Below, piece after piece: positions 1 through 64,000 of a DNA stretch of 64,000 nt. The stretch covers positions 1 to 64,000 of the forward strand of contig CALMBF010000165.1 of assembly GCA_937860145.1 (NCBI GenBank), given 5' to 3'. A program made the position numbers and the translations under genes. Numbering within the stretch: position 1 is the first letter of the stretch; every line of letters begins with the position of its first letter. The notes beneath the pieces are model-generated. The model ran no database searches, was not told the DNA's origin, and saw only the letters and a list, made by a program, of their open reading frames with translations. The stretch comes from an uncultured Geobacter sp. GTDB lineage: Bacteria; Desulfobacterota; Desulfuromonadia; Geobacterales; DSM-12255.

Positions 1-390
1 GGCCATCTTCTCCCGGGCCGGGTTGAGTCCCCCCTCGGCCAGAATCCCCCTGGCGGTGAGCTCGTCGTAGCGTTGGCGGACCATGGCCAGGGCGGTATCA
101 CTGCGCCCCAGGGGGGAGCCGGTTCCGACGGCCACGGCCGCCAGGGTGAGGTCGTCCACTGTCGGGCCGAGCCCGCCGGAGCAAATGATGACCCGGGGGG
201 ACCGCCCCAGGGCGTAACGGAGTTCGGTCGCGATGACGTCCAGTTCGTCACGCAGGACCGTGGCCCGGGTGATCTTCCCCCCCAGGGCGTGGATCTCGTG
301 GCAGAGCCAGTGGGTGTTGGTGTCCTGGATCTCGCCGATGAGCAGTTCGTTGCCGATGACGAACAGTTCGACGGTGACCGGTGGTGTCAT
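1..390 (-). CDS. MoCF-domain (CinA N-terminal-like) protein, 3' end outside window
   Basis: The 130 visible residues begin MTPPVTVELFVIGNELLIGE and match the molybdopterin-binding fold shared by CinA, MogA and MoaB: the GNELLIG.I.DTN start, a GGLGPT.DD.T motif near residues 71-81, and a following helix. The C-terminus lies off the window, so full-length CinA cannot be told from a short MoCF protein. The ATG at 390 is preceded by GGAGA. It lies 61 nt after nfnB on the same strand and is probably the distal gene of the moaA-led operon. A role in cofactor handling is suggested by context, but CinA-type nucleotide-repair functions are equally possible. Confidence 0.8.
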   Translation of the reverse strand, partial: MTPPVTVELFVIGNELLIGEIQDTNTHWLCHEIHALGGKITRATVLRDELDVIATELRYALGRSPRVIICSGGLGPTVDDLTLAAVAVGTGSPLGRSDTALAMVRQRYDELTARGILAEGGLNPAREKMA

Positions 391-451
391 GGTGTTCTCC
401 TCACCTCGTGTGCTGGGGAAGTCCCGGCAGCGTATCCTGCCACAGGAGCGG

Positions 452-1861
452 TCAGCCTGCAAGAGCGCGGTTGATCGCCGCGGCGGCCCGCTTGCCGTCG
501 CCCATGGCGAGGATCACCGTGGCGCCCCCCCTGACCATGTCGCCGCCGGCAAAGACCCCCGGCAGGCTGGTGGCGCCCGCGTCGTCGACGACGATGTTGC
601 CCCATGTGTTCAGGTCCAGGTCCGGGGCCGTGGCGGTAAGGAGGGGATTGGCCCGGGTGCCGATGGCGTTCACCACCACGTCCGCCGGCAGGTCGAACTC
701 GGACCCCTCCACGGGCACCGGCTTGCGTCGTCCCGAGTCGTCGGGGGGACCCAGTTCCATCCGGCGGCAGCGGAGGGCGGCGACCCAGCCGCTTTCGTTG
801 CCGATGATCTCGAGGGGGGCGGTGAGCATGACGAATTCCACCCCCTCCTCCTTGGCATGCTTGATCTCCTCCACTCGGGCCGGCATCTCCGCCTCGCTCC
901 GGCGGTAGACGATCATCGCCCGCTGCGCCCCGAGGCGGCGGGCGGTCCGGACGCAGTCCATGGCGGTATTGCCGCCGCCGATGACCGCCACGCTCTTCCC
1001 GGCGATGACCGGGGTGGTGGCTGCCGGGTTGCGCCCCGCCTCCATGAGGTTGACCCGGGTCAGGAGCTCGTTGGCCGAGTAGACCCCCTTCAGGTTTTCC
1101 CCCTTCAGGTCGAGCATCATCGGCAGGCCGGCGCCGTTGGCGATGAAGACGGCGTCGAACTCCGCCCGGAGCTGGTCCAGGGTGAGGGTCTTGCCGATGA
1201 TGACGTTGCAGTCGATGGCGACCCCCAGGGCGGCGAGTTGTTCTACCTCGCTGTCGATGATCTCCTTGGGGAGGCGGAACTCGGGTATGCCGTAGCGGAG
1301 CACGCCGCCGGTGTCGTGGAGCGCCTCGAAGACGGTGACCCTGTGGCCCGCCCGGGCCAGTTCGCCGGCGGCGGTGAGGCCGGCAGGGCCGGCGCCGACG
1401 ACCGCCACGGTTCTGTCGCTTGCCGCCGGCCGGTCGGCCTGTCCCAGCCGGTCCGGGTTGGCCATGGCCCAGTCGGCGACGAACCGCTCCAGGTAGCCGA
1501 TAGCGACCGCATCCCCCTTGACTCCGCGGACGCACTTCGCCTCGCACTGGGTCTCCTGGGGGCAGACCCGGCCGCAGACCGCGGGGAGGGCGTTATCCCC
1601 CCTGAGGATGCGGGCCGCCAGCGGCAGGTCTTCGGCGGCCAGGGCGTCCAGCACCTCGGGGATGGAGACCCCCACCGGACAGCCGTCCACGCAGGGGCGG
1701 TGCTTGCACTGGATGCAGCGCTGGGCCTCCCGCACCGCGTCGGTCATCTCTAGCCCCCGGTTCACCTCCGCGAAATTCCTGCTCCGCTCCGTGGCATCCA
1801 GTTCGGGCATGTGCACCCGGGGGATGGCCAGGCGCTCCTTCATGGCGAGGTCGTTAGCCAT
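452..1861 (-). CDS. nfnB: NfnB-type NADPH/ferredoxin oxidoreductase, GltD-like subunit
   Basis: A 469-residue protein of the glutamate-synthase small-subunit family. It has an N-terminal Cys-rich Fe-S domain (CIQCKHRPC, CGRVCPQETQC), an FAD-binding GAGPAG motif near residue 155 and a second nucleotide-binding GGGNTAMD motif. No glutamate synthase large subunit is nearby; its partner is the NfnA-like protein encoded immediately upstream. That pairing defines NADH-dependent ferredoxin:NADP oxidoreductase, a cytoplasmic flavin-based bifurcating enzyme linking reduced ferredoxin, NADH and NADPH. The start is the ATG at 1861 (MANDLAMKE), which overlaps the nfnA stop by 8 bp and implies translational coupling; a longer upstream reading would run deep into nfnA. 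SudA/sulfide dehydrogenase is the alternative family name. Confidence 0.88.
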   Translation of the reverse strand: MANDLAMKERLAIPRVHMPELDATERSRNFAEVNRGLEMTDAVREAQRCIQCKHRPCVDGCPVGVSIPEVLDALAAEDLPLAARILRGDNALPAVCGRVCPQETQCEAKCVRGVKGDAVAIGYLERFVADWAMANPDRLGQADRPAASDRTVAVVGAGPAGLTAAGELARAGHRVTVFEALHDTGGVLRYGIPEFRLPKEIIDSEVEQLAALGVAIDCNVIIGKTLTLDQLRAEFDAVFIANGAGLPMMLDLKGENLKGVYSANELLTRVNLMEAGRNPAATTPVIAGKSVAVIGGGNTAMDCVRTARRLGAQRAMIVYRRSEAEMPARVEEIKHAKEEGVEFVMLTAPLEIIGNESGWVAALRCRRMELGPPDDSGRRKPVPVEGSEFDLPADVVVNAIGTRANPLLTATAPDLDLNTWGNIVVDDAGATSLPGVFAGGDMVRGGATVILAMGDGKRAAAAINRALAG

Positions 1862-2705
1862 TGGCCACCTCCCCGAGACGGCACTCGTCGGCGGCGCAGC
1901 GCGCCGCGTCCTCGAATTCACGGTAGGTGGTGAGCCGGTCCATGAGGCTGGCATAGTCGACCCGGTGACCGTCGAATTCGGGACCGTCGACGCAGGCGAA
2001 TTTCGATTCGCCACCTACCACGACCCGGCAGCCGCCGCACATGCCGGTGCCGTCGATCATGATCGGGTTGAGGCTGACCAGGGTCTGGATGCCGTGGGGC
2101 CGGGTCAGCTCCGCTACCGCCCGCATCATCGGCACCGGGCCGACCGCCAGCACCAGCCGGGGTGCCCGCTCCGGGTCTGCCATCAGGTCGGCCAGTGCTG
2201 CGGTGACGAATCCCTTCCTCCCCCTGGTGCCGTCCTCGGTGGTGACCAGGAGTTCATGGGAGAGGGCGGCGAGCTCGTCGGCGAGGATGATGTACTGGCT
2301 GGAACGGCCGCCGATGATCGATGTCACCTCGTTGCCGGCAGCAGCAAGGGCCTTGGCCAGGGGGTAGAGCACGGCAGTGCCGACCCCGCCGCCGACGCAG
2401 GCGACCCTGCCGAACTGTTCGATGTGGGTCGGCTGGCCCAGGGGGCCGGCCACATCCCGCAGGGAGCCGCCGGCCGGGGTGGAGACGATGCGGCGGGTGG
2501 AGGCGCCGATGGCCTGGACAAAGAGGGTGATGGTCCCTTCCGCCGGGTCGGCGTCGCCGATGGTGAGGGGGATCCGCTCCTCTCCCCGGTCGGCCCGGAC
2601 GATGACGAACTGACCGGGCCGGCGTGCAGTGGCGATGCGCGGCGCCCGCACCACCATCCGGTGGAGGTTGGGGGCAAGGGTTTCGTTGCTGAGGACTTCG
2701 AACAT
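1854..2705 (-). CDS. nfnA: NfnA-type ferredoxin-NADP reductase subunit
   Basis: A 283-residue protein of the FNR-like family that partners GltD-like subunits. An N-terminal FAD barrel carries RRPGQFVIV and RIPLTI, followed by a glycine-rich NAD(P) loop (GGGVGTA) and a C-terminal 2Fe-2S ligand cluster, GTGMCGGCRV then FACVDGPEF. Three ATGs are close together; ATG 2705 (MFEVLSN) is chosen because AAAGGA lies six bases before it, while the other two start inside or next to that site. With nfnB it should form the NfnAB heterodimer that exchanges electrons between the reduced ferredoxin made by the AOR and the pyridine nucleotides. A palindromic repeat separates it from the upstream radical SAM gene. 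Confidence 0.88.
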   Translation of the reverse strand: MFEVLSNETLAPNLHRMVVRAPRIATARRPGQFVIVRADRGEERIPLTIGDADPAEGTITLFVQAIGASTRRIVSTPAGGSLRDVAGPLGQPTHIEQFGRVACVGGGVGTAVLYPLAKALAAAGNEVTSIIGGRSSQYIILADELAALSHELLVTTEDGTRGRKGFVTAALADLMADPERAPRLVLAVGPVPMMRAVAELTRPHGIQTLVSLNPIMIDGTGMCGGCRVVVGGESKFACVDGPEFDGHRVDYASLMDRLTTYREFEDAARCAADECRLGEVANG

Positions 2706-2737
2706 TGTCATTCCTTTCATGTCTTAAACTGATTTGT

Positions 2738-2828
2738 AGCCACGAAGGGCACGAAGTTTCACGAAGAACTAGTTCTTGCTACATCCACGTTTTGATCCGT
2801 TACGATTATCTTCGTGTCCTTCGTGGCT
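2738..2828. repeat. Palindromic intergenic repeat (CCACGAAGG type)
   Basis: Two 19-nt arms, 2738-2756 and 2810-2828, are reverse complements with one mismatch (AGCCACGAAGG.CACGAAG). They flank a 53-nt centre inside a 146-nt gap of the operon. The 'CCACGAAGGnCACGAAG' form recalls dispersed intergenic repeats seen in many genomes, but family identity was not tested. Confidence 0.75.
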
Positions 2829-2851
2829 GACCGCTGTTGGTTTCCCGTGGA

Positions 2852-4213
2852 TCACGACAGGCACTGGAACAGACCGTTGCCCCAGAGGCAGGCACCGCAG
2901 GGCTCGCTGTTCAGATAGCAGTCCTGGGCGAAGGGCTCGGCCTGGATGTAGTCGCAGGGAGCCGAGGGGCATCCGGGGCAGAAGGGGTGGCTGGCCGAGA
3001 GAATGTTCTCCCGGTAGGTACGAAACTCCCGCCGGTTCCAGATCTCCCGTATGCTCTCCTCGGCCAGGTTGCCGAAGACCCGTGGCTGCACCGGGTGGAG
3101 CCAGCCGGCCGCATGGGCGCGGCAGTCATGCCAGAGGTAGTAGCAGGGGTGCACCAGTCCGTCCCAGCTGACGAACGCGCCACCCTGGTTGACGAACTCG
3201 CAGCTGCGTCGCTCCCGGGGGGCCGCCTGGGGGAGCCGCAACTCGATGCCGGTTCGGGCCGCTACCTCCTCTGCCTCGGCAAATACTTCGTGGAGCTCCA
3301 GGCTGCGGCCGTAGTCGAAGGAAAGGAGCCGTTTCAGGTCGAGAGTGATGCCACGGCGCACCGCATCGGCTTTCATGGCCGCGACGAAGGAGACGATCCT
3401 CTGTTCCTGCGGGGTGCGGTCGTATTTCCAGAGCAGGTCGAAGTAGCGGCCGATCTCGATGCCGGCCACCTCCGCCTTGTCCTGCCAGACGTGGAACAGG
3501 GCGAGGGCCTCGTCGGTACAGAGGTCATAGGCGCACCGTCCGGCGTGGGACTCATCGTAGGGGAGCATGTGCGAGACGATGGCAAAGGACGCCTTGCGCT
3601 CGGCAGCCCACGCCAGGGCCGCGGGCAGTTCCCGCAGGTTATCGCGCATGATGACGAACTCGACACCGACCTGCAGCTCCTGCCGCCCGCAGAGCGACTT
3701 GGCCCGTGCCATGGCACCGAGGGCGTGGTCCACTCCGGCCAGCTCCCCGCCGGTGCGGACAGTCCTGAAGGTATCCGGGACGATTCCGTCCAGAGAGAGA
3801 CAGATCCGGTCCAGCCCCGCATTGGCAAGGGAGATGGCCCGCAGGGAGGTCAGCATCAGTCCGTTGCTCTGGAAACCGACCCAGCCGTGGCTCGGCATCA
3901 GCTCCTTGGCCCGGTTGATAAACTGTTCGAGCCGGCTGTTGAGGAGGGGCTCACCGACACCGTTCAGCACCATGGCGTCCAGGCGCGTCATGGCAGGTTC
4001 CATGGCCGCGAAGGTTTCCGGGGAAAGGTCGCCGTCGGTACGGCTCCCCCCGGTGCCCTGCTTCATGCACATGATGCAGTTCAGGTTGCAGCGGCTCGTC
4101 GTCTCGATGAAGAGACGGGAGGGGAGATCACGCAACGCCGGTATCACCCGGGTTTCGTCCGGTTGAAACCCGGGAGGGGCCACGAGTGAGAGTGCAGCGG
4201 CTTGCCGGCTCAT
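2852..4213 (-). CDS. Radical SAM/SPASM protein, putative tungsten-cofactor oxidoreductase maturase
   Basis: A 453-residue radical SAM enzyme with the 4Fe-4S/SAM motif CNLNCIMC (Cys 42, 46, 49), a GEPLLN motif in the barrel, and a cysteine-rich SPASM-type tail (CEFVNQ, HPCYY, FCPGC, PCGAC). From memory, a family of SPASM proteins annotated as tungsten cofactor oxidoreductase maturases co-occurs with AOR genes, and this location fits that family. The substrate modification is unknown. The ATG at 4213 overlaps the upstream stop as ATGA, so it is coupled to the EMO-like gene. The general radical SAM/SPASM call is firm; the maturase role is inferred from context. Confidence 0.8.
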   Translation of the reverse strand: MSRQAAALSLVAPPGFQPDETRVIPALRDLPSRLFIETTSRCNLNCIMCMKQGTGGSRTDGDLSPETFAAMEPAMTRLDAMVLNGVGEPLLNSRLEQFINRAKELMPSHGWVGFQSNGLMLTSLRAISLANAGLDRICLSLDGIVPDTFRTVRTGGELAGVDHALGAMARAKSLCGRQELQVGVEFVIMRDNLRELPAALAWAAERKASFAIVSHMLPYDESHAGRCAYDLCTDEALALFHVWQDKAEVAGIEIGRYFDLLWKYDRTPQEQRIVSFVAAMKADAVRRGITLDLKRLLSFDYGRSLELHEVFAEAEEVAARTGIELRLPQAAPRERRSCEFVNQGGAFVSWDGLVHPCYYLWHDCRAHAAGWLHPVQPRVFGNLAEESIREIWNRREFRTYRENILSASHPFCPGCPSAPCDYIQAEPFAQDCYLNSEPCGACLWGNGLFQCLS

Positions 4214-6207
4214 GCCGCGCCGCCCGACAGCCCCGCCGCCACGACTTCGGCGAGGTCTTTCACCCTGACCCGGCTGGTTCCCGTGTCCTTGAGCCCATCC
4301 TCGAACATGGTCAGGCAGTAGGGACAGGAAACGCAGATGGTGTCCGGAGCCGCGGCCAGGGCCTCGTTCACCCGCTCCAGGTTGATGCGGGTGCCGCTCT
4401 GCTCTTCCATCCACATCCTGCCTCCGCCGGCGCCGCAGCAGAAACCATTCTGCCGGTTTCGCGCCAGCTCCTTCGGTTCGGTCCCGGTGGCGCCGGCAAG
4501 GACCTGCCGGGGAGCATCGTAAACGTCGTTGTGGCGTCCCAGGTAGCATGAGTCGTGGAACACGGTGACCCCCAGGTCGTCAACCGTCCGGTCGAGGGCC
4601 AGCCTGCCGCCTGCGATCAGGTCGCGGATCAGCTCGCTGTGGTGCACCACCTCCAGCTCCAGGCCGTAGTGACGGTAGTCGTTCTTGAGGACGGTGAAAC
4701 AGTGGGGGCACTGGGTGATCACTTTCGTTACCCCTCGTTCCCGCAGCAGGGCGGTGTTCTCCGTAGCCAGCCGGTCGAAGACGAATTCGTTGCCAAGCCG
4801 TCTCAGGCTGTCGCCGCAGCACTTTTCGTCGCGGCCGAGAATCCCCCACGAGACCCCTGCACGGTCGAGGATACGGGCCAGGGCCAGGGTCACCTGCTTG
4901 CTGCGGGAGTCAAAGGAGCCGGCACAGCCGACGAACAGCAGGTACTCGGTCTCTCCTGCCACAAAGGGTCTGGCCTCAAGGGAGCTGCACCACTTGGTCC
5001 GCTCTGATGGCGCGATCCCCCACGGGTTGGCGCGACTCTCCATGTTTTCGAAAAAGCCGAGAAGCTCCTCGGGAAAACAACTCTTCATCTGCACCAGGCT
5101 TCGGCGCAGTGCCACGATTTTGGGCATCTGCTCGATGCAGACCGGGCAGGCGGAGAGGCAGGCCCCGCAGGTCGTGCAGCTCCAGATCGCCTCCTCGCCG
5201 ATCGTTGCCTCGGAATCGTCCCCGATGAGCGGGACGGTTGGCTTCACGCCGTATTTCAGGGAGTCACCATTGGCAAGAAGGTTGGTCTTGATGGCGTGGA
5301 TCACCTGCCGGGGATTCAGCGGCTTGCCGGTGGCACGGGCAGGACAGGCGTCCTGGCAGCGGCCGCATTCGGTACAGGAGAACGAGTCCAGGATGTCCTT
5401 CCAGCTGAAGTCCCCCACCTGCGCAACGCCGAAGCTCCTGTCCGGGGTGAACTCCTCCCTCGGCTGGGTGTTCGGTTTCTCAAGGGAGCGGAAAAAGCAG
5501 TTGGGTATGGCGGTCAGCACGTGCATATGCTTGCTCGCCGGAAGGAAACAGAGGAACGCCAGCAGCACGAGGGCGTGGAGCCACCAGAACATGCCGGCAA
5601 GGGTAGCAAGGAGGGTGGAGGAGAGGCCGGAGAAACTGCCGGCGACCACGGATGACACCGGCATCCATGTCGCCGCGCTTTCCCGCCCGAGAGCTATCTC
5701 GCAGCCGTGGAGCCCGAGAGAGGCAAGCATGAGGAGGCCGATGGCTCCGAGAATGACGAACGCCTCCATGCTCCGGCCGGACACATAGTCGCTGTCCAGG
5801 GCTGCCGGCCGGACCAGCAGACGCCGGCCTGCGGCGACGATGACCGCACCCAGGCAGAGGAGCGAAGCGGTGTCAAAGGCCAGGAGCAGCACGTTGCGCA
5901 GGGGAGGGGGGAGCAGCAGTCCCAGGTTGAAGCCGGGGGATATCCCTTGGATGATGAATTCCCCGTTGGCCAGGGCCAGGACCAGGAACGACCAGAAGAT
6001 GACCATGTGGTTGATGCCGAATGGTCGTTGCGCCACCCTCTGCTGGCAGATCGCATCACCCAGCATGGCCCGCAGGCGGGTAAGCGGCCTGTCGAAACGG
6101 TTCTCCGGTCGTCCCGCCCCGATGAGGACGATCCGGCGCCAGGCAAGCCAGAAAAAGAGGCCGAGACTGGCGGCAAGCAGTATGGAGAAGACGGTTTGCT
6201 CTATCAT
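4210..6207 (-). CDS. Membrane Fe-S oxidoreductase, EMO-like (ETF:menaquinone oxidoreductase)
   Basis: A 665-residue protein in three parts: an N-terminal NarI/heme-b-like membrane domain (about residues 1-235, with His 67, 167, 211 and 227 as possible heme ligands), a ferredoxin domain with two 4Fe-4S motifs (CTECGRCQDACP at 278-289, CTTCGACLSACP at 344-355), and two HdrD/GlcF-type CCG domains (CCGDSL, CCGAGGG). This order matches the membrane oxidoreductases reported to pass ETF electrons to methylmenaquinone. It starts 7 nt after etfA and overlaps the radical SAM gene, so ETF is the expected partner. No acyl-CoA dehydrogenase gene is present in the window, which makes the electron donor unusual. 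Confidence 0.85.
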   Translation of the reverse strand: MIEQTVFSILLAASLGLFFWLAWRRIVLIGAGRPENRFDRPLTRLRAMLGDAICQQRVAQRPFGINHMVIFWSFLVLALANGEFIIQGISPGFNLGLLLPPPLRNVLLLAFDTASLLCLGAVIVAAGRRLLVRPAALDSDYVSGRSMEAFVILGAIGLLMLASLGLHGCEIALGRESAATWMPVSSVVAGSFSGLSSTLLATLAGMFWWLHALVLLAFLCFLPASKHMHVLTAIPNCFFRSLEKPNTQPREEFTPDRSFGVAQVGDFSWKDILDSFSCTECGRCQDACPARATGKPLNPRQVIHAIKTNLLANGDSLKYGVKPTVPLIGDDSEATIGEEAIWSCTTCGACLSACPVCIEQMPKIVALRRSLVQMKSCFPEELLGFFENMESRANPWGIAPSERTKWCSSLEARPFVAGETEYLLFVGCAGSFDSRSKQVTLALARILDRAGVSWGILGRDEKCCGDSLRRLGNEFVFDRLATENTALLRERGVTKVITQCPHCFTVLKNDYRHYGLELEVVHHSELIRDLIAGGRLALDRTVDDLGVTVFHDSCYLGRHNDVYDAPRQVLAGATGTEPKELARNRQNGFCCGAGGGRMWMEEQSGTRINLERVNEALAAAPDTICVSCPYCLTMFEDGLKDTGTSRVRVKDLAEVVAAGLSGGAA

Positions 6208-6214
6208 GTGTTCG

Positions 6215-7546
6215 TTACCTCGCAGACGGTTGCAGCTTCTTCAGGGTACGGAGCTGCGCGGTGAGTTCGGGGACAACCTGGAACAGGTCGCCCACGATGC
6301 CGTAGGTGGCCACTTCGAAGATGGGAGCCTCGTGGTCCCTGTTGATGGCGATGACCGTGTCGCTATCCTGCATCCCCACGAGGTGCTGGATGGCGCCTGA
6401 GATACCGCATGCAATATAGATCTTGGGGCGGACGGTCCTGCCGGTCTGGCCCACCTGCCGTTCCGGCGGCAGCCACCCGGCATCCACGGCGCTGCGCGAG
6501 CCGGCTACCACTCCTCCCAGCTCATCGGCCAGTTCCTGCAACAGGTGGAAGTTCTCCTTGGCCATCAGCCCCCGTCCTCCGGAGACGATGAACTCCGCCC
6601 CGGTGATGTCCATGCCACCCGTGCTGTTCCGGTCGTGGACGATCTCAAGTACCTTGGTGAAGATGTTCGCTTCGGCAACGGTGAAAGGGCTGCGGATGAC
6701 GGGGCCGCTGGCCATGGTGCGCCTCTCCGGCAGGGGCATGACCTGGGGCCGGACCGTTGCCATCTGGGGGCGGAACCGGTCGCACATGATGGTCGCCATG
6801 ATGTTGCCGCCAAAAGCGGGGCGGGTCTGCATCAGGTTGCGCCTGTCATCGATGCCGAGGCCGGTGCAGTCGGCTGTGAGGCCGGTCTTGATACGGGTAG
6901 CCACGGCGCCGGCCAGGTCGCGGCCGAGGCCGGTGGCCCCCATGAGGACGATTTCCGGTTTGTGCCGGTCTACCAGGTGGCAGAGGGCGTCAAGGTACGG
7001 TTCGGTGCGGTAGTGGAGGAATTCCGGGGAGTCGATCAGGTAGGCTTGGTCGGCGCCGTAGGCAAATGCCTCGTGACAGAGGTGCTCGACCCTGCTGCCG
7101 ATCACCACCGCCGAAAGGGGGACATCCAGCTTCGTGGCCAGCTCCTTCCCCGCGCCGATGAGCTCCCACGAGACCCGGGCGGGCTCCCCCCCGGTCTGTT
7201 CGATGAAGACCCAGACCCCCCGGTAACCGGCGAGGAGCTCGCGACGGCGCAGTTCCTCTTCGTCGACATCCTCGTCGGCACGTCCGGCTGTCTGCTCCAG
7301 TTTCGCCAGGATCTCCAGCTCCTCCGGGGTATAGAATATCTCCAGTGCGCTTCCCGGGCAGGCCTTGACGCACTTGAGGCAGCCGATGCATTTTGGCAGG
7401 TCGATCAGCGGCTCTCCCGCCTCACTCATCTCGATACCGTCAACCGGGCAGATGCTCTGGCAGCGGGCGCCGCAGGCGATGCACCTGCCCGGCACCAGGC
7501 GGACCTTGCCCCGGGGCTTCTTGGTCGCTTTTTTCATGTCGGTCAT
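6215..7546 (-). CDS. etfA: EtfA with N-terminal 2x[4Fe-4S] ferredoxin domain
   Basis: A 443-residue electron-transfer flavoprotein alpha subunit. Residues 1-70 are a ferredoxin module with Cys 22/25/29/33 (unusual C-x2-C-x3-C-x3-CP) and Cys 53/56/59/63. ETF-alpha domain I follows, and the FAD domain carries SGGRGL, GQTGRTV and the GISGAIQH loop. EtfA proteins with such ferredoxin fusions are known from bifurcating complexes (CarE, LctC types). The ATG at 7546 follows GAGGAG. It lies 7 nt from the EMO-like gene and 140 nt downstream of etfB, with a palindromic repeat in that gap. The fusion gives ETF a direct inlet for low-potential electrons. Confidence 0.92.
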   Translation of the reverse strand: MTDMKKATKKPRGKVRLVPGRCIACGARCQSICPVDGIEMSEAGEPLIDLPKCIGCLKCVKACPGSALEIFYTPEELEILAKLEQTAGRADEDVDEEELRRRELLAGYRGVWVFIEQTGGEPARVSWELIGAGKELATKLDVPLSAVVIGSRVEHLCHEAFAYGADQAYLIDSPEFLHYRTEPYLDALCHLVDRHKPEIVLMGATGLGRDLAGAVATRIKTGLTADCTGLGIDDRRNLMQTRPAFGGNIMATIMCDRFRPQMATVRPQVMPLPERRTMASGPVIRSPFTVAEANIFTKVLEIVHDRNSTGGMDITGAEFIVSGGRGLMAKENFHLLQELADELGGVVAGSRSAVDAGWLPPERQVGQTGRTVRPKIYIACGISGAIQHLVGMQDSDTVIAINRDHEAPIFEVATYGIVGDLFQVVPELTAQLRTLKKLQPSAR

Positions 7547-7569
7547 TTCATCTCTCCTCAGAAGCTAAG

Positions 7570-7684
7570 GCTGTCGATTTCGTGCAAGTCCCAGGCGCGC
7601 AAGGGATGCCGAGGAGGCGTAGCAGCGCTACGTCGCACGAAGGCATTCCGCAGGGCAACGCCGGAATTGTGCGAAAGCGGCAGC
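7570..7684. repeat. Palindromic intergenic repeat, uninterrupted copy
   Basis: A 115-nt element between etfB and etfA. The ends are imperfect inverted repeats (GCTGTCGATTTCGTGCAA against the complement of TTGTGCGAAAGCGGCAGC), and the centre contains GTAGC-AGC-GCTAC. Both halves recur around 35923-36109, where the centre is split by another sequence. It matches no gene. Confidence 0.75.
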
Positions 7685-7686
7685 CG

Positions 7687-8499
7687 TCAGACCGTCAGCA
7701 GATCCTTCGCCACCAGCCGCTCCAGCAGCATCCTCGCCGCCCCTGCCGGATCTGCCAGGCCGTTGCCGATCATCTCCCCCTTCTCCCGCTCCGGGGAGAA
7801 TATGCGGCTGACCCAGGTGGGTGACCCCTTCAGGCCGATGGTGGACGGATCGAGACCGAGGACCTCATTGCTCCAGACCTGGACCGTGGCGGCGGCAGCC
7901 GCAAGCCGCTGGTGGACGGTGGGGTAACGGGGGCGATTCAGCTCCCGGACAACGGTGATCATGGCCGGCAGGCTCGCCTCCACGATCTCGTAGCGCCCCT
8001 CAAGCTTGCGCCGCACCCGTATCCGGCGCCGCATCAGGTCCACATGCTCGATCCGGTCGACCAGGGTCAGCTGGGAGAAGCCGAGCCGCACGGCAATCCC
8101 CGGGCCGACCTGGGCCGTGTCGCCGTCGATGGTCTGCTTGCCGCAGAAGACGATGCCCACCTCCTCCTGCTGGTGCAGGCGCCGGATCGCCGCCGCAAGC
8201 ACGGTGCTGGTGGCCAGGGTGTCCGCCCCGCCGAAGGCGCGGTCGGAAAGGAGGATCGCCTCGTCCACACCCTGGCAGAGGGCACGGCGCAGGGTTGCCT
8301 CGGCGTTGGGTGGGCCCATGGAGAGGGCAACCGTTCTGAACCGGTAGCGGTCCCTGAGCCGGAGGGACTCTTCCAGGGCGTGGGTGTCGTAGGGGTTGAC
8401 GATGAACGGTATGCCGTCCCGGACCAGGGTGTTGGTCACCGGGTCGATCTGGACCTGGGTGGTGTCGGGGACCTGTTTGATGCAGCTGACAACGAGCAT
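7687..8499 (-). CDS. etfB: Electron-transfer flavoprotein beta subunit
   Basis: A 270-residue ETF beta subunit: MLVVSCIKQVPDT start, NPYDTHALEE, and the DGDTAQVGPGIA motif near residues 120-131 that binds the second nucleotide/flavin. This motif resembles the DGDTAQVGP form of the ETF group containing bifurcating members rather than the mitochondrial DDDxNQTGQ form. The ATG at 8499 is preceded by GGAGGAG; the longer reading runs into the MOSC gene. It should dimerise with EtfA. The gene lies 17 nt after the MOSC gene within the operon. Confidence 0.92.
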   Translation of the reverse strand: MLVVSCIKQVPDTTQVQIDPVTNTLVRDGIPFIVNPYDTHALEESLRLRDRYRFRTVALSMGPPNAEATLRRALCQGVDEAILLSDRAFGGADTLATSTVLAAAIRRLHQQEEVGIVFCGKQTIDGDTAQVGPGIAVRLGFSQLTLVDRIEHVDLMRRRIRVRRKLEGRYEIVEASLPAMITVVRELNRPRYPTVHQRLAAAAATVQVWSNEVLGLDPSTIGLKGSPTWVSRIFSPEREKGEMIGNGLADPAGAARMLLERLVAKDLLTV

Positions 8500-8516
8500 G
8501 GTGCTCCTCCGGGCGT

Positions 8517-9170
8517 TTATGCGGCCGATGCCGCGCGAGCAAGGGCGATTTCGGACTTGAACAGGAGGAAGGCATCGCGCATCAGCTCGGAGGCCCCCTT
8601 GTCGGTCACCTGCATCAGCTCCTGGATGCATGCCATCTCGTCATCGGAGATGCGCATCGAGACGACGTACGGCTTGTGCGGCACCTTGTATTTCCCCCGG
8701 GGGCGCCCCGGTTTCTTGCGTACAACCGGAGGTTCCGGCGCCACGATGGCTACACGGTCATCCGGCTTGATCTCGCCGCCATGGAGCACCCGGGCAAAGA
8801 TCCCCTCCTTCGGCATGACGCAGTCGCCTGCCTGGTGGTAGATGGCACAACGGGTATGGCACTCCTTGCCGATCTGGGTGACCTCCAGGAGTGCCGCACC
8901 GATCCGGATCTGGGTGCCGACCGGTAGCGCAACCAGGTCGATGCCGCTGGTCGTGATGTTCTCGGCAAAGTCACCGGCCGACACGTTCAGACCCAGGGCT
9001 TTCATCTTGTCGATACTCTCCTGTGCCAGAAGGCTCACCTGGCGGTGCCAGTCACCGGCATGGGCATCACCGCAGACACCGTGTTCCCTCCGCAGGGTTA
9101 TCCACGGGACCGGGCGTTTCTTCTCCCCCTTGGCCTCACTAATACAGACCGCCACAATTTTCGCTTCCAT
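8517..9170 (-). CDS. MOSC-domain protein with AT-hook and ribbon-helix-helix tail
   Basis: A 217-residue protein. Residues 1-150 are a stand-alone MOSC domain (EHGVCGDAHAGDW.RQVSLL, DFAENITTSGI, GKECHTRC...GDCVMPKEGIFARV), a fold that binds the molybdopterin cofactor or carries sulfur. After residue 150 comes KKPGRPRGKYK, an AT-hook-like core, then a strand-helix-helix segment (YVVSMRISDDE, MACIQELM, ASELMRDAFLLF) with the pattern of ribbon-helix-helix DNA-binding domains. The combination suggests a cofactor-responsive transcription factor rather than an enzyme; that is inference. It sits between moaA (17 nt upstream) and etfB (17 nt downstream). The MOSC call is firm and the RHH call is good on pattern. 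Confidence 0.85.
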   Translation of the reverse strand: MEAKIVAVCISEAKGEKKRPVPWITLRREHGVCGDAHAGDWHRQVSLLAQESIDKMKALGLNVSAGDFAENITTSGIDLVALPVGTQIRIGAALLEVTQIGKECHTRCAIYHQAGDCVMPKEGIFARVLHGGEIKPDDRVAIVAPEPPVVRKKPGRPRGKYKVPHKPYVVSMRISDDEMACIQELMQVTDKGASELMRDAFLLFKSEIALARAASAA

Positions 9171-9187
9171 GATGATCTCCTTTGCTG

Positions 9188-10168
9188 TCAGCCGCCGATG
9201 CCGGACATGGCAAAGGCGCGCCGGTCATCTTCGTCCTGCTGCAGGGTATGTCCGACTGGTTTGTCCGTAACGATGTCATGCAGGACCCTGCGCAGCTCAC
9301 CGCGGTCACCGGAGCGGAGTGCAGGCTTCAGGTCCAGGCTCGCTCCGGCAAAAAGGCAGCCGTGGGCCATCCCCACCGACGACACCCTGATGCGGTTGCA
9401 ACTGCCGCAGAAATGGCCTGATATGGGGGTGATGAACCCGAGGGCGCCGGCTGCGCCGGCAATCCTGTAGTTCCTGGCCGGTCCCGCCGTCTCGCTGCTG
9501 ACAATGGGCAGCAACCGGTACTCCCGCACGATCCGGTCCAGGAGCTCCGATCCCGGAATGCTCTGTTTCTCCCAGTCCGGCTCCTGCAGGTTCGGCATGT
9601 ATTCGATGAAACGGACCGTGAATGCCCGGTCAAGGGTGAGACGGGCAAAGTCGAGGAGTTCGTCGTCGTTGATGCCGGCCATGACGACCATGTTGATCTT
9701 CGGTGGCGGGAAGCCGGCAGCCATGGCGGCTTCGATGCCGTCCAGCACCCGCTGCAGCTCTCCTCCACGGGTGATGGACGCAAAGGTGCCGGGCTTCAGG
9801 GAGTCGAGGCTGATGTTGAGCCTCTTTATCCCGGCGCGACGCAGGGGGGCGGCCATCTCGGCAAGAAGAAGGCCATTGGTGGTGAGGACCAGTTCCTTCA
9901 GGCCGGGGAGACGGGCCAGCTTCTCGCTGAACTCGACAATCCCCTTGCGTACCAGGGGCTCGCCGCCGGTAAGCCGTATCTTGTCTATCCCCAGGTCCAC
10001 CGCTTCCGCGGCGACCCGGTAGAGCTCTTCATAGGAGAGGATTTCCCGTTGGTGCCGTTTGCGTACCCCCTCGGCCGGCATGCAGTAACGGCACCGGAGA
10101 TTGCAGCGGTCGGTGACGGAGAGCCGGAGGTATCTGATTCGTCTGCCGTATCTGTCGATCATGTCCAT
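9188..10168 (-). CDS. moaA: GTP 3',8-cyclase MoaA
   Basis: A 326-residue radical SAM enzyme that carries out the first step of molybdopterin synthesis, GTP to 3',8-cyclo-GTP. It has the N-terminal cluster motif CNLRCRYCMP, TGGEPLVRK, a second 4Fe-4S site FCGSCNRIR...GCLF, and the C-terminal GG (SGIGG) needed for activity. The start is ATG 10168 because AAGGGTGG lies five bases upstream; a GTG three codons earlier would fall inside that site. It is the first gene of the long minus-strand operon and sits 36 nt downstream of a predicted sigma-54 transcription start. Confidence 0.95.
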   Translation of the reverse strand: MDMIDRYGRRIRYLRLSVTDRCNLRCRYCMPAEGVRKRHQREILSYEELYRVAAEAVDLGIDKIRLTGGEPLVRKGIVEFSEKLARLPGLKELVLTTNGLLLAEMAAPLRRAGIKRLNISLDSLKPGTFASITRGGELQRVLDGIEAAMAAGFPPPKINMVVMAGINDDELLDFARLTLDRAFTVRFIEYMPNLQEPDWEKQSIPGSELLDRIVREYRLLPIVSSETAGPARNYRIAGAAGALGFITPISGHFCGSCNRIRVSSVGMAHGCLFAGASLDLKPALRSGDRGELRRVLHDIVTDKPVGHTLQQDEDDRRAFAMSGIGG

Positions 10169-10215
10169 GGCAACCACCCTTGCAGCGGATGTTAACGACC
10201 CGCAGAGCTCTTAAG

Positions 10216-10230
10216 GCAATTTCGATACCA
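10216..10230 (-). promoter_or_regulatory. Candidate sigma-54 (-24/-12) promoter for the moaA operon
   Basis: Read on the minus strand: CTGGTATCGAAATTGCC. The GG and GC are exactly 10 nt apart and the -12 element is TTGC. Transcription would start near 10204, 36 nt before moaA. The -24 element departs from TGGCAC at two positions. Confidence 0.6.
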
Positions 10231-10377
10231 GAATTGCTCATGAATACCCCCGTCAGCAGGCGATTCAGGCGTAACACCGCTTCAGCACAGTGATTACGGA
10301 AAAATGAGATGCTTTTTGGAGGGGGGCTGACGGCGGGATTCCGGGGCGAAACGTTGCCCCGGGAGTCGTTCTGAAAC

Positions 10378-10415
10378 GTGACAGCCGTTCCGTTGCGAAA
10401 CACAGGAGCTGTTCC
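10378..10415. promoter_or_regulatory. Shared upstream activator site between divergent sigma-54 promoters
   Basis: Contains GTGACAGCCGTTCC (10378-10391) and an AACA-to-TGTT dyad (10399-10413). The first motif matches GTGACA-N2-YGTT sites at 18322-18335 and 18337-18350, upstream of the aldehyde dehydrogenase. It lies about 140-165 nt from both flanking sigma-54 promoters, a normal enhancer distance. Confidence 0.55.
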
Positions 10416-10533
10416 GATATGGGACGGTGGTGGGGGGCGGTTGGCGGTCCCGGACGGGGTCTGGATTTATAATATGCCGATATTAAAGGATAAAATTGCT
10501 GCAGATGTCCTGTTGTCCGGTTTGTGAAAAAGT

Positions 10534-10548
10534 TGGTACAAGGCTTGC
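10534..10548 (+). promoter_or_regulatory. Sigma-54 promoter for the alcohol dehydrogenase
   Basis: TTGGTACAAGGCTTGCGA has the invariant GG and GC with 10-nt spacing and a TTGC -12 box. The predicted start is near 10560, giving a leader of about 90 nt before the ATG at 10653. Confidence 0.7.
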
Positions 10549-10652
10549 GAAGTCGTAGAAAAACGTTTTACGAAACCGTATGCACTACCCCGGTCCATAC
10601 AGTTACCACCAACGGGTGACCCACCCGACACAAAAAAGAGGAGGAAGTACAC

Positions 10653-11816
10653 ATGGCATTAGCAGATCAGACTTATGGATTTTTCATCCCCACGGTATCA
10701 CTCATGGGCGTCGGCTGTTCCAAGGAGACCGGCGCACAGGCCAAGGCGCTGGGCGCGACCAAGCTGCTGATCGTTACCGATGCCGGCCTGTCCAAGATGG
10801 GCGTTGCCGGCCAGATCAAGGAGCAGCTTGAAGCTGCCGGCCTGCAGGCCGTGATCTTCGACGGCGCCGAGCCGAACCCCACCGACACCAACGTCCATGA
10901 CGGCGTCAAGGTGTACCAGGAGAACACGTGCGACGGCATCGTCTCCCTCGGCGGCGGCTCCTCCCACGACTGCGCCAAGGGGATCGGCCTGGTGATCGGC
11001 AACGGCGGCCACATCCGCGACTTCGAAGGTGTCAACAAGTCCACCAAGCCGATGCCGCCGTTCCTGGCCATCAACACCACCGCCGGCACCGCCTCCGAAA
11101 TGACCCGCTTCTGCATCATCACCAACACCGACACCCACGTGAAGATGGCCATCGTCGACTGGCGCTGCACCCCCAACATCGCCATCAACGACCCGGTCCT
11201 CATGGTCGGCAAGCCGGCTGCCCTCACCGCCGCCACCGGCATGGACGCCCTGACCCACGCCGTCGAGGCGTACGTCTCCATCATCGCCACCCCCATCACC
11301 GATGCCTGCGCCATCAAGGCCATCGAGCTGATCGCCAAGAACCTGAGCGCTGCGGTTGCCAACGGCGAGAACCTTGAGGCCCGCGACCGGATGGCCTATG
11401 CCGAGTACCTTGCCGGCATGGCCTTCAACAACGCCAGCCTCGGCTACGTCCACTCCATGGCCCACCAGCTTGGCGGCTTCTACAACCTCCCCCACGGGGT
11501 CTGCAACGCCATCCTCCTGCCGGCGGTCTGTGAGTTCAACCTGATCGCCTGTCCGGAGCGCTTTGCCGACATCGCCGTGGCCCTGGGCGAGAACATCACC
11601 GGCCTCTCCGTGACCGAGGCTGCCGAGAAGGCGATCGCCGCCATCCGCAAGCTCTCCAAGTCCATCGGCATCCCCGCCGGCCTGAAGGAGCTGAACGTGA
11701 AGGAGCAGGACCTGAAGGTCATGGCCGAGAACGCCAAGAAGGACGCCTGCCAGCTGACCAACCCGAGGAAGGCGAGCCTGGAGCAGGTGATCGACATCTT
11801 CAAGGCAGCAATGTAA
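10653..11816 (+). CDS. Iron-containing (type III) alcohol dehydrogenase
   Basis: A 387-residue Fe-ADH. It has a nucleotide-binding GGGSSHDCAKG motif near residues 96-106, a TTAGTASEMT segment, and the metal-ligand region DALTHAVEAY...VHSMAHQLGGFYNLPHG. It is expected to interconvert ethanol or similar primary alcohols with the aldehyde using NAD(P)H, in the cytoplasm. Length and motifs match the AdhB family. The ATG follows GAGGAGGAAG. Upstream lie a sigma-54 promoter and activator site; downstream the riboswitch-led AOR gene completes an alcohol-to-acid pathway. The substrate cannot be fixed from sequence, but ethanol fits the neighbours. Confidence 0.92.
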   Translation: MALADQTYGFFIPTVSLMGVGCSKETGAQAKALGATKLLIVTDAGLSKMGVAGQIKEQLEAAGLQAVIFDGAEPNPTDTNVHDGVKVYQENTCDGIVSLGGGSSHDCAKGIGLVIGNGGHIRDFEGVNKSTKPMPPFLAINTTAGTASEMTRFCIITNTDTHVKMAIVDWRCTPNIAINDPVLMVGKPAALTAATGMDALTHAVEAYVSIIATPITDACAIKAIELIAKNLSAAVANGENLEARDRMAYAEYLAGMAFNNASLGYVHSMAHQLGGFYNLPHGVCNAILLPAVCEFNLIACPERFADIAVALGENITGLSVTEAAEKAIAAIRKLSKSIGIPAGLKELNVKEQDLKVMAENAKKDACQLTNPRKASLEQVIDIFKAAM

Positions 11817-11836
11817 AGAAACTTTTCCCGTTCTTT

Positions 11837-11923
11837 CCCCCTCCCTTGATGGGAGGGGGCGAGGGGGAGGGTGAAAACTTCGGTGCCCCCTCTCCCCATC
11901 CCTCTCCCACAAGGGGGAGAGGG
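11837..11923. repeat. CCCTCTCCC-type hairpin repeat after the alcohol dehydrogenase
   Basis: Two perfect hairpins: CCCCCTCCC/GGGAGGGGG (11837-11859) and CCCTCTCCC/GGGAGAGGG (11900-11923). Related sequence interrupts the repeat at 35978-36057. The first hairpin could end the adh transcript, although no T-run follows. Confidence 0.6.
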
Positions 11924-11945
11924 AGTTGATATGTCAGTTACAAAA

Positions 11946-12040
11946 CTCTCCGAGCCTCTCTGCCTAAAAGGATTGACCTCATGGCTGACGGCCAGTGGGT
12001 GCCGGCGGAAACGGCGGCGCCTCCCTTTCGGAAAGGAGAC
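11946..12040 (+). promoter_or_regulatory. Moco/Tuco-type riboswitch in the AOR leader
   Basis: Shares the blocks TCTCCGAG, GCCT, ATGGC, GGCCA and CCTCCC...GGAGA with the elements at 20291 and 21518. TCTCC (11947-11951) pairs with GGAGA (12035-12039). A GAAA-tetraloop hairpin (GCCGGCG/CGGCGGC) pairs at six of seven positions. No terminator lies between it and the AOR start, so control of translation is more likely. The blocks match the molybdenum/tungsten cofactor riboswitch motif as I recall it. Confidence 0.8.
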
Positions 12041-12087
12041 CGATCCGCAGTTGGCTTCACACAATCAAGAAAGGGAGTAGTTGCATC

Positions 12088-13818
12088 ATGGACAAAATCA
12101 TTCGCATCAACATGACCGACCTGACCAGCAAGGTCGAAGCCGTTCCGGCCGCCTGGGCCGGCCTCGGTGGCCGGGGGCTCACCTCCACCATCGTCGCCGC
12201 CGAAGTGCCGCCGACCTGCCATGCCCTGGGGCCCTACAACAAGCTGGTCTTTGCCCCGGGCCTTCTGACCGGCACGCCGGCCGCCAACTCGGGCCGCCTC
12301 TCCGCCGGCGCCAAGAGCCCGCTGACCGGCACCATCAAGGAGTCCAACGCCGGCGGTACCGCCGCCCAGATGCTGGCCCGCATGGGGATCAAGGCGCTGA
12401 TCATCGAGGGAAATCCGGCTGGCGATGCCTGGTACCACGTGCATCTCACCACCGCAGGGGTCACCATCACGGAAGAGACCGAGCTCGTCGGCAAGGGGAA
12501 CTTTGCCGTCATCGACGCCCTTGAGGCGCGCCTCGGGAAGAAGACCGGCGTCCTCACCATCGGTCCGGCCGGCGAGATGAAAATGACCGCCGCCAATATC
12601 TCGGTGAAGGATCCGGACAGCAAGATCCGCAGCCACGGCCGCGGCGGCCTCGGTGCGGTCATGGGCTCGAAGAGGATCAAGTGCATCACCATCGACGACG
12701 CCGGTGCGCCGAAGGTGGAGATCGCCGACCCCGAGAAGTTCAAGACCGCTGCCCGTGCCTTTGCCAAGGCGCTCCTCGACCACCCGGTCAGTGGTGAGGG
12801 ACTCCCCACCTACGGCACCAACGTGCTGGTGAACATACTCAACGAGGCCGGCGGCCTGCCGACGAAGAACTTCACCATCGGCCAGTTCGAGGGGCACGAG
12901 AAGATCTGCGGCGAGACCATGCACGATACCATCGCCAAGCGTGGCGGCAAGACCAAGCACGGCTGCCATGCGGGCTGCATCATCCAGTGCTCCCAGGTCT
13001 ACAACGACAAGGAGGGGAAGTACCTCACCTCCGGGTTCGAGTACGAGACCATCTGGGGTCTTGGGGCCGACTGCTGCATCGATAACCTGGACGACATCGC
13101 CACGGCCGACAACCTCATGGACGACATCGGCATCGACTCCATCGAAACCGCGGTCATGTTCGGTGTGGCCATGGAGGCCGGCATCCTCCAGTGGGGGGAC
13201 AGCACGGAGATGCTCCGCCTGCTCCGCGAGGAGATCGCCAAGGGGACGCCGCTGGGCCGCATCCTCGGTGGCGGTACCGGCTCCGTCGGCAAAGCCTACG
13301 GCGTGACCCGCGTCCCGGTGGTGAAGAACCAGGGTATCCCTGCCTATGACCCGCGCTCCGTGAAGGGGATCGGCATCACCTATGCCACCTCCACCATGGG
13401 GGCCGACCACACCGCGGGCTACACCATTGCCACCAACATCCTCAACGTCGGCGGCTACGTGGATCCCCTGAAGAAAGACGGCCAGGTGGAGCTCTCCCGC
13501 AACCTGCAGATCGCCACCGCCGCCGTGGATTCCACCGGCATGTGTATCTTCATCGCCTTCCCCGCCCTGGACATACCCGAGTGCCTGCCGGCCCTTATCG
13601 ACATGATCAACGCCCGTTTCGGCATCAACCTCACGGGCGACGACGTGACCAACCTGGGCAAACATATCCTCAAGGTGGAGCGCCAGTTCAACCTTGATGC
13701 CGGTTTCACCAACAAGGACGACCGGCTTCCCGAATTCTTCAATACCGAACCGGTGGCCCCTCATAATGTGGTGTGGGACTTTACCGGCGAGGAGATCGAC
13801 GAGTTCTGGAACTTCTAG
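12088..13818 (+). CDS. aor: Tungsten-dependent aldehyde:ferredoxin oxidoreductase
   Basis: A 576-residue AOR-family enzyme that oxidises aldehydes to acids and reduces ferredoxin. Seen: the pterin-binding GRGGLGAVMGSKRIK (residues 184-198), a cysteine cluster GCHAGCIIQC (Cys 293, 297, 301) for the 4Fe-4S centre, and D481-x4-C486 (DSTGMC) near the second pterin. The cysteine spacing is C-x3-C-x3-C, whereas Pyrococcus AOR has C-x2-C-x3-C. The ATG at 12088 has AAGGGAG upstream; a longer reading would start inside the riboswitch. Its own MoaD- and MoeB-like genes follow. The likely substrate is acetaldehyde from the adjacent dehydrogenase (inference). No AorA-type polyferredoxin or AorC subunit is nearby. 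Confidence 0.93.
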   Translation: MDKIIRINMTDLTSKVEAVPAAWAGLGGRGLTSTIVAAEVPPTCHALGPYNKLVFAPGLLTGTPAANSGRLSAGAKSPLTGTIKESNAGGTAAQMLARMGIKALIIEGNPAGDAWYHVHLTTAGVTITEETELVGKGNFAVIDALEARLGKKTGVLTIGPAGEMKMTAANISVKDPDSKIRSHGRGGLGAVMGSKRIKCITIDDAGAPKVEIADPEKFKTAARAFAKALLDHPVSGEGLPTYGTNVLVNILNEAGGLPTKNFTIGQFEGHEKICGETMHDTIAKRGGKTKHGCHAGCIIQCSQVYNDKEGKYLTSGFEYETIWGLGADCCIDNLDDIATADNLMDDIGIDSIETAVMFGVAMEAGILQWGDSTEMLRLLREEIAKGTPLGRILGGGTGSVGKAYGVTRVPVVKNQGIPAYDPRSVKGIGITYATSTMGADHTAGYTIATNILNVGGYVDPLKKDGQVELSRNLQIATAAVDSTGMCIFIAFPALDIPECLPALIDMINARFGINLTGDDVTNLGKHILKVERQFNLDAGFTNKDDRLPEFFNTEPVAPHNVVWDFTGEEIDEFWNF

Positions 13819-13840
13819 AAACCACCCCGCCCTGACGGGC

Positions 13841-13865
13841 ACCCCCTCCTGATTCAGGAGGGGGT
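13841..13865 (+). terminator. Strong hairpin between aor and moaD-like gene
   Basis: A near-perfect 12-nt-arm hairpin (ACCCCCTCCTGA and its complement) without a T-run. It may be a partial terminator or an mRNA-stabilising structure that sets high AOR and low MoaD/MoeB output. Confidence 0.55.
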
Positions 13866-13887
13866 TGTCGGTGGTACGGAGCATACC

Positions 13888-14112
13888 ATGCAGATTACGG
13901 TCAAACTGTTCGCCAGCTTTCGTGCGGGGCGTTTCATCACCGCCATCCGGGAAGTGGAGGCAGGGACCACCATTGCCGATGTCATCGGGCAGCTGCGGAT
14001 ACCACTGCAGGAGATCGGCACGATCATGCTGAACAACCGTCACGCCGATCCGGAGCGTCCACTTCAGGAGGGGGACCGGTTGGCACTGTTCCCCCTGGTG
14101 GGGGGAGGTTGA
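13888..14112 (+). CDS. MoaD/ThiS-family sulfur carrier for the AOR cofactor
   Basis: A 74-residue ubiquitin-like protein with MoaD/ThiS features: a MQITVKLFASFR first strand, RPLQEGDRLALFPLVGGG at the end, and the C-terminal Gly-Gly that is adenylated and thiocarboxylated. It directly precedes a MoeB-like adenylyltransferase, with one base between stop and next ATG. The order AOR - MoaD-like - MoeB-like resembles aorB-aorD-aorE of Aromatoleum. It is the only MoaD-like gene in the window and may serve both tungsten and molybdenum cofactors with MoaE at 23013. The start has CGGAG seven bases upstream. Confidence 0.88.
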   Translation: MQITVKLFASFRAGRFITAIREVEAGTTIADVIGQLRIPLQEIGTIMLNNRHADPERPLQEGDRLALFPLVGGG

Positions 14113-14113
14113 G

Positions 14114-14959
14114 ATGGCGACCATCATGGAGTACCTGCGCGGGAGGGCCGACGGCGACCTGCTCCCCTGGAGCGCCCAGCTGGAGGCCATGACGGAGTTC
14201 GGTCTTCCCTGCCGGATGGTGGAGGAGCTGGCACTGACCCTGGGGTTTCTGCCGTCACGGTATCAGCGGAACCGCCGGACCATCACCACCGGTCAGCAGC
14301 TCCGGCTGTTGCGCAGCCGGGTTGCGGTGATCGGGTGCGGCGGGCTCGGAGGATACGTGCTCGAAGAGCTCGCCCGGCTCGGGGTCGGGACCATCGTTGC
14401 CGTGGATCCCGACGTCTTCGAGGAGCACAATCTGAATCGCCAGCTCCTGGCAACTCCGGCGACCCTTGGACAGCCCAAGGTGGTCGCCGCCGCAGCCCGG
14501 ATCGACGAGATCAACCCGGCTGTCACCGTCGTGCCGTACTTCCTGGCCTTTGGTCGGGAAAACGGTGGCGACCTCCTGGCCGGAGCCGATGTGGGTGTCG
14601 ATGCCCTCGATTCCATCCCGTCCCGGCTGGCCCTGTCGGACTGCTGCGCAGACCTGGGGATCCCCCTGGTGCATGGCGCCATCGGCGGCTGGTACGGACA
14701 GGTGACGACCCAGTTCCCCGGGGACGACACCCTGCAGCAGATCTACCGGCACTGGACCGAGGGGAAGGGGGTCGAGCAGCAGTTGGGCAACCCTGCTTTC
14801 ACCCCGGCAGTGGTCGCCAGCATCCAGGTCGCCGAGGTCTGTAAACTGCTGCTGGGGGAGGGCGAGCCCCTGCGCCGGAGGAAGCTGGTCATAAATCTTC
14901 TGGACATGGAGTTTGACGAGATCGTATTCGATCGTCATCTTGCGGTCGTGGGGGGATAG
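14114..14959 (+). CDS. MoeB/ThiF/HesA-family adenylyltransferase
   Basis: A 281-residue E1-like enzyme expected to adenylate the C-terminal glycine of the preceding MoaD-like protein. It has the ATP loop GCGGLGGYVLEEL (about residues 76-88), VDPDVFEEHNLNRQLL, and GQPKVVAAA.R. The catalytic-cysteine region and the CxxC zinc pairs of classical MoeB are not evident, which suggests an AorE-like specialised branch. A helical N-terminal extension of about 60 residues precedes the Rossmann fold. Coupled to the moaD-like gene through TGAGATG. Confidence 0.88.
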   Translation: MATIMEYLRGRADGDLLPWSAQLEAMTEFGLPCRMVEELALTLGFLPSRYQRNRRTITTGQQLRLLRSRVAVIGCGGLGGYVLEELARLGVGTIVAVDPDVFEEHNLNRQLLATPATLGQPKVVAAAARIDEINPAVTVVPYFLAFGRENGGDLLAGADVGVDALDSIPSRLALSDCCADLGIPLVHGAIGGWYGQVTTQFPGDDTLQQIYRHWTEGKGVEQQLGNPAFTPAVVASIQVAEVCKLLLGEGEPLRRRKLVINLLDMEFDEIVFDRHLAVVGG

Positions 14960-14963
14960 GAAC

Positions 14964-14993
14964 GAAAAAAGGGGCTGCTTTTGCAACCCCTTT
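14964..14993 (-). terminator. Rho-independent terminator (minus strand)
   Basis: On the minus strand, AAAGGGG.TGC pairs with GCA.CCCCTTT across an AAAA loop and is followed by six Ts. It ends the small gene at 15017 and also lies at the end of the convergent MoeB-like gene. Confidence 0.75.
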
Positions 14994-15016
14994 GCCGGTA
15001 TGGCCCGGTGACAGGT

Positions 15017-15238
15017 TCAGTGGTCCGCCTCTTCCTCTTCTGTCTGGTGCTTGGGACCCCGTGGTAATTCGATGAGTTCGGCGCCGACCGCATCGGCTAT
15101 GTGCTTCAGCTCGCACATCCGGAGATGCTGGCCATACACCTTGAGGTTCAGGTCGGCTACCGCCACCAGGATGTAGCGTGGCTGGTGCGCACCGTCCTTC
15201 ATCTTCGTTCGCTGCCGGTAAAAGATTTTTCCTGACAT
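15017..15238 (-). CDS. Small conserved-looking protein of unknown function
   Basis: A 73-residue basic N-terminus/acidic C-terminus protein (MSGKIFYRQRTKMKDGAHQP ... TEEEEADH). A well-placed AAAGGAGG nine bases before ATG 15238 and a good terminator after it support a real gene. It has one cysteine, no membrane segment and no recognised motif. It stands alone between the convergent MoeB-like gene and the storage-protein homologue, all inside the tungsten island. Function unknown. Confidence 0.7.
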   Translation of the reverse strand: MSGKIFYRQRTKMKDGAHQPRYILVAVADLNLKVYGQHLRMCELKHIADAVGAELIELPRGPKHQTEEEEADH

Positions 15239-15323
15239 GAAAGGGTGCCTCCTTTCCTCGTTGTCCCCCTCACCGGGAGGGGGGCTGCACCTCAAGTATA
15301 GCACATGGGGGGGAGATCGTCTG

Positions 15324-16130
15324 TCAAACCCTGATGACGGTGCCGGCCTTCTCGCCGGCCAGGGCCTTGGCGATGTTGCCCCGCTGGTGGCCGTTGACGA
15401 TGCGGATCTCCCTGACGTTGACCGTGTCCCGCAGGAGGTAGAGCATCTTCCGCTCCAGCACCATGTCTTCCATGTCCAGCTTGATCAGCTCCTCGACGGT
15501 GATCTCCTCGATCAGTTCCGCCGCGGGATTCACCCGGGGGTCCTCGGTGAAGAGGCCGTCCACGTTCTTCACCAGGATGCAGCTCCGGGCGCCGAGGACC
15601 TCGGCCATGAGGAGGGCGCCGGTATCCGTGCGGTGGGGAGGGATGAGGCCGGTTCCCGGCGGGTGCTCGTAGAGGCCGTAGGGTGGGGTGCCGTGAATGA
15701 CCGGCAGCAGCCCCAGGTGGAGCATGGTGGGGAGTTCGAGCAGGTCCGAGGTCTTGACCCGCGAGCCTCCCCAGCGGGAGAGGAGCAGGGTGGTGATGAC
15801 CGCGTTCTGCTCGCTGATCTTGCCGGCCAGTTCGGCCAGAACGCCGGTCGGCATCCCCAGGTCGATGCCGATGTCGAGAATGTGCCGGACCCGGACGCCG
15901 CCTCCGGTCACGACGAGCATCTTGTGCTCCCGGGACAGTTCGCCGATCTCCTTCATGAGAGGGAGCACCACTTCGCGGCCGTAGTCGATGATGCCGTGAC
16001 CGCCGATCTTGACCACGTTCAGTTCCGGCACCAGCCGCAGTGGCGCATGTTCGCCCATGCGGTGCATCAGTCCCTTGCGTACGAGCGTTTCCCCTTTGAG
16101 GGTTGAATTGATTTCGTGTCGTGATGTCAT
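15324..16130 (-). CDS. Molybdenum-storage-protein (MosA/MosB)-like amino-acid-kinase-fold protein
   Basis: A 268-residue protein of the amino acid kinase/UMP kinase fold. It resembles the MoSto subunits of Azotobacter more than UMP kinase: NVVKIGGHGIIDYGRE at the start, VTGGGVRVRHI, GTPPYGLYEHPP, the GLIPPHRTDTGALLMAE stretch (MosA has IPPHRADTGAFLLAD, from memory), VKNVDGLFTEDP, and VNGHQRGNIAKALAGEKAGTVI at the end. MoSto packs polynuclear molybdate or tungstate clusters in an ATP-dependent way. One gene here suggests a homo-oligomer. ATG 16130 is chosen because GAAGGAG precedes it; a GTG 12 codons upstream has no such site. Storage of tungstate is inferred from the neighbourhood. Confidence 0.8.
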   Translation of the reverse strand: MTSRHEINSTLKGETLVRKGLMHRMGEHAPLRLVPELNVVKIGGHGIIDYGREVVLPLMKEIGELSREHKMLVVTGGGVRVRHILDIGIDLGMPTGVLAELAGKISEQNAVITTLLLSRWGGSRVKTSDLLELPTMLHLGLLPVIHGTPPYGLYEHPPGTGLIPPHRTDTGALLMAEVLGARSCILVKNVDGLFTEDPRVNPAAELIEEITVEELIKLDMEDMVLERKMLYLLRDTVNVREIRIVNGHQRGNIAKALAGEKAGTVIRV

Positions 16131-16265
16131 GGTGATGATCTCCTTCGTGAAAGTCTGTTGATCCACGATAGCAGAGAATCTGGGATTGTCGAGGCCCCGG
16201 CAGCATGACGTTATCGTCTTTTTTTTGCAGCGGATCTAGGTGGCAGGGATGATGCAAACTTGCTG

Positions 16266-18254
16266 TCAGTGAATGCCGAGCAAACGCATTTTCCGGTACA
16301 GGGTGTTGCGGCTGATGCCGAGCTGTCGTGCTACCGCCGACAGATTGCCCTGGCAGGATTCCACGGTCTTCCGGATCGCCTCTGCCTCAAGGTGGTCAAG
16401 GCGCTCCGCCGAAGCAGGCTCACTGATCGGTGTCGACCGTGGGTGCTGTCGGTTCGTGGAGGAGGTCTGGGCCGCTTCCCGGTACTGCTCCAGGAAGTCG
16501 TCGGAGAGGTGGGAAGTGCAGATCGCGATGTCGCTGCCGAGCAGGGCCAGGGCGGTGCGAAGCACATTGTGCATCTGTCGGATGTTTCCCGGCCATGGGT
16601 GGTCTTTGAAAATTGCAAGTACCTCGTCAGAGAGTCGCACAGTCCGGCCGGGGCCGGCAATACTATCCATAATGGACTGGGACAATGGTACCAGATCCTC
16701 ACGCTCGCGCAGTCGCGGCAGGGTGAGCACCAGGCCGTTCAATCGGTAGTAGAGATCCTCACGGAAGCGGCCGGCAGTTATTTCGTCCCGAAGTTTCCGA
16801 TTGGTGGCGCAGATAACGGCGATATTGACCGGTTGAGGTGTCCCATCCCCAAGGGGCGTGATGGTCCGTTCTTGAAGCACTCGTAAAAGCCTGGCCTGGA
16901 GCGCCAGGGGCATGTCCCCGATTTCGTCGAGAAACAGAGTCCCCCCGTCGGCCTGCCTGATCTTGCCGATATTTCCTCTGCGCCGCGCCCCGGTAAATGC
17001 TCCCTCCTGGTAACCGAACAGTTCCGACTCGATCAGCCCCTCCGGGATTGCCGCGCAGTTGAGAGCGACGAACGGGGCTTGACGACGGCTACTCCCCTGG
17101 TGCATGGCCAGGGCGAACAGCTCCTTGCCGGTACCCGACTCACCTTCGATCAGGACGGGGATGTCATGGCCCTGCACTCTGCGGGCCTTGTCGATGGCCA
17201 TGCGCATCCGGCTGTCGCCGAATTCCAGGCTGTTGAGTGATTTGAAATGGTTTTCGCTGGCATCGGCATGTCGTGGTTTTTGGGGGACAGCAAGGCCTGA
17301 AAGACCGCGGAATCGGCGCAGCTGTCCCGCTGCCATCCGTACCCGGGCATAAACGTTTGGTCCGCCGGTAATGGGTAGGTGGATGACCGGCTGGGGCGTG
17401 GTTTCGGCCTGGAGCAGCAACGAGTCGTAGGGGATGTCGAACATCTGGTGAAAACCGGCCGCTGTGGCCTGGTATCGATCCAGACCCAGATGGAGCAGGG
17501 CGCTGCGGTTGGCTGCCAGAAGTCTCCCCTCGGGATTGAAGACGGCAATTGCCTCATACATGGTGCCGATGAACTCGGGACGGCTGTGGAAGTGGAGGCA
17601 GATGTCCGACTCGAAACCGCAGGAAAACATCTGGTTCTCGATCTGTTGCACCGAGATCCGGACCAGGGCCATCGTGTGCTGCTGGTAGGCCCTGCAGTCG
17701 CCTGATACATCGAGGGCGCCGAGCAGCTTACCATGGGGATCGAAGATTGGGGAGGCTGAGCAGCTCAGAAAGTCGTTTGCCGCCATGAAATGCTCCGCGC
17801 TGTGGACCACCACCGGACGCTCTTCCACCAGAGCCGTGCCAATGGCATTGGTGCCTCGCACATGTTCTGACCATACCCCCCCCGGCTGGAGGGCAACTTT
17901 TTTAGCCCGGTGTACGAAGTTCGGGTCGCCGAGGGAGTGGAGCACGACTCCTGAAGCGTCGGCCAGGACCACCATGCTGGAGCTGTCGTGAATCTGCTCG
18001 TAGAGGTTTTCCATCACCGGGTAGGACTGGACCAGTAGATTGCGGTTCTTTTCCGTGAGTCCGAACAATTCCGACTTGGAGATCGTGGGAATCGAACCGT
18101 TGTCTCGTCCCATGTCGACGCCGCTCTCCCTGGAGCGCTGCCATGAGCGGACGATATGCTCCGGCACCCTTCCTTCCGGTACGGTGCCAAGGGCAATAAA
18201 CTCGTTTCTGGCGCGATTGACGTTGATTTTACTTACCAACGGAAATTTATACAT
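16266..18254 (-). CDS. Sigma-54-dependent AcoR-family transcriptional activator
   Basis: A 662-residue enhancer-binding protein. The N-terminal half (about residues 70-200) is a GAF-type sensor region with a PAS-like segment near 215-300. The AAA+ domain has Walker [12 protein letters not shown], the sigma-54 contact loop GAFTGA, and Walker [14 protein letters not shown] Fis-type helix-turn-helix ends the protein ([21 protein letters not shown]). AcoR relatives respond to acetoin or aldehyde-type metabolites. It is divergent from the aldehyde dehydrogenase; sigma-54 promoters precede that gene, adh and moaA, so it likely controls all three (inference). GGAGG lies just before the ATG. Confidence 0.93.
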
Positions 18255-18272
18255 CCTAGTCCTCCGATTAAG

Positions 18273-18350
18273 GTGACAGTACAGTAAAAACTAGTTTTAT
18301 CCCAAAGGGGTGTCCCGGAATGTGACATCTGTTCAGGTGACAGTTGTTAC
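18273..18350. promoter_or_regulatory. Tandem activator sites upstream of aldehyde dehydrogenase
   Basis: GTGACATCTGTTCA (18322-18335) and GTGACAGTTGTTAC (18337-18350) are a 15-nt-period direct repeat of an imperfect dyad; a weaker copy, GTGACAGTACAGTA, lies at 18273-18286 close to the activator's own start. They sit about 190-215 nt upstream of the -24/-12 promoter. Confidence 0.55.
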
Positions 18351-18537
18351 ATGATGGAGCAAGTAATGTGCCTGAATTCCCATTTTGCAGCTTTTGAAGT
18401 TGGGGTAGACTAGGGTGGTCCGTTGGATCACGGGGAAGGGTTGTTCGGGAAAACTGACAGGAAAACGGGGCGATGCGGGGTGGGATACCCCCGTTTACGA
18501 GTTTATGACTGTTTTGGCGAGAACAATGTTTTGAAAT

Positions 18538-18552
18538 TGGCATGTCCGCTGC
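18538..18552 (+). promoter_or_regulatory. Sigma-54 promoter for the aldehyde dehydrogenase
   Basis: TTGGCATGTCCGCTGCT has GG and GC with exact 10-nt spacing and a TGGCA -24 box. Transcription would start near 18564, which excludes the longer coding start at 18542. Confidence 0.7.
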
Positions 18553-18610
18553 TCTGGGGAGGACAGGCACTCTGATGCCACCATCACAGAACAGAGGGAG
18601 AGCGATAGTC

Positions 18611-19951
18611 ATGGAACAATTTGTCCCGGAAGTAGAAAGATTGATCAGGAATGCACGGAAAGCATTGGCGGAATTCAATGGCCTGGATCAGCTGGAAGTG
18701 GACCGTATCGTGGCGGCCATGACCCGGGCCGGTGTGGCCAACGAGCGGAAGCTGGCGGCAATGGCGGTGGAGGAGACCGGTATCGGCAACGTCGAGGACA
18801 AGGTGATCAAGAACCACTTCGGCACCCAGGTGGTCTACGACTACATGCGCGGCAAACCGTCGGTCGGCATCATCGAAGAGGATGACGGAATCCTGACAAT
18901 TGCCGAACCGTTCGGCATCATCGCCGCGCTCACTCCGACTACCAACCCCACATCCACCACGATGTTCAAGTCACTGATTTCCCTTAAAGGCCGGAACGTC
19001 ATAGTTTTCGCCTTCCACCCACGGGCGCAGAAATGCAGTGAGGAAGCTGCCAGGATCATGCTGGACGCGGCCGTTGCCGCCGGCGCTCCTGCAAACTGCA
19101 TCCAGTGGATTACCCATCCCTCCATCGAGGCGACCGATGCCCTGATGAAGCATCCAGAGGTGGCTATGGTCATCGCCACCGGCGGTGGTGCCATGGTCAA
19201 GGCTGCCTACAGCTCCGGCCATCCGGCCCTGGGGGTCGGACCGGGCAATGTGCCGGTCTATATCGAGAAGAGCGCGAATCTCGAAATCGCCATACCCGAT
19301 GTCATTGCCTCGAAGACCTTTGATAACGGCACCATCTGTTCCTCTGATCAGTCGGTCATCTTCGACGATCAGGCTGTCGCTGAACGGGCACTGAAACTTT
19401 TCGCGGAGCAGGGTGCCCATCTTGCGAATTTTGAAGAAAAAGCGAAGCTCGAGGCAGTGATGTTCGACAAGGAGCGGGGCGTTCCCTCCATGGCTATCGT
19501 CGGCAAGCGACCGAAGGTCATCGCCGATCTGGCCGGTTTCAGCATCCCTGAGGAGACGAAACTGATTCTGGTGCCGCTCACCACAACCGGTCCGGAAGAC
19601 TGGATGAGCCATGAAAAGCTTTCCCCCGTGCTGGGCTGGTTCATCGTTGACAGTAAGGAAGAGGCCATTTCGGCTGCGGTCAGCCAGCTTGAGTTCGGTG
19701 GCGCCGGACACTCGGCCGTGGTCTTTACTGAAAACGAGGAGGTGGCCAAGGAGTTCGCCCTGCGGGTACCGGCCAACCGGGTGGTCTGGAACCAGCCGTC
19801 TGTTCACGGCACCATTGGTGCCCTCTACAACAGCCTGGTGCCGTCCCTCACCCTCGGCTGCGGCGCCATGGGCGGGAACATCACCACTGAAAATGTCGGC
19901 TACAAGAATCTGCTCAATCTCAAGCGCGTGGCCAGAAGAAAGGCTGCCTGA
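18611..19951 (+). CDS. CoA-acylating (acet)aldehyde dehydrogenase, AdhE N-domain-like
   Basis: A 446-residue aldehyde dehydrogenase matching the N-terminal half of AdhE. It has TPTTNPTSTTMFK, GGGAMVKAAYSSG, GVGPGNVPVYI and the catalytic cysteine in FDNGTICSSDQSVI. This class converts acetaldehyde, NAD+ and CoA to acetyl-CoA. There is no C-terminal alcohol dehydrogenase domain, so it is a stand-alone enzyme; the Fe-ADH at 10653 can supply that activity. ATG 18611 has GGGAGAG upstream. Its sigma-54 promoter and activator sites indicate control by the divergent AcoR-like protein. With the AOR it gives two fates for acetaldehyde, acetyl-CoA or acetate. Confidence 0.92.
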   Translation: MEQFVPEVERLIRNARKALAEFNGLDQLEVDRIVAAMTRAGVANERKLAAMAVEETGIGNVEDKVIKNHFGTQVVYDYMRGKPSVGIIEEDDGILTIAEPFGIIAALTPTTNPTSTTMFKSLISLKGRNVIVFAFHPRAQKCSEEAARIMLDAAVAAGAPANCIQWITHPSIEATDALMKHPEVAMVIATGGGAMVKAAYSSGHPALGVGPGNVPVYIEKSANLEIAIPDVIASKTFDNGTICSSDQSVIFDDQAVAERALKLFAEQGAHLANFEEKAKLEAVMFDKERGVPSMAIVGKRPKVIADLAGFSIPEETKLILVPLTTTGPEDWMSHEKLSPVLGWFIVDSKEEAISAAVSQLEFGGAGHSAVVFTENEEVAKEFALRVPANRVVWNQPSVHGTIGALYNSLVPSLTLGCGAMGGNITTENVGYKNLLNLKRVARRKAA

Positions 19952-20290
19952 TAAATCCTGTGACAACGCTATGGGGCGGATCGTAGCAGATGTGGCGCAT
20001 CCGCCGCCATAGGGTTCCAATGGGGAGTTTCAGTAAAGGATTGCCTAAAAATACTATGAGGGTAGCGTTTTAAAATATTTTAGATTAATATCCTCATCTT
20101 GTTGATCTGGCCTGACAGGTCTAGCCGGCTTTCTGGGGATATATGCTACAGTTGTCACGGGCGTGATGTGGAGTAATGCAACAATTTAAGCCCGGTAAGT
20201 AAGCCACTAACCCGCCAAAGCCGTCTAGCGTGCCGTTTTGCCTTTGTGCTGTGGCGTGTGCATGTAATTTGCAGCTACATAAACGAATAA
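19952..20290. other. Intergenic region without a recognisable gene
   Basis: 339 nt with an AT-rich stretch at 20060-20095 and no convincing reading frame. It must hold the promoter for the riboswitch-led transcript that follows, but no clear -35/-10 pair was found. Confidence 0.6.
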
Positions 20291-20390
20291 CTCTCTCCGA
20301 GTCTTCTCGCCTACCGGGTTTATCCCCATGGCGTTTGGCCACTGGGTAGTGCTGGAAACGGCACTGCCTCCCTTTTGGAAAGGAGATCCC
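20291..20390 (+). promoter_or_regulatory. Moco/Tuco-type riboswitch before TiaS-like gene
   Basis: Same conserved blocks as the elements at 11946 and 21518. TCTCC (20294-20298) pairs with GGAGA (20382-20386). The GAAA hairpin AGTGCTG/CGGCACT pairs at all seven positions and differs in sequence from the other two copies, which is covariation. An intrinsic terminator follows at 20419, pointing to control by transcription termination. Confidence 0.85.
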
Positions 20391-20418
20391 GGAGCGCCGA
20401 AAGTCCGTTCGGTGTGTG

Positions 20419-20453
20419 AGGGACTCTTTCCATCTGGGGAGAGTCCCTTTTTT
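20419..20453 (+). terminator. Intrinsic terminator downstream of riboswitch
   Basis: AGGGACTCT (20419-20427) pairs with AGAGTCCCT (20440-20448) and is followed by a T6 run. It lies 52 nt before the TiaS-like start codon and is the probable expression platform. Confidence 0.85.
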
Positions 20454-20504
20454 ATTCGTAAATTCGGGCAGTAACGGCAGTCATATAAGCCATTCGAGGT
20501 GATT

Positions 20505-21248
20505 ATGCAGATCGCAATCAGTATCGATGATACCGACAATCTGGAGAGTCGGGGAACGGGGGCGCTGGCATCCCTCCTGGCCGAGGAGATTGAACTGAGG
20601 AGATGGGGAAGGAGCCACTATGTCACCCGCCATCAACTCCTGGTCCACCCGGACATCCCCTATACCTCCCACAACAGTGCCATGTGCTTTACGGCAGACA
20701 TCGTCCCGGAATACCTGCAGAGCATCATCGACTATGCCGCCGGCTTTCTCGACAGGGAGAGCGCAACCGGTTCGGATCCCGGTCTCTGTGTCGTGCCGAT
20801 CGATCGCCTGGAGCGGTGTGCCGATCTGATCCATTTCGGCCATAGGGCCAAGGAGGTCGTCCTTTCCAAGGAGGATGCCTATGCCCTGGCATCCCGGTCG
20901 GGCATTCACCTCTCCGAACATGGGGGGACCGGCCAGGGGGTGATCGGTGCCCTGGCCGGAGCCGGCCTGCGTCTCTCCGGTAATGACGGCAGACTTAAGG
21001 GGTGCCTGCCTGTCGCTGCCAGGAACGGTTGTGTCTCGGTGGCGGAACTGCGAGCCCATGACGATGTGGACGAGGTGCGCAGCATCGACGGCATCGAGTT
21101 GAGCGGGGACGAGCAGGTCCGGTTGGGGGACAAGGTAAAGACCGTGTTGCTGGAGGGGAAAGCGGTACTCCTCATCGAACCCCTCGCCGGTGCCGCCGAT
21201 GGCGTTGCCTGGCAGACCTGCTCCAAACAACGACTGAAGCGTTTTTGA
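20505..21248 (+). CDS. TiaS-like TCKD (IDDTD) domain protein, riboswitch-controlled
   Basis: A 247-residue protein starting MQIAISIDDTDNLESRGTGA. The SIDDTDN motif, the GGTGQGVIGALAGAGLRLSG segment (about residues 140-160) and a mixed alpha/beta pattern resemble the kinase-like TCKD domain of archaeal TiaS (tRNA-Ile2 agmatidine synthetase). The ferredoxin-like, OB-fold and zinc-ribbon domains of TiaS are absent, so a tRNA role is unlikely. Its leader carries a Moco/Tuco riboswitch and terminator, which implies a task in molybdenum/tungsten cofactor or metal metabolism. ATG 20505 follows GAGG; a GTG two codons earlier overlaps that site. Its stop is two bases before a small cysteine protein. 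Biochemical function unknown. Confidence 0.75.
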   Translation: MQIAISIDDTDNLESRGTGALASLLAEEIELRRWGRSHYVTRHQLLVHPDIPYTSHNSAMCFTADIVPEYLQSIIDYAAGFLDRESATGSDPGLCVVPIDRLERCADLIHFGHRAKEVVLSKEDAYALASRSGIHLSEHGGTGQGVIGALAGAGLRLSGNDGRLKGCLPVAARNGCVSVAELRAHDDVDEVRSIDGIELSGDEQVRLGDKVKTVLLEGKAVLLIEPLAGAADGVAWQTCSKQRLKRF

Positions 21249-21250
21249 CA

Positions 21251-21472
21251 ATGGAGTCTTTTCCGTTTTATCTGGATAGTACTGGACAGAGGCAGTTTGC
21301 GGGTGGCCAGGATGACTGGCGGAGCGCCGCCCAGGTGGCAGACCAGTGCCTGGAATTCCTTCAGGACGTGGATGAGGAGTTGGTCGCCGACGAGCCCCGT
21401 TCCTGCTACAACTGCCGTCTCCGGCGCTGGACCGCCCGTTCGTTCACCTGCATGGGAGACGGTTTTTTCTGA
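21251..21472 (+). CDS. Small cysteine-motif protein following the TiaS-like gene
   Basis: A 73-residue soluble protein (MESFPFYLDSTGQRQ...) with an acidic middle and a C-terminal SCYNCRLRRWTARSFTCMGD segment, where CxxC plus a third cysteine could bind zinc or an Fe-S cluster. ATG 21251 lies two bases after the upstream stop, so it is translationally coupled and shares the riboswitch. No recognised family. It could be the nucleic-acid- or metal-binding partner of the TiaS-like protein (speculative). Confidence 0.7.
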   Translation: MESFPFYLDSTGQRQFAGGQDDWRSAAQVADQCLEFLQDVDEELVADEPRSCYNCRLRRWTARSFTCMGDGFF

Positions 21473-21479
21473 CCCTCTG

Positions 21480-21507
21480 TTGACGTAGCGAGTCGGTGCT
21501 GTACAAC
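21480..21507 (+). promoter_or_regulatory. Candidate sigma-70 promoter for the porin leader
   Basis: TTGACG (21480-21485), 16-nt spacer, TACAAC (21502-21507). The start would fall near 21514, immediately before the riboswitch. Confidence 0.45.
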
Positions 21508-21517
21508 TGAATAGTCT

Positions 21518-21617
21518 CACTTCTCCGAGCCGTACCGCCTGAAGGGACCTGTTTCCCATGGCGGCCGGCCATCGGGCCCTGCGGGAAACTGCAGGACCTT
21601 CCTCTGAAAAGGAGAAC
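21518..21617 (+). promoter_or_regulatory. Moco/Tuco-type riboswitch in the porin leader
   Basis: The best-conserved copy: TCTCCGAGCC, CCGCCTGAAGGGA, CCCATGGCGGCCGGCCA, and TCTCC (21522-21526) pairing with GGAGA (21611-21615). The GAAA hairpin CCTGCGG/CTGCAGG pairs at all seven positions. A hairpin at 21641 may be its expression platform. Confidence 0.87.
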
Positions 21618-21640
21618 CTCGTGTGGCGTACCTCCTGCGT

Positions 21641-21673
21641 CAAGGGGCTCTTCTATGCCAGGGGAGCCCCTTG
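21641..21673 (+). terminator. Hairpin downstream of the porin riboswitch
   Basis: A perfect 10-bp stem, CAAGGGGCTC with GAGCCCCTTG, followed by a weak U-rich tail (GTTGTTCT). Likely an attenuator. Confidence 0.6.
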
Positions 21674-21720
21674 GTTGTTCTGCGGGAATCATCCCGCTTA
21701 TTCCATGCATGGAGGTAAGA

Positions 21721-22959
21721 ATGAAAAGAGAAGTTATCGCGACGGCCGGCCTGTTGGCCATGGTCCTCTGCCAGGGGGCAGAGGCAAAGACCCTGGAGGA
21801 TGTCCTCAAGGAGAAGGGGGTCATTACCGAGGCAGACTACAAGGAGATCACCGCTAGCAAGGCTCTCAGCTACAAACCGGGGAAGGGATTCACCTTCAGC
21901 TCCGAGGACGAGAAGTTCAAACTCTCCCTGGGGGGGAGGGTCCAGGCCCGCTATACCTTCACCGACCTTGAGGACAACAGCAAGAGCGCCGATTCGAGCA
22001 AGTGGGAAGTCCGGCGGATGAAGCTCTGGCTCGCCGGCAATGCCTACAGCAAGGACCTCACCTATCTCTTCCAGGCCGATTTTACCCAGGGGAGCTCGTC
22101 CAAGCTCCTCGAGCACGCCTACCTGAACTACCGCCTGATCGACGAACTCCAGATCCTCGCGGGCCAGACCAAAGTCCCCTTCGGCCGGCAGTGGCTCAAC
22201 TCTTCCGGGGGGCTGCAGTTTGTTGACCGCTCGGTCGTCTCCGATACCTTCCGCCCCGGCTATGACGCGGGGGTAAAACTTTCCGGCGACATCCTGAACG
22301 GCCTGACAACCTACGAAGTGGGGGTGTACGGCGGGGCCGGCCAGAGCACGACCCGCACCGTCAACGACAATGCCGTTGCCGCGAGGGTGACGGTGAACCC
22401 CTTTGGCAAGGTGGCATATACGGAGTCAGACCTGGACAACAGTGTTAAACCGCTTCTCTCCCTCGGCGGCAACTACTACGGCAATACCCTGCAGAAGACG
22501 GGGGCCTCGACCCTCGAAACGAACAACGTTACCCTGGCCGGCACCAGCGGCTGGCTCGGCAAGGGGCTGTCCACCTTCAATGCCAGTGAGAAGGTCGACG
22601 TCAACAGCTTCGGAGCCGATGCAGTTTTCAAGTGGCGCGGTCTTTCGGCCCAGGCCGAGTACCTCCTTGGGCAGGCCGATGGCCAGACCACCAGCAAGAC
22701 GCTCCGTGCCCATGGCTTCCATGCCCAGGCCGGTTACTGCATCATCCCCAAGACTCTTGAAGCGGCGTTCCGTTACGGTTACCTCGATCCAAACCGGGAC
22801 AAGAGCAACGACCTCGTCAGGGAGACCGCCGGTGCGATCTCCTGGTACTTCGACAAGCATAACCTGAAACTCCAGGGTGATATCACCAACACCCACGACC
22901 AGGCCAAGGGGAAAGCGGATGACTTAGCGTTCCGGCTCCAGGCCCAGCTTACTTTCTAG
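21721..22959 (+). CDS. OprO/OprP-type anion porin, riboswitch-controlled
   Basis: A 412-residue outer-membrane protein with a signal peptide (MKREVIATAGLLAMVLCQGAEA). An N-terminal EDVLKEKGVITEADYKE segment typical of the porin O/P family is followed by alternating beta strands: GGRVQARYTF, EVRRMKLWLAG, LTYLFQADF, AGQTKVPFGRQ. The C-terminus ends in Phe (LQAQLTF), the assembly signal of beta-barrels. Phosphate-selective porins of this family pass oxyanions. Here the gene has a Moco/Tuco riboswitch leader and lies upstream of moaE and tungstate-transport genes, so tungstate or molybdate uptake across the outer membrane is a reasonable inference. GGAGG lies before ATG 21721; an in-frame start at 21655 would lie inside the leader hairpin. 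Confidence 0.88.
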   Translation: MKREVIATAGLLAMVLCQGAEAKTLEDVLKEKGVITEADYKEITASKALSYKPGKGFTFSSEDEKFKLSLGGRVQARYTFTDLEDNSKSADSSKWEVRRMKLWLAGNAYSKDLTYLFQADFTQGSSSKLLEHAYLNYRLIDELQILAGQTKVPFGRQWLNSSGGLQFVDRSVVSDTFRPGYDAGVKLSGDILNGLTTYEVGVYGGAGQSTTRTVNDNAVAARVTVNPFGKVAYTESDLDNSVKPLLSLGGNYYGNTLQKTGASTLETNNVTLAGTSGWLGKGLSTFNASEKVDVNSFGADAVFKWRGLSAQAEYLLGQADGQTTSKTLRAHGFHAQAGYCIIPKTLEAAFRYGYLDPNRDKSNDLVRETAGAISWYFDKHNLKLQGDITNTHDQAKGKADDLAFRLQAQLTF

Positions 22960-22967
22960 TCTAGCGA

Positions 22968-22993
22968 CGGGGATGGAGCGATCTCCATCCCCG
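22968..22993 (+). terminator. Hairpin between porin and moaE
   Basis: A perfect 11-bp stem (CGGGGATGGAG and its complement) with a CGAT loop and no T-run, ending 6 nt before the moaE ribosome binding site. Perhaps a partial terminator or stabiliser. Confidence 0.5.
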
Positions 22994-23012
22994 CTCCACG
23001 GAGGTATTCATC

Positions 23013-23402
23013 TTGATTCTTTCAGTTACCCATGACCCGATCGATCCGGCGGCAGCCTATGGATGTATTGAAAAAAATAAGACCGGCTCGGTTGTCTTTC
23101 ACTATGCTGTTGTTAAATCGCAACGAGGAGCGGGCGGCTTGACGAGTTGTATCGAATATGAAACCACTGCCGGTACAGAGCGGGAGATGGCGGGCATTGC
23201 CGCCGAGCTGCAGGATAAATGGCATATTGAGGACGTGCTGCTCATTAGGAGAGTGGGATGTCTGGGTGTCGGTGATATAATTTCCCTGGTTGCGGTCAGT
23301 TCACCCAACAGTGAAGATGCATTTGCCTCATGCCGGCATGGTATCACCCTGATGAAAAAGATGACCACCATCGTGAAGCGGGAAATATTTGCCGCAGCGT
23401 GA
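23013..23402 (+). CDS. moaE: Molybdopterin synthase catalytic subunit MoaE
   Basis: A 129-residue MoaE-like protein that would transfer sulfur from thiocarboxylated MoaD to precursor Z. It retains the CIEYET strand, KWHIEDVLLIRRVGCLGVGD, AVSSPNSEDAFASCRHGI and the lysine-rich end LMKKMTTIVKRE. The N-terminal region is divergent from the usual GTVR motif. It uses a TTG start at 23013, with GGAGG eight bases upstream and no better ATG. No MoaD gene is adjacent; the MoaD-like protein at 13888 is the only visible partner. Confidence 0.85.
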   Translation: MILSVTHDPIDPAAAYGCIEKNKTGSVVFHYAVVKSQRGAGGLTSCIEYETTAGTEREMAGIAAELQDKWHIEDVLLIRRVGCLGVGDIISLVAVSSPNSEDAFASCRHGITLMKKMTTIVKREIFAAA

Positions 23403-23549
23403 CTTATCTGTTACGCCGGATGACGGTCAAAATGGCCATATTCCCCCGAATAGCTGCAGTAACTGCCTTTCTTGCTGAATGGCGTACAGGTTGTATTGCT
23501 GATTGCACTCATGTTCTTACTGAATCCAATTTAAAGAAGGGGGTATGGA

Positions 23550-24401
23550 ATGCGCAGCATACGTCTGGTATCTGGATTGGTTGCCTTGATCTGTTTAATG
23601 GGCACTATTTCGCTGGCTGAGGATCGCACAATCCTCATGGCGAGCACAATCGGTCCGATTGATGCCGGGATAGTGCCGGCGCTTGAGGATCAGTTCGAAA
23701 AAGAAAGCGGTATCCGTGTCAGACATGTTGGTGCGGGGACCGGTGAGGCCTTGAAAATAGCTGAACAGGGAACTGTCGACCTGGTGTTGGTGCACGCAAA
23801 ATCGCTGGAGGAGAAGTTCGTTGCGGCCGGTTACGGCACCGAGCGCATCCCATTCATGTACAACGATTTCGTCATTGTCGGCCCGGCTGATGACCCGGCA
23901 GGTATCCGTGGCATGAAGAGTGCGCCAACGGCGCTTGCCACCATAGCCCGGCAGCAGAAGCGGTTCATCAGTCGCGGCGACAAATCGGGTACCCACGTGG
24001 CCGAACTGGAGCTCTGGTCAAAGGGTGGGGTGAAACCGGCTGGTGACTGGTATGTGTTTTATGAGAAGGGTCGTGAAGGGAATGGTCCGACTCTGAAATA
24101 TACAGACCAGCAGGGTGCTTATACGGTTATCGATCGAGCTACATGGTTGTCGCTGAAAGCGGGCCTTCGATTGCAGGTATTGGTTGAAGGTGACGAAGCA
24201 CTACTCAACTATATTTCTCTTATCCCGATTAACCCTGCACGTTTCCCGAAAGTTGACCATGGCGCAGCCATGGCTTTCATCTCCTGGCTTACCGATCCGG
24301 ACAAGGGGCAACTGCTGGTGCGGGATTTTGGCAGGGAGAAGTTCGGTGAGCCGCTCTTTTTTCCCAATTCCCTTGACTGGGTGCGACGCATGAAAAAATA
24401 A
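23550..24401 (+). CDS. TupA-like periplasmic binding protein, divergent paralogue
   Basis: A 283-residue secreted protein (signal peptide MRSIRLVSGLVALICLMGTISLA). It is homologous along its length to the TupA encoded next: EQGTVDLVLVHAKSLEEKFV, YNDFVIVGPADDPAGIRGMK, FISRGDKSGTHVAELELW, IPINPARFPKVDHGAAMAF, KFGEPLFFPN. The tungstate-binding TTTS motif of TupA is replaced by STIGPIDAG, so ligand contacts differ. It may bind a different oxyanion or tune specificity while sharing TupBC. RBS AAGGGGG precedes the ATG. Confidence 0.85.
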   Translation: MRSIRLVSGLVALICLMGTISLAEDRTILMASTIGPIDAGIVPALEDQFEKESGIRVRHVGAGTGEALKIAEQGTVDLVLVHAKSLEEKFVAAGYGTERIPFMYNDFVIVGPADDPAGIRGMKSAPTALATIARQQKRFISRGDKSGTHVAELELWSKGGVKPAGDWYVFYEKGREGNGPTLKYTDQQGAYTVIDRATWLSLKAGLRLQVLVEGDEALLNYISLIPINPARFPKVDHGAAMAFISWLTDPDKGQLLVRDFGREKFGEPLFFPNSLDWVRRMKK

Positions 24402-24410
24402 GCGGCATGG

Positions 24411-24438
24411 TTGACACTGTGATGTAGACCGCTACACA
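24411..24438 (+). promoter_or_regulatory. Candidate promoter with dyad before tupA
   Basis: TTGACA (24411-24416), 16-nt spacer, TACACA (24433-24438). TGTAG-ACCG-CTACA (24423-24436) is a dyad overlapping the core promoter, a possible repressor site. The -10 match is poor. Confidence 0.35.
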
Positions 24439-24546
24439 GATAGAGCTATGTTTCCATGGTTACAGCCGTACCTGTTTTGCTGTTTGTTGCAAGCAGGATG
24501 TAATGATTCTGCAGACCACTACCATATGAACACAAGGAGGAACATC

Positions 24547-25404
24547 ATGAAGGGTAAGGTACGCTTTTCACACGGGCTTTCTGTTCTGGCGATGCTGGTT
24601 GTCTTTGCGCTCTCCACGACGGCAGGCGCTGCCAGCAAGAACCTGATCCTCGCCACCACCACCAGTACCCAGGATTCGGGCCTTCTGGACGTGCTTCTGC
24701 CGGTCTTCGAGAAGGAGAGCGGCTATTTCGTCAAGACCATTGCGGTCGGTTCCGGCCAGGCCATGGCCATGGGGGAGAAGGGGGAGGCCGATGTGCTCCT
24801 GGTCCACTCGCCGGAGGCGGAAAAGAAGTTCATGGATAAGGGGGCCGGCAGTTCCCGCCGCCTCGTCATGCACAACGATTTCATCATCGTCGGACCGGCG
24901 GGTGACCCGGCGAAAATCCGCGGCGTGAAGACGTCGGCCGAAGCGTTCAAGAAAATTGCCCACTCCGGCAGCATCTTCCTTTCCCGTGGCGACAACTCCG
25001 GTACCCATGCCAAGGAGAAGGGACTCTGGAAGAGTGCAGCGGTCAGCGCCGAAGGGCAGAAGTGGTACCAGCAGACCGGCCTGGGGATGGGGCAGACCCT
25101 GAACGTGGCGGCCGAGAAGAAGGGGTATACCCTGACCGACCGCGCTACCTACCTGTCGATGAAAAAAAACCTCGGCCTGGAGATCCTGGTTGAGGGGGAT
25201 GCCAAACTGCTCAACATTTACCACGTTATCGAGGTGAATCCGGCCAAGTGGCCCAAGGTTAACTCACCAGCTGCCAAGGCATTCGCCGACTTCATGGTGT
25301 CGAAGAGGACCCAGGAGCTCATCGGCAGATTCGGTGTGGACAAGTTCGGCGCACCGCTCTTCTTCCCCGATGCGGGTAAGAAACCGGAGTCACTGGGGTT
25401 GTAA
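24547..25404 (+). CDS. tupA: Tungstate ABC transporter substrate-binding protein
   Basis: A 285-residue periplasmic protein with a signal peptide ending near STTAGAASK. The mature N-terminus carries the tungstate-binding signature ATTTSTQDSGLLD, followed by GSGQAMAMGEKGEADVLLVHSP, NDFIIVGPAGDPAKIRG, LSRGDNSGTH and DKFGAPLFFP. These are canonical for TupA, which binds tungstate far better than molybdate. ATG 24547 follows AAGGAGG. It heads tupABC; the stop is immediately followed by the tupB ATG. Confidence 0.93.
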   Translation: MKGKVRFSHGLSVLAMLVVFALSTTAGAASKNLILATTTSTQDSGLLDVLLPVFEKESGYFVKTIAVGSGQAMAMGEKGEADVLLVHSPEAEKKFMDKGAGSSRRLVMHNDFIIVGPAGDPAKIRGVKTSAEAFKKIAHSGSIFLSRGDNSGTHAKEKGLWKSAAVSAEGQKWYQQTGLGMGQTLNVAAEKKGYTLTDRATYLSMKKNLGLEILVEGDAKLLNIYHVIEVNPAKWPKVNSPAAKAFADFMVSKRTQELIGRFGVDKFGAPLFFPDAGKKPESLGL

Positions 25405-26103
25405 ATGGACCTGATCCTCGACGGCATCCGCATGGCCTGGCATCTCCTTGTCACTCTCGACAAGGAGGTGCTTGCCGTAACGCTCCTCTCCCTGAAGGTT
25501 TCCGGCCTGGCAACTCTGATCAGCTTGGTTATCGGCGTAATCGGCGGGACAGCCATCGCCCTGGCCGATTTCCCCGGCAAGCGGCTCATGGTGAGCGTAG
25601 TCAACACCAGCATGGGGCTGCCCCCGGTAGTGGTCGGCCTGTTCGTGACCATCATGCTCTGGCGTAACGGCCCCCTGAGCCGCTGGGAAATTCTCTATAC
25701 TCCGACGGCCATGGTGATCGCCCAGACGATCATCGCGGCTCCCATCGTCATGGGGATTTCCATCGCGGCGATCCAGAACCTCCCTCCCGACCTGCGGTTG
25801 CAGATCCTCGCCCTAGGTGCGTCCCGGCGACAGATGGTCTGGCTGCTGGTGAGGGAGGCGCGACTCCCCCTCATGGCAGGGATCATGGCAGGTTTCGGCG
25901 GGGTGATCTCCGAAGTCGGGGCCTCCATCATGGTCGGCGGCAACATCAAGGGGTATACCCGGGTGCTGACCACCGCCACGGTGATGGAGACGGGGAAGGG
26001 GAACTTCGACACGGCCATAGCCCTGGGTGTCATCCTCCTGGCCCTCTGTTTCGCCGTCAACTATCTGCTCACCCGGGTGCAGCAGCGGGAGAGGCCGCGA
26101 TGA
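25405..26103 (+). CDS. tupB: Tungstate ABC transporter permease
   Basis: A 232-residue inner-membrane permease with about five to six membrane segments. The ABC-interaction loop contains ALGASRRQMVWLLVREARLPLMAG, in the EAA position of TupB/ModB-type permeases. It begins directly after the tupA stop and overlaps tupC by 4 bp (ATGA), so tupABC are translationally coupled. Confidence 0.93.
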   Translation: MDLILDGIRMAWHLLVTLDKEVLAVTLLSLKVSGLATLISLVIGVIGGTAIALADFPGKRLMVSVVNTSMGLPPVVVGLFVTIMLWRNGPLSRWEILYTPTAMVIAQTIIAAPIVMGISIAAIQNLPPDLRLQILALGASRRQMVWLLVREARLPLMAGIMAGFGGVISEVGASIMVGGNIKGYTRVLTTATVMETGKGNFDTAIALGVILLALCFAVNYLLTRVQQRERPR

Positions 26104-27194
26104 ACGGTGACACCGTCATCCTCGAGGCGAGGGACCTGGTCGTACGGCGGGGAGGTGCCGAGGTCCTCTCCGTGCCGGAGTTTACCCTCCACGAGCGGGA
26201 AAGCGTGGCCCTCATCGGTCCGAACGGCGCGGGGAAATCGACCATGCTCCTGTCCCTGGCGACCCTCCTGCAACCGTCGGCCGGTGACATCCTGTTCCAC
26301 GGCTCCCGGGTGCAGGCTTCCGGCGGGGATACCTCCTACCGGCGGCGGATCGCCATGGTGTTCCAGGAGCCGCTTCTCTTCGACACGACGGTGTTCGACA
26401 ATGTAGCCTCCGGACTGAAGATCCGGGGAGTTCCCCGCGACGAAATCAGGAAGCGGGTCGGCGAGTGCCTGGAACGTTTTCATATCGACCACCTGGCGGA
26501 TCGCTCAGCTCGCCGGATTTCCGGTGGCGAGGTCCAGCGGACCAGCCTCGCCCGGGCCTTTGCCACCCGGCCCGAAGTGGTGTTCCTGGATGAACCGTTT
26601 ATCGCCCTCGACCCACCGACCCGCCATGCGCTGATGGTCGACCTGGCCCAGGTGCTCAGGGATTCGGGGAGTTCCGCCATCATCGCGACCCATGACCAGA
26701 TGGAGGCCCTGCGCCTGGCGGACCGGATGATGGTGATGCAGGGGGGGCGTGTCGTCCAGTCCGGCACCACGGCGGAGGTGACCGCCCATCCGGTCAACGC
26801 ATTTGCCGCCTCGTTCGTCGGCATGGAGAATGTCCTCACCGGGTCGGTCGTCTCGTCAGCCGGCGGGATGCTCACCCTGGACGTCGCCGGCCGGACGATG
26901 GAGATCGTTGGCAGCGGTTCCCCCGGCGAGCGGGTGGTGCTCTGCACCCACCCGGAGCACGTGGTGGTGACCACGGTAGATCCCCACCACCGTACCAGTG
27001 CCCGTAACGTGTTCCCGGGAACGGTCACGCGCATCGTCCCTCTCGGAGCGGTGCACAAGGTCTACCTGGACTGCGGTTTCCCCCTGGTGGCATCCGTTAC
27101 CGCCCACTCCCTCGCCGAGTTGGGGATGGTGCCGGGAAGCCGGGTTTTTGCCTCCTTCAAGGCGACGTCGGTGCACCTCTACCGCAAGGGGTGA
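26100..27194 (+). CDS. tupC: Tungstate ABC transporter ATP-binding protein
   Basis: A 364-residue ATPase: Walker A GPNGAGKST (about residues 41-49), Q-loop VFQEPLLF, signature ISGGEVQ, Walker B VVFLDEPF, and H-loop ATHDQ. The C-terminal extension of about 110 residues looks like a TOBE/MOP oxyanion-sensing domain (VFPGTVTRIVPLGAVHKVYLDCG, SFKATSVHLYR), found in ModC and some TupC. It energises TupB. Confidence 0.92.
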   Translation: MNGDTVILEARDLVVRRGGAEVLSVPEFTLHERESVALIGPNGAGKSTMLLSLATLLQPSAGDILFHGSRVQASGGDTSYRRRIAMVFQEPLLFDTTVFDNVASGLKIRGVPRDEIRKRVGECLERFHIDHLADRSARRISGGEVQRTSLARAFATRPEVVFLDEPFIALDPPTRHALMVDLAQVLRDSGSSAIIATHDQMEALRLADRMMVMQGGRVVQSGTTAEVTAHPVNAFAASFVGMENVLTGSVVSSAGGMLTLDVAGRTMEIVGSGSPGERVVLCTHPEHVVVTTVDPHHRTSARNVFPGTVTRIVPLGAVHKVYLDCGFPLVASVTAHSLAELGMVPGSRVFASFKATSVHLYRKG

Positions 27195-27257
27195 GGCGTG
27201 AGCCTGCTGCGCAGCGCGAGGAGTGCTGCAACCGTTTTTTTTAAAGGAGTATCTGTC

Positions 27258-28475
27258 ATGCCTACCTTTGACGAGGCCCGTCACATGGTTCTCTCCCGCA
27301 TCACCACCCTCGGCGTGGAGCGGGTCCCCCTTCTCGATGCCGCCGGCCGGGTGCTTGCCGAAGAGATGGTTGCCCCCTGGTGCATGCCCCTGTGCGACAG
27401 TTCGGCCATGGACGGTTTCGCCGTGCGTGCCGCCGACTGCGGTTCGCTGCCGGCCGACCTGAGGGTGACCGGCTACATCCCGGCAGGCGGGGAGATCTGC
27501 GGAGACGTGGCACCGGGGTGTGCCATCAGGATCATGACCGGCGCCCCCATCCCGCCGGGGTGCGACGCGGTGGTGCCGGTCGAGGAGACCAGCGAACGGG
27601 GTGACGTGGTGACGCTGCACGATCCGGTCAGGACGGGCCAGCATATCCGCGTGACCGCAGAGGACGTTGCCGTCGGCGAGACCATCATCACCGCCGGGAC
27701 GCTCCTGCGCTCCCCCGAGATCAGCATGCTCGCCTCCTTCGGACGGGCGCTGGTGCCGGTCTACCGCCGCGCCAGGGTGGCGATCCTCTCCACGGGCGAC
27801 GAACTGGTGGAGCTCGGGGAACCGCTGGTCCCGGGCAAGATCATCAACAGCAACATCCTCTCCCTGGCGGCTGCGGTGCGGGAGATCGGCGCCGAGCCGC
27901 TGCTCCTCGGCATTGCCCGGGACAACCGGGAGAGCCACCTGGAGAAGATGACCGAGGGGCTCAAGGCCGACGCCTTCATCACCTCGGCCGGCGTATCGGC
28001 CGGCGACCGCGACCTGGTGCGTGACATCCTGGCCGAGCTGGGGGTGGAGCAGCTCTTCTGGAAAGTGGAGATGAAGCCGGGGGGGCCGACAGCCGTCGCC
28101 ATGTTCGGGGGGAAGCCGGTTTTCTCCCTCCCGGGCAACCCGGTCTCCACCATGGTCACCTTCGAGGCGTTCGCCCGTCCGGCGCTGTTGAAGATGATGG
28201 GGCACCGGCGCATCTTCCGCCCCGTGGTGACCGCGACCCTGATGAACGACCTGCGCAAGAAACCGGGGAAGGTGAACCTCATCAGGGTGAGCCTGGCGAA
28301 AGGGGAGGACGGCTTCCAGGCCTACTCGTCCGGCATCCAGCAGACCGCCCTGCTGAAGACCATGCTCCGGGCCGATGCCCTGGCACTCTTCCCCTCCGAA
28401 CTGGAGACCCTGGAGAGGGGGGCGACGGTGCAGTGCCACCTGCTGCGGGAGGAGCTCTTCATGGGGGAGGAGTAG
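27258..28475 (+). CDS. moeA: Molybdopterin molybdenumtransferase MoeA
   Basis: A 405-residue MoeA that inserts molybdate or tungstate into adenylylated molybdopterin. It has CDSSAMDGFAVRA, RIMTGAPIPPGCDAVVPVEE, STGDELVELGEPLVPGKIINSN, SAGVSAGDRDLVRD, KPGGPTAVAMFGGKPVFSLPGNP-type motifs and the C-terminal domain IV. ATG 27258 has AAAGGAG; the frame extends 20 codons upstream without a site. It follows tupC by 63 nt, so metal entry and insertion are likely co-expressed. A tungsten preference cannot be read from sequence. Confidence 0.94.
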   Translation: MPTFDEARHMVLSRITTLGVERVPLLDAAGRVLAEEMVAPWCMPLCDSSAMDGFAVRAADCGSLPADLRVTGYIPAGGEICGDVAPGCAIRIMTGAPIPPGCDAVVPVEETSERGDVVTLHDPVRTGQHIRVTAEDVAVGETIITAGTLLRSPEISMLASFGRALVPVYRRARVAILSTGDELVELGEPLVPGKIINSNILSLAAAVREIGAEPLLLGIARDNRESHLEKMTEGLKADAFITSAGVSAGDRDLVRDILAELGVEQLFWKVEMKPGGPTAVAMFGGKPVFSLPGNPVSTMVTFEAFARPALLKMMGHRRIFRPVVTATLMNDLRKKPGKVNLIRVSLAKGEDGFQAYSSGIQQTALLKTMLRADALALFPSELETLERGATVQCHLLREELFMGEE

Positions 28476-28584
28476 CGGGAGTGAGCAGCTGGTTTTGCAT
28501 TTCAGCCGTCAGAAAGTACCCTGTAAGGGTGGAGGCGGTTGCATGCCATACGGTGCGGATGCACCAGATCCAGGGAGGTGACCC

Positions 28585-29073
28585 ATGAGCTTCAATCATT
28601 TCGACGACAAGGGGCAGGCGATCATGGTGGACGTGAGCGCCAAGAGTCCGACCCTGCGCACCGCAACTGCCGGCGCCGTGGTGCGGATGAGCCACAAGAC
28701 CCTGGCGGCTGTCGCCACAGGCGGCATGGCCAAGGGGGACGTGCTGGGCGTGGCCCGACTCGCGGGGATTGCCGCTGCCAAGAAGACCCCCGATTTGATC
28801 CCCCTCTCCCATCCCCTGGCGCTCCACCATGCGTCCATCGAGTTTACCCTGGACCAGGAGCAGGGGTGCGTCCGTATCGAGGCGACGGTGCGGGCCTTCG
28901 AACGGACCGGGGTGGAGATGGAGGCCATGGTGGCGGCCTCCGTGGCGGCCCTGACCGTTTACGACATGTGCAAGGGGATGGAGAAGGGGATCGCCATCAG
29001 CGACGTCGTGCTCCTCCGCAAGGAGGGGGGCAAGAGCGGTACCTGGCAACGGGGGCTCCCCTGGGGAGAGTAG
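28585..29073 (+). CDS. moaC: Cyclic pyranopterin monophosphate synthase MoaC
   Basis: A 162-residue enzyme of the second step of cofactor synthesis. It shows MVDVSAKSPTLRTATA, the active-site segment IPLSHPLALHHASIEFTLD, EATVRAFERTGVEMEAM and VYDMCKGMEKGIAISDVVLL with the catalytic lysine and aspartate. GGGAGGTGACCC precedes the ATG. It lies 109 nt after moeA. Confidence 0.95.
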   Translation: MSFNHFDDKGQAIMVDVSAKSPTLRTATAGAVVRMSHKTLAAVATGGMAKGDVLGVARLAGIAAAKKTPDLIPLSHPLALHHASIEFTLDQEQGCVRIEATVRAFERTGVEMEAMVAASVAALTVYDMCKGMEKGIAISDVVLLRKEGGKSGTWQRGLPWGE

Positions 29074-29079
29074 TTTGAC

Positions 29080-29260
29080 GGCAGGCGCATACCGCCTGCA
29101 TTCGTGCTGCCGTGCTATTTCTGCATTTCCAGGCACATTACGCTACAGCCGATAAACTCGCCCTGCGGGCTCAGACAGTATCGGCTGTTGACGCTCCATG
29201 TTGCCAGGAACTGCGACGAAATAGCACGAAGGCACTCATTCCGGCAGCATGCACCTGCCG
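29080..29260. repeat. Large nested palindromic repeat between moaC and mogA-mobB
   Basis: Nested perfect arms: CGTGCTATTTC (29111-29121) with GAAATAGCACG (29218-29228), and CAGCCGATA (29146-29154) with TATCGGCTG (29179-29187). Outer arms with GGCAGG/CCTGCC and GTGCTGCC extend the fold. It fills nearly the whole gap and contains no gene. Confidence 0.7.
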
Positions 29261-29288
29261 TGACATGTTAAAGTGAAAAGGAGTAGCA

Positions 29289-30311
29289 ATGAAGGCAGCA
29301 ATACTGACCTTGAGCGACCGGAGTTCCCGGGGCGAACGGGCCGATGCGAGCGGGCCGGCACTTGAGACATGGCTGGAGGAACGGGGTGTGGCGACGCTCT
29401 ACCGGGAGGTCATCCCCGATGACGAGGAGACCATTGTGGTCAAGCTGATGGGGTGGGCGGACAGCGGCTCGTTCGACCTGATTCTCACCACCGGCGGAAC
29501 TGGCGTTTCTCCCCGTGACGTTACGCCCGATGCCACCAGGCGGGTCATTGACCGTGAGATTCCGGGGTTCGGCGAAACCATGCGGGCCGAGAGCCTGAAG
29601 AAGACCCCCCATGCCATGATCTCCCGTGCAGTCGCCGGTATCCGCGGCCGGAGCCTGATCATTAACCTCCCCGGGAGCCCGAAGGGGGCCGTGGAGAACC
29701 TGGAGTCGGTCTGGAGGGCCGTCCCCCATGCGGTGGCCAAGCTCCAGGGGGACCCGGAAGAGTGCGGCACACCGGTTGCGGCCCCGCCCGCGGGGCGTTC
29801 CCTGCCGCGGGCGCTCTCCTTCGTGGCCAAGTCGGGCACCGGCAAGACCACCCTGCTGGAGCAGGTGATCGCCGGGCTGAAGGGGCGGGGGTGGCGGATC
29901 GGCGTCATCAAGCACGACGCCCACCGCTTCGACATCGACCATCCGGGTAAGGACAGTTACCGCCTGACCGCTGCCGGTGCCGACACCATGCTGATCTCCT
30001 CCCCGGAGAAGCTGGCCCTGGTGAAGAGGCACGATGCAGCGCCCCCCATAGAGGAGCTGCTTGCCACCTACTTCGGTGATGTGGATCTCGTTCTCACCGA
30101 GGGTTTCAAGAAGAGTGGCCTTCCCAAGATCGAGGTACATCGCCGGGAGCGGAGCTCAACCCTCCTCTGCCGGGGGGAGGAGCATGACCCGACCCTCGTG
30201 GCCGTGGCCAGCGATGTGACCCTCGAGCTTGATGTGCCGGTGCTGGACCTGAACGATCCGCCGGAGGTCGTCAGCTTCATCGAAAAACACTTCCTTGATA
30301 CCCCCGTATAG
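29289..30311 (+). CDS. MogA-MobB fusion protein
   Basis: A 340-residue two-domain protein. Residues 1-165 are MogA-type molybdopterin adenylyltransferase (LTLSDRSSRGERAD, TTGGTGVSPRDVTPDAT, MISRAVAGIRG, NLPGSPKGAVENLE). After a Pro/Ala linker, residues about 176-335 are MobB (P-loop VAKSGTGKTTLLEQ, VIKHDAHRFDIDHPGKDSYR, EGFKKSGLPKIEV), a GTPase linked to guanine-dinucleotide cofactor formation. Fusion puts adenylylation and later nucleotide handling on one chain. It is the last gene before a strong terminator. Confidence 0.93.
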   Translation: MKAAILTLSDRSSRGERADASGPALETWLEERGVATLYREVIPDDEETIVVKLMGWADSGSFDLILTTGGTGVSPRDVTPDATRRVIDREIPGFGETMRAESLKKTPHAMISRAVAGIRGRSLIINLPGSPKGAVENLESVWRAVPHAVAKLQGDPEECGTPVAAPPAGRSLPRALSFVAKSGTGKTTLLEQVIAGLKGRGWRIGVIKHDAHRFDIDHPGKDSYRLTAAGADTMLISSPEKLALVKRHDAAPPIEELLATYFGDVDLVLTEGFKKSGLPKIEVHRRERSSTLLCRGEEHDPTLVAVASDVTLELDVPVLDLNDPPEVVSFIEKHFLDTPV

Positions 30312-30315
30312 TAAT

Positions 30316-30360
30316 GCCGTTTGTCCCCCGACACCCTCCGAGAGTCGGGGGACAAACGGC
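30316..30360 (+). terminator. Long perfect hairpin ending the tungsten/Moco gene block
   Basis: GCCGTTTGTCCCCCGAC (30316-30332) pairs perfectly with 30344-30360 across an 11-nt loop. There is no T-run; it probably ends or protects the mog-mobB transcript. Confidence 0.7.
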
Positions 30361-30566
30361 AGGAAACTTCGTGCTCCCTTCGCAATCACGGCCGCTCAAC
30401 CGGTTCGTCCGTCTCCCGTCGCTGTTTTAGATTAAAGCGGTTTTACCTTGTATCTTCAGATACTTTTTCCGTCCGGAACCGGTAAAAAAATATTTACCAC
30501 TCCATGATAGTTAGTGTAAGAATAATTCGTATAAGAATTAAATCCGGGGGTGAGACAGGGGAGCTC

Positions 30567-31070
30567 ATGGCGGCCAACTCTTCGGTGGAAAGCATCATCA
30601 ACAACATCAGGCGGGTTTTTCAGGCGTTCAACGACTACTCGAAGAGGGCGAACATGGAGGCCGGCCTGACCGGGCCCCAGCTCTGGGCGATCAAAGTAAT
30701 CTCTGAAAACGCGCCTTTGCGGGTCTGCGACCTGGCTGCCCTGATGTTCGTCCGGCCGGGTACGGTCGTCGGCATCCTGGACCGCCTGGAAAAAAAGGGG
30801 CTGGTGACCCGGATACGGTCGCAGCAGGACCGGCGTGCGGTGATGATCGAGCTCTCCGCCCAGGGGAAGGAGCTGGTCTCCGCCGCCCCGGGGGTGATCC
30901 AGGGGGACCTGATCAGGGGGCTCGAAACCCTCCCTGAAGAGGAGCTCCTCGATATCGACGCCAGCATGGCCAGGCTGGTCGCGATTCTCGGCGTGCAGCA
31001 GCTGAAACCGCTGATGATCCATGGAACCGACGAAGCCGTTCAGGGAGACGACACGCCTGCCGGGTGCTGA
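30567..31070 (+). CDS. MarR-family transcriptional regulator
   Basis: A 167-residue winged-helix protein: recognition region LRVCDLAALMFVRPGTVVGILDRLEKKGLVTR and wing RSQQDRRAVMIELSAQG, with N- and C-terminal dimerisation helices. ATG 30567 follows GGGGAGC; an in-frame ATG at 30504 has no site. Upstream, GTGTAAGAATAA and GTATAAGAATTAA (30513-30540) are a direct repeat that could be its operator. It leads a short operon with an acetate-kinase-like gene and an XRE-cupin regulator. Confidence 0.9.
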   Translation: MAANSSVESIINNIRRVFQAFNDYSKRANMEAGLTGPQLWAIKVISENAPLRVCDLAALMFVRPGTVVGILDRLEKKGLVTRIRSQQDRRAVMIELSAQGKELVSAAPGVIQGDLIRGLETLPEEELLDIDASMARLVAILGVQQLKPLMIHGTDEAVQGDDTPAGC

Positions 31071-31096
31071 CGGCAGTCTGCTCAGGAGTCAAGACG

Positions 31097-32350
31097 ATGC
31101 CCATGCATATCCTTACACTCACCTGCTGGAAATTTTCGCTCAAATTCCGGCTCTTTTCCGGGGAGAATCTCCGTGTGGCCGCGTGGGGCGCGGTGGAGCG
31201 GATAGAGATAGGCGGAACCCACATCAGCATGGCGGTGAACGGCAGGGAGCTGTACTGTTGCGAGCACGAGTGCGCCGATCACCACGGGGCACTGGAGCTG
31301 GTGCTGGAGACCCTTGCCCATCCGGAATACGGCGTGCTGGAGGGCGGGGGTGACATCACCGCCGTGGGTCACCGGGTCGTCCACGGCGGCACCCGTTTCA
31401 GCCGCTCCGTCGTGATCGACCCCTCCGTGCGCGCCTCGATCCGCGCCCTGGAGGAGCTGGCGCCACTGCACAACGTTCCCAACAACAAGGGTATCGATGC
31501 TGCCATGGAACTCCTGCCGACAGTCCCCCACGTGGCGTTCTTCGATACGGCCTTCCACCAGACGATCCCGGAACATGTCCACCTCTATCCTCTCCCCTAT
31601 GCCTGGTTTGAAAAGTACGGGGTGCGTCGGTACGGGTTTCATGGCCCTTCCCACTACTACCTCGGCCGGAGCGCCTCGGCCCTCCTGGGCAAGGAGCCGG
31701 AACAGTGTAACCTGGTAACGGTCCACGTGGAGAACGGCATGTCGATCTGCGCCATCCGCCAGGGGATATCCGTCGATACGAGCATGGGCTTCACCCCCCT
31801 GGAAGGGCTTGTCATGGGGACCCGCTCCGGCGACATCGACCCCGGTATCCCCCCCTACATCATGCAGAAACTGAATATCACCCCCCAGGAGGTGGATGCG
31901 ATCCTCAACCTGAAGAGCGGCAGCTCGGGGATCGTCGGTCGCATGCTCAGCCGGCGCCGCCTCCTGGAGGCCGCCATGGACGGAGACAGGCGTTGTCTCC
32001 TTGCCCTCGAGCTGGAGGCGTATCGCCTCAAGAAGTACATCGGCGCGTACCTGGCGGTCGCCGGGCCCGTGGATGCCCTCGTCTTCAGTGCCGGTATCAG
32101 CGACAGGGAGTGGCTGCCGCGACAGCTTGCCCTGGAAGGGCTTGAGGCAATGGGGGTCACGATCGATCTCACGGCAAACAGGACGGTCCACGCTGCTCCC
32201 GGGCTGCCGGACATCGCGGTGCCCGCCTCCCGGGTGCGCGTCTTCGTCATGCCGACCGACGAGGAGCTGGTGATCGCCGAAGATGTCAGGGGCACGGTGC
32301 AGGGCGGGGTACCGGTATCGTCGGCTGCCGGCGGCCCGGTCGGGGCGTAA
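31097..32350 (+). CDS. Acetate-kinase-like protein with altered active-site motifs
   Basis: A 417-residue ASKHA-fold protein clearly homologous to AckA (VGHRVVHGG, APLHN, FFDTAFHQT, RRYGFHGPSH, SMGFTPLEGLVMGTRSGDIDP, MPTDEELVIAEDV). Several usual signatures are changed: the N-terminal N-x-GSSS phosphate loop reads TLTCWKFSLK, HLGNG reads HVENG, and GGIGEN reads AGISDR. The catalytic Arg and His segments and the late Glu remain. It may act on another acyl phosphate, or be a weak or regulatory enzyme. No phosphotransacetylase is adjacent. The start at 31097 has GGAG upstream; the MarR gene ends 26 nt before. Confidence 0.85.
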   Translation: MPMHILTLTCWKFSLKFRLFSGENLRVAAWGAVERIEIGGTHISMAVNGRELYCCEHECADHHGALELVLETLAHPEYGVLEGGGDITAVGHRVVHGGTRFSRSVVIDPSVRASIRALEELAPLHNVPNNKGIDAAMELLPTVPHVAFFDTAFHQTIPEHVHLYPLPYAWFEKYGVRRYGFHGPSHYYLGRSASALLGKEPEQCNLVTVHVENGMSICAIRQGISVDTSMGFTPLEGLVMGTRSGDIDPGIPPYIMQKLNITPQEVDAILNLKSGSSGIVGRMLSRRRLLEAAMDGDRRCLLALELEAYRLKKYIGAYLAVAGPVDALVFSAGISDREWLPRQLALEGLEAMGVTIDLTANRTVHAAPGLPDIAVPASRVRVFVMPTDEELVIAEDVRGTVQGGVPVSSAAGGPVGA

Positions 32351-32378
32351 CACAGAGAACGTGGAGCAGGGGAGCGGC

Positions 32379-32942
32379 ATGTCGGAATACAATATCGGCG
32401 CAAAAATCAGGAAACTTCGGCACGACAGGAGGTTGACGCTCCAGAAGCTGTCGACGGAACTGGGGGTCTCCACGGCACTCATCTCCCAGATCGAGAACGG
32501 TCACATATCTCCTCCCATTGCCACGCTGACGAAGATAGCCCGGTTTTTCGACGTGAAGATGGCTGACTTTTTCGCGGAGAGCGAAGAGCCCCGCCGTTTC
32601 GAGGTCGTCCGGGCACGGGAGTACACCGCCCGGCAGGGGATGATGCCCGAGACCGGGGTGGCGCGCGCCATCGAGCTCTTCTCCCGGCACCCCTATGCCA
32701 AGAGGTTGTCGCCGATGCTGATCGAGATTCCCGGCAGCGTCACTGATGACGCCGGGCACAGCCATCCCGGCGACGAGTTCATCCTCGTCATGGCGGGGAA
32801 GCTTACCATCCGCTACGGCTCCGAATCCATCACCCTTGAGGGTGGTGACAGTGTCTACTTCGATGCCGATACCGTTCACTCCCTGGTTTCGGCCGATGGC
32901 GCCGACGTGAAACTCCTCTCGATCGTCACCCGTCAGGGCTGA
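32379..32942 (+). CDS. XRE-family regulator with C-terminal cupin domain
   Basis: A 187-residue protein with an N-terminal HTH_3 domain (KIRKLRHDRRLTLQKLSTELGVSTALISQIENG) and a C-terminal cupin (HSHPGDEFILVMAGKLTIRYG, LEGGDSVYFDADTVHS) that could bind a small ligand or metal. Such proteins regulate amino-acid, acyl or aldehyde metabolism. It follows the acetate-kinase-like gene by 28 nt; GGGGAG precedes ATG 32379. Confidence 0.9.
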   Translation: MSEYNIGAKIRKLRHDRRLTLQKLSTELGVSTALISQIENGHISPPIATLTKIARFFDVKMADFFAESEEPRRFEVVRAREYTARQGMMPETGVARAIELFSRHPYAKRLSPMLIEIPGSVTDDAGHSHPGDEFILVMAGKLTIRYGSESITLEGGDSVYFDADTVHSLVSADGADVKLLSIVTRQG

Positions 32943-33018
32943 TTCTTCCTGACCCGCCAGTTCCTTCCTTTCCGTAAAGGAGCCTCCAGCAAACAGTTGG
33001 CCGTTTTGTGTATCTTTA

Positions 33019-33055
33019 ATTAATTGTTTAAAGTGATTTACAATTAATCTTTTTT
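33019..33055 (+). terminator. AT-rich hairpin with T-run after the XRE-cupin gene
   Basis: ATTAATTGT (33019-33027) pairs with ACAATTAAT (33040-33048), followed by C and six Ts. The long AT loop makes it moderate. Confidence 0.6.
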
Positions 33056-33183
33056 CAGGTAATGTGAGCATGGTAAAGCCGTTGATTTACAAGCCGATAT
33101 TCCGTCTGTAGCAGGATTCAGCCCGTTTGATTTTCCCGTGAAATATCGGACAGCGGTTGCGAATACACCGTGTCGGGGGGAGC

Positions 33184-33858
33184 ATGGAGACGAAGCGTTT
33201 CAAGGTCCTCGTTGTTGATGATGAGCCGGTCAACCTGATGCTGCTGGAGAATATCCTGAAGGATTCCCACGATATTCTCCTGGCAGGGAGCGGCGGCGAG
33301 GCCCTGGCCATGATCAGGGACGATGAGCCAGACCTGATTCTTCTGGATGTCATGATGCCGGAGATGAGCGGTTTCGATCTCTGCAGGCATCTCAAGGCGG
33401 ACGAACGTTACCGGGATATCCCGATCATCTTCATAACGGCCTTGACCGGAGGCGACAACGAATCCCTCGGACTTCAGCTCGGTGCGATGGATTACATCGC
33501 CAAGCCGTTCGTCATCAATCACGTCAGGTTACGGGTGCGCAACCAGCTGGAACTGAAGTACCGGACCGGGCAGTTGTTGGAGCAGCGGGCGGCGCTGGAG
33601 GCGAGAACGGCGGAACTGGAGGCCGCCCTGAAAAGGATCAAGCACCTTGAAGGGTTGATCCCCATCTGCATGTACTGCAAGAAGATCCGCAACGATCGCG
33701 AAGTGTGGCAGAACCTGGAAGAGTACCTGCATGAACACACCGATGCCTCCTTCACCCACGGCATGTGCCCGGACTGCCTGGAAAGCCACATGAACGGCCT
33801 GCACGCCATGTTCGAGGAGTGCCCTTCCCGTACCGGAAAGGACCTGCGCACCGCCTGA
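33184..33858 (+). CDS. Response regulator with C-terminal CxxC zinc-type domain
   Basis: A 224-residue protein: a receiver domain (VLVVDDEPVN, phospho-acceptor Asp in LILLDVMMPEMSG, TALTGG, AKPF), then a coiled-coil linker (LEQRAALEARTAELEAALKRI), then LEGLIPICMYCKKIRND...HGMCPDCLE, whose two CxxC pairs suggest a zinc site. This tail is common in Geobacter-type REC and PAS proteins and has no assigned output. No histidine kinase is nearby. ATG 33184 is right behind GGGGG. Confidence 0.88.
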   Translation: METKRFKVLVVDDEPVNLMLLENILKDSHDILLAGSGGEALAMIRDDEPDLILLDVMMPEMSGFDLCRHLKADERYRDIPIIFITALTGGDNESLGLQLGAMDYIAKPFVINHVRLRVRNQLELKYRTGQLLEQRAALEARTAELEAALKRIKHLEGLIPICMYCKKIRNDREVWQNLEEYLHEHTDASFTHGMCPDCLESHMNGLHAMFEECPSRTGKDLRTA

Positions 33859-34009
33859 CCCCCTCTACCCCGCCCTGGTGGTGCATCCTCGCCGATCATG
33901 GCCCCCGTGCGTAATCCGACACCCACCCCGTCGAATTGTATTATCATGTAGGTATGAAGGTATGAAGCATGGAGATGCTGACAGCCACGGGCGAAAGGGG
34001 GTAGGAGAG

Positions 34010-34201
34010 ATGACGAGATTCTATGATGCGGTTGACGGCTCGGAACTGGCCAGGATAGAGGCCGTGCTGAAAGGGGGAGGTGTTGAATACTCCCTCGGAG
34101 CGGAAGATGGAGATGTGCGGGAGATCAGGGTGGCCGAAGAGGACTTGGCGTATGCGGAAATCCTGCTCTCCTCGGCAGGTAAGGTGACCACCCGGCGCTG
34201 A
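34010..34201 (+). CDS. DUF2007-like small protein
   Basis: A 63-residue protein (MTRFYDAVDGSELARIEAVL...) with the strand-helix-strand pattern of DUF2007 putative signal-transducing proteins: a helix after ELARIEAVLKGGGVEY and a final EEDLAYAEILL helix. The start has GTAGGAGAG. Monocistronic, followed by a strong terminator. Function unknown. Confidence 0.7.
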   Translation: MTRFYDAVDGSELARIEAVLKGGGVEYSLGAEDGDVREIRVAEEDLAYAEILLSSAGKVTTRR

Positions 34202-34239
34202 ACCACCCCGGCGACGGGGTAGGGAGGTGCGAAAATGCT

Positions 34240-34300
34240 AAAAAAGGGAGTGTTGCACGTCGATGCCGTGTTGGTATCCGTGCAATGGTCCCTTTTTTTT
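34240..34300 (+). terminator. Bidirectional rho-independent terminator
   Basis: AAAAAAGGGA and TTGCACG pair with CGTGCAA and TCCCTTTTTT around an internal loop; T8 follows. It serves the DUF2007-like gene and, read in reverse, the small minus-strand gene at 34357. Confidence 0.8.
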
Positions 34301-34356
34301 GTTTCCGTGACGGTACGACGAACCGTCACGCAGTATCTAACCTCTGGTCGGGGCTC

Positions 34357-34569
34357 TCACATCAGCCGGTTGTAGTCGCCGCTGACATGGGGGAATATGT
34401 CGTGCCGCACCTCGTGGTCCAGGCCGGTGAGCGTTTCGCAGTACAGGCAGAGATATTTTTCCGGGGTGTCATGGTCAGGACCCCGGTCGCAGGCACCGCT
34501 CCAGACTCTGACATCGCAGCTCGTGCCCGTCTCTGTCGTTGCAGCTCCTTTCGTGATAATGTTCAGCAT
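34357..34569 (-). CDS. Small putative protein with CxxC motif
   Basis: A 70-residue frame ([20 protein letters not shown]...) preceded by GGGGGTGGAGACG and followed by the bidirectional terminator. It has four cysteines, including CLYC, and several histidines near the end, a possible metal site. No family recognised. Confidence 0.5.
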
Positions 34570-34763
34570 CGTCTCCACCCCCTTTCTTTTATTCATTATA
34601 CCACGAAGAGGCTCACCCCGGTTCGGCAGGATGTCCGGGAACATCCCGGCGAAAGCGATTTGCCGGGGATGGCGGGATCGCCGATTTGCCGCTGCCGGTG
34701 TTGCAGACCCCCCCCTTTCTGTTAAGCTGTTCTGGTAATCATACCAGCCGAGGAGGTGGTGCC

Positions 34764-35381
34764 ATGGCAACGAATATCCAGGTTGTTTTTTACAGCATGT
34801 ACGGTCATATCTACACGATGGCCGAGGCCATTGCCGAAGGTGCGCGGAGTGTGGAGGGGACCACCGTGGAGCTGTTGCAGGTCCCCGAGCTGATTCCCGA
34901 TGAGGTGCTGGAGCAGTATGGGGCAAAGGCCGCGCGCGCCGCCTTTGCCCATGTGCCGACAGCCACCGTGGCCCGTTTGCCGGAAGCTGACGCCATCATT
35001 TTCGGCACACCGACCCGTTTCGGCAACATGGCCGCACAGATGCGCAACTTCCTCGATCAGACCGGCAGGCTCTGGATGCAGGGGGCTCTGGTGGGGAAGG
35101 TGGGGAGCGTCTTTGCCAGCACCGCCACCCAGCACGGCGGCCAGGAGACCACCATCACCAGTTTTCATTCCACCCTGCTGCACCAGGGGATGATCATCGT
35201 CGGGTGCCCTTATGCGGAGCAGCGCCTGCTGAACATGGACGAGATCACCGGCGGTACCCCTTATGGTGCCACGACCCTTGCCGGTCCCGATGGCTCCCGC
35301 AGACCATCGGAGAACGAGCTGGCGATCGCCCGCTACCAGGGAGCGCGCGTGGCGAAAATCACCGCCCGGCTGAAAGGCTGA
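34764..35381 (+). CDS. wrbA: NAD(P)H:quinone oxidoreductase WrbA
   Basis: A 205-residue flavodoxin-fold protein of the WrbA family: [21 protein letters not shown] at the FMN phosphate loop, [45 protein letters not shown]. It makes two-electron reductions of quinones and so limits oxidative stress. GAGGAGG precedes ATG 34764. The ferritin-like gene follows in 27 nt. Confidence 0.93.
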
Positions 35382-35408
35382 CATCGAGACGACCGAAAGG
35401 GGAGAGGT

Positions 35409-35912
35409 ATGGGAACGAAGGGACGTGAAATAATCGGCATGGATGTGGATGAGCTGCTGGAGCTGCTGCGCAGGGCGTTCTGCGACGAGTGGCTGGCCTA
35501 CCACCAGTACTGGCTCGGGGCCAAGCTGGTGAAGGGGCCGATGAAGGATGCGGTGGGGGCGGAACTGCTGCAGCACGCCACCGAGGAGTTGCTCCACGCC
35601 GACATGGTCGCCATGCGGATCATCCAGCTCGGCGGCACGCCGGTCACCAAGCCGGCCGAGTGGTACACCTACTCGAACTGCGGTTACGACGCGCCTGACG
35701 ACCCCTTTGTGAAGACCCTGCTGGAGCAGAACATCAAGGGGGAGCGCTGTGCCATCAGTGTCTACAAGAAGCTGATGGACATCACCAAGGATAAGGACCC
35801 GATCACGTACAACATGGTTCTCACCATCCTGCAGCAGGAAGTGGAGCACGAAGAGGATCTGCAGGCGCTGTTGGAGGATTATGAGCTGCTGGTCCGGGCA
35901 CTGAAGGAGTAA
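35409..35912 (+). CDS. Ferritin-like/Dps-like protein
   Basis: A 167-residue four-helix protein with E/H ligands spaced as in ferritins (RRAFCDEWLAYHQYW, HATEELLHADMV, QQEVEHEEDLQ) plus three cysteines (RAFCDEW, SNCGYD, GERCAI) reminiscent of thioferritin/DPSL proteins. It would bind or oxidise iron and protect against peroxide. It forms a two-gene unit with wrbA. Subfamily assignment is uncertain. Confidence 0.85.
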   Translation: MGTKGREIIGMDVDELLELLRRAFCDEWLAYHQYWLGAKLVKGPMKDAVGAELLQHATEELLHADMVAMRIIQLGGTPVTKPAEWYTYSNCGYDAPDDPFVKTLLEQNIKGERCAISVYKKLMDITKDKDPITYNMVLTILQQEVEHEEDLQALLEDYELLVRALKE

Positions 35913-35922
35913 GAAAATGGAA

Positions 35923-36109
35923 CGCCGCTTTTTCCCAATCACGGCGGTGCGCTGCGCGATTGCGTGTGCGACGTAGCAGTCCCTCTCTCTATCTCTCCCC
36001 CAGAGGGGGAGAGTATTCATTGCCCTCTTCCTTTGGGAGAGGGATAGGGTGAGGGTGGCTACGCCTCCTCGCAAGCCCTTGCGCGCCTTGACCTTGTGAA
36101 AAATCGACG
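35923..36109. repeat. Palindromic repeat split by a CCCTCTCC element
   Basis: The two halves of the 7570-7684 repeat (opposite orientation) lie at 36058-36109 (AGGCGCGCAAGGG, GGAGGCGTAGC on the minus strand) and 35923-35977 (GCTACGTCGCAC ... AAAGCGGC). About 80 nt of CCCTCTC/GAGAGGG hairpin sequence, like that at 11837, separates them at the central palindrome. Confidence 0.7.
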
Positions 36110-36130
36110 TTCCTCTGAAAGGGAGTCGTA

Positions 36131-37108
36131 ATGGACGTGACACTCAGGGGGGTTCTCCCGGACCGGGAGTTGCTGAGATTCTACGAGCAGATGGTGCTCT
36201 GCCGCGAGTTCGAGGAGGCATGCGCCGAGCAGTATGCCAAGGGGCAGATTACCGGCTTCCTCCACCTGTACAGCGGCCAGGAGGCGGTTGCGGTGGGTGC
36301 CACCGCCGGTCTGCACCGGGACGACTACATCCTCTCCGCCTACCGGGAACATGCCCAGGCCATAGTCCGGGGGGCGGAGCCGAAGCGGGTCATGGCGGAA
36401 CTGTTCGGTAGGGCGACCGGGGTCTGCAAGGGGAAGGGGGGATCCATGCACCTCTTCGACCCGACCCTCAACTTCATGGGGGGGTATGCCATTGTCGGCG
36501 GACAGTTCCCGGTTGCCGTCGGCCTCGCCTTTGCCGCTAAGTACCGCGGGGAGACCCGGCTCGCCGCCTGTTTTTTCGGCGACGGCGCGGTCAACCAGGG
36601 GAACTTCCACGAAGGGCTCAACTGGAGCCGCCTCTGGGAGTTGCCGGTGCTCTTCGTGTGCGAAAACAACTTCTACGGCATCGGTACCGAGGTCCACCGC
36701 TCCTCCGCCGTACCCGACATCCACAAGCGGACCTGCGGTTACGACATCCCTTCGGAGAAGGTGGACGGCATGGATGTGGTGGCCGTCTACCAGGCGGTGA
36801 AGCGGGCTGCCGACTGGGTGCGGGAGCACGGCCGCCCCTACCTGATCGAGGCGGTGACCTATCGCTTCCGCGGCCACTCCATGGCCGACCCGGCCAAGTA
36901 CCGCTCCCCCGCGGAGCACGAGATCTGGAAGGCACGGGACCCGATCCCGAATTTCGGCCGCAGGCTGGTGGCCGAGGGAGTCGCCAGCCAGGGACAGCTG
37001 GACGGGATCGGGGAAAAAGCCAGGAGCCTCGTGGCAGAGGCGGTGACATTTGCCGAGGAGTCCCCCTGGCCGGCAGATGATGAGGTGTACGAGGATATCT
37101 ACGTCTGA
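36131..37108 (+). CDS. pdhA: 2-oxoacid (pyruvate) dehydrogenase E1 alpha subunit
   Basis: A 325-residue thiamine-diphosphate subunit: FLHLYSGQEAVAVG, YREHAQAIVRG, KGGSMHLF, the TPP/Mg motif GDGAVNQGNFHEGLN...ENNFYGIG, and YRFRGHSMADP. It decarboxylates pyruvate, with E1 beta, as part of the pyruvate dehydrogenase complex. Acetoin dehydrogenase alpha (AcoA) is closely related and cannot be excluded. AAAGGGAG precedes the ATG. The operon order is E1 alpha, transporter, E1 beta, E2; no E3 is in view. Confidence 0.88.
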   Translation: MDVTLRGVLPDRELLRFYEQMVLCREFEEACAEQYAKGQITGFLHLYSGQEAVAVGATAGLHRDDYILSAYREHAQAIVRGAEPKRVMAELFGRATGVCKGKGGSMHLFDPTLNFMGGYAIVGGQFPVAVGLAFAAKYRGETRLAACFFGDGAVNQGNFHEGLNWSRLWELPVLFVCENNFYGIGTEVHRSSAVPDIHKRTCGYDIPSEKVDGMDVVAVYQAVKRAADWVREHGRPYLIEAVTYRFRGHSMADPAKYRSPAEHEIWKARDPIPNFGRRLVAEGVASQGQLDGIGEKARSLVAEAVTFAEESPWPADDEVYEDIYV

Positions 37109-37169
37109 AAAAAACAAACTCTGACCGCTCCTGCTGCGCTGGCCGAACCCGGATCCGGGAGTCCACGGC

Positions 37170-38810
37170 ATGGTGAAGATACTCATCGAAAACCCTTTGA
37201 TCCTCCTCTTCCTGGTGGCTGCCATCGGTTACCCCCTCGGCCATATCCGGATCTGGGGGAGCTGCCTCGGTGTCGCGGCGGTTCTCTTCGTCGGCCTTGC
37301 CATCGGCTCCCTCCACCCCGACCTGAAACTGCCGGAGATCGTCTACGTGCTCGGGCTGGCGCTCTTCGTCTATACGGTGGGTCTCTCCAGCGGCCCCGCC
37401 TTCACCGCCTCGCTCCTTCGCGAAGGCCTGCGCAACAACCTCCTGGTGGCCGGTGTCCTCCTGGGGGCGGCTGCACTGGCCGTTGCCGTGCAGACGCTGT
37501 TCAAGCTGAAAACCACCATAACCGTCGGCATGTTTACCGGGAGCCTGACCAACACGCCGGCCCTGGCAGGAGTGCTCGAAACCATCAAGCACCTGGCGCC
37601 CGGGGAGACCCTGGGCCAGCTCTTGTCCGAACCGGTTGTCGGTTATTCCATCGCATACCCCGTGGGGGTGATCGGCGTGGTCGTCGCCATCTCCCTGTTC
37701 CAGAGGCACTGGAAGACGGATTACGGCCGGGAGGCCAAGTCGCTGCGGATGTTCGGGGCATTGCACGAAACGCTCCATGTCCGGACCGTCCTGGTTACCA
37801 GCCGGGAATCGCTCGCGAGCACCATCGAGGAATTGAGGAGTCGCCATGGCTGGCACGTGATGTTCGGACGGATCAAGCGTCAGGGCCATTTCCTGATGGC
37901 CAATCCCTCTGCCCGCTTCGAGCCCGGTGACCAGGTCGCCGTTGTCGGAGCCCTTGAAGACCTGGACCTGGTAACCCGGTTCCTGGGGGGGGAGAGCACC
38001 GAGCACATCCAGTACGAACGGAGCGAGTTCGACTCGCGCCGCATCTTTGTCTCCAACCAGGAGGTGGTGGGTCGGAAGCTCAGGGAGCTGCGCCTGAGTG
38101 AACGACATGGTGCCATGATCACGAGGATACGGCGCGGCGACGATGATTTCCTTGCCCATGGCGACATGACCCTCGAGCTGGGGGACCGGGTCAGGGTCCT
38201 GGCCCCCCGGGAGAATATGACGGCGGTCAGCGATTTCTTCGGAGACTCCTACCGTGCCGTCAGCGAAGTGGATATCCTGACGTTCAGCTTCGGGCTTGCC
38301 CTGGGACTGCTGCTCGGTATCGTGCCGATTCCCCTCCCGGGCGGCATCACGTTCAGGCTCGGTTTCGCAGGTGGGCCTCTCATTGTCGCCCTTATCCTGG
38401 GCACCGTCGGGAGAACCGGCAGGCTGGTCTGGACACTCCCCTACAGTGCGAACATGACCCTGCGCCAGATAGGGCTCGTCTTCTTCCTGGCGGGGATAGG
38501 GACGCGGGCGGGGTACGGGTTTCTTTCAACGTTCACCGACAGCGGCGGCCTGACGGTGCTGGTCGCGGGGGCGTTCCTGACGGTCAGCGCCGCAACGATA
38601 ACCCTCTGGGTCGGCCACCGCCTGATGCGCATCCCGATGAGCCTGCTGATCGGCATGGTCGCCGGCCTCTTCACGCAGCCGGCGGTTCTCGGTTTCGCCC
38701 TGGAGCAGACCGATAATGACCTGCCGAACGTCGGCTATGCATCGGTCTACCCTGTTGCCATGATCGCCAAGATCCTCCTGGCGCAGGCGCTGTTATCCAT
38801 CACGTCGTGA
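37170..38810 (+). CDS. YidE/YbjL/AspT-family transporter with two TrkA-C domains
   Basis: A 546-residue membrane protein. Five N-terminal membrane segments contain the AspT-duplication motif LFVYTVGLSSGPAFTASL. Two cytosolic RCK/TrkA-C domains follow (VLVTSRESLASTIEEL; RIFVSNQEVVGRKLRELRLSE), then a second membrane half (FFLAGIGTRAGYGFLSTF, GLFTQPAVLGFAL). Members exchange aspartate/alanine or succinate, but most substrates are unknown. Its place between pdhA and pdhB suggests pyruvate, a related oxoacid or a product (inference). Confidence 0.88.
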   Translation: MVKILIENPLILLFLVAAIGYPLGHIRIWGSCLGVAAVLFVGLAIGSLHPDLKLPEIVYVLGLALFVYTVGLSSGPAFTASLLREGLRNNLLVAGVLLGAAALAVAVQTLFKLKTTITVGMFTGSLTNTPALAGVLETIKHLAPGETLGQLLSEPVVGYSIAYPVGVIGVVVAISLFQRHWKTDYGREAKSLRMFGALHETLHVRTVLVTSRESLASTIEELRSRHGWHVMFGRIKRQGHFLMANPSARFEPGDQVAVVGALEDLDLVTRFLGGESTEHIQYERSEFDSRRIFVSNQEVVGRKLRELRLSERHGAMITRIRRGDDDFLAHGDMTLELGDRVRVLAPRENMTAVSDFFGDSYRAVSEVDILTFSFGLALGLLLGIVPIPLPGGITFRLGFAGGPLIVALILGTVGRTGRLVWTLPYSANMTLRQIGLVFFLAGIGTRAGYGFLSTFTDSGGLTVLVAGAFLTVSAATITLWVGHRLMRIPMSLLIGMVAGLFTQPAVLGFALEQTDNDLPNVGYASVYPVAMIAKILLAQALLSITS

Positions 38811-38898
38811 CCTGACCCGGCCGGTCGGACGGCCGACCGGGCGATGCTCCGGCGCTTCCGTTGCCACGGCACGACCACACGGACAAGAGGAACCTGAC

Positions 38899-39885
38899 AT
38901 GCCGGAAATGACCTATCGCGATGCCCTCAACCTGGCCCTGAAAGAGGAGATGCGCCACGACCCGTCGGTGGTCGTCTGGGGGGAGGACGTGGCCCTCTAC
39001 GAAGGATCGTTCAAGGTGACCCGGGGGCTCCTGGCCGAGTTCGGCGAGGAGCGGGTCAGGGATACCCCCATCTCGGAAAACACCATCGTCGGCGTGGCCG
39101 TCGGAGCGGCCATGGGGGGGCTGAGACCGGTCGCGGAACTGATGACGGTGAACTTTGCCCTTCTGGCCATGGACCAGATCATCAACCACATGGCGAAGGC
39201 ACGCTCCATGTTCGGCGGCCAGACCACCATCCCCATGACGGTGCGGATGCCCGGGGGAGGGGGGAGCCAGCTTGCCGCCCAGCACTCCCAGAGCCTGGAG
39301 ACCTACTTCATGCACTGCCCCGGCCTGCGGGTCGCCTATCCTGCCACTCCGGCAGATGCCAAGGGGCTTTTGAAGACGGCCATCAGGGACAACAACCCGA
39401 CCATCTTCCTGGAGCACGAACTCCTCTACAACAGCAAGGGGGAGGTGCCGGAAGACCCGGAGTTCCTGGTCCCCTTCGGCCGGGCCGCCGTCATGCGGGA
39501 GGGGCGCGACGTCACCCTGGTCGCCTATGCCCGGATGAGCATCCTGGCGCTGCAGGCCGCTGCCGACCTGGAGAAGGAGGGGATCTCCTGCGAGGTGATC
39601 GACCTGCGCACCCTTGCGCCCCTCGACACGGAGACGTTCGTGGCGTCAGCCCGCAAGACCGGCCGGGCGGTGGTGGTGGAGGAGTGCTGGGAGACCGCCG
39701 GGCTCGGCGGGGAGATCGCCTACCGCATCCACCGGGGATGTTTCGACGCCCTCCTGGCCCCGGTGCAACGGGTTGCCGGCCTGGACGTGCCGATGCCCTA
39801 TTCTCGCCAGCTGGAAAGACTCTGCATACCCCGGCCGGAAACGATCATCACCGCTGTGCGTGATGTCGTCTCCGGCAGATACTGA
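38899..39885 (+). CDS. pdhB: 2-oxoacid (pyruvate) dehydrogenase E1 beta subunit
   Basis: A 328-residue subunit with MTYRDALNLALKEEM, GEDVALYEGSFKVTRGL, DTPISENTIVGVAVGAA, EHELLYNSKGEVPE, VIDLRTLAPLD and VEECWETAGLGGEIA. It completes the E1 heterotetramer with the alpha subunit. It lies 88 nt after the transporter and nine bases before E2. Confidence 0.9.
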   Translation: MPEMTYRDALNLALKEEMRHDPSVVVWGEDVALYEGSFKVTRGLLAEFGEERVRDTPISENTIVGVAVGAAMGGLRPVAELMTVNFALLAMDQIINHMAKARSMFGGQTTIPMTVRMPGGGGSQLAAQHSQSLETYFMHCPGLRVAYPATPADAKGLLKTAIRDNNPTIFLEHELLYNSKGEVPEDPEFLVPFGRAAVMREGRDVTLVAYARMSILALQAAADLEKEGISCEVIDLRTLAPLDTETFVASARKTGRAVVVEECWETAGLGGEIAYRIHRGCFDALLAPVQRVAGLDVPMPYSRQLERLCIPRPETIITAVRDVVSGRY

Positions 39886-39893
39886 GGTCCGCG

Positions 39894-41129
39894 ATGAAGA
39901 ACATCATCATGCCGAAACTGTCGGATACCATGACCGAAGGGCTGCTGGGGAGCTGGCTGAAGGCCGTCGGCGACAGCATCCACCGGGGTGAGATCATCGC
40001 CGAGGTCGAGACGGACAAGGCGACCATGGGGCTGGAGGCGTTCGAGGACGGCGTGCTCCTGGAGCAGAGGGTCAGGGCGGGTGAAACCGTCCCCGTGGGG
40101 ACGGTCCTCGGGGTCATGGGACAAGCGGGGGAAAAAGCGACCGCGCCGGCGGTCCCCCCCCCAACGGCCGACGCGGGTGAAGCCGTTGCCGCTCCACCCA
40201 TCCCCCCCGAACCTCCTGCAGAGCCGCAGGGAGCCGAAACGACCCCGCTCCCGCGGGAAAAAGCTTCCCCCGTTGTCCGGCGAAGGGCGCGCGAACTCGG
40301 GGTCGACCTGGACACCATCGAGGGGAGCGGGCCGGACGGCAGGGTCCTGCTGGAGGACCTGGCCCGGTTCGCCGGGAAAGGAGAGGAGGAGCGCCGGAAA
40401 CCCGCGGAAGGTGACGGGGCTGGCGAGCAGGCCGCGACGGCTGTCAGGAGCGGACCGGGCAAAGCCCAGGCCCACTCAAGGATGCGCGCGGCCATTGCCA
40501 GGACGGTTACCGCATCGTGGCGGGAGATCCCCCAGTTCCAGGTTACCGTTGAGATCGAGATGGACAATGCCGAGGAGGTGCGGCGCGAGCTGCAGCTTGC
40601 CGGCACCCCCGTGTCGGTGAACGACATGGTGCTCAAGGGGGTAGCCATCTCGCTGCAGCACTCCCCCGGGCTCAACGCCCTGTTCGTCGACGGGGAACAT
40701 CTCCTGCAGGACGAGATCAACCTCGGCGTCTTGGTCAGCGTGGACAACGGGCTGGTCGTCCCGGTCATCACGGGGTGCGAGACCCTGTCCCTCCAGGAGA
40801 TCGCGGCCCGGAGCCGCACCCTTGTCGAGCGTGCCCGGGGCGGCACCCTCGTTCCCGACGAGATGGCGGGGGGGACCTTTTCCGTATCCAACCTCGGCCC
40901 CCTGGGGGTCAGCCAGTTCTCCGCCCTTATCATCCCCCCCCAGGTGGCGGTGCTCGCCGTCGGCGCCGTCTGCGAGACGGTCATCCCCCGCAGGGGGGAG
41001 CCGGTCGTGGCACGGACCATGAGGGTAACGCTCTCGGCGGACCACCGGGCAGTGGACGGCGCCTATGGGGCCGGATTCCTCCAGGAGCTGCGGTCTGCCC
41101 TGGAAAACCCCGTCCGCCTGCTCATCTAG
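39894..41129 (+). CDS. pdhC: Dihydrolipoamide acyltransferase (E2)
   Basis: A 411-residue E2: one lipoyl domain (residues 1-80, lipoyl lysine in VETDKATMG), a Pro/Ala-rich linker, an E3-binding domain (VVRRRARELGVDLDTIEGSGPDGRVLLEDL), a second linker, and the catalytic domain ending with the DHRAVDGAYGAGFL active site. It accepts the acyl group from E1 and forms acyl-CoA. The E3 must be supplied from elsewhere. Confidence 0.92.
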   Translation: MKNIIMPKLSDTMTEGLLGSWLKAVGDSIHRGEIIAEVETDKATMGLEAFEDGVLLEQRVRAGETVPVGTVLGVMGQAGEKATAPAVPPPTADAGEAVAAPPIPPEPPAEPQGAETTPLPREKASPVVRRRARELGVDLDTIEGSGPDGRVLLEDLARFAGKGEEERRKPAEGDGAGEQAATAVRSGPGKAQAHSRMRAAIARTVTASWREIPQFQVTVEIEMDNAEEVRRELQLAGTPVSVNDMVLKGVAISLQHSPGLNALFVDGEHLLQDEINLGVLVSVDNGLVVPVITGCETLSLQEIAARSRTLVERARGGTLVPDEMAGGTFSVSNLGPLGVSQFSALIIPPQVAVLAVGAVCETVIPRRGEPVVARTMRVTLSADHRAVDGAYGAGFLQELRSALENPVRLLI

Positions 41130-41175
41130 GAGCCTGTCCTGAATCCACCTTCACAGGGAACATACTCGGGTATCC

Positions 41176-43893
41176 ATGGGTAACGAAACGAAACAGTGGC
41201 ACGCCCTGGAGGGCGATACCGTGGTCGCTGAGCTCGGGACCGGACCGGACGGGCTCTCCGCAGAGGAGGTCGCCCGCCGTCGCCACCTGCACGGTGACAA
41301 CGTCCTCCCCGGCAGCGGCGACGAAAGCCCGTGGCTGATGCTCTGGCGCCAGTTCAACAACCCCATCGGCTGGCTCCTGCTGGCAGCCGGCGCACTTGCC
41401 CTCGTCCTCGTCAAGTACACCGATGCGGTCGTCGTGTTCGCCGCCGTGGGGGTCAACGCTCTGCTCGGCTTCATCCAGGAGTTCCGTGCCGGCAAGGCCA
41501 TATCCTCACTGGCGGCCATGGTTCCCGAGTCGGCCCTGGTCCTGCGCGACGGCAGGCAGGTGGTCGCCCCGGCCTCCGAACTGGTCCCCGGTGACCTGGT
41601 CACCATGCAGAGCGGGGACAAGGTCCCTGCGGACGTACGTCTGATCAGGACGAAAAACTTTCTGGTACAGGAGTCTGCGCTTACCGGGGAGTCCTTTCCC
41701 GTGGCCAAGGCCACCTCGGCGGTGGCTGGGGATTCCCCCCTCGGCGACCGCTCCAGCATGGCATACAGCGGCACCATGGTGCTGCAGGGTACCGGTGCCG
41801 GGGTGGTGGTGGCTACCGGGGAGAGGACCGAACTGGGGAAGATCAGCCTGCTCCTCCGCGGGACGGAGCGGCTGGAAACGCCCCTCACCCGGCAGCTGGC
41901 AAAGGTCAGCAGGGGGATTACCATCGCCGTCGTGCTGGTCGTGGCGGTGCTGGTGGCTTTCGGTATCCTGATCAAGCAGGCGCCGGTGGGCGAGGCGCTG
42001 ATGGTGGCGGTCACCCTGGCGGTGGCAGCCATCCCCGAAGGACTGCCGGCGGTGATCACCATCGCCCTCGCCGTGGGGGTGCGGCGGATGGCAGACCGCC
42101 GGGCGGTGGTACGCCATCTCCCCGCCGTCGAGACCCTGGGGGCGACAACGGTCATCTGCAGCGACAAGACCGGGACCCTCACCCGCAACGAGATGACGGT
42201 GCAGGTCGCCTGGGTTGACGGCCAGGAGTACCGCTTCGCCGGCGTGGGGTACGTCCCGGTGGGGGAGGTGGAGCATGACGGTTCCCGGCTGGATGACGTG
42301 CCGGCCGGCCTGAAAGAGCTGCTTGAGATAGCGGTCCTGTGCAACGACGCATCGCTCCATGCCGACGGGGACTCCTGGTCGATCGCCGGCGATCCGACGG
42401 AAGCGGCCCTCGTGGTGGCAGCCGCCAAGGCGGGGATCGCCGCGGAAGAGCTCCGCCGTGCCACTACCCGTCTGGACGTGCTCCCCTTCGAGTCGGAGAA
42501 CAAGTTCATGGCGACGCTCAACCTTGTTGCCGGCACGACCACGACACTGCTCAAGGGGGCTCCGGAAAAGGTCCTGCAGCAGTGTGCCCTCTCCCCTGGC
42601 GAGCATGAACGGCTCGTGGAGATCATGGAGACCCTTGCCCGCCAGGGGTTGCGGGTCATCGCCTGCGCCAGCGGGGAGGGGAATCGTCTTGCCCCCCTCG
42701 AACAGGGGGCCAGGGAGCGGGATTTCGCCTTCCGCGGCTTCCTCGGCATGATCGACCCGCCGCGCACCGAGGCGATGGATGCGATATGCGTCTGCAGGGC
42801 CGCCGGCATAGAGGTGAAGATGATCACCGGGGATCACCCCGTGACCGCCGAGGCGATCGGTCGCCAGCTCGGCCTGCTCCACCCCGGGGAGAGAGCGCTC
42901 CGGGGGAGCGACCTGGGGGGGATGGACGACGGTGAGCTCCAGCGGGCCCTGGCGTCCACCAGTGTCATTGCCAGGGTCGCCCCGGAGCACAAGCTCCGTA
43001 TCGTCGCGGCACTCCAGTCTCTCGGCCAGGTGGTGGCCATGACCGGTGACGGCGTGAATGATGCTCCGGCTTTGAAACGGGCCGATATCGGCGTCGCCAT
43101 GGGGATCACCGGTACCGATGTGTCCCGGGATGCCGCCAAGGTCGTGCTGGTGGACGACAATTTCGCCTCCATCGCGGCGGCGGTGGAGGAGGGGAGACGG
43201 GTCTACGACAACCTGATCAAGTCCCTGGCCTTCATCCTTCCCACCAACCTCGGCCTCGCCCTTACCCTGAGCGGCGCCATGTTCTTTTTCCCGACGGTAC
43301 CGGTGGAGGGGATCAACGAGCTGCTCCTGGCCATGTCCCCCACCCAGACTCTCTGGATCAACCTGGTGGCGAGCGTCACGCTCTCCATCCCCCTTGCCTT
43401 CGAGGTCCTGGAGCCGGGGGCCATGCGTCTTCCGCCGCGACCGGTGAATGCCCCCGTGTTCTCGCGGTTTCTCGTCTTCCGCCTGGTGCTCGTGGCGCTG
43501 CTCATGGCAGCCGGCGCCTGCGGACTCTTCCTCTGGGAGTATTTCCGCATTGCCGGCAGCGGGCCACTCTCCATGGCCATGCATGAGGCCGCGCTCTCCG
43601 AGGCGCAGACGGTCTGCGTGACCTGCATCACCTTCACCCAGTCGTTTTACCTCCTGAACTGCCGCTCCCTGCGGCGATCGATACTGTCCCAGGGGGTACT
43701 GAGCAACCCGTCGGTCTTCGCCGGCATCGCCGTGCTTCTCCTGCTTCAGGCCTGCTTCATCTACCTCCCCCCCCTGCAGCGCCTCTTCGGTTCGGCGCCC
43801 CTCGGCCTCCGGGGCTGGGTGGACGCCCTCCTGGTCGGTGCCCTGGTCATGCCGGTCATCCTGCTTGAAAAGAGGGTAAGGGGGCGGGGGTAG
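41176..43893 (+). CDS. P-type (P2A/SERCA-like) cation ATPase of uncertain ion
   Basis: A 905-residue P-type ATPase: TGES loop, PEGLP in M4, phosphorylation site CSDKTGTLTRNEMT, KGAPEKVL, GDGVNDAPALKRADIGVAMG, and a C-terminal six-helix half. In M6 the segment LWINLVASVTLSIPLAFE replaces the usual NLVTDG-type segment, so the Thr/Asp Ca2+ ligands of SERCA are missing. Ca2+, Mn2+, Mg2+ or H+ transport cannot be distinguished. No regulator is adjacent; it starts 46 nt after E2. Confidence 0.9.
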   Translation: MGNETKQWHALEGDTVVAELGTGPDGLSAEEVARRRHLHGDNVLPGSGDESPWLMLWRQFNNPIGWLLLAAGALALVLVKYTDAVVVFAAVGVNALLGFIQEFRAGKAISSLAAMVPESALVLRDGRQVVAPASELVPGDLVTMQSGDKVPADVRLIRTKNFLVQESALTGESFPVAKATSAVAGDSPLGDRSSMAYSGTMVLQGTGAGVVVATGERTELGKISLLLRGTERLETPLTRQLAKVSRGITIAVVLVVAVLVAFGILIKQAPVGEALMVAVTLAVAAIPEGLPAVITIALAVGVRRMADRRAVVRHLPAVETLGATTVICSDKTGTLTRNEMTVQVAWVDGQEYRFAGVGYVPVGEVEHDGSRLDDVPAGLKELLEIAVLCNDASLHADGDSWSIAGDPTEAALVVAAAKAGIAAEELRRATTRLDVLPFESENKFMATLNLVAGTTTTLLKGAPEKVLQQCALSPGEHERLVEIMETLARQGLRVIACASGEGNRLAPLEQGARERDFAFRGFLGMIDPPRTEAMDAICVCRAAGIEVKMITGDHPVTAEAIGRQLGLLHPGERALRGSDLGGMDDGELQRALASTSVIARVAPEHKLRIVAALQSLGQVVAMTGDGVNDAPALKRADIGVAMGITGTDVSRDAAKVVLVDDNFASIAAAVEEGRRVYDNLIKSLAFILPTNLGLALTLSGAMFFFPTVPVEGINELLLAMSPTQTLWINLVASVTLSIPLAFEVLEPGAMRLPPRPVNAPVFSRFLVFRLVLVALLMAAGACGLFLWEYFRIAGSGPLSMAMHEAALSEAQTVCVTCITFTQSFYLLNCRSLRRSILSQGVLSNPSVFAGIAVLLLLQACFIYLPPLQRLFGSAPLGLRGWVDALLVGALVMPVILLEKRVRGRG

Positions 43894-43973
43894 CCCGATC
43901 ACGACAGGCGTTTTCGGTATACGGTCCCCCCGGATTTTCTTCTTGACAGCGTCCTTGCTAATGAAGGATATTG

Positions 43974-43989
43974 GAATGAACGTTCATTC
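43974..43989. promoter_or_regulatory. Perfect palindromic TetR operator
   Basis: GAATGAACGTTCATTC is a perfect 16-bp palindrome downstream of a TTGACA box (43943-43948) and 22 nt before the TetR start codon. A 13/16 match occurs at 44618. Confidence 0.75.
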
Positions 43990-44010
43990 TGTATCAGGGG
44001 AGGCGGGCAC

Positions 44011-44586
44011 ATGTCAAAGCCGGACAAGCGTGACGAAATAGTCCGCGCAGCTCTCGAGCTCATCGCCGAGCACGGTTTCCACGGCGCACCGATGTCGATG
44101 ATCGCCGAACGGGCCGGCGTGGGGGCGGGCACGATCTATCGCTACTTCGAGAACAAGGATGTCCTGATCGCCGATCTGTACCGGGAGCTGGAAGACAAGA
44201 TCCACCCCTACCTGCTCGACGGTTATGATGCCCAGCATACGATCAGGGGGAGGTTCGTGCATCTCTGGACGGCGCTGCTCCGCTATTTCATCGCCTCCCC
44301 CCTCGATTTCCGCTACCTGGAACAGTTCCTCAATTCACCCTACGGAGCTGCCATGCGCCGCGAGAAGCTTCTGGGCGAGCGTGACCGGCGGGACCTCTTC
44401 TGCGAACTGCTGCAGGACGGTGCCGATCAGCAGGTCATCAAGGACCTCCCGTTCCCCGTCCTAGCCGCCCTCTCGTTCGGGCCGCTCCTGTACGTGGTGC
44501 GGGACCATATCCTCGGCTTCCTGACCCTGGATGACGACCTGATCGGCAAGACCATCGAGGCATGCTGGGACGGGTTGAAACGCTAG
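44011..44586 (+). CDS. TetR-family repressor of the efflux genes
   Basis: A 191-residue regulator with an N-terminal TetR HTH (RDEIVRAALELIAEHGFHGAPMSMIAERAGVGAGTIYRYFENKDVL) and an all-helical ligand domain. Palindromic operators precede both this gene and the following pump operon, which suggests autorepression and repression of the RND pump relieved by a toxic ligand. AGGGGAGG precedes the ATG. Confidence 0.92.
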   Translation: MSKPDKRDEIVRAALELIAEHGFHGAPMSMIAERAGVGAGTIYRYFENKDVLIADLYRELEDKIHPYLLDGYDAQHTIRGRFVHLWTALLRYFIASPLDFRYLEQFLNSPYGAAMRREKLLGERDRRDLFCELLQDGADQQVIKDLPFPVLAALSFGPLLYVVRDHILGFLTLDDDLIGKTIEACWDGLKR

Positions 44587-44617
44587 GAGAGGGTATTTCT
44601 CGGCAGGCTCCAATTCG

Positions 44618-44633
44618 GAATGAGCATTCACTC
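44618..44633. promoter_or_regulatory. Second TetR operator copy before the RND operon
   Basis: GAATGAGCATTCACTC matches the perfect palindrome at 43974 at 13 of 16 positions. It lies 41 nt before the small membrane peptide and about 190 nt before the periplasmic adaptor gene. Confidence 0.65.
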
Positions 44634-44673
44634 CGTGAAACGTGCTTTTCGAGTAGACAGGCAGGGGACTTAT

Positions 44674-44751
44674 ATGGAATTTTTTGTGTTCGCCATGATG
44701 TTCGTCTGGGCCCTGGTGGCCGTGATCGCGTTCACCAGGAAGGACAACTAG
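44674..44751 (+). CDS. 25-residue single-span membrane peptide ahead of RND pump
   Basis: The frame reads MEFFVFAMMFVWALVAVIAF then TRKDN, a hydrophobic helix with a positive end. AGGGGAC lies five to six bases upstream. Its place between a TetR operator and the adaptor gene recalls small pump-associated proteins such as AcrZ, but homology is not claimed. It is too short for normal gene finding. Confidence 0.6.
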   Translation: MEFFVFAMMFVWALVAVIAFTRKDN

Positions 44752-44824
44752 GCAGGAGAAGGAACGTTTTCCACGAAACCATTCAGCTCGTCGGCTGATA
44801 ACTCACCACATCATAGAGGTACGT

Positions 44825-46039
44825 ATGCAATTCATCACCAGAACCGCGCTGTTTGCCATTACCGGTACTCTTGCCGCCGGGCTTCTCCTGGCCGGTTGCG
44901 ACAAGTCGAAATCAGCCGGCCAGAAGCCGCCGGCAGGTCCTCCCGAAGTGGGGGTGATAACGATACAGCCCCAGAGCGTTGCCGTTACCACGGAACTCCC
45001 CGGCCGCACCTCCGCCTCACTGGTTGCCGAAGTGCGCCCCCAGGTGAGCGGGATCATCCAGAAGAGGGTGTTCACCGAGGGGAGCGATGTCAAGGCGGGG
45101 CAGATCCTGTACCAGATCGACCCGGCGACCTATCAGGCAGCCTATGCCAGCGCCAAGGCGGCCGAGGCCCGGGCCGAAGCCAACCTGATACCCGCCCGGT
45201 TGAAGGAGGAGCGCTACAAGGAGCTGGTCAAGATCAAGGCCGTGAGCCAGCAGGACTATGACAATGCCTATGCCGCGTTGAAGCAGGCCGAGGCCGACGT
45301 GGCGTCCGCCAAGGCGGCAGTGGAGACGGCCCGGATCAACCTTGCCTACACCAAGGTGACGGCACCCATCTCCGGCCGCATCGGCAAGTCGGCCGTGACC
45401 GACGGCGCCCTGGTGACGGCCAACCAGGCGGCTCCCCTTTCCACCATCCAGCAGCTCGGCTCCATGTACGTGGATATCAACCAGTCCAGCGCCGAGCTGC
45501 TCCGCCTCCAGCAGAATCTTGCCAGCGGCCAGCTCCAGCGTGGCGGTTCAGCCCGGGCCAGGGTGAAACTCATCCTGGAAAACGGTGCCGCCTACCCCCT
45601 GGACGGAACGCTCAAGTTCTCCGACGTGACCGTCGATCCGAGCACCGGCTCGGTGACACTCCGCTGTCTCTTCCCCAATCCGAAGCAGATCCTGCTGCCG
45701 GGAATGTTCGTCCGGGCGGTCGTCCAGGAAGGGGTGAAGGACCAGGCGATCCTGGTCCCCCAGCGTGGGGTGACCCGCAACCCTGCGGGCAATCCCATGG
45801 TCATGGTCGTCGGTGCCGAGGAGAAGGTCGAACCCCGGGTCATCAAGGCGGACCGGACCGTCGGCGACAGCTGGCTGGTGACCGACGGCCTCAAGCCCGG
45901 CGACCGGGTCATCCTCGAAGGGATCCAGAGGGCACGTCCCGGCACGCAGGTGAAGGCGGTCCCCTTCGGCAGCAAGCCGGCGGAAGGGACTCCGGGGGCA
46001 GCGGCCCAGCCCGCGGCGGCACCGGCGAAACAAAAGTAG
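44825..46039 (+). CDS. RND efflux periplasmic adaptor (AcrA/MexA family lipoprotein)
   Basis: A 404-residue adaptor with a lipoprotein signal (LLLAGC, lipidated Cys 23). It has a barrel-sandwich hybrid (VAEVRPQVSGIIQKRVFTEGSDVKAGQ), a coiled-coil hairpin (about residues 100-170), the LAYTKVTAPISGRIGKS segment and a C-terminal membrane-proximal domain. It bridges the inner-membrane pump and the outer-membrane channel encoded next. The Pro/Ala-rich tail is low-complexity. Confidence 0.93.
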   Translation: MQFITRTALFAITGTLAAGLLLAGCDKSKSAGQKPPAGPPEVGVITIQPQSVAVTTELPGRTSASLVAEVRPQVSGIIQKRVFTEGSDVKAGQILYQIDPATYQAAYASAKAAEARAEANLIPARLKEERYKELVKIKAVSQQDYDNAYAALKQAEADVASAKAAVETARINLAYTKVTAPISGRIGKSAVTDGALVTANQAAPLSTIQQLGSMYVDINQSSAELLRLQQNLASGQLQRGGSARARVKLILENGAAYPLDGTLKFSDVTVDPSTGSVTLRCLFPNPKQILLPGMFVRAVVQEGVKDQAILVPQRGVTRNPAGNPMVMVVGAEEKVEPRVIKADRTVGDSWLVTDGLKPGDRVILEGIQRARPGTQVKAVPFGSKPAEGTPGAAAQPAAAPAKQK

Positions 46040-46112
46040 AGAGTTCCTCCTCCACACTCCAGCCCTCTCCCCCCGGGGGGGGACTCGTTAGCAGCGTACA
46101 AGGAGCCCTGAT

Positions 46113-49100
46113 ATGTTGTCCCGTTTTTTCATAAACCGTCCCATCTTTGCCTGGGTCATCGCCATCATGGTCATGCTGGGGGGACTCCTGGCGGTCAAGA
46201 AGCTGCCGGTATCCCAGTATCCGCCCATCGCGCCGCCCCAGATCGCCATCAACGCCGTGTATCCCGGCGCCTCTGCCCAGACCGTGCAGGATACGGTCAC
46301 CCAGGTGATCGAGCAGAAGCTGAACGGCATCGACAACCTGATCTACATGTCCTCCACCAGTGATTCCGCCGGCGCGGTCTCCATCACCCTGACCTTCAGG
46401 GCGGGGACCGATCCGAACATCGCCCAGGTGCAGGTGCAGAACAAGCTGCAGCTCGCCACGCCGCTCCTCCCCCAGATCGTCCAGCGCCAGGGGATCCAGG
46501 TCGTCAAGTCCACCAGGAACTTCCTCCTCATCGTCGGCCTGGTGTCGGAAGACGGTTCCATGGACCGCAACGCCCTGACCGACTACATGGTGTCCAATGT
46601 CCAGGACATCGTCAGCCGTCTCGAGGGGGTCGGCGAACTGCTCCTCTTCGGTACCCAGAACGCCATGCGCATCTGGCTCGATCCCGCCAAGCTGAACAAT
46701 TACCACCTGACCACCAACGAGGTGATTACCGCCCTCCAGGCCCAGAACGTCCAGGTGTCGGCCGGCCAGTTCGGTGCCGTCCCCGCCAACCAGGGGCAGC
46801 AGCTGAACGCCACCATCAACGCCCGGGCACTCCTCCAGACCCCGGACCAGTTCGACGCCATCATCCTGAAGACCAACAACGACGGCTCCACGGTACGGCT
46901 CAAGGACGTGGCCCAGACCAGGGTCGGCACGGAAAACTACGAGATCCAGTCCTACTACAACGGTAAGCCCCTGGGGGGGATGGCCATCCGCCTGGCGGCC
47001 GGCGCCAATGCCCTGGACACGGGTGAGCGGGTCAAGGCCAAGATGGCCGAACTGTCGAAATACATGCCGCCGGGGATGAAGGTGGTCTACCCCTACGACA
47101 CCACCCCCTTCGTGAAGATCTCCATCGAGGAGGTGGTCCATACCCTGATCGAAGCCGTGTTCCTCGTCTTCATCATCATGTTCCTCTTCCTCCAGAACTT
47201 CCGCGCCACCCTGATCCCGACGATCGCGGTGCCGGTCGTCCTCCTCGGGACCATGGGGGTTCTGGCCGCCAGCGGCTTCTCCATCAACACCCTGACCATG
47301 TTTGCCCTGGTCATCGTCATCGGCCTCCTGGTGGACGACGCCATCGTCGTCGTTGAGAACGTGGAGAGGATCATGACCGAGGAGGGGCTCTCCCCCCATG
47401 ACGCCACGGTCAAGTCCATGGGGCAGATCACCAGCGCCCTCTGGGGGATCGCCACCGTCCTTTCGGCGGTCTTCATCCCCATGGCCTTTTTCGGCGGCTC
47501 CACCGGCGTCATCTACCGCCAGTTCTCCATCACCATCATCGCCGCCATGATCCTCTCCGTGCTGGTGGCCCAGATCCTCACGCCGGCCCTCTGCGCAACC
47601 ATCCTCAAGCCGGTGGAAAAGGGTCACCATGCGGGCGAGGGGAGCCGTCTCGGCTGGTTCTTCCGCCGTTTCAACGCGGTGTTCGAGTTCTGCCGGGACA
47701 AGTACGAGGGGATCGTCGGCCGTTCCTTCGGCAAGCCGGTCCGCTACCTGGTGCTGTACGGCTGCATCGTCGCCGCCATGGCCTGGTTTTTCCTCCACCT
47801 CCCCACGTCGTTCCTCCCCGACGAGGACCAGGGGTTCATCATCTGCCAGGTCCAGCTCCCGGCAGGGGCCACCCAGGAGCGGACCATCCAGGTCATCCGG
47901 CAGCTGGAGGGGCATTTCCTTGAGAAGGAGAAGAAGACGGTGGAGGGGGTCATCACCGTGGCGGGCTTCAGCTTTGCCGGCCGCGGCCAGAACATGGGGC
48001 TTGCCTTCGTGAAGCTGAAGCACTGGGATATGCGCAAGAGTCCTGACCTGAAGGCGCAGGCGGTTGCCGGCCGCGCCATGAAGGCATTCTCCCAGATCCG
48101 TGACGGTCTCGCCTTCGCCTTCTCCCCGCCGGCGGTACTGGAGCTTGGGGTGGCGAACGGCTTCGACTTCCAGCTGCAGGACCGTGGTGGTCTGGGGCAT
48201 GAAAAGCTGATGGAGGCGCGCAACCAGCTGCTGGGGATGGCCATGAAAAACCCGAAACTGGTCGCGGTACGTCCCAACGGCCAGGACGACTCGCCCCAGT
48301 TCAAGCTCGACATCGACGATGTCCGGGCCGGCGCCCTTGGGGTCTCCCTGAGCGACGTGAACAGCATCCTCTCCACCGCCTGGGGGAGCTCCTACGTGAA
48401 CGACTTCATCCAGAACGGCCGGGTGAAGAAGGTCTACCTCCAGTCCGACGCCAGGTACCGGATGCTGCCCGATGATATCAATACATGGTACGTCCGCAAC
48501 AATAAGGGGGAGATGGTGCCGTTCTCCGCCTTCGCCACCGCCCGCTGGCAGTACGGCTCCCCCCGCCTGGAGCGTTACAACGGGATCCCGTCGGTGGAGA
48601 TCCTGGGACAGGCCGCGCCGGGGGTCAGTACCGGCGAGGCCATGGCCGAGGTGGAGAAGATGGCGGCCCAGCTCCCGGCGGGCATCGGCTACGAATGGAC
48701 CGGCCTCTCCTATGAGGAGAAGAATGCCGGAGCCCAGGCACCGGCCCTCTACGCCATCTCGCTCCTGGTGGTGTTCCTCGCGGTGGCCGCCCTGTACGAA
48801 AGCTGGACCATCCCCTTCGTCAACCTGCTCATGCTCCCCCTCGGCCTGGTGGGGGCGGTGACGGCCGTCAAGCTCCGGATGTTCCCCAACGACGTCTACC
48901 TGCAGATCGGTCTGCTCACCACCGTGGGTCTTTCCACGAAGAACGCCATCCTGATCATCCAGTTCATCAAGGACCAGCTCCATCACGGACATGAACTGGT
49001 CGATGCGACGCTGGCAGCGGTGAAGATCAGGCTCAGGCCGGTCATCATGACCTCGCTGGCCTTCTTCTTCGGGACGCTCCCCCTGGCCCTCACCAAGGGG

Positions 49101-49274
49101 GCAGGGGCCTCCGCCCAGAACGCCATCGGTACCGCCGTCACGGGGGGGCTCCTCTCGGCCACCTTTATCGACCTGATCTTCATCCCGTTCTTCTTCGTCA
49201 TGGTCTCGCGACTCTTTGCCAGGAAAAAGCCTTCCGCGCAACCTGCTGCCGCCATCGACACGGAGGTGCATTGA
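46113..49274 (+). CDS. RND multidrug efflux transporter (AcrB/MexB HAE-1 family)
   Basis: A 1053-residue pump with 12 membrane segments and two large periplasmic loops. The N-terminus [19 protein letters not shown] is typical. The proton-relay aspartates are in [18 protein letters not shown] (TM4), and the PPAVLELG...[13 protein letters not shown] pore region and [16 protein letters not shown] are present. HAE-1 pumps export hydrophobic and amphiphilic compounds in exchange for protons. It starts 73 nt after the adaptor and one base separates it from the outer-membrane channel gene. Confidence 0.95.
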
Positions 49275-49275
49275 C

Positions 49276-50691
49276 ATGAATCCCAGAACCATCGCCCTCT
49301 GTCTCCCCCTGGGAGCATCCATACTGCTGGCCGGCTGCTCCACCATGGCGCCGAAATACACCCAGCCCCCCGCGCCGGTGCCGGCTGCGTGGCCGGCCGG
49401 TCCCTCCTACAAAGAGGAACCCTCCAGGCCTGCCCCGAAGCCGGTGGCCGAAATCCCCTGGCGGGAATTCTTCATCGACGGCCAGCTGCAGAAGCTGATC
49501 GAACTGGCCTTGAAGAACAACCGCGACCTGAAGATCGCCGCCCTCAACATCGACCGCTTCCAGGCCCTGTACCAGGTCCGGCGCGCCGACCTGGTGCCCC
49601 ACGTCGACGCCAATGCCGCCGCCAGCTTCCAGCGGACCACCGACTCCTCGGGCACTGCCAAGACCTCCGACCTGTACAGTGTCGGTCTCGGGGTCAGCTC
49701 CTACGAGCTTGACCTGTTCGGCAGGGTGGCCAGCCTGAAGGACCAGGCCCTGGAGCAGTATCTCGCCACGGAGCAGGCACAGCGGAGCGTGCAGATCAGC
49801 CTGGTCTCCCAGGTCGCCACCGGGTGGCTGACCCTGGCCTCCGACCGGGAGAGGCTCCGGCTCGCCAGGGAGACCCTGGCGAACCAGCAGGAGTCGTACA
49901 AGCTGACCAAGAACCGCTACGAATCCGGTGTCTCCTCGGCCCTGGACCTCAACCAGGCCCAGACCAGCGTCGATGCCGCACGGGTGGACATCGCCCGGTT
50001 CACCACCCTGGTGGCCCAGGACGAGAACGCCCTGAACCTGCTCGTCGGTTCGCCCGTACCGGCCGACCTGCTCCCCCAGTCACTTTCGGCACGCCTGACC
50101 TCACTTCAGGATATCGCTCCCGGCCTCCCGTCGGACGTCCTCCTCCACCGCCCCGACATCCTCCAGGCCGAGGGGGACCTCAAGGGGGCGAACGCCAACA
50201 TCGGTGCGGCACGGGCGGCATTCTTCCCCCGCATCACCCTGGTCTCTTCGGTAGGATTCAGCAGCGACGACCTGGCCGGGCTCTTCAAGGGGGACGCCTT
50301 CACCTGGAGCTTTGCCCCGCGCATCACGCTCCCCATCTTCGACGGGGGCAGCAACAGGGCAAACCTGACCGTGGCGGAGGTCGACCGGGACATCGCCGTT
50401 GCCCGTTACGAGAAGGCGATACAGACCGCCTTCCGGGAGGTGGCCGACGGCCTGGCCCAGCGTGGGACCATCGACGAACAGCTGGCGGCCCAGCAGTCCC
50501 TCACCGATGCCACCAGCGAGAGCCACAAGCTCTCCCAGGCACGGTACGAGAAGGGGGTGGACAGTTATCTGCAGGTGCTCGATGCCCAGCGGGCCCTCTA
50601 CGCCGCCCAGCAGAACCTCATCGGGGTCCGCCTGGCCAGGCTTGCCAACCAGGTGACGCTCTACCGGGTGCTGGGGGGCGGGGTCAAGTAG
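49276..50691 (+). CDS. Outer-membrane efflux lipoprotein (OprM/NodT family)
   Basis: A 471-residue TolC-like channel with lipobox LLAGC (Cys 18), two OEP repeats ([30 protein letters not shown]..., and [21 protein letters not shown] / [21 protein letters not shown]) and [23 protein letters not shown]-like end. It completes the tripartite pump. ATG 49276 follows GGAGG; the gene is adjacent to the pump gene. Confidence 0.94.
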
Positions 50692-50741
50692 CGGGAAAGG
50701 CGACACTTGGTTCCGTCGTCGTGACGGCAACCGGGCAGAGG

Positions 50742-50791
50742 AAACGGCAGCGGCCCGCCGGGAGAGTGATCCCGGCGGGCCGTTGCCGTTT
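50742..50791 (+). terminator. Strong hairpin terminator of the RND operon
   Basis: AAACGGCA and CGGCCCGCCGGGA pair with TCCCGGCGGGCCG and TGCCGTTT, about 21 bp with one bulge and a six-base loop. It has only a short T tail. Confidence 0.75.
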
Positions 50792-50841
50792 GTGCGCACC
50801 TCGGTCCGCTGGGATCAATGGCCGAAGAATCGTGGATCCGT

Positions 50842-50866
50842 GCAGGTAGGTGCTTGATTTACCTGC
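50842..50866. other. Inverted repeat in the leader of the second exporter operon
   Basis: GCAGGTA (50842-50848) and TACCTGC (50860-50866) lie in a roughly 200-nt gap before the next operon. A 13-nt direct repeat, TCGGTCCGCTGGG (50801 and 50899), flanks it. Possible operator; nothing else seen in this gap. Confidence 0.35.
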
Positions 50867-50996
50867 GGCAGATATTAAAATTTTACTAATGGCAGTTTTC
50901 GGTCCGCTGGGCTCCGGCACGGGGTAACCGTCACCGTGGAAGCCCTCTTCCAGGCCGACGGCATGTCCGACCGGAACACCCGTCAAGGAGGATGCC

Positions 50997-51128
50997 ATGC
51001 AGACGTCACGGCTGGTCTTTTACACGCTCATCGCCCTGTTTGCCCTACTGACGGCATACTTCATCCTGGTGAAGGAGCCCCCGCTCTACCGGCCGATCAA
51101 CCTGGTACACCTGTTTGCCCGGCATTGA
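50997..51128 (+). CDS. 43-residue single-span membrane protein ahead of ABC exporter
   Basis: MQTSRLVFYTLIALFALLTA followed by a short hydrophobic end and KEPPLYRPINLVHLFARH: one membrane helix and a proline-containing polar tail. AAGGAGG lies six bases upstream. It precedes the HlyD-type gene by 54 nt. Unknown function; possibly an accessory of the exporter. Confidence 0.65.
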   Translation: MQTSRLVFYTLIALFALLTAYFILVKEPPLYRPINLVHLFARH

Positions 51129-51182
51129 TACCCCTGCAGTGGGGATGTCGCGGCTGGGGCGTGCTCGTCTGAGGGGAGAGCG

Positions 51183-52256
51183 ATGACCGGACGACGGAAC
51201 ACATATCTGCTGGGGGTCGCCGGTCTGGTGCTCCTGTGCCTCACGGCCGGCGTCCTGTGGCAGAAATTCGGCGCCGAACGGGAGGGTGCAAACGTCGTCG
51301 GTGGCAACGGCCGCATTGAGGCGACCGAGATCGACATCGCGGCCAAGAGCGCCGGCCGGGTGAAGGATATCCTGGTCCGCGAGGGGGAGTTCGTCACAGC
51401 CGGCCAGGTCGTGGCGGTCATGGACACCGAGACGCTGGAAGCCGAGCTGCGCGAGGCCGAGGCGCAGCGGCAGCAGGCCCTGAGCTCGGTTGCCACTACC
51501 TACAGCCAGCTGGCCCAGCGTGAGAGCGAGAAGGCGGCAGCCCTGGCCCTGCTCGGACAGCGGGAAGCCGAGTCGGCACAGGCGCGCCAGCATGCGGCGC
51601 GCTCCGCCGAACTGGTCAAAAGCGGCGCGATCGCGAAGCAGGAGGCCGAGGACGAGTTGACCCGGCTGCAGAGCGCCGAAGCGGCGGTAAACGCGGCCCG
51701 CGCCCAGGTCGCCGCCAGCGAGGCGGCCATCGCGAGCGTCCGCACCCAGATCGGCGGGGCACAAGCGGCGGTCAAGGCGGCCAGGGCCAATGCCGAAAAG
51801 ATCCAGGCCGATATCAGGGACTGCACCCTCAGGTCCCCCCGTGACGGCCGGGTCCAGTACCGGGTGGCCCAGACGGGGGAGGTCGTCGGGGCCGGCGGCC
51901 GGGTGGTGAGCCTGGTCGACCTGAGCGACGTCTACATGACCTTCTTCCTCCCCACCGCCGCGGCAGGCAAGGTCGCCCTCGGCTCGGAGGTGCGGCTGGT
52001 GCTGGATGCCGCCCCCCAGTACGTCATTCCCGCCAGGGTCTCGTTCATCTCCGACGTGGCCCAGTTCACCCCCAAAACCGTCGAGACCGCCAGCGAGCGG
52101 GAGAAACTGATGTTCCGGGTCAAGGCCCAGATCCCCGCTGACCTGCTCAGGAAGCACATCACCCGCGTCAAGACCGGCCTGCCCGGCATGGCCTACGTCC
52201 GGCTCGATGCCGCACGACCGTGGCCGGCCCACCTGCAGGTAAAACTCCCGCAATGA
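51183..52256 (+). CDS. HlyD/EmrA-type membrane fusion protein
   Basis: A 357-residue adaptor with an N-terminal membrane anchor ([20 protein letters not shown]). The lipoyl-like half [29 protein letters not shown] is followed by a long Ala/Glu/Gln coiled coil (about residues 80-200), then [23 protein letters not shown]. It resembles YhiI/YbhG-type adaptors that pair with ABC-2 exporters. The stop overlaps the next start as ATGA. Confidence 0.92.
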
Positions 52257-55039
52257 AAGCCGATGCCGCCCCAGCTGATAGGGAGGCCACGGAGCAACTG
52301 CTTGCCAGGCTGCGCGCGGTCACGCTCCGTTACCGCCGGACCCTGGCCCTCGATGGGATCGACCTGGATCTGCCGTCCGGCTGCCTGGTCGGCGTCATCT
52401 GTCCCGACGGGGTGGGGAAATCCAGCCTCTTCTCCCTTGTTGCCGGTTCACGGAAAATCCAATCGGGAACGGTGGAGGTGCTGGGGGGGAGCATGGCCGA
52501 CCCTCGTCACCGTCGGAACGTCTGTCCCCGCATCGCCTACATGCCCCAGGGGCTCGGCAGAAACCTCTATCCGACCCTGTCGGTGTTCGAGAACGTGGAT
52601 TTCTTCGCCAGGCTGTTCGGTCATGACCGCCGGGAGCGGGAGCGCCGCATCGCGGAGCTGCTGGATGCCACCGGCCTGGCGCCGTTTGCCGACCGCCACG
52701 CGGGAAAACTCTCCGGCGGCATGAAGCAGAAGCTGGGGCTCTGCTGCTCCCTGATCCACGACCCCGACCTGTTGATCCTGGACGAACCGACCACCGGCGT
52801 CGATCCCCTGTCGCGCCGGCGCTTCTGGGAGCTGATCGACCGCATCCGCGCCGGCCGGCCCTCCATGAGCGTCCTCATCGCCACCGCCTACATGGAGGAG
52901 GCGGCGCAGTTCGACTGGCTGGTGGCGATGAACTCCGGGCAGGTCCTCGCCACCGGCACGCCGGCCGAGCTGATGCGCAAGACCGGCACCACAACCCTGG
53001 AGGATGCCTTCATTGCCGTTCTCCCTCCGGCGCAACGGGACGCTTACCGGCCGGTGGTCACTCCGCCCGGAAGCGCCATGGGCGACGGTGTGGCGGCCAT
53101 CGAGGCCGAGGGCCTGTCCATGCGATTCGGCGACTTCACCGCCGTCGATGGGGTGAGTTTTCGCATCGAGCGGGGCGAGATCTTCGGCTTTGTCGGTTCC
53201 AACGGCTGCGGCAAGACCACTACCATGAAGATGCTGACCGGCCTGCTCCCCGCCAGCGAAGGGGAGGCCCGGCTCTTCGGCCGGCCGGTGGCTCCCCATG
53301 ACCTCGACACCCGGCGGCGGGTCGGCTACATGTCCCAGTCCTTCTCCCTCTACGGCGAGCTGACGGTGCGGCAGAACCTCGAACTCCATGCCCGACTCTT
53401 CCGGCTGCCGCCGGAGGCAATCGCCGGCCGGGTCAGGGAGATGGCGGAGCGCTTCGACCTGGGTGATGTCATGGAGAGCCTCCCCGCCTCCCTCCCCCTG
53501 GGGCGGCGCCAGAGGCTCTCCCTGGCAGTGGCCATGATCCACGGCCCGGAGATGCTGATTCTCGACGAGCCGACCTCGGGGGTGGACCCGGTGGCGCGGG
53601 ACAGCTTCTGGCAGATCATGATCGACCTGGCGCGCCGGGACAGGGTGACCATCTTCATCTCCACCCACTTTATGAACGAGGCCGAGCGGTGCGACCGGAT
53701 CTCTCTCATGCATGCCGGTCGGGTCCTGGCCAGCGATGCGCCTGCGGCGCTCATGGAAAAGTGCGGCGTGACGACCCTGGAGGAGGCATTCATCACATAC
53801 CTGGAGGAGGCGACCGAGGAGGCACAGGCGCGTCCGGCACCAGCCGCGGCCGAGGTCGCAGCCGCAATGCCGCCCGGCGCGGCAGGCCGGGCTCCGGCTG
53901 CAGATGCCGGATTCTTCAGCCTGCGCCGCCTCCTCAGCTATACCCGGCGCGAAGGGCTGGAACTGGGGCGCGACCCGATCCGCCTCGCGCTCTCCCTCAT
54001 CGGGAGCCTGCTGTTGATGCTGGTCATGGGGTACGGCATCACTCTGGACGTGGAGGACCTCCCCTTCGCCGTCCTCGACCGGGACCAGAGTACCCTCAGC
54101 CGCGACTACGTCCTCAACCTGGCCGGTTCGCGCTACTTCATCCAGCACCCCCCCCTGGCCGACGATGCCGACCTGGACCGGCGCCTGCGTCGCGGCGAGA
54201 TCAGCCTGGCCATCGAAATCCCGCCGGGCTTTGCCCGCGACCTGCGCCGCGGCACCCCGGTGGTTGTCGGCGCCTGGATCGACGGCGCCATGCCGACCCG
54301 CGCCGAGACGGTGCTCGGCTACGTGCAGGGGATGCACGCCCACTGGCTGGCAAGCCTGGCGCGCCGGACGTCGGGCGCGGTGACAGCGGCCGAGCCTGCC
54401 ACCATCCAGACCCGGTTCCGCTACAACCCCGACGTCAAGAGTCTGCCGGCCATGGTGCCGGCGGTGATCCCGCTCCTGCTGATGATGATCCCGGCGATCC
54501 TGAGCGCGCTGTCGGTGGTGCGCGAGAAGGAGCTCGGCTCCATCGTCAATCTGTACGTCACCCCGGTGACGCGCCTCGAATTCCTCGTCGGCAAGCAGAT
54601 CCCCTACATCGGCATGGCGATGGGCAATTACGTCATGCTTGCCCTGATGGCGGTGACCCTCTTCGGGATGCCGGTCAAGGGGAGCTTCGGGGTGCTGACG
54701 GCGGCCGCCCTGCTCTACGTCATCGCCGCCACCTCCCTTGGCCTGGTGATCTCGTCCTTCACCCGCAGCCAGGTGGCTGCCCTCTTCGGGACCGCCGTGC
54801 TGACTATCCTTCCGGCGGTGGAGTTCTCCGGCATGCACGACCCGGTCACCTCCCTGGAGGGGATCGGTGCCGTCATCGGCCGGATCTACCCGACCACCCA
54901 CTTCCTCACCATCAGCCGCGGCACCTTTTCCAAGGGGCTCGGCCTCGCGGATCTCAACGCCGCGTTCGTCCCTCTGCTGCTGGCCGTCCCGGTGCTGACC
55001 ATCCTCGGGGTCGTCCTCCTGAGGAAGCAGGAGCGCTAG
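52253..55039 (+). CDS. Double ATPase-permease ABC exporter fusion (RbbA/YhiH-like)
   Basis: A 928-residue protein. The first ATPase domain (about residues 20-240) has a variant Walker [10 protein letters not shown] and signature LSGGMKQK. The second (about 280-500) has Walker [10 protein letters not shown], signature LPLGRRQR (degenerate) and Walker [16 protein letters not shown]-terminal ABC-2 permease (about 560-925) has a large extracytoplasmic loop and six membrane helices. The arrangement matches the RbbA/YhiH type. Exported substrate unknown. ATG 52253 is coupled to the upstream stop. Confidence 0.93.
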
Positions 55040-55040
55040 G

Positions 55041-56162
55041 ATGCGGCCCGCCAACGTCCTCCATCTCGGCATCAAGGAACTCCGGAGCCTTTGGCGCGAC
55101 CCGGTGATGCTCGTCCTGATCGTCTACGCCTTCAGCGTCTCCATCTATGCGGCCGCCACGGTCATGCCCGAAACCTTGCACAAGGCGCCCATCGCCATCG
55201 TCGACGAGGACCGCTCCCAACTCTCGGCCCGGATCGTGGACGCCCTCTACCCCCCCTACTTCATGCCGCCGGTGCTGATTACCCAGAAGGAGATGGACAG
55301 CCGGATGGATGCCGGGCTCGACACCTTCGCCCTCGACATCCCCCCCGGGTTCCAGCGCGACGTCCTGGCCGGCCGCACTCCCGCCATCCAGCTCAATGTG
55401 GACGCCACGCGCATGAGCCAGGCCTTTACCGGCAGCGGCTACCTCCAGTCGATCATCATGGGTGAGGTGAGCGCCTTTCTCCAGGGCTACCGCGCCAGCT
55501 CCTCCCCCAGGGTCGACCTGGCCCTGCGGGCCCGCTTCAACCCGCAGCTCAACAAGTCCTGGTTCGGCGGGGCGATGGAACTTGTCAGCCACATCACCAT
55601 GCTCGCCATCGTCCTCACGGGGGCCGCGCTGATCCGTGAACGGGAGCACGGCACCGTGGAGCACCTTCTGGCGATGCCGGTGACCCCCCTCGAGATCATG
55701 GTGAGCAAGGTCGGCGCCATGGCACTGGTCGTCCTGCTGGCGTCGACCTGTTCCCTGCTCATCGTCGTGCAAGGGGCGCTCGGCGTGCCGATCGAGGGTT
55801 CGATCCTCCTGTTCCTGGTCGGAACGGCGCTGCACCTCTTTGCCACCACCTCCCTCGGGATCTTCCTCGGCACCGTCGCCCGCTCCATGCCCCAGTTCGG
55901 CATCCTGATGATGCTGGTGCTGATGCCACTGCAGATCCTCTCCGGCAGCGTCACACCCCGGGAAAGCATGCCCCGGTTCATCCAGTTCGTCATGCTGGCG
56001 GCGCCGGACACTCATTTCGTCAAGCTCGCCCAGGCCATCCTCTTCCGCGGCGCCGGGTTCGACGTCGTCTGGCCCCAGTTCCTCGCCCTGGTCCTGATCG
56101 GCGCCGCTCTGTTCACCCTCTCCCTGGCTCGCTTCCGCACGGCGATCGGCACGATGGCGTAA
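55041..56162 (+). CDS. ABC-2 type permease (YhhJ-like)
   Basis: A 373-residue permease: first helix after LGIKELRSLWRDPVMLVLIV, a periplasmic domain of about 150 residues (IVDEDRSQLSARIVDALYPP...), then five helices with LIREREHGTVEHLLAMPVTPLEIM. It pairs with the upstream fusion to form the exporter channel. One base separates the two genes. Confidence 0.93.
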   Translation: MRPANVLHLGIKELRSLWRDPVMLVLIVYAFSVSIYAAATVMPETLHKAPIAIVDEDRSQLSARIVDALYPPYFMPPVLITQKEMDSRMDAGLDTFALDIPPGFQRDVLAGRTPAIQLNVDATRMSQAFTGSGYLQSIIMGEVSAFLQGYRASSSPRVDLALRARFNPQLNKSWFGGAMELVSHITMLAIVLTGAALIREREHGTVEHLLAMPVTPLEIMVSKVGAMALVVLLASTCSLLIVVQGALGVPIEGSILLFLVGTALHLFATTSLGIFLGTVARSMPQFGILMMLVLMPLQILSGSVTPRESMPRFIQFVMLAAPDTHFVKLAQAILFRGAGFDVVWPQFLALVLIGAALFTLSLARFRTAIGTMA

Positions 56163-56293
56163 GCCGGGCAGGGAGGGGTGGTGGGGACCCCTGCACCGCC
56201 CCGCGCCCTGCGCCGGCCCGGCAGGCGCGGCCTAGAGGAGCGTTGGTAACGGTCCAGGCAAAATAGTGCTTGACCTTGTCGTCTGCAGGGTAT

Positions 56294-56309
56294 AGTTTAA
56301 CATTAAATC
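56294..56309. promoter_or_regulatory. MarR operator copy 1
   Basis: AGTTTAACATTAAATC; the core TTTAA.ATTAAA is a dyad. It lies 30 nt before the MarR start and matches the site at 56810 read on the other strand at 13-14 of 16 positions. Confidence 0.65.
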
Positions 56310-56338
56310 ATATGATATCGAATTACATGGGGCACACC

Positions 56339-56788
56339 ATGAAAACCACGAAAACACCGACCTCTCTCCCCCTGAACAGCTACACCAAGCTCATGCGGGC
56401 TGCGGAGTCGGTCACCTCCCGGACCAGCCAGCCGATGACCGCCGCCGGCCTGACCATCAGCCAGTTCGGCGTGCTGGAGTCCCTGCTGCACAAGGGGCCC
56501 CTCTGCCAGCGGGATATCGCCGCCAAGATCCTGAAGAGCTCCGGCAACATCACCATGGTGATCGACAACCTGGAGAAGCGGGGCCTGGTGCGGCGCGAGC
56601 GGGACAGCGAGGACCGGCGCTACCTGACCGTCTATCTCACCCCTGCCGGCTCCGCCCTGATCGACAGGGTCTTCGCCGCTGTCGAAGCGGCAATCGTCGC
56701 GGAGATGGGGACGCTGTCGGAAGGGGAACTGGCACAACTGGGAATGCTCTGTAAAAAACTGGGGTTGAAGAAGGGGGGAGGGGACTGA
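56339..56788 (+). CDS. MarR-family regulator
   Basis: A 149-residue winged-helix regulator: TISQFGVLESLLHKGPLCQRDIAAKILKSSGNITMVIDNLEKRGLVRRERDSEDRRYLTVYLTPAG. ATG 56339 is the best start; upstream in-frame ATGs at 56312 and 56327 have no ribosome site and overlap the operator region. Operators flank the gene on both sides, so it likely represses itself and the yceI gene that follows. Confidence 0.9.
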   Translation: MKTTKTPTSLPLNSYTKLMRAAESVTSRTSQPMTAAGLTISQFGVLESLLHKGPLCQRDIAAKILKSSGNITMVIDNLEKRGLVRRERDSEDRRYLTVYLTPAGSALIDRVFAAVEAAIVAEMGTLSEGELAQLGMLCKKLGLKKGGGD

Positions 56789-56809
56789 CCGAAAAAAATT
56801 TGACCTATT

Positions 56810-56825
56810 AGTTTAATGTTGAACT
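56810..56825. promoter_or_regulatory. MarR operator copy 2, before yceI
   Basis: AGTTTAATGTTGAACT, an imperfect palindrome equivalent to the site at 56294 in reverse orientation. It lies 42 nt before the yceI start. Confidence 0.65.
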
Positions 56826-56866
56826 GTTGAGAGCCGCACGATCACCCACACAAAAGGAGAAACACC

Positions 56867-57460
56867 ATGAAAAGACTGATCTCAGCCATCGCCGTACTCG
56901 CACTCCTGGCGCTCCCCCTCGGGGCATCCGCCTCCACCTGGAACATCGATCCCGACCACTCGAGCGTGGGGTTCACCGTCAAGCACCTGATGGTCTCAAA
57001 CGTCAAGGGGACCTTCAACAAGCACAACGGCATCGTTGACATCAACGACCAGGACATAACCAAGTCGAAGGTCGATGTCACCATCGATACGGCCTCGATC
57101 AACACCAATGTCCAGAAACGGGATGACCACCTGCGCAGCGCCGACTTCTTCGATGTGGCGAAATACCCGACCATGACCTTCGTCTCAAAAAAAGTGGCCA
57201 AGGCAGGGAAGGACAAGCTGAAAGTCACCGGGGACCTGACCCTGCACGGCGTCACCCGCCCGGTGGTCCTCAACGTGGAGCCCCTCTCCAGGGAGAGCAA
57301 GGACCCCTGGGGCAACATCCGGCGCGGTACGACGGCCACGGCCAAGATCGACCGGAAGGATTTCGGCCTGACCTGGAACAAGGCGTTGGAAACCGGCGGG
57401 GTGCTGGTGGGTGACGAGATTACGATCACCCTGGAAATCGAGATGATCAAGGCGAAATAA
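56867..57460 (+). CDS. YceI-family periplasmic lipid-binding protein
   Basis: A 197-residue secreted protein with a signal peptide (MKRLISAIAVLALLALPLGASA). The YceI lipocalin-like fold shows TWNIDPDHSSVGFTVKHLMVSNVKGTFN, KRDDHLRSADFFDVAKYPTMTFVSK, GDLTLHGVTRPVVLNV and KIDRKDFGLTWN. Family members bind polyisoprenoids and respond to stress or base. Regulated by the adjacent MarR (inferred from the matched operators). Confidence 0.93.
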   Translation: MKRLISAIAVLALLALPLGASASTWNIDPDHSSVGFTVKHLMVSNVKGTFNKHNGIVDINDQDITKSKVDVTIDTASINTNVQKRDDHLRSADFFDVAKYPTMTFVSKKVAKAGKDKLKVTGDLTLHGVTRPVVLNVEPLSRESKDPWGNIRRGTTATAKIDRKDFGLTWNKALETGGVLVGDEITITLEIEMIKAK

Positions 57461-57531
57461 GGGAAGGTGGACGAGGGGAGCGTGCCCCCCTCGTCCGTTC
57501 CGGATGCCGGCAGGAGAGCAGGACAGACCCC

Positions 57532-58140
57532 ATGGAACTGCTGAACGATATACAAGCGGCACTGGGGAGCCGGGGTGTGCGGACCATCGAGCCGTGGAGC
57601 CGTGCCCACGCCGCGGTTGCCGTGGTCCTGGCGGAGACAGGGGCCGGGCTGGAGGTGCTGTTCATCGAGCGCGCGCTCAACGACGACGATCTCTGGTCGG
57701 GCCACGTCGGGTTCCCGGGGGGGCGTGCCGAGGAGCGGGACAGGGGGGCGAGGGAGACGGCGGAGCGGGAGACCCGTGAAGAGCTCGGCCTGGACCTCTC
57801 CGCCGCCCGTTACCTGGGGAGACTCGGCGACATCGCCCCCGGCGGGCTGGCGATGGTCGTCTCCTGTTTCGTCTACGGGGTCGGGCAGCCCCCCGACCTG
57901 CACCCGGATCGCCGCGAAGTCGCCCGGGCGTTCTGGTTCCCCCTGCGGGCACTCGCTGATCCGGAGCGCCGTACCCATGTCGACCTGCTCTTCCGGGGAA
58001 GAGCCCGGCGTTTCCCGGCGGTATCACTGGGTAACGGCATCCATCGCCCCCTCTGGGGGATCTCCTACCGCCTGCTGCGCAACCTCTGCAGGGCCATGAT
58101 CCGCCCGGTTTTCCCAGCTCCTCCACCCGCCCGCCGCTGA
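57532..58140 (+). CDS. NUDIX hydrolase, CoA pyrophosphatase-like
   Basis: A 202-residue protein with a NUDIX box region FPGGRAEERDRGARETAERETREELGLDL after GHVGFPGG. The REx2EELG core and upstream GHVGFPGG resemble the CoA-pyrophosphatase (NudL/YeaB) branch, although the first acidic residue of the box is shifted. It would hydrolyse CoA or another nucleoside diphosphate derivative. Monocistronic, convergent with the MFS gene 16 nt away. Confidence 0.85.
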   Translation: MELLNDIQAALGSRGVRTIEPWSRAHAAVAVVLAETGAGLEVLFIERALNDDDLWSGHVGFPGGRAEERDRGARETAERETREELGLDLSAARYLGRLGDIAPGGLAMVVSCFVYGVGQPPDLHPDRREVARAFWFPLRALADPERRTHVDLLFRGRARRFPAVSLGNGIHRPLWGISYRLLRNLCRAMIRPVFPAPPPARR

Positions 58141-58156
58141 CGGAGCTGCGCTGCCG

Positions 58157-59350
58157 TCATGCCTCGTCCGGGGCGGCCCGGTGGCGTGGGTACGTGGCGA
58201 GGAACAGGAGGAGCACCGTCACCACCGCGGCACCGCTCAGCACGAAACCGGTGCCGTATCCGGCGCTCCTGATGACCCCCCCCATCCCGGCCGAGCTCAC
58301 CATCATGCCGGCGTAGATGCTGGTGTTGTAGCACCCCATGGCGAGTCCGCGCGAACTGCGCGGCACCGCCTCCACGATCAGCGCGCAGATCACCGTGAAG
58401 GCCGTGCCCATGCCGAGTCCCATCACGACGGCGGCCGCCGTCAGGGCAGGGAGACCCCGGCAGAGGGCGAACCCTGCCAGGGCCAGGCCGAACAATCCGA
58501 GACCGCCGCCGACAAAGACGCGCCGGTCCTCGATCCGGTCGTACAGCCGGCCCACGGGGATGCGCGACAGGGCATTGGAGAGTGCCTGTGCCGCGAAGAC
58601 GATCCCCACTCCCCCCGTGGACAGACGCTGGCTCCGGATGTAGAGGGGCATGAAGGTGACGAACATGCCGAACCCCAGGCACCCTCCAACGGTGGCGACG
58701 AGGCAGGCGACCAGCCTGCGGTTGCCCAGAAGGCTTTTCAGGGCCGGCAGGATGACGGGGGGGGGCCCGGTCCTCTGGTGGATCGGCGGGTGGGAGAGGA
58801 GGAGCAGGGCAACGAAGAACATGGCGCAGATCACCCCTCCCGCGATGAGGAACACGGGGCGCAGTCCCCAGGTCGTGCCGCAGAAGCCCCCCACTGCCGG
58901 GCCGATGGTCATGCCGCCGTACAGCGCCATGGTGTACCAGCCATAGGCCCGTCCCAGCAGTTCCGGGGGGGTGATGTCGGCCACGTAGGACATGAGGGTG
59001 GGGGAGAAGGCCGACAGCCCGATGCCGAAGAGGAGGTAGATGATCCCCATCTGCAGGGGGGTCCGGCTCCAGTAGAGCAGGAGGGAGGAGCCGGCCAGGA
59101 GGAGCATTGCCCCAAGGATCGGGATGCGACGTCCCAGGCGGTCGGAAAGGAGCCCCGACGGTATGGAGAGCCCTCCTGCCATCAGCATGAATCCGCCGTT
59201 GATCAGCCCCACCTGCACCGTGTCGGCACCGAGGGAGGTGGCGAACAGGGGCACGATGGGGATTCTCATGTATGAGCCGAGGAAGGTCGCGAAGCTGATG
59301 ATGCAGGCGGTCAGGAGCAGGCGGCCGGTGGCGTGGTGGTCCGTCGTCAT
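58157..59350 (-). CDS. Major facilitator superfamily transporter
   Basis: A 397-residue protein with 12 predicted helices. The MFS motif A-like GLLSDRLGRRIPIL lies after TM2 and the equivalent GRLYDRIEDRRVFVGGG in the second half. The drug-efflux (DHA1) type is likely, substrate unknown. It overlaps the upstream DUF1904 gene by 4 bp and is the third gene of a SlyA-like-led operon. Confidence 0.92.
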   Translation of the reverse strand: MTTDHHATGRLLLTACIISFATFLGSYMRIPIVPLFATSLGADTVQVGLINGGFMLMAGGLSIPSGLLSDRLGRRIPILGAMLLLAGSSLLLYWSRTPLQMGIIYLLFGIGLSAFSPTLMSYVADITPPELLGRAYGWYTMALYGGMTIGPAVGGFCGTTWGLRPVFLIAGGVICAMFFVALLLLSHPPIHQRTGPPPVILPALKSLLGNRRLVACLVATVGGCLGFGMFVTFMPLYIRSQRLSTGGVGIVFAAQALSNALSRIPVGRLYDRIEDRRVFVGGGLGLFGLALAGFALCRGLPALTAAAVVMGLGMGTAFTVICALIVEAVPRSSRGLAMGCYNTSIYAGMMVSSAGMGGVIRSAGYGTGFVLSGAAVVTVLLLFLATYPRHRAAPDEA

Positions 59351-59706
59351 GGTGATGGTCCCGTGTCGCGGCTGTCGGTCAGCCAGCTCACCGTGTGGAG
59401 CGGCAGCCCCCCCTTGTAGTAGAGTGCCGGGGAGAGGTGCAGGAAAAAGATGTGGGTCTCCCCGTAGCCGAATGTGCCGAGCAGGCCATGGAGGGCTGCA
59501 GCGATGGCGTCGTGCTTTTCCTGGCTCCGGGGGAACATGAGGATTTCCAGGGACCGGGGGGTGTCGGTCAGCCGTTCGATGCGGAGCAGTTCGATCTTGA
59601 CGATTTCCCGGGGGACGGCGGCAACGCGGGCAAAGAGCGTGGCGATCTCCGGCAAGCGGTCGCGCAGGGTCTCCTCGTCAAACCCGCTGAATCTCAGGTA
59701 GGGCAT
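59347..59706 (-). CDS. DUF1904-family protein
   Basis: A 119-residue protein (MPYLRFSGFDEETLRDRLPEIA...) with the MIF/4-oxalocrotonate-tautomerase-like pattern of DUF1904: Met-Pro start, EIVKIELLRIE strand, HIFFLHLSPALYYKGG. The conserved N-terminal Pro2 is the residue used as catalytic base in tautomerases. GGGGGGAACC precedes the ATG. It lies between the regulator and the MFS gene. Function unknown. Confidence 0.8.
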   Translation of the reverse strand: MPYLRFSGFDEETLRDRLPEIATLFARVAAVPREIVKIELLRIERLTDTPRSLEILMFPRSQEKHDAIAAALHGLLGTFGYGETHIFFLHLSPALYYKGGLPLHTVSWLTDSRDTGPSP

Positions 59707-59717
59707 CGGTTCCCCCC

Positions 59718-60182
59718 TCAGCCCCTGCTCCGCTGGCGCAGGTCGCCGACGGTCGCTTCCAGGCGAAGGATCGTTGCGGCGACCCCTTCGATCTCCCCGT
59801 CGCTCAGGGGGGCGAGGAGCTGGTTTTCCACCCTCCTGACCGTCTCCCTGATCCTCTCGACGGCCTCGCTCCCCGCGGGGGTCAGGGCGAGGAGTTTGGC
59901 GCGGCGGTCCGTGCTGTCTTCCGTCCGCACGATCAGCCCCTTGATGACCAGCGTGTCGAGGAGACGGACCAGGGAGGGGCCTTCGATGCCGACGGATGCC
60001 GCCAGGTCCTTCTGCCTGATGCCGTTGCCGAGAAAGTGGAGGTGCAGCAGGGGGCGCCAGGTGGCGTCGGTCAGGCCGACGGACTGGAACTCTGTGTCCA
60101 GGACCTGGCGCCAGCGCCTGACCAGGCGGGCGAGGCGAAAGATGATGGTGCTGCGGTCGATGGGCGCGGAGAAAATGTCCAT
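59718..60182 (-). CDS. MarR/SlyA-family regulator
   Basis: A 154-residue protein with a SlyA-like layout: LARLVRRWRQVLDTEFQSVGLTDATWRPLLHLH, IRQKDLAASVGIEGPSLVRLLDTLVIKGLIVR, and wing TEDSTDRRAKLLALT. A SlyA-type palindrome lies 9 nt upstream of its start. It heads the DUF1904-MFS operon and is likely a ligand-released repressor of the exporter. Confidence 0.9.
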   Translation of the reverse strand: MDIFSAPIDRSTIIFRLARLVRRWRQVLDTEFQSVGLTDATWRPLLHLHFLGNGIRQKDLAASVGIEGPSLVRLLDTLVIKGLIVRTEDSTDRRAKLLALTPAGSEAVERIRETVRRVENQLLAPLSDGEIEGVAATILRLEATVGDLRQRSRG

Positions 60183-60191
60183 TGAAAATAA

Positions 60192-60203
60192 ATAGCATGC
60201 TAA
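60192..60203. promoter_or_regulatory. SlyA-type operator
   Basis: ATAGCATGCTAA (complement TTAGCATGCTAT) closely matches the SlyA consensus TTAGCAAGCTAA as I recall it; TAGCATGCTA is a perfect palindrome. It overlaps the probable promoter of the gene at 60182. Confidence 0.65.
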
Positions 60204-60315
60204 CTATTTCAATGCAATGAGAATTCGGCAGCTCCCCCGGTTGGCATTTGTCGATTTGCTGGTACATTTCCCTTAGCACGCTGGTGCGACCGATGCCCCG
60301 GGAAGAGAGGAAACC

Positions 60316-60750
60316 ATGGATAACATCGTCATGCAGCTGGTTCAGGACGTGCCCGACGCCGTGATGGCGGCGGATGCACGCGGCATCATCCGTTACTGGA
60401 ACCGGGGGGCGGAGCTGATCTTCGGCTACGCGGCGGCCGAGGCAATCGGCCAGTCACTTGACCTGATCATTCCGGAGAACCTGCGTGGCAGGCACTGGGA
60501 AGGGTACAACCGGGTCATGGCCAGTGGCGAGACGAAGTACAAGACCGGACTGCTCACCTCACCGGGGGTGGCAAAGGACGGGAGCCGGGTCTCCCTCGAA
60601 TTCAGCATGGTGCTGCTGCGGGACGACAGCGGTGCCATGTGGGGGTGCGGCGCGGTGATGCGGGACGTGACCGCCCGGTGGCAGCGGGAGAAGGAGCTGA
60701 AGGCCAGGATCGCCGACTGCGAGGCGAGGCATGGGGACCACCCCGAGTGA
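60316..60750 (+). CDS. Single-domain PAS protein
   Basis: A 144-residue protein formed of one PAS/PAC domain: DAVMAADARGIIRYWNRGAELIFGY, GQSLDLIIPENLRGRHWEGYNRVM, DGSRVSLEFSMVLLRDDSGAMWGCGAVMRDVT, and a short coiled coil. No kinase or cyclase output domain. It might bind heme, flavin or a small ligand and signal by protein contact. GAGAGGAAACC precedes the ATG. Confidence 0.88.
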   Translation: MDNIVMQLVQDVPDAVMAADARGIIRYWNRGAELIFGYAAAEAIGQSLDLIIPENLRGRHWEGYNRVMASGETKYKTGLLTSPGVAKDGSRVSLEFSMVLLRDDSGAMWGCGAVMRDVTARWQREKELKARIADCEARHGDHPE

Positions 60751-60820
60751 CCGGTGCCTCGGAGGAACAGCGCCGATATTCATCCGCTGAACTTCCCGGA
60801 TTGTCTCAACATTGGACAGC

Positions 60821-61276
60821 TTAACGCAACCCCAGGCGTTTCAGCAGCAGCCCCAGGTACCTGTTGAGCGGGTGTGTTCGTGACAGGGACGGGAAGAGCA
60901 AAGGGCTGCGCTGGCCGAGTCCTTCCAGCAACCGGCCAATCTCGGGGCTGCCACCCTTGGCCATCCCCTCCCGCAGCACCCGCAGCGCCTCGACTTTGTC
61001 GCCGCTGGCCAGGTGCACCCGCCCCAAATTGTAATAGTGTCCGGGATGGTCTGGCTCCTCCGTCAGCGAGCGCTGGCAGAACTCCACCCCTTTGCGGAAC
61101 TGGCCTCGTTCCTTGGCAATGCAGTAGCCGAGGTAGGAATACCAGCCGGGAGTGTTCTGCTGTCGCAGCGCCCGCTCAAGGTGAGTAAGGGCCACCAGGG
61201 TGTCCTCCCTCTCGAGCGCCGCCTTCCCCAGGGAAAATTCCTTTTCCGCTCCGTCTGCCGCTTCCTGGTTATTCAT
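60821..61276 (-). CDS. TPR-repeat protein
   Basis: A 151-residue protein with about three tetratricopeptide repeats (EFSLGKAALEREDTLVALTHLERAL; GWYSYLGYCIAKERGQFRKGVEFCQRSL; GHYYNLGRVHLASGDKVEALRVLREGM). Such proteins scaffold protein complexes. ATG 61276 has GTGGAG upstream; the longer frame lacks a site. No signal peptide. Confidence 0.85.
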   Translation of the reverse strand: MNNQEAADGAEKEFSLGKAALEREDTLVALTHLERALRQQNTPGWYSYLGYCIAKERGQFRKGVEFCQRSLTEEPDHPGHYYNLGRVHLASGDKVEALRVLREGMAKGGSPEIGRLLEGLGQRSPLLFPSLSRTHPLNRYLGLLLKRLGLR

Positions 61277-61512
61277 CACTGTTCTCCACGAATCATAAGA
61301 TAAGCCATCCGGCACCCCGGAATTTTGTAGAGCCCACATTAAGACGATGGTTAATTAGTGTCAATACGGAACTGGTCCAGCCCCTGGGTGTGGGCCGTAT
61401 CACCCCGAAAATTAAAGGTAATTTGGTTGACACCTTAACCGTTTGCCTGCTACAAAAAGCTTTCTTTTTCAATGGAATGACAGGGGGAATTTAAGGAGAC
61501 GGGGGATGAACC

Positions 61513-62067
61513 TTGTTTACGAAAAATTTCACCAGACGGACGTTTCTTCAAACCGCACTGGCAGGTGCGCTTGCCCTCGGCACGGGCGGAACGTCATTCG
61601 CGAAAGCGCTGCTCACCGAAAAGGGATCGCTTTCACTCTACAACACCCACACCCAGGAACGGCTCTCCGTAACCTTCAGGAAATCTGACGGCAGCTACGA
61701 CATTGACGCACTGAATGAGGTAAACTGGATACTGCGCTGTCACTTCACCAACCAGCAGACCGTCATGGATGTCAAAACGCTCGAATACCTCAACCTGGTT
61801 GACAACCGGTTGGGTGGGGGGAATGAGATCCACGTCATCTCCGGCTACCGCTCCCCTGCCTATAACTCGCTCCTGTCGAGCAATGGCCGCCATGTGGCAA
61901 AGCACAGCCTCCACCTTGTCGGCAAGGCGATCGACATCGCCATCCCGGGAATCGACCTGCACTCCGTCAGGAGCACGGCAGTGGCCCTGCGGTTGGGCGG
62001 GGTCGGCTACTATCCCGGCGCCGGTTTTGTCCATATCGATTCGGGGAAATTCAGAACCTGGGGATGA
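61513..62067 (+). CDS. Tat-exported YcbK/DUF882 M15-like peptidase
   Basis: A 184-residue protein with a Tat signal (TRRTFLQTALAGALALGTGG). The mature domain of the DUF882/M15 type has EIHVISGYRSPAYN, SLHLVGKAIDIAIPG and GGVGYYPGAGFVHIDSG, with His/Asp zinc ligands as in D-Ala-D-Ala carboxypeptidases. It uses a TTG start; the ATG at 61506 is in another frame. It acts on peptidoglycan in the periplasm, together with the overlapping L,D-transpeptidase. Confidence 0.9.
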   Translation: MFTKNFTRRTFLQTALAGALALGTGGTSFAKALLTEKGSLSLYNTHTQERLSVTFRKSDGSYDIDALNEVNWILRCHFTNQQTVMDVKTLEYLNLVDNRLGGGNEIHVISGYRSPAYNSLLSSNGRHVAKHSLHLVGKAIDIAIPGIDLHSVRSTAVALRLGGVGYYPGAGFVHIDSGKFRTWG

Positions 62068-62861
62068 TCATGGGGATCTTTCGCCTTCTCCCGCTGCTCA
62101 TGCTGCTCGTAACCGCGATGCCGCAGTCGGCACGGGGAGAAACGCGGAAGATCTACAATCTCTGCAAAATCCCCCACCCAAGCGATCTGGCCACTCCCTG
62201 GGACTGCCGCATGATCAGGAGCCGGGAGACCGTCGAGCAGCTGTTCGGTGACCGCTGGCTGGACATACTCCGGTTCAACCGTATCGACCGGCGTCACCTC
62301 AATGCCGGCGTTTCCATCAAGGTCCCCCGCAACCTGGACGATATCGCCGGGTTTTCCCCTCTCCCCGAGAGTTACCCCGATGCTGCCATGGATGAGAAGT
62401 TCATCCTGGTGGACCTGTCCGAACAGTTCCTCGGCGCCTACGAATTCGGTGAACTGGTTTTCTCTTTCCCCATTGCCTCCGGCAACCGCAAGAACCGGAC
62501 CCCGGTCGGCGATTTCCAGGTCACCGCGTTCAACCGCCGCCACGAATCGACGCTCTACAAGATCGAAAAGACCCTGATCCCGTACCCCATGCACTACGGG
62601 CTCCGTTTTTTCGTCAACCAGGCCGGGGTTGCCTTCTGGATTCATGGCCGCGACCTGCCCGGATTCCCCGGATCCCACGGCTGCGTCGGCCTGTATGACG
62701 AAGAGATGCAGCAAAAATTCTACCGCTACTCCCGCGATCCCAAGCTCCAGGACTCCCGCACCCTCTATGAATGGGCCATCGGCTCCGCTGAGGACAGCGG
62801 CGAATTCACCCGCCTGAAACACGGCCCCAAGGTGCGGGTCATCGGCAGGTCGCCACTGTAA
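62064..62861 (+). CDS. L,D-transpeptidase (YkuD family)
   Basis: A 265-residue secreted enzyme (signal MIMGIFRLLPLLMLLVTAMPQSARG). A short LysM-like segment (SRETVEQLFGDRWLDILRFNRIDRRHLNAGVSIKVP) precedes the YkuD domain with the active-site HGRDLPGFPGSHGCVGL (catalytic Cys and His). It would form 3-3 crosslinks or attach proteins to peptidoglycan. It overlaps the upstream gene by 4 bp. Confidence 0.93.
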   Translation: MIMGIFRLLPLLMLLVTAMPQSARGETRKIYNLCKIPHPSDLATPWDCRMIRSRETVEQLFGDRWLDILRFNRIDRRHLNAGVSIKVPRNLDDIAGFSPLPESYPDAAMDEKFILVDLSEQFLGAYEFGELVFSFPIASGNRKNRTPVGDFQVTAFNRRHESTLYKIEKTLIPYPMHYGLRFFVNQAGVAFWIHGRDLPGFPGSHGCVGLYDEEMQQKFYRYSRDPKLQDSRTLYEWAIGSAEDSGEFTRLKHGPKVRVIGRSPL

Positions 62862-62871
62862 TCGCAGCAGC

Positions 62872-62973
62872 AAGAGCCAGTCGGTCAGGACGCGCACCCT
62901 GGCCGAGTTCAAGAAGGGGGAGTGGCGCGTGATGGTGGCGACGGGTGTGGCTGCACGGGGCGCAGATCGTAAC
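62872..62973 (+). pseudogene. Remnant of a DEAD-box RNA helicase (RhlE-like)
   Basis: The frame reads KSQSVRTRTLAEFKKGEWRV then MVATGVAARGADRN. This is the region before and through helicase motif V (KSQ..R...L..FK.G...VLVATD.AARG.D). The invariant aspartate of ATDVAARG is Gly here. About 34 residues remain, with no start and no motif VI, so it is a decayed fragment. Confidence 0.7.
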
Positions 62974-63021
62974 GGCCGGTACTTGGAAAAGCGCCGATTG
63001 TTGATAAACTTCAGTAACAAG

Positions 63022-63052
63022 GACGGCACTTCAGGCACGATGAAGTGCCGTC
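63022..63052 (+). terminator. Perfect hairpin downstream of the helicase fragment
   Basis: GACGGCACTTCA (63022-63033) pairs with 63041-63052 across a 7-nt loop. No T-run follows; a factor-dependent terminator or simple repeat. Confidence 0.5.
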
Positions 63053-63080
63053 TGCGTATGGGGTAAAGCCGGAGGTTTTC

Positions 63081-63158
63081 GTGGACAAAACAGAGCACCA
63101 TCTTCTTAGCGACATGCCCTCCGCCATCTTTGCGATCGTCGGCAAGGGGGGACAATGA
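63081..63158 (+). CDS. 25-residue leader-type peptide upstream of the secreted dioxygenase-like gene
   Basis: A GTG-started frame (VDKTEHHLLSDMPSAIFAIV then GKGGQ) with GGAGG five bases upstream; its TGA overlaps the next ATG (ATGA). The downstream gene has no strong site of its own, so translational coupling is plausible. No homology recognised. Confidence 0.4.
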   Translation: MDKTEHHLLSDMPSAIFAIVGKGGQ

Positions 63159-63685
63159 GAGCGCCGCTGGCTTTCATCTGCCGCTATCCGGTTACGGTTA
63201 CCTTATGTCTACTCCTGTTTCAGCTGGGTGTCGTATCCGCTATGGGTGCGGAAAATTTCAGATGCGCTCCAACCCCATGGGACGAGATCGGCCCCTTTTA
63301 CCGCCCAGGCGCGCCGGTGCGCAGCACCATCGGCCACGGCTACGAACTGTCCGGCACGGTCCGCTCGGCCCGTGACTGCTCCCCCATCGCCAATGCCCGG
63401 ATCGAGGTCTGGCAGGTGGGACCGGACGGCCAGTACGACGATGCCCACCGGGCGACCCTCCATTCCGACCGGAAGGGGCGCTACCGCCTCACCACCAGCT
63501 ATCCGCCCCCCTACGGCGGCGGGAAAGCCCACATCCATTTCGTCGTCGATGCCCGGGGGTTCGATGGCGTCATCACGAAGCACTACCCCCTGAAGGGGGC
63601 GAAGAAGGCCCGGTTCGACCTGGTCCTCCCCCCCGAGTCACGGGAGAGCGGCCGGGGACGGGACCCCCTGGGACGACCGAGGTAG
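63155..63685 (+). CDS. Secreted intradiol-dioxygenase-like protein
   Basis: A 176-residue protein with an N-terminal signal/anchor ([22 protein letters not shown]). The dioxygenase C-domain-like fold shows [49 protein letters not shown], the [13 protein letters not shown] region and [12 protein letters not shown], with the HxH iron ligands. It is shorter than cytoplasmic protocatechuate dioxygenases. Extracytoplasmic intradiol-like proteins are known but their substrates are mostly unknown. It lies upstream of a molybdenum hydroxylase gene. Confidence 0.82.
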
Positions 63686-63800
63686 AACTGTCCGGAGATG
63701 CGACACAAAAATTTCCTGCTACACTACCATAATGTGTGCAAACGCTAATCTTGCCCGGTGGTCGCCCCGCGTCAGGGGGGGCCGGAAAAGGAGGGGCAGC

Positions 63801-64000
63801 ATGGTCAGTTTCCAGGTCAACGGTACGTATCACACGGTGGATCTTCCCCCCGACACCCCGCTGTTATGGGTGCTGCGCGAGCACCTGCGCCTGGTCGGCA
63901 CCAAGTTCGGCTGCGGTGCCGGCCTCTGCGGCGCCTGCACGGTCCTCGTCGACGGGGAGCCGAAACGGTCGTGCAGCACCGACCTGGGGGAGGTTTCCGG
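63801..64000 (+). CDS. 2Fe-2S subunit of a molybdenum hydroxylase, 3' end outside window
   Basis: The first 66 residues are seen: [60 protein letters not shown]. The plant-type ferredoxin motif C-x4-C-x2-C is that of the small subunit of xanthine dehydrogenase / isoquinoline oxidoreductase / aldehyde oxidoreductase enzymes. GGAGGGGC precedes the ATG. It would need the molybdenum cofactor made by the genes at 9188-30311. Confidence 0.9.

Follow-up and report, generated by a model that had tools for sequence, protein, structure and literature searches.

TiaS, the archaeal tRNA-Ile2 2-agmatinylcytidine synthetase, contains a kinase-like domain (TCKD, PF22641) and is called a dual protein and RNA kinase in the title of a paper listed in PMC6313347 (Terasaka 2011). 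Among regulatory RNAs, the P3-less form of the Moco-family riboswitch RF01055 has been assigned to the tungsten cofactor, or Tuco (Regulski et al. 2008, PMC2408646). MolBC-A of H. influenzae (HI1470-1472) imports molybdate with low affinity, and its MolA component binds both molybdate and tungstate (PMC4031551). Little is known of how anaerobes acquire trace tungsten, or of how the metal reaches the cofactor from a transporter or store. Here we describe, in a 64,000-nt stretch of DNA (the window), a 247-aa enzyme with a predicted TCKD fold and a 73-aa cysteine protein, smC, which very probably belong to a module for tungsten and molybdenum (W/Mo) acquisition and storage.

A covariance-model search of the window returned three RF01055 matches, all on the + strand. 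The first to be considered (20283-20401) precedes the enzyme gene and is a full-length match whose 68.7 bits exceed the gathering score of 36. Its P3 columns are deleted, as they are in the match on the far side of the enzyme-smC pair (21511-21630, 60.0 bits), which lies ahead of a porin gene and moaE; the third match (11936-12056, 60.8 bits) lies ahead of aor. Downstream of the 20283-20401 aptamer, an intrinsic terminator at 20418-20449 (+), consisting of a 14-pair stem and then a T run, is present in the minimum-free-energy fold, and the leader from 20283 to 20452 has a fold energy of -78 kcal/mol (z = -5.3). The Moco/Tuco aptamer and terminator that a sequence-only reading had placed before the 247-residue protein are thus both found, and together they likely form a transcription-terminating expression platform. 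By analogy with the described P3-less form, we propose Tuco as the ligand of this leader. Across relatives, a Moco-family riboswitch lies upstream within the same-strand run in only 37 of 79 enzyme loci and directly upstream in 15 of them.

The enzyme gene (20505-21248, +) is read from an ATG at 20505 that follows an SD-like GAGGTG, with a GTG at 20499 as a possible alternative start. Its best NCBIfam match is methan_mark_11 (TIGR03280), through the TCKD region, with an E value of 1e-11 and 44.6 bits against a cut-off of 255.8. The TiaS profile NF040849 gives 1e-9 and 37.3 bits against a cut-off of 600; this alignment ends at residue 157 of the enzyme and position 154 of the 422 in the model, and the 247-aa protein does not span the full-length model, in which the FLD, OB and Zn-ribbon regions of TiaS follow the TCKD. 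TiaS chains are also the top PDB sequence matches (E 2e-4), with DDTD (residues 8-11) and Thr18 in register. An AlphaFold2 model built from a 65-sequence alignment (pLDDT 90.3, pTM 0.87) superposes on TiaS over 153 residues with a Z score of 21.6, 2.0 Å rmsd and 25% identity (Foldseek 2.8e-10), and unrelated folds come next, with Z below 9. The enzyme is, by prediction, of the TiaS kinase-like fold with its catalytic motif intact, and the model suggests ATP-dependent chemistry. The comparison bears out the proposed relationship to the TiaS domain but not the accompanying claim that the protein consists of that domain only, as about 90 C-terminal residues extend beyond the TCKD. The pterin pyrophosphokinase HPPK appeared in the same fold search, but at a Z of about 7.5, which unrelated ferredoxin-like folds also reach, and so it was given no weight in favour of a pterin substrate.

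Residues D8, D9, T10, D11 and T18 are identical in 79/79 enzyme sequences compared, and Thr18 is the residue that is autophosphorylated in TiaS. Two further motifs, HNSxMCF (56-62) and DPGLC (91-95), are specific to the enzyme family. In Syntrophomonadia the gene occurs in tandem copies, one of which has lost D11 and T18 (DDSL or DDSR, with A18) while neighbouring copies are intact, a pattern that suggests the catalytic residues are important to active copies. The altered paralogues (L105:10109, L106:7645 and L111:8735) stand beside intact copies in L105 and L106, suggesting a pseudo-enzyme partner. A 603-aa open frame in genome G136 that resembled a TCKD fusion proved to be read-through of an upstream frame. 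Altogether, 325 relatives of the enzyme were found in genomic sequences and none in viral contigs. With so many genomic relatives, and with smC adjoining the gene in most loci, the observation is not due to chance.

The smC gene (21251-21472, +) begins 2 nt after the enzyme ORF, which ends at 21248. The coupling of the pair therefore stands, but the partner, earlier described as a CxxC protein, has a four-cysteine pattern: C33, C52, C55 and C67 are invariant in 46 aligned sequences, together with N54, R58 and W60. The AlphaFold2 model of smC is compact (pLDDT 89.7), and the cysteines would be suited to a Cys4 metal site. Searches of PDB folds gave smC no match at E below 1, Pfam and NCBIfam profiles gave it no family match, and neither smC nor the enzyme reached a curated Pfam/NCBIfam cut-off.

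In the window the pair is clustered with tupABC-like genes, moaE and moeA, all on the + strand. Immediately downstream is a Porin_O_P/ExtI-like outer-membrane porin (21721-22959; PF07396 5.6e-22, ExtI model 1.3e-7); the placement of a Tuco-type riboswitch before it (21511-22959 in all) suggests cofactor control of outer-membrane oxyanion entry. A MoaE-like gene (23013-23402; PF02391 6e-24) is followed by two TupA-like tungstate-binding proteins (23550-24401 and 24448-25404; NF041772 at 165 and 251 bits, cut-off 400), a TupB-like permease (25405-26103; NF041773 1e-46, 160 bits, cut-off 320) and an ABC ATPase whose best model is the tungstate ATPase WtpC (26100-27194; 8.6e-80, 269 bits, cut-off 440). 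The two adjacent TupA-like genes are diverged and stand ahead of a single TupB and a single ATPase. MoeA-like (27198-28475), MoaC (28585-29073; TIGR00581 above cut-off) and MogA-MobB fusion (29289-30311; TIGR00176 and TIGR00177 above cut-off) genes complete this side. On the other side lie moaA (9188-10177, -) and, nearby, the gene for the tungsten enzyme aldehyde:ferredoxin oxidoreductase (aor, 11995-13818, +), in which PF02730 matches from residue 34, along with PF01314, and whose true start is probably near 12090. The pair is extra to the known cofactor genes, as had been claimed.

Between aor and the pair we also found a gene that the earlier reading had left out, a homologue of the beta subunit of molybdenum storage protein (MoSto) at 15324-16166 (-). 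It is 46% identical over 265 aa to a homologue in locus L060, which in turn matches MoSto beta (MosB) at 1.5e-73 over most of its length. An open frame on the opposite strand (15237-16106, +) was rejected as a gene, since the MoSto-like gene is the actual one there. Next to it, c14 (15017-15304, -) encodes a partner of about 90 aa that is 44% identical to the L060 neighbour and adjoins MoSto-like genes in relatives. The window thus has a MoSto beta homologue and a conserved c14, with no obvious alpha subunit alongside.

To place the pair in a wider context, we surveyed 80 enzyme loci from named genomes. The recurrent neighbours were smC, ABC ATPases, FecCD permeases, Peripla_BP_2 binding proteins, ECF S and T components, TonB receptors with TonB/ExbBD, and SLH/Big_5 or fn3 surface proteins. 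In Firmicutes the enzyme closes MolBC-A-like ABC operons, as in L089, where a FecCD permease and a MolA-type binding protein that are not in the window stand beside it. The closest PDB match of the Firmicute FecCD protein is MolB (HI1471, 5.8e-75), and the binding protein matches MolA (HI1472, 2.9e-24), ranked second to an uncharacterised binding protein. SLH and Big_5 surface proteins head the L089 operon (L089:3484-6977) behind Moco-family riboswitches, possibly for extracellular metal capture, and a membrane Fe-S/CCG protein of about 686 aa repeatedly adjoins the enzyme in some Firmicutes (L061, L070 and L078). Elsewhere, the TonB receptor has BtuB as its closest match (8e-25), and MoSto genes join the enzyme in operons of the order enzyme-smC-MoSto (L099) or enzyme-MoSto (L103 and L119). 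A 20-kb cluster in G047 brings many of these elements together: moeA, tup genes, a porin, TonB, the enzyme, ECF components, a TonB receptor, moeB, aor, MoSto and smC.

Co-occurrence was examined in 156 genomes of the host's class, with P values that ignore phylogeny and, the genomes being related, are nominal. After one of 42 enzyme matches, a 24-residue fragment in G081, had been dropped, 41 carriers and 115 other genomes remained. The smC gene is present in 39/41 carriers and 0/115 others (Fisher 9e-35; by genus 15/16 versus 0/43, 4e-13) and is kept even when unlinked, including on different contigs (G037, G047, G136 and G156). Import and storage genes follow the enzyme similarly: the ECF S-component occurs in 29/41 carriers versus 0/115 others, the TonB receptor in 30/41 versus 0/115, and a MoSto homologue in 29/41 versus 1/115, the exception being G005. 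All 41 carriers possess an import system or a MoSto homologue (18 with S-component and MoSto, 11 with S-component only, 11 with MoSto only, and G136 with the TonB receptor alone). A Moco-family riboswitch is found in 40/41 carrier genomes versus 59/115 others (p 9e-9). The association with AOR holds for copy number, with means of 4.4 in carriers and 2.6 in others (p 2e-6), but not for presence (40/41 versus 102/115, p 0.12). The link to W/Mo biology drawn in the sequence-only reading is supported.

A second sample drew 63 genomes from the class to which Syntrophomonas palmitatica belongs, with 29 carriers and 34 others. Here smC occurs in 20/29 carriers versus 2/34 others (p 1e-7). In one smC-bearing genome without the enzyme, G263, smC sits close to one end of a 3-kb contig, behind a binding-protein fragment, so incomplete assembly may account for the absence of an enzyme gene; a weak smC match in G253 had no clear smC gene behind it. 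Since 9 of the 29 carriers lack smC, it is smC that depends on the enzyme and not the reverse.

The enzyme accompanies three import routes and a store, so the simplest common task would be to convert carrier-bound metal into a usable form. The phrase carrier-bound metal is a unifying guess, prompted by the presence of the same enzyme with TupABC-like, MolBC-A-like and ECF systems. Our preferred reading is an acquisition-and-storage module in which an ATP-using enzyme and a Cys4 partner free or activate such metal for cofactor synthesis; taken whole, it is a serious candidate that stops just short of probable. Under this reading, a fall in Tuco would relieve the terminator and allow the enzyme-smC pair to be made. 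The enzyme would use ATP through DDTD and Mg, probably with a Thr18 phospho-intermediate as in TiaS, and thereby free or activate metal held either in an imported chelate or, as oxometalate, in the MoSto-like protein. The Cys4 protein smC could then serve as metal acceptor or chaperone, after which MogA and MoeA would insert the metal into molybdopterin. Within a tungsten (or molybdenum) regulon, the pair would supply the enzymatic part located in the cytosol.

A broader and more tentative proposal is that anaerobes may scavenge complexed W/Mo, as a metallophore chelate or as tungstopterin, through a TonB receptor and an ECF or MolBC-A-like importer, with the TiaS-fold ATP enzyme and the Cys4 protein releasing or re-phosphorylating the cargo, a new route by which environmental or stored metal would reach the cofactor. 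Our search of the open literature, with subscription papers outside its reach, found no description of the enzyme-smC pair or of a tungsten system built on TonB/ECF. Domains and transporter classes alike belong to known kinds, and the case for a new pathway is plausible.

Among other explanations, we consider cofactor salvage unlikely, although much of its layout is present. Here the TonB/ECF or FecCD importer would take up tungstopterin- or molybdopterin-type compounds, the enzyme would trap a dephosphorylated pterin by phosphorylating it, and smC would be a cofactor carrier. Salvage kinases are common, a TiaS-type fold predicts an ATP enzyme, and a cofactor riboswitch over a BtuB-like TonB receptor, FecCD and ECF transporters resembles vitamin salvage. 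However, the auxotrophy expected of pure salvage was sought among 50 enzyme-bearing genomes and not found, MoaA being present in 49/50. The window organism, moreover, has the enzyme with tupABC-like genes and the MoSto-like gene and lacks the S-component and TonB receptor, and the cargo of MolBC-A itself is molybdate, with molybdate and tungstate as the ligands of MolA (PMC4031551).

Somewhat less probable again is an additional step in the Tuco/Moco pathway, in which a pterin or metal-pterin intermediate would be phosphorylated or activated with a nucleotide. The enzyme does share one gene cluster with moaE, moeA and moaC in the window, but AOR in 102/115 and the riboswitch in 59/115 enzyme-negative genomes imply that these organisms presumably do without the enzyme when making the cofactor, so that cofactor synthesis in itself is unlikely to require it. 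The genes most strongly associated with the enzyme serve import and storage and are not moa/moe genes. The new cofactor step offered by the sequence-only reading accordingly keeps its W/Mo setting, but the context (MolBC-A-like, TonB/ECF, tupABC-like and MoSto) points to the import and storage of metal more than to new cofactor chemistry. An equally improbable role is that of a regulator that phosphorylates or senses, gating transporters or the storage protein. It would accord with the dual protein and RNA kinase of the TiaS title (Terasaka 2011, in PMC6313347) and with protein-protein roles suggested by the Syntrophomonadia paralogue that lacks D11 and T18 beside active copies, but a single enzyme accompanies three unrelated transporter classes and no target site was identified. 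Finally, a TiaS-like role in tRNA-Ile2 modification is very improbable despite the common TCKD fold and DDTD/T18, because the protein has 247 aa versus about 420, the NF040849 match (37 bits versus a cut-off of 600) stops after the TCKD, the loci examined have a W/Mo context, and 115/156 class genomes lack the gene, a strange pattern for an essential function in AUA decoding. Co-occurrence with tRNA-Ile2 features in place of tungsten genes, which the sequence-only reading had named as a result that would refute it, was not observed.

We return to the acquisition-and-storage reading, under which two unnamed protein families whose gains and losses parallel those of import and storage genes form a compact, testable module, one that would give the TCKD fold a role beyond archaeal tRNA modification and methanogen marker genes. 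Set against known systems, the enzyme resembles TiaS in fold over about 153 residues and in DDTD and Thr18, but its sequence alignment reaches only residue 157-158 of 247, its scores are far under the cut-offs, and it is bacterial, with HNSxMCF and DPGLC motifs and a W/Mo context. Its TCKD region is likewise similar to methanogenesis marker protein 11, although the enzyme falls far below that cut-off and is found here in bacteria. The leader matches RF01055 over its full length and lacks P3, as does the proposed Tuco subclass (PMC2408646). The import genes recall BtuB with ECF/BtuCDF vitamin uptake, given a receptor nearest BtuB, a CbiQ-type EcfT and an S-component, but are here associated with the enzyme and with Moco-family riboswitches. 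We know of no ECF importer that takes oxyanions. The MoSto-like neighbours in relatives, and the window homologue, resemble MosB of MosAB but mostly occur as a single MosB-like gene with the small partner c14. Lastly, the FecCD and Peripla_BP_2 proteins of the Firmicute operons match MolB and MolA, whereas these operons differ from MolBC-A in having SLH/Big_5 proteins at the head and the enzyme and smC at the end.
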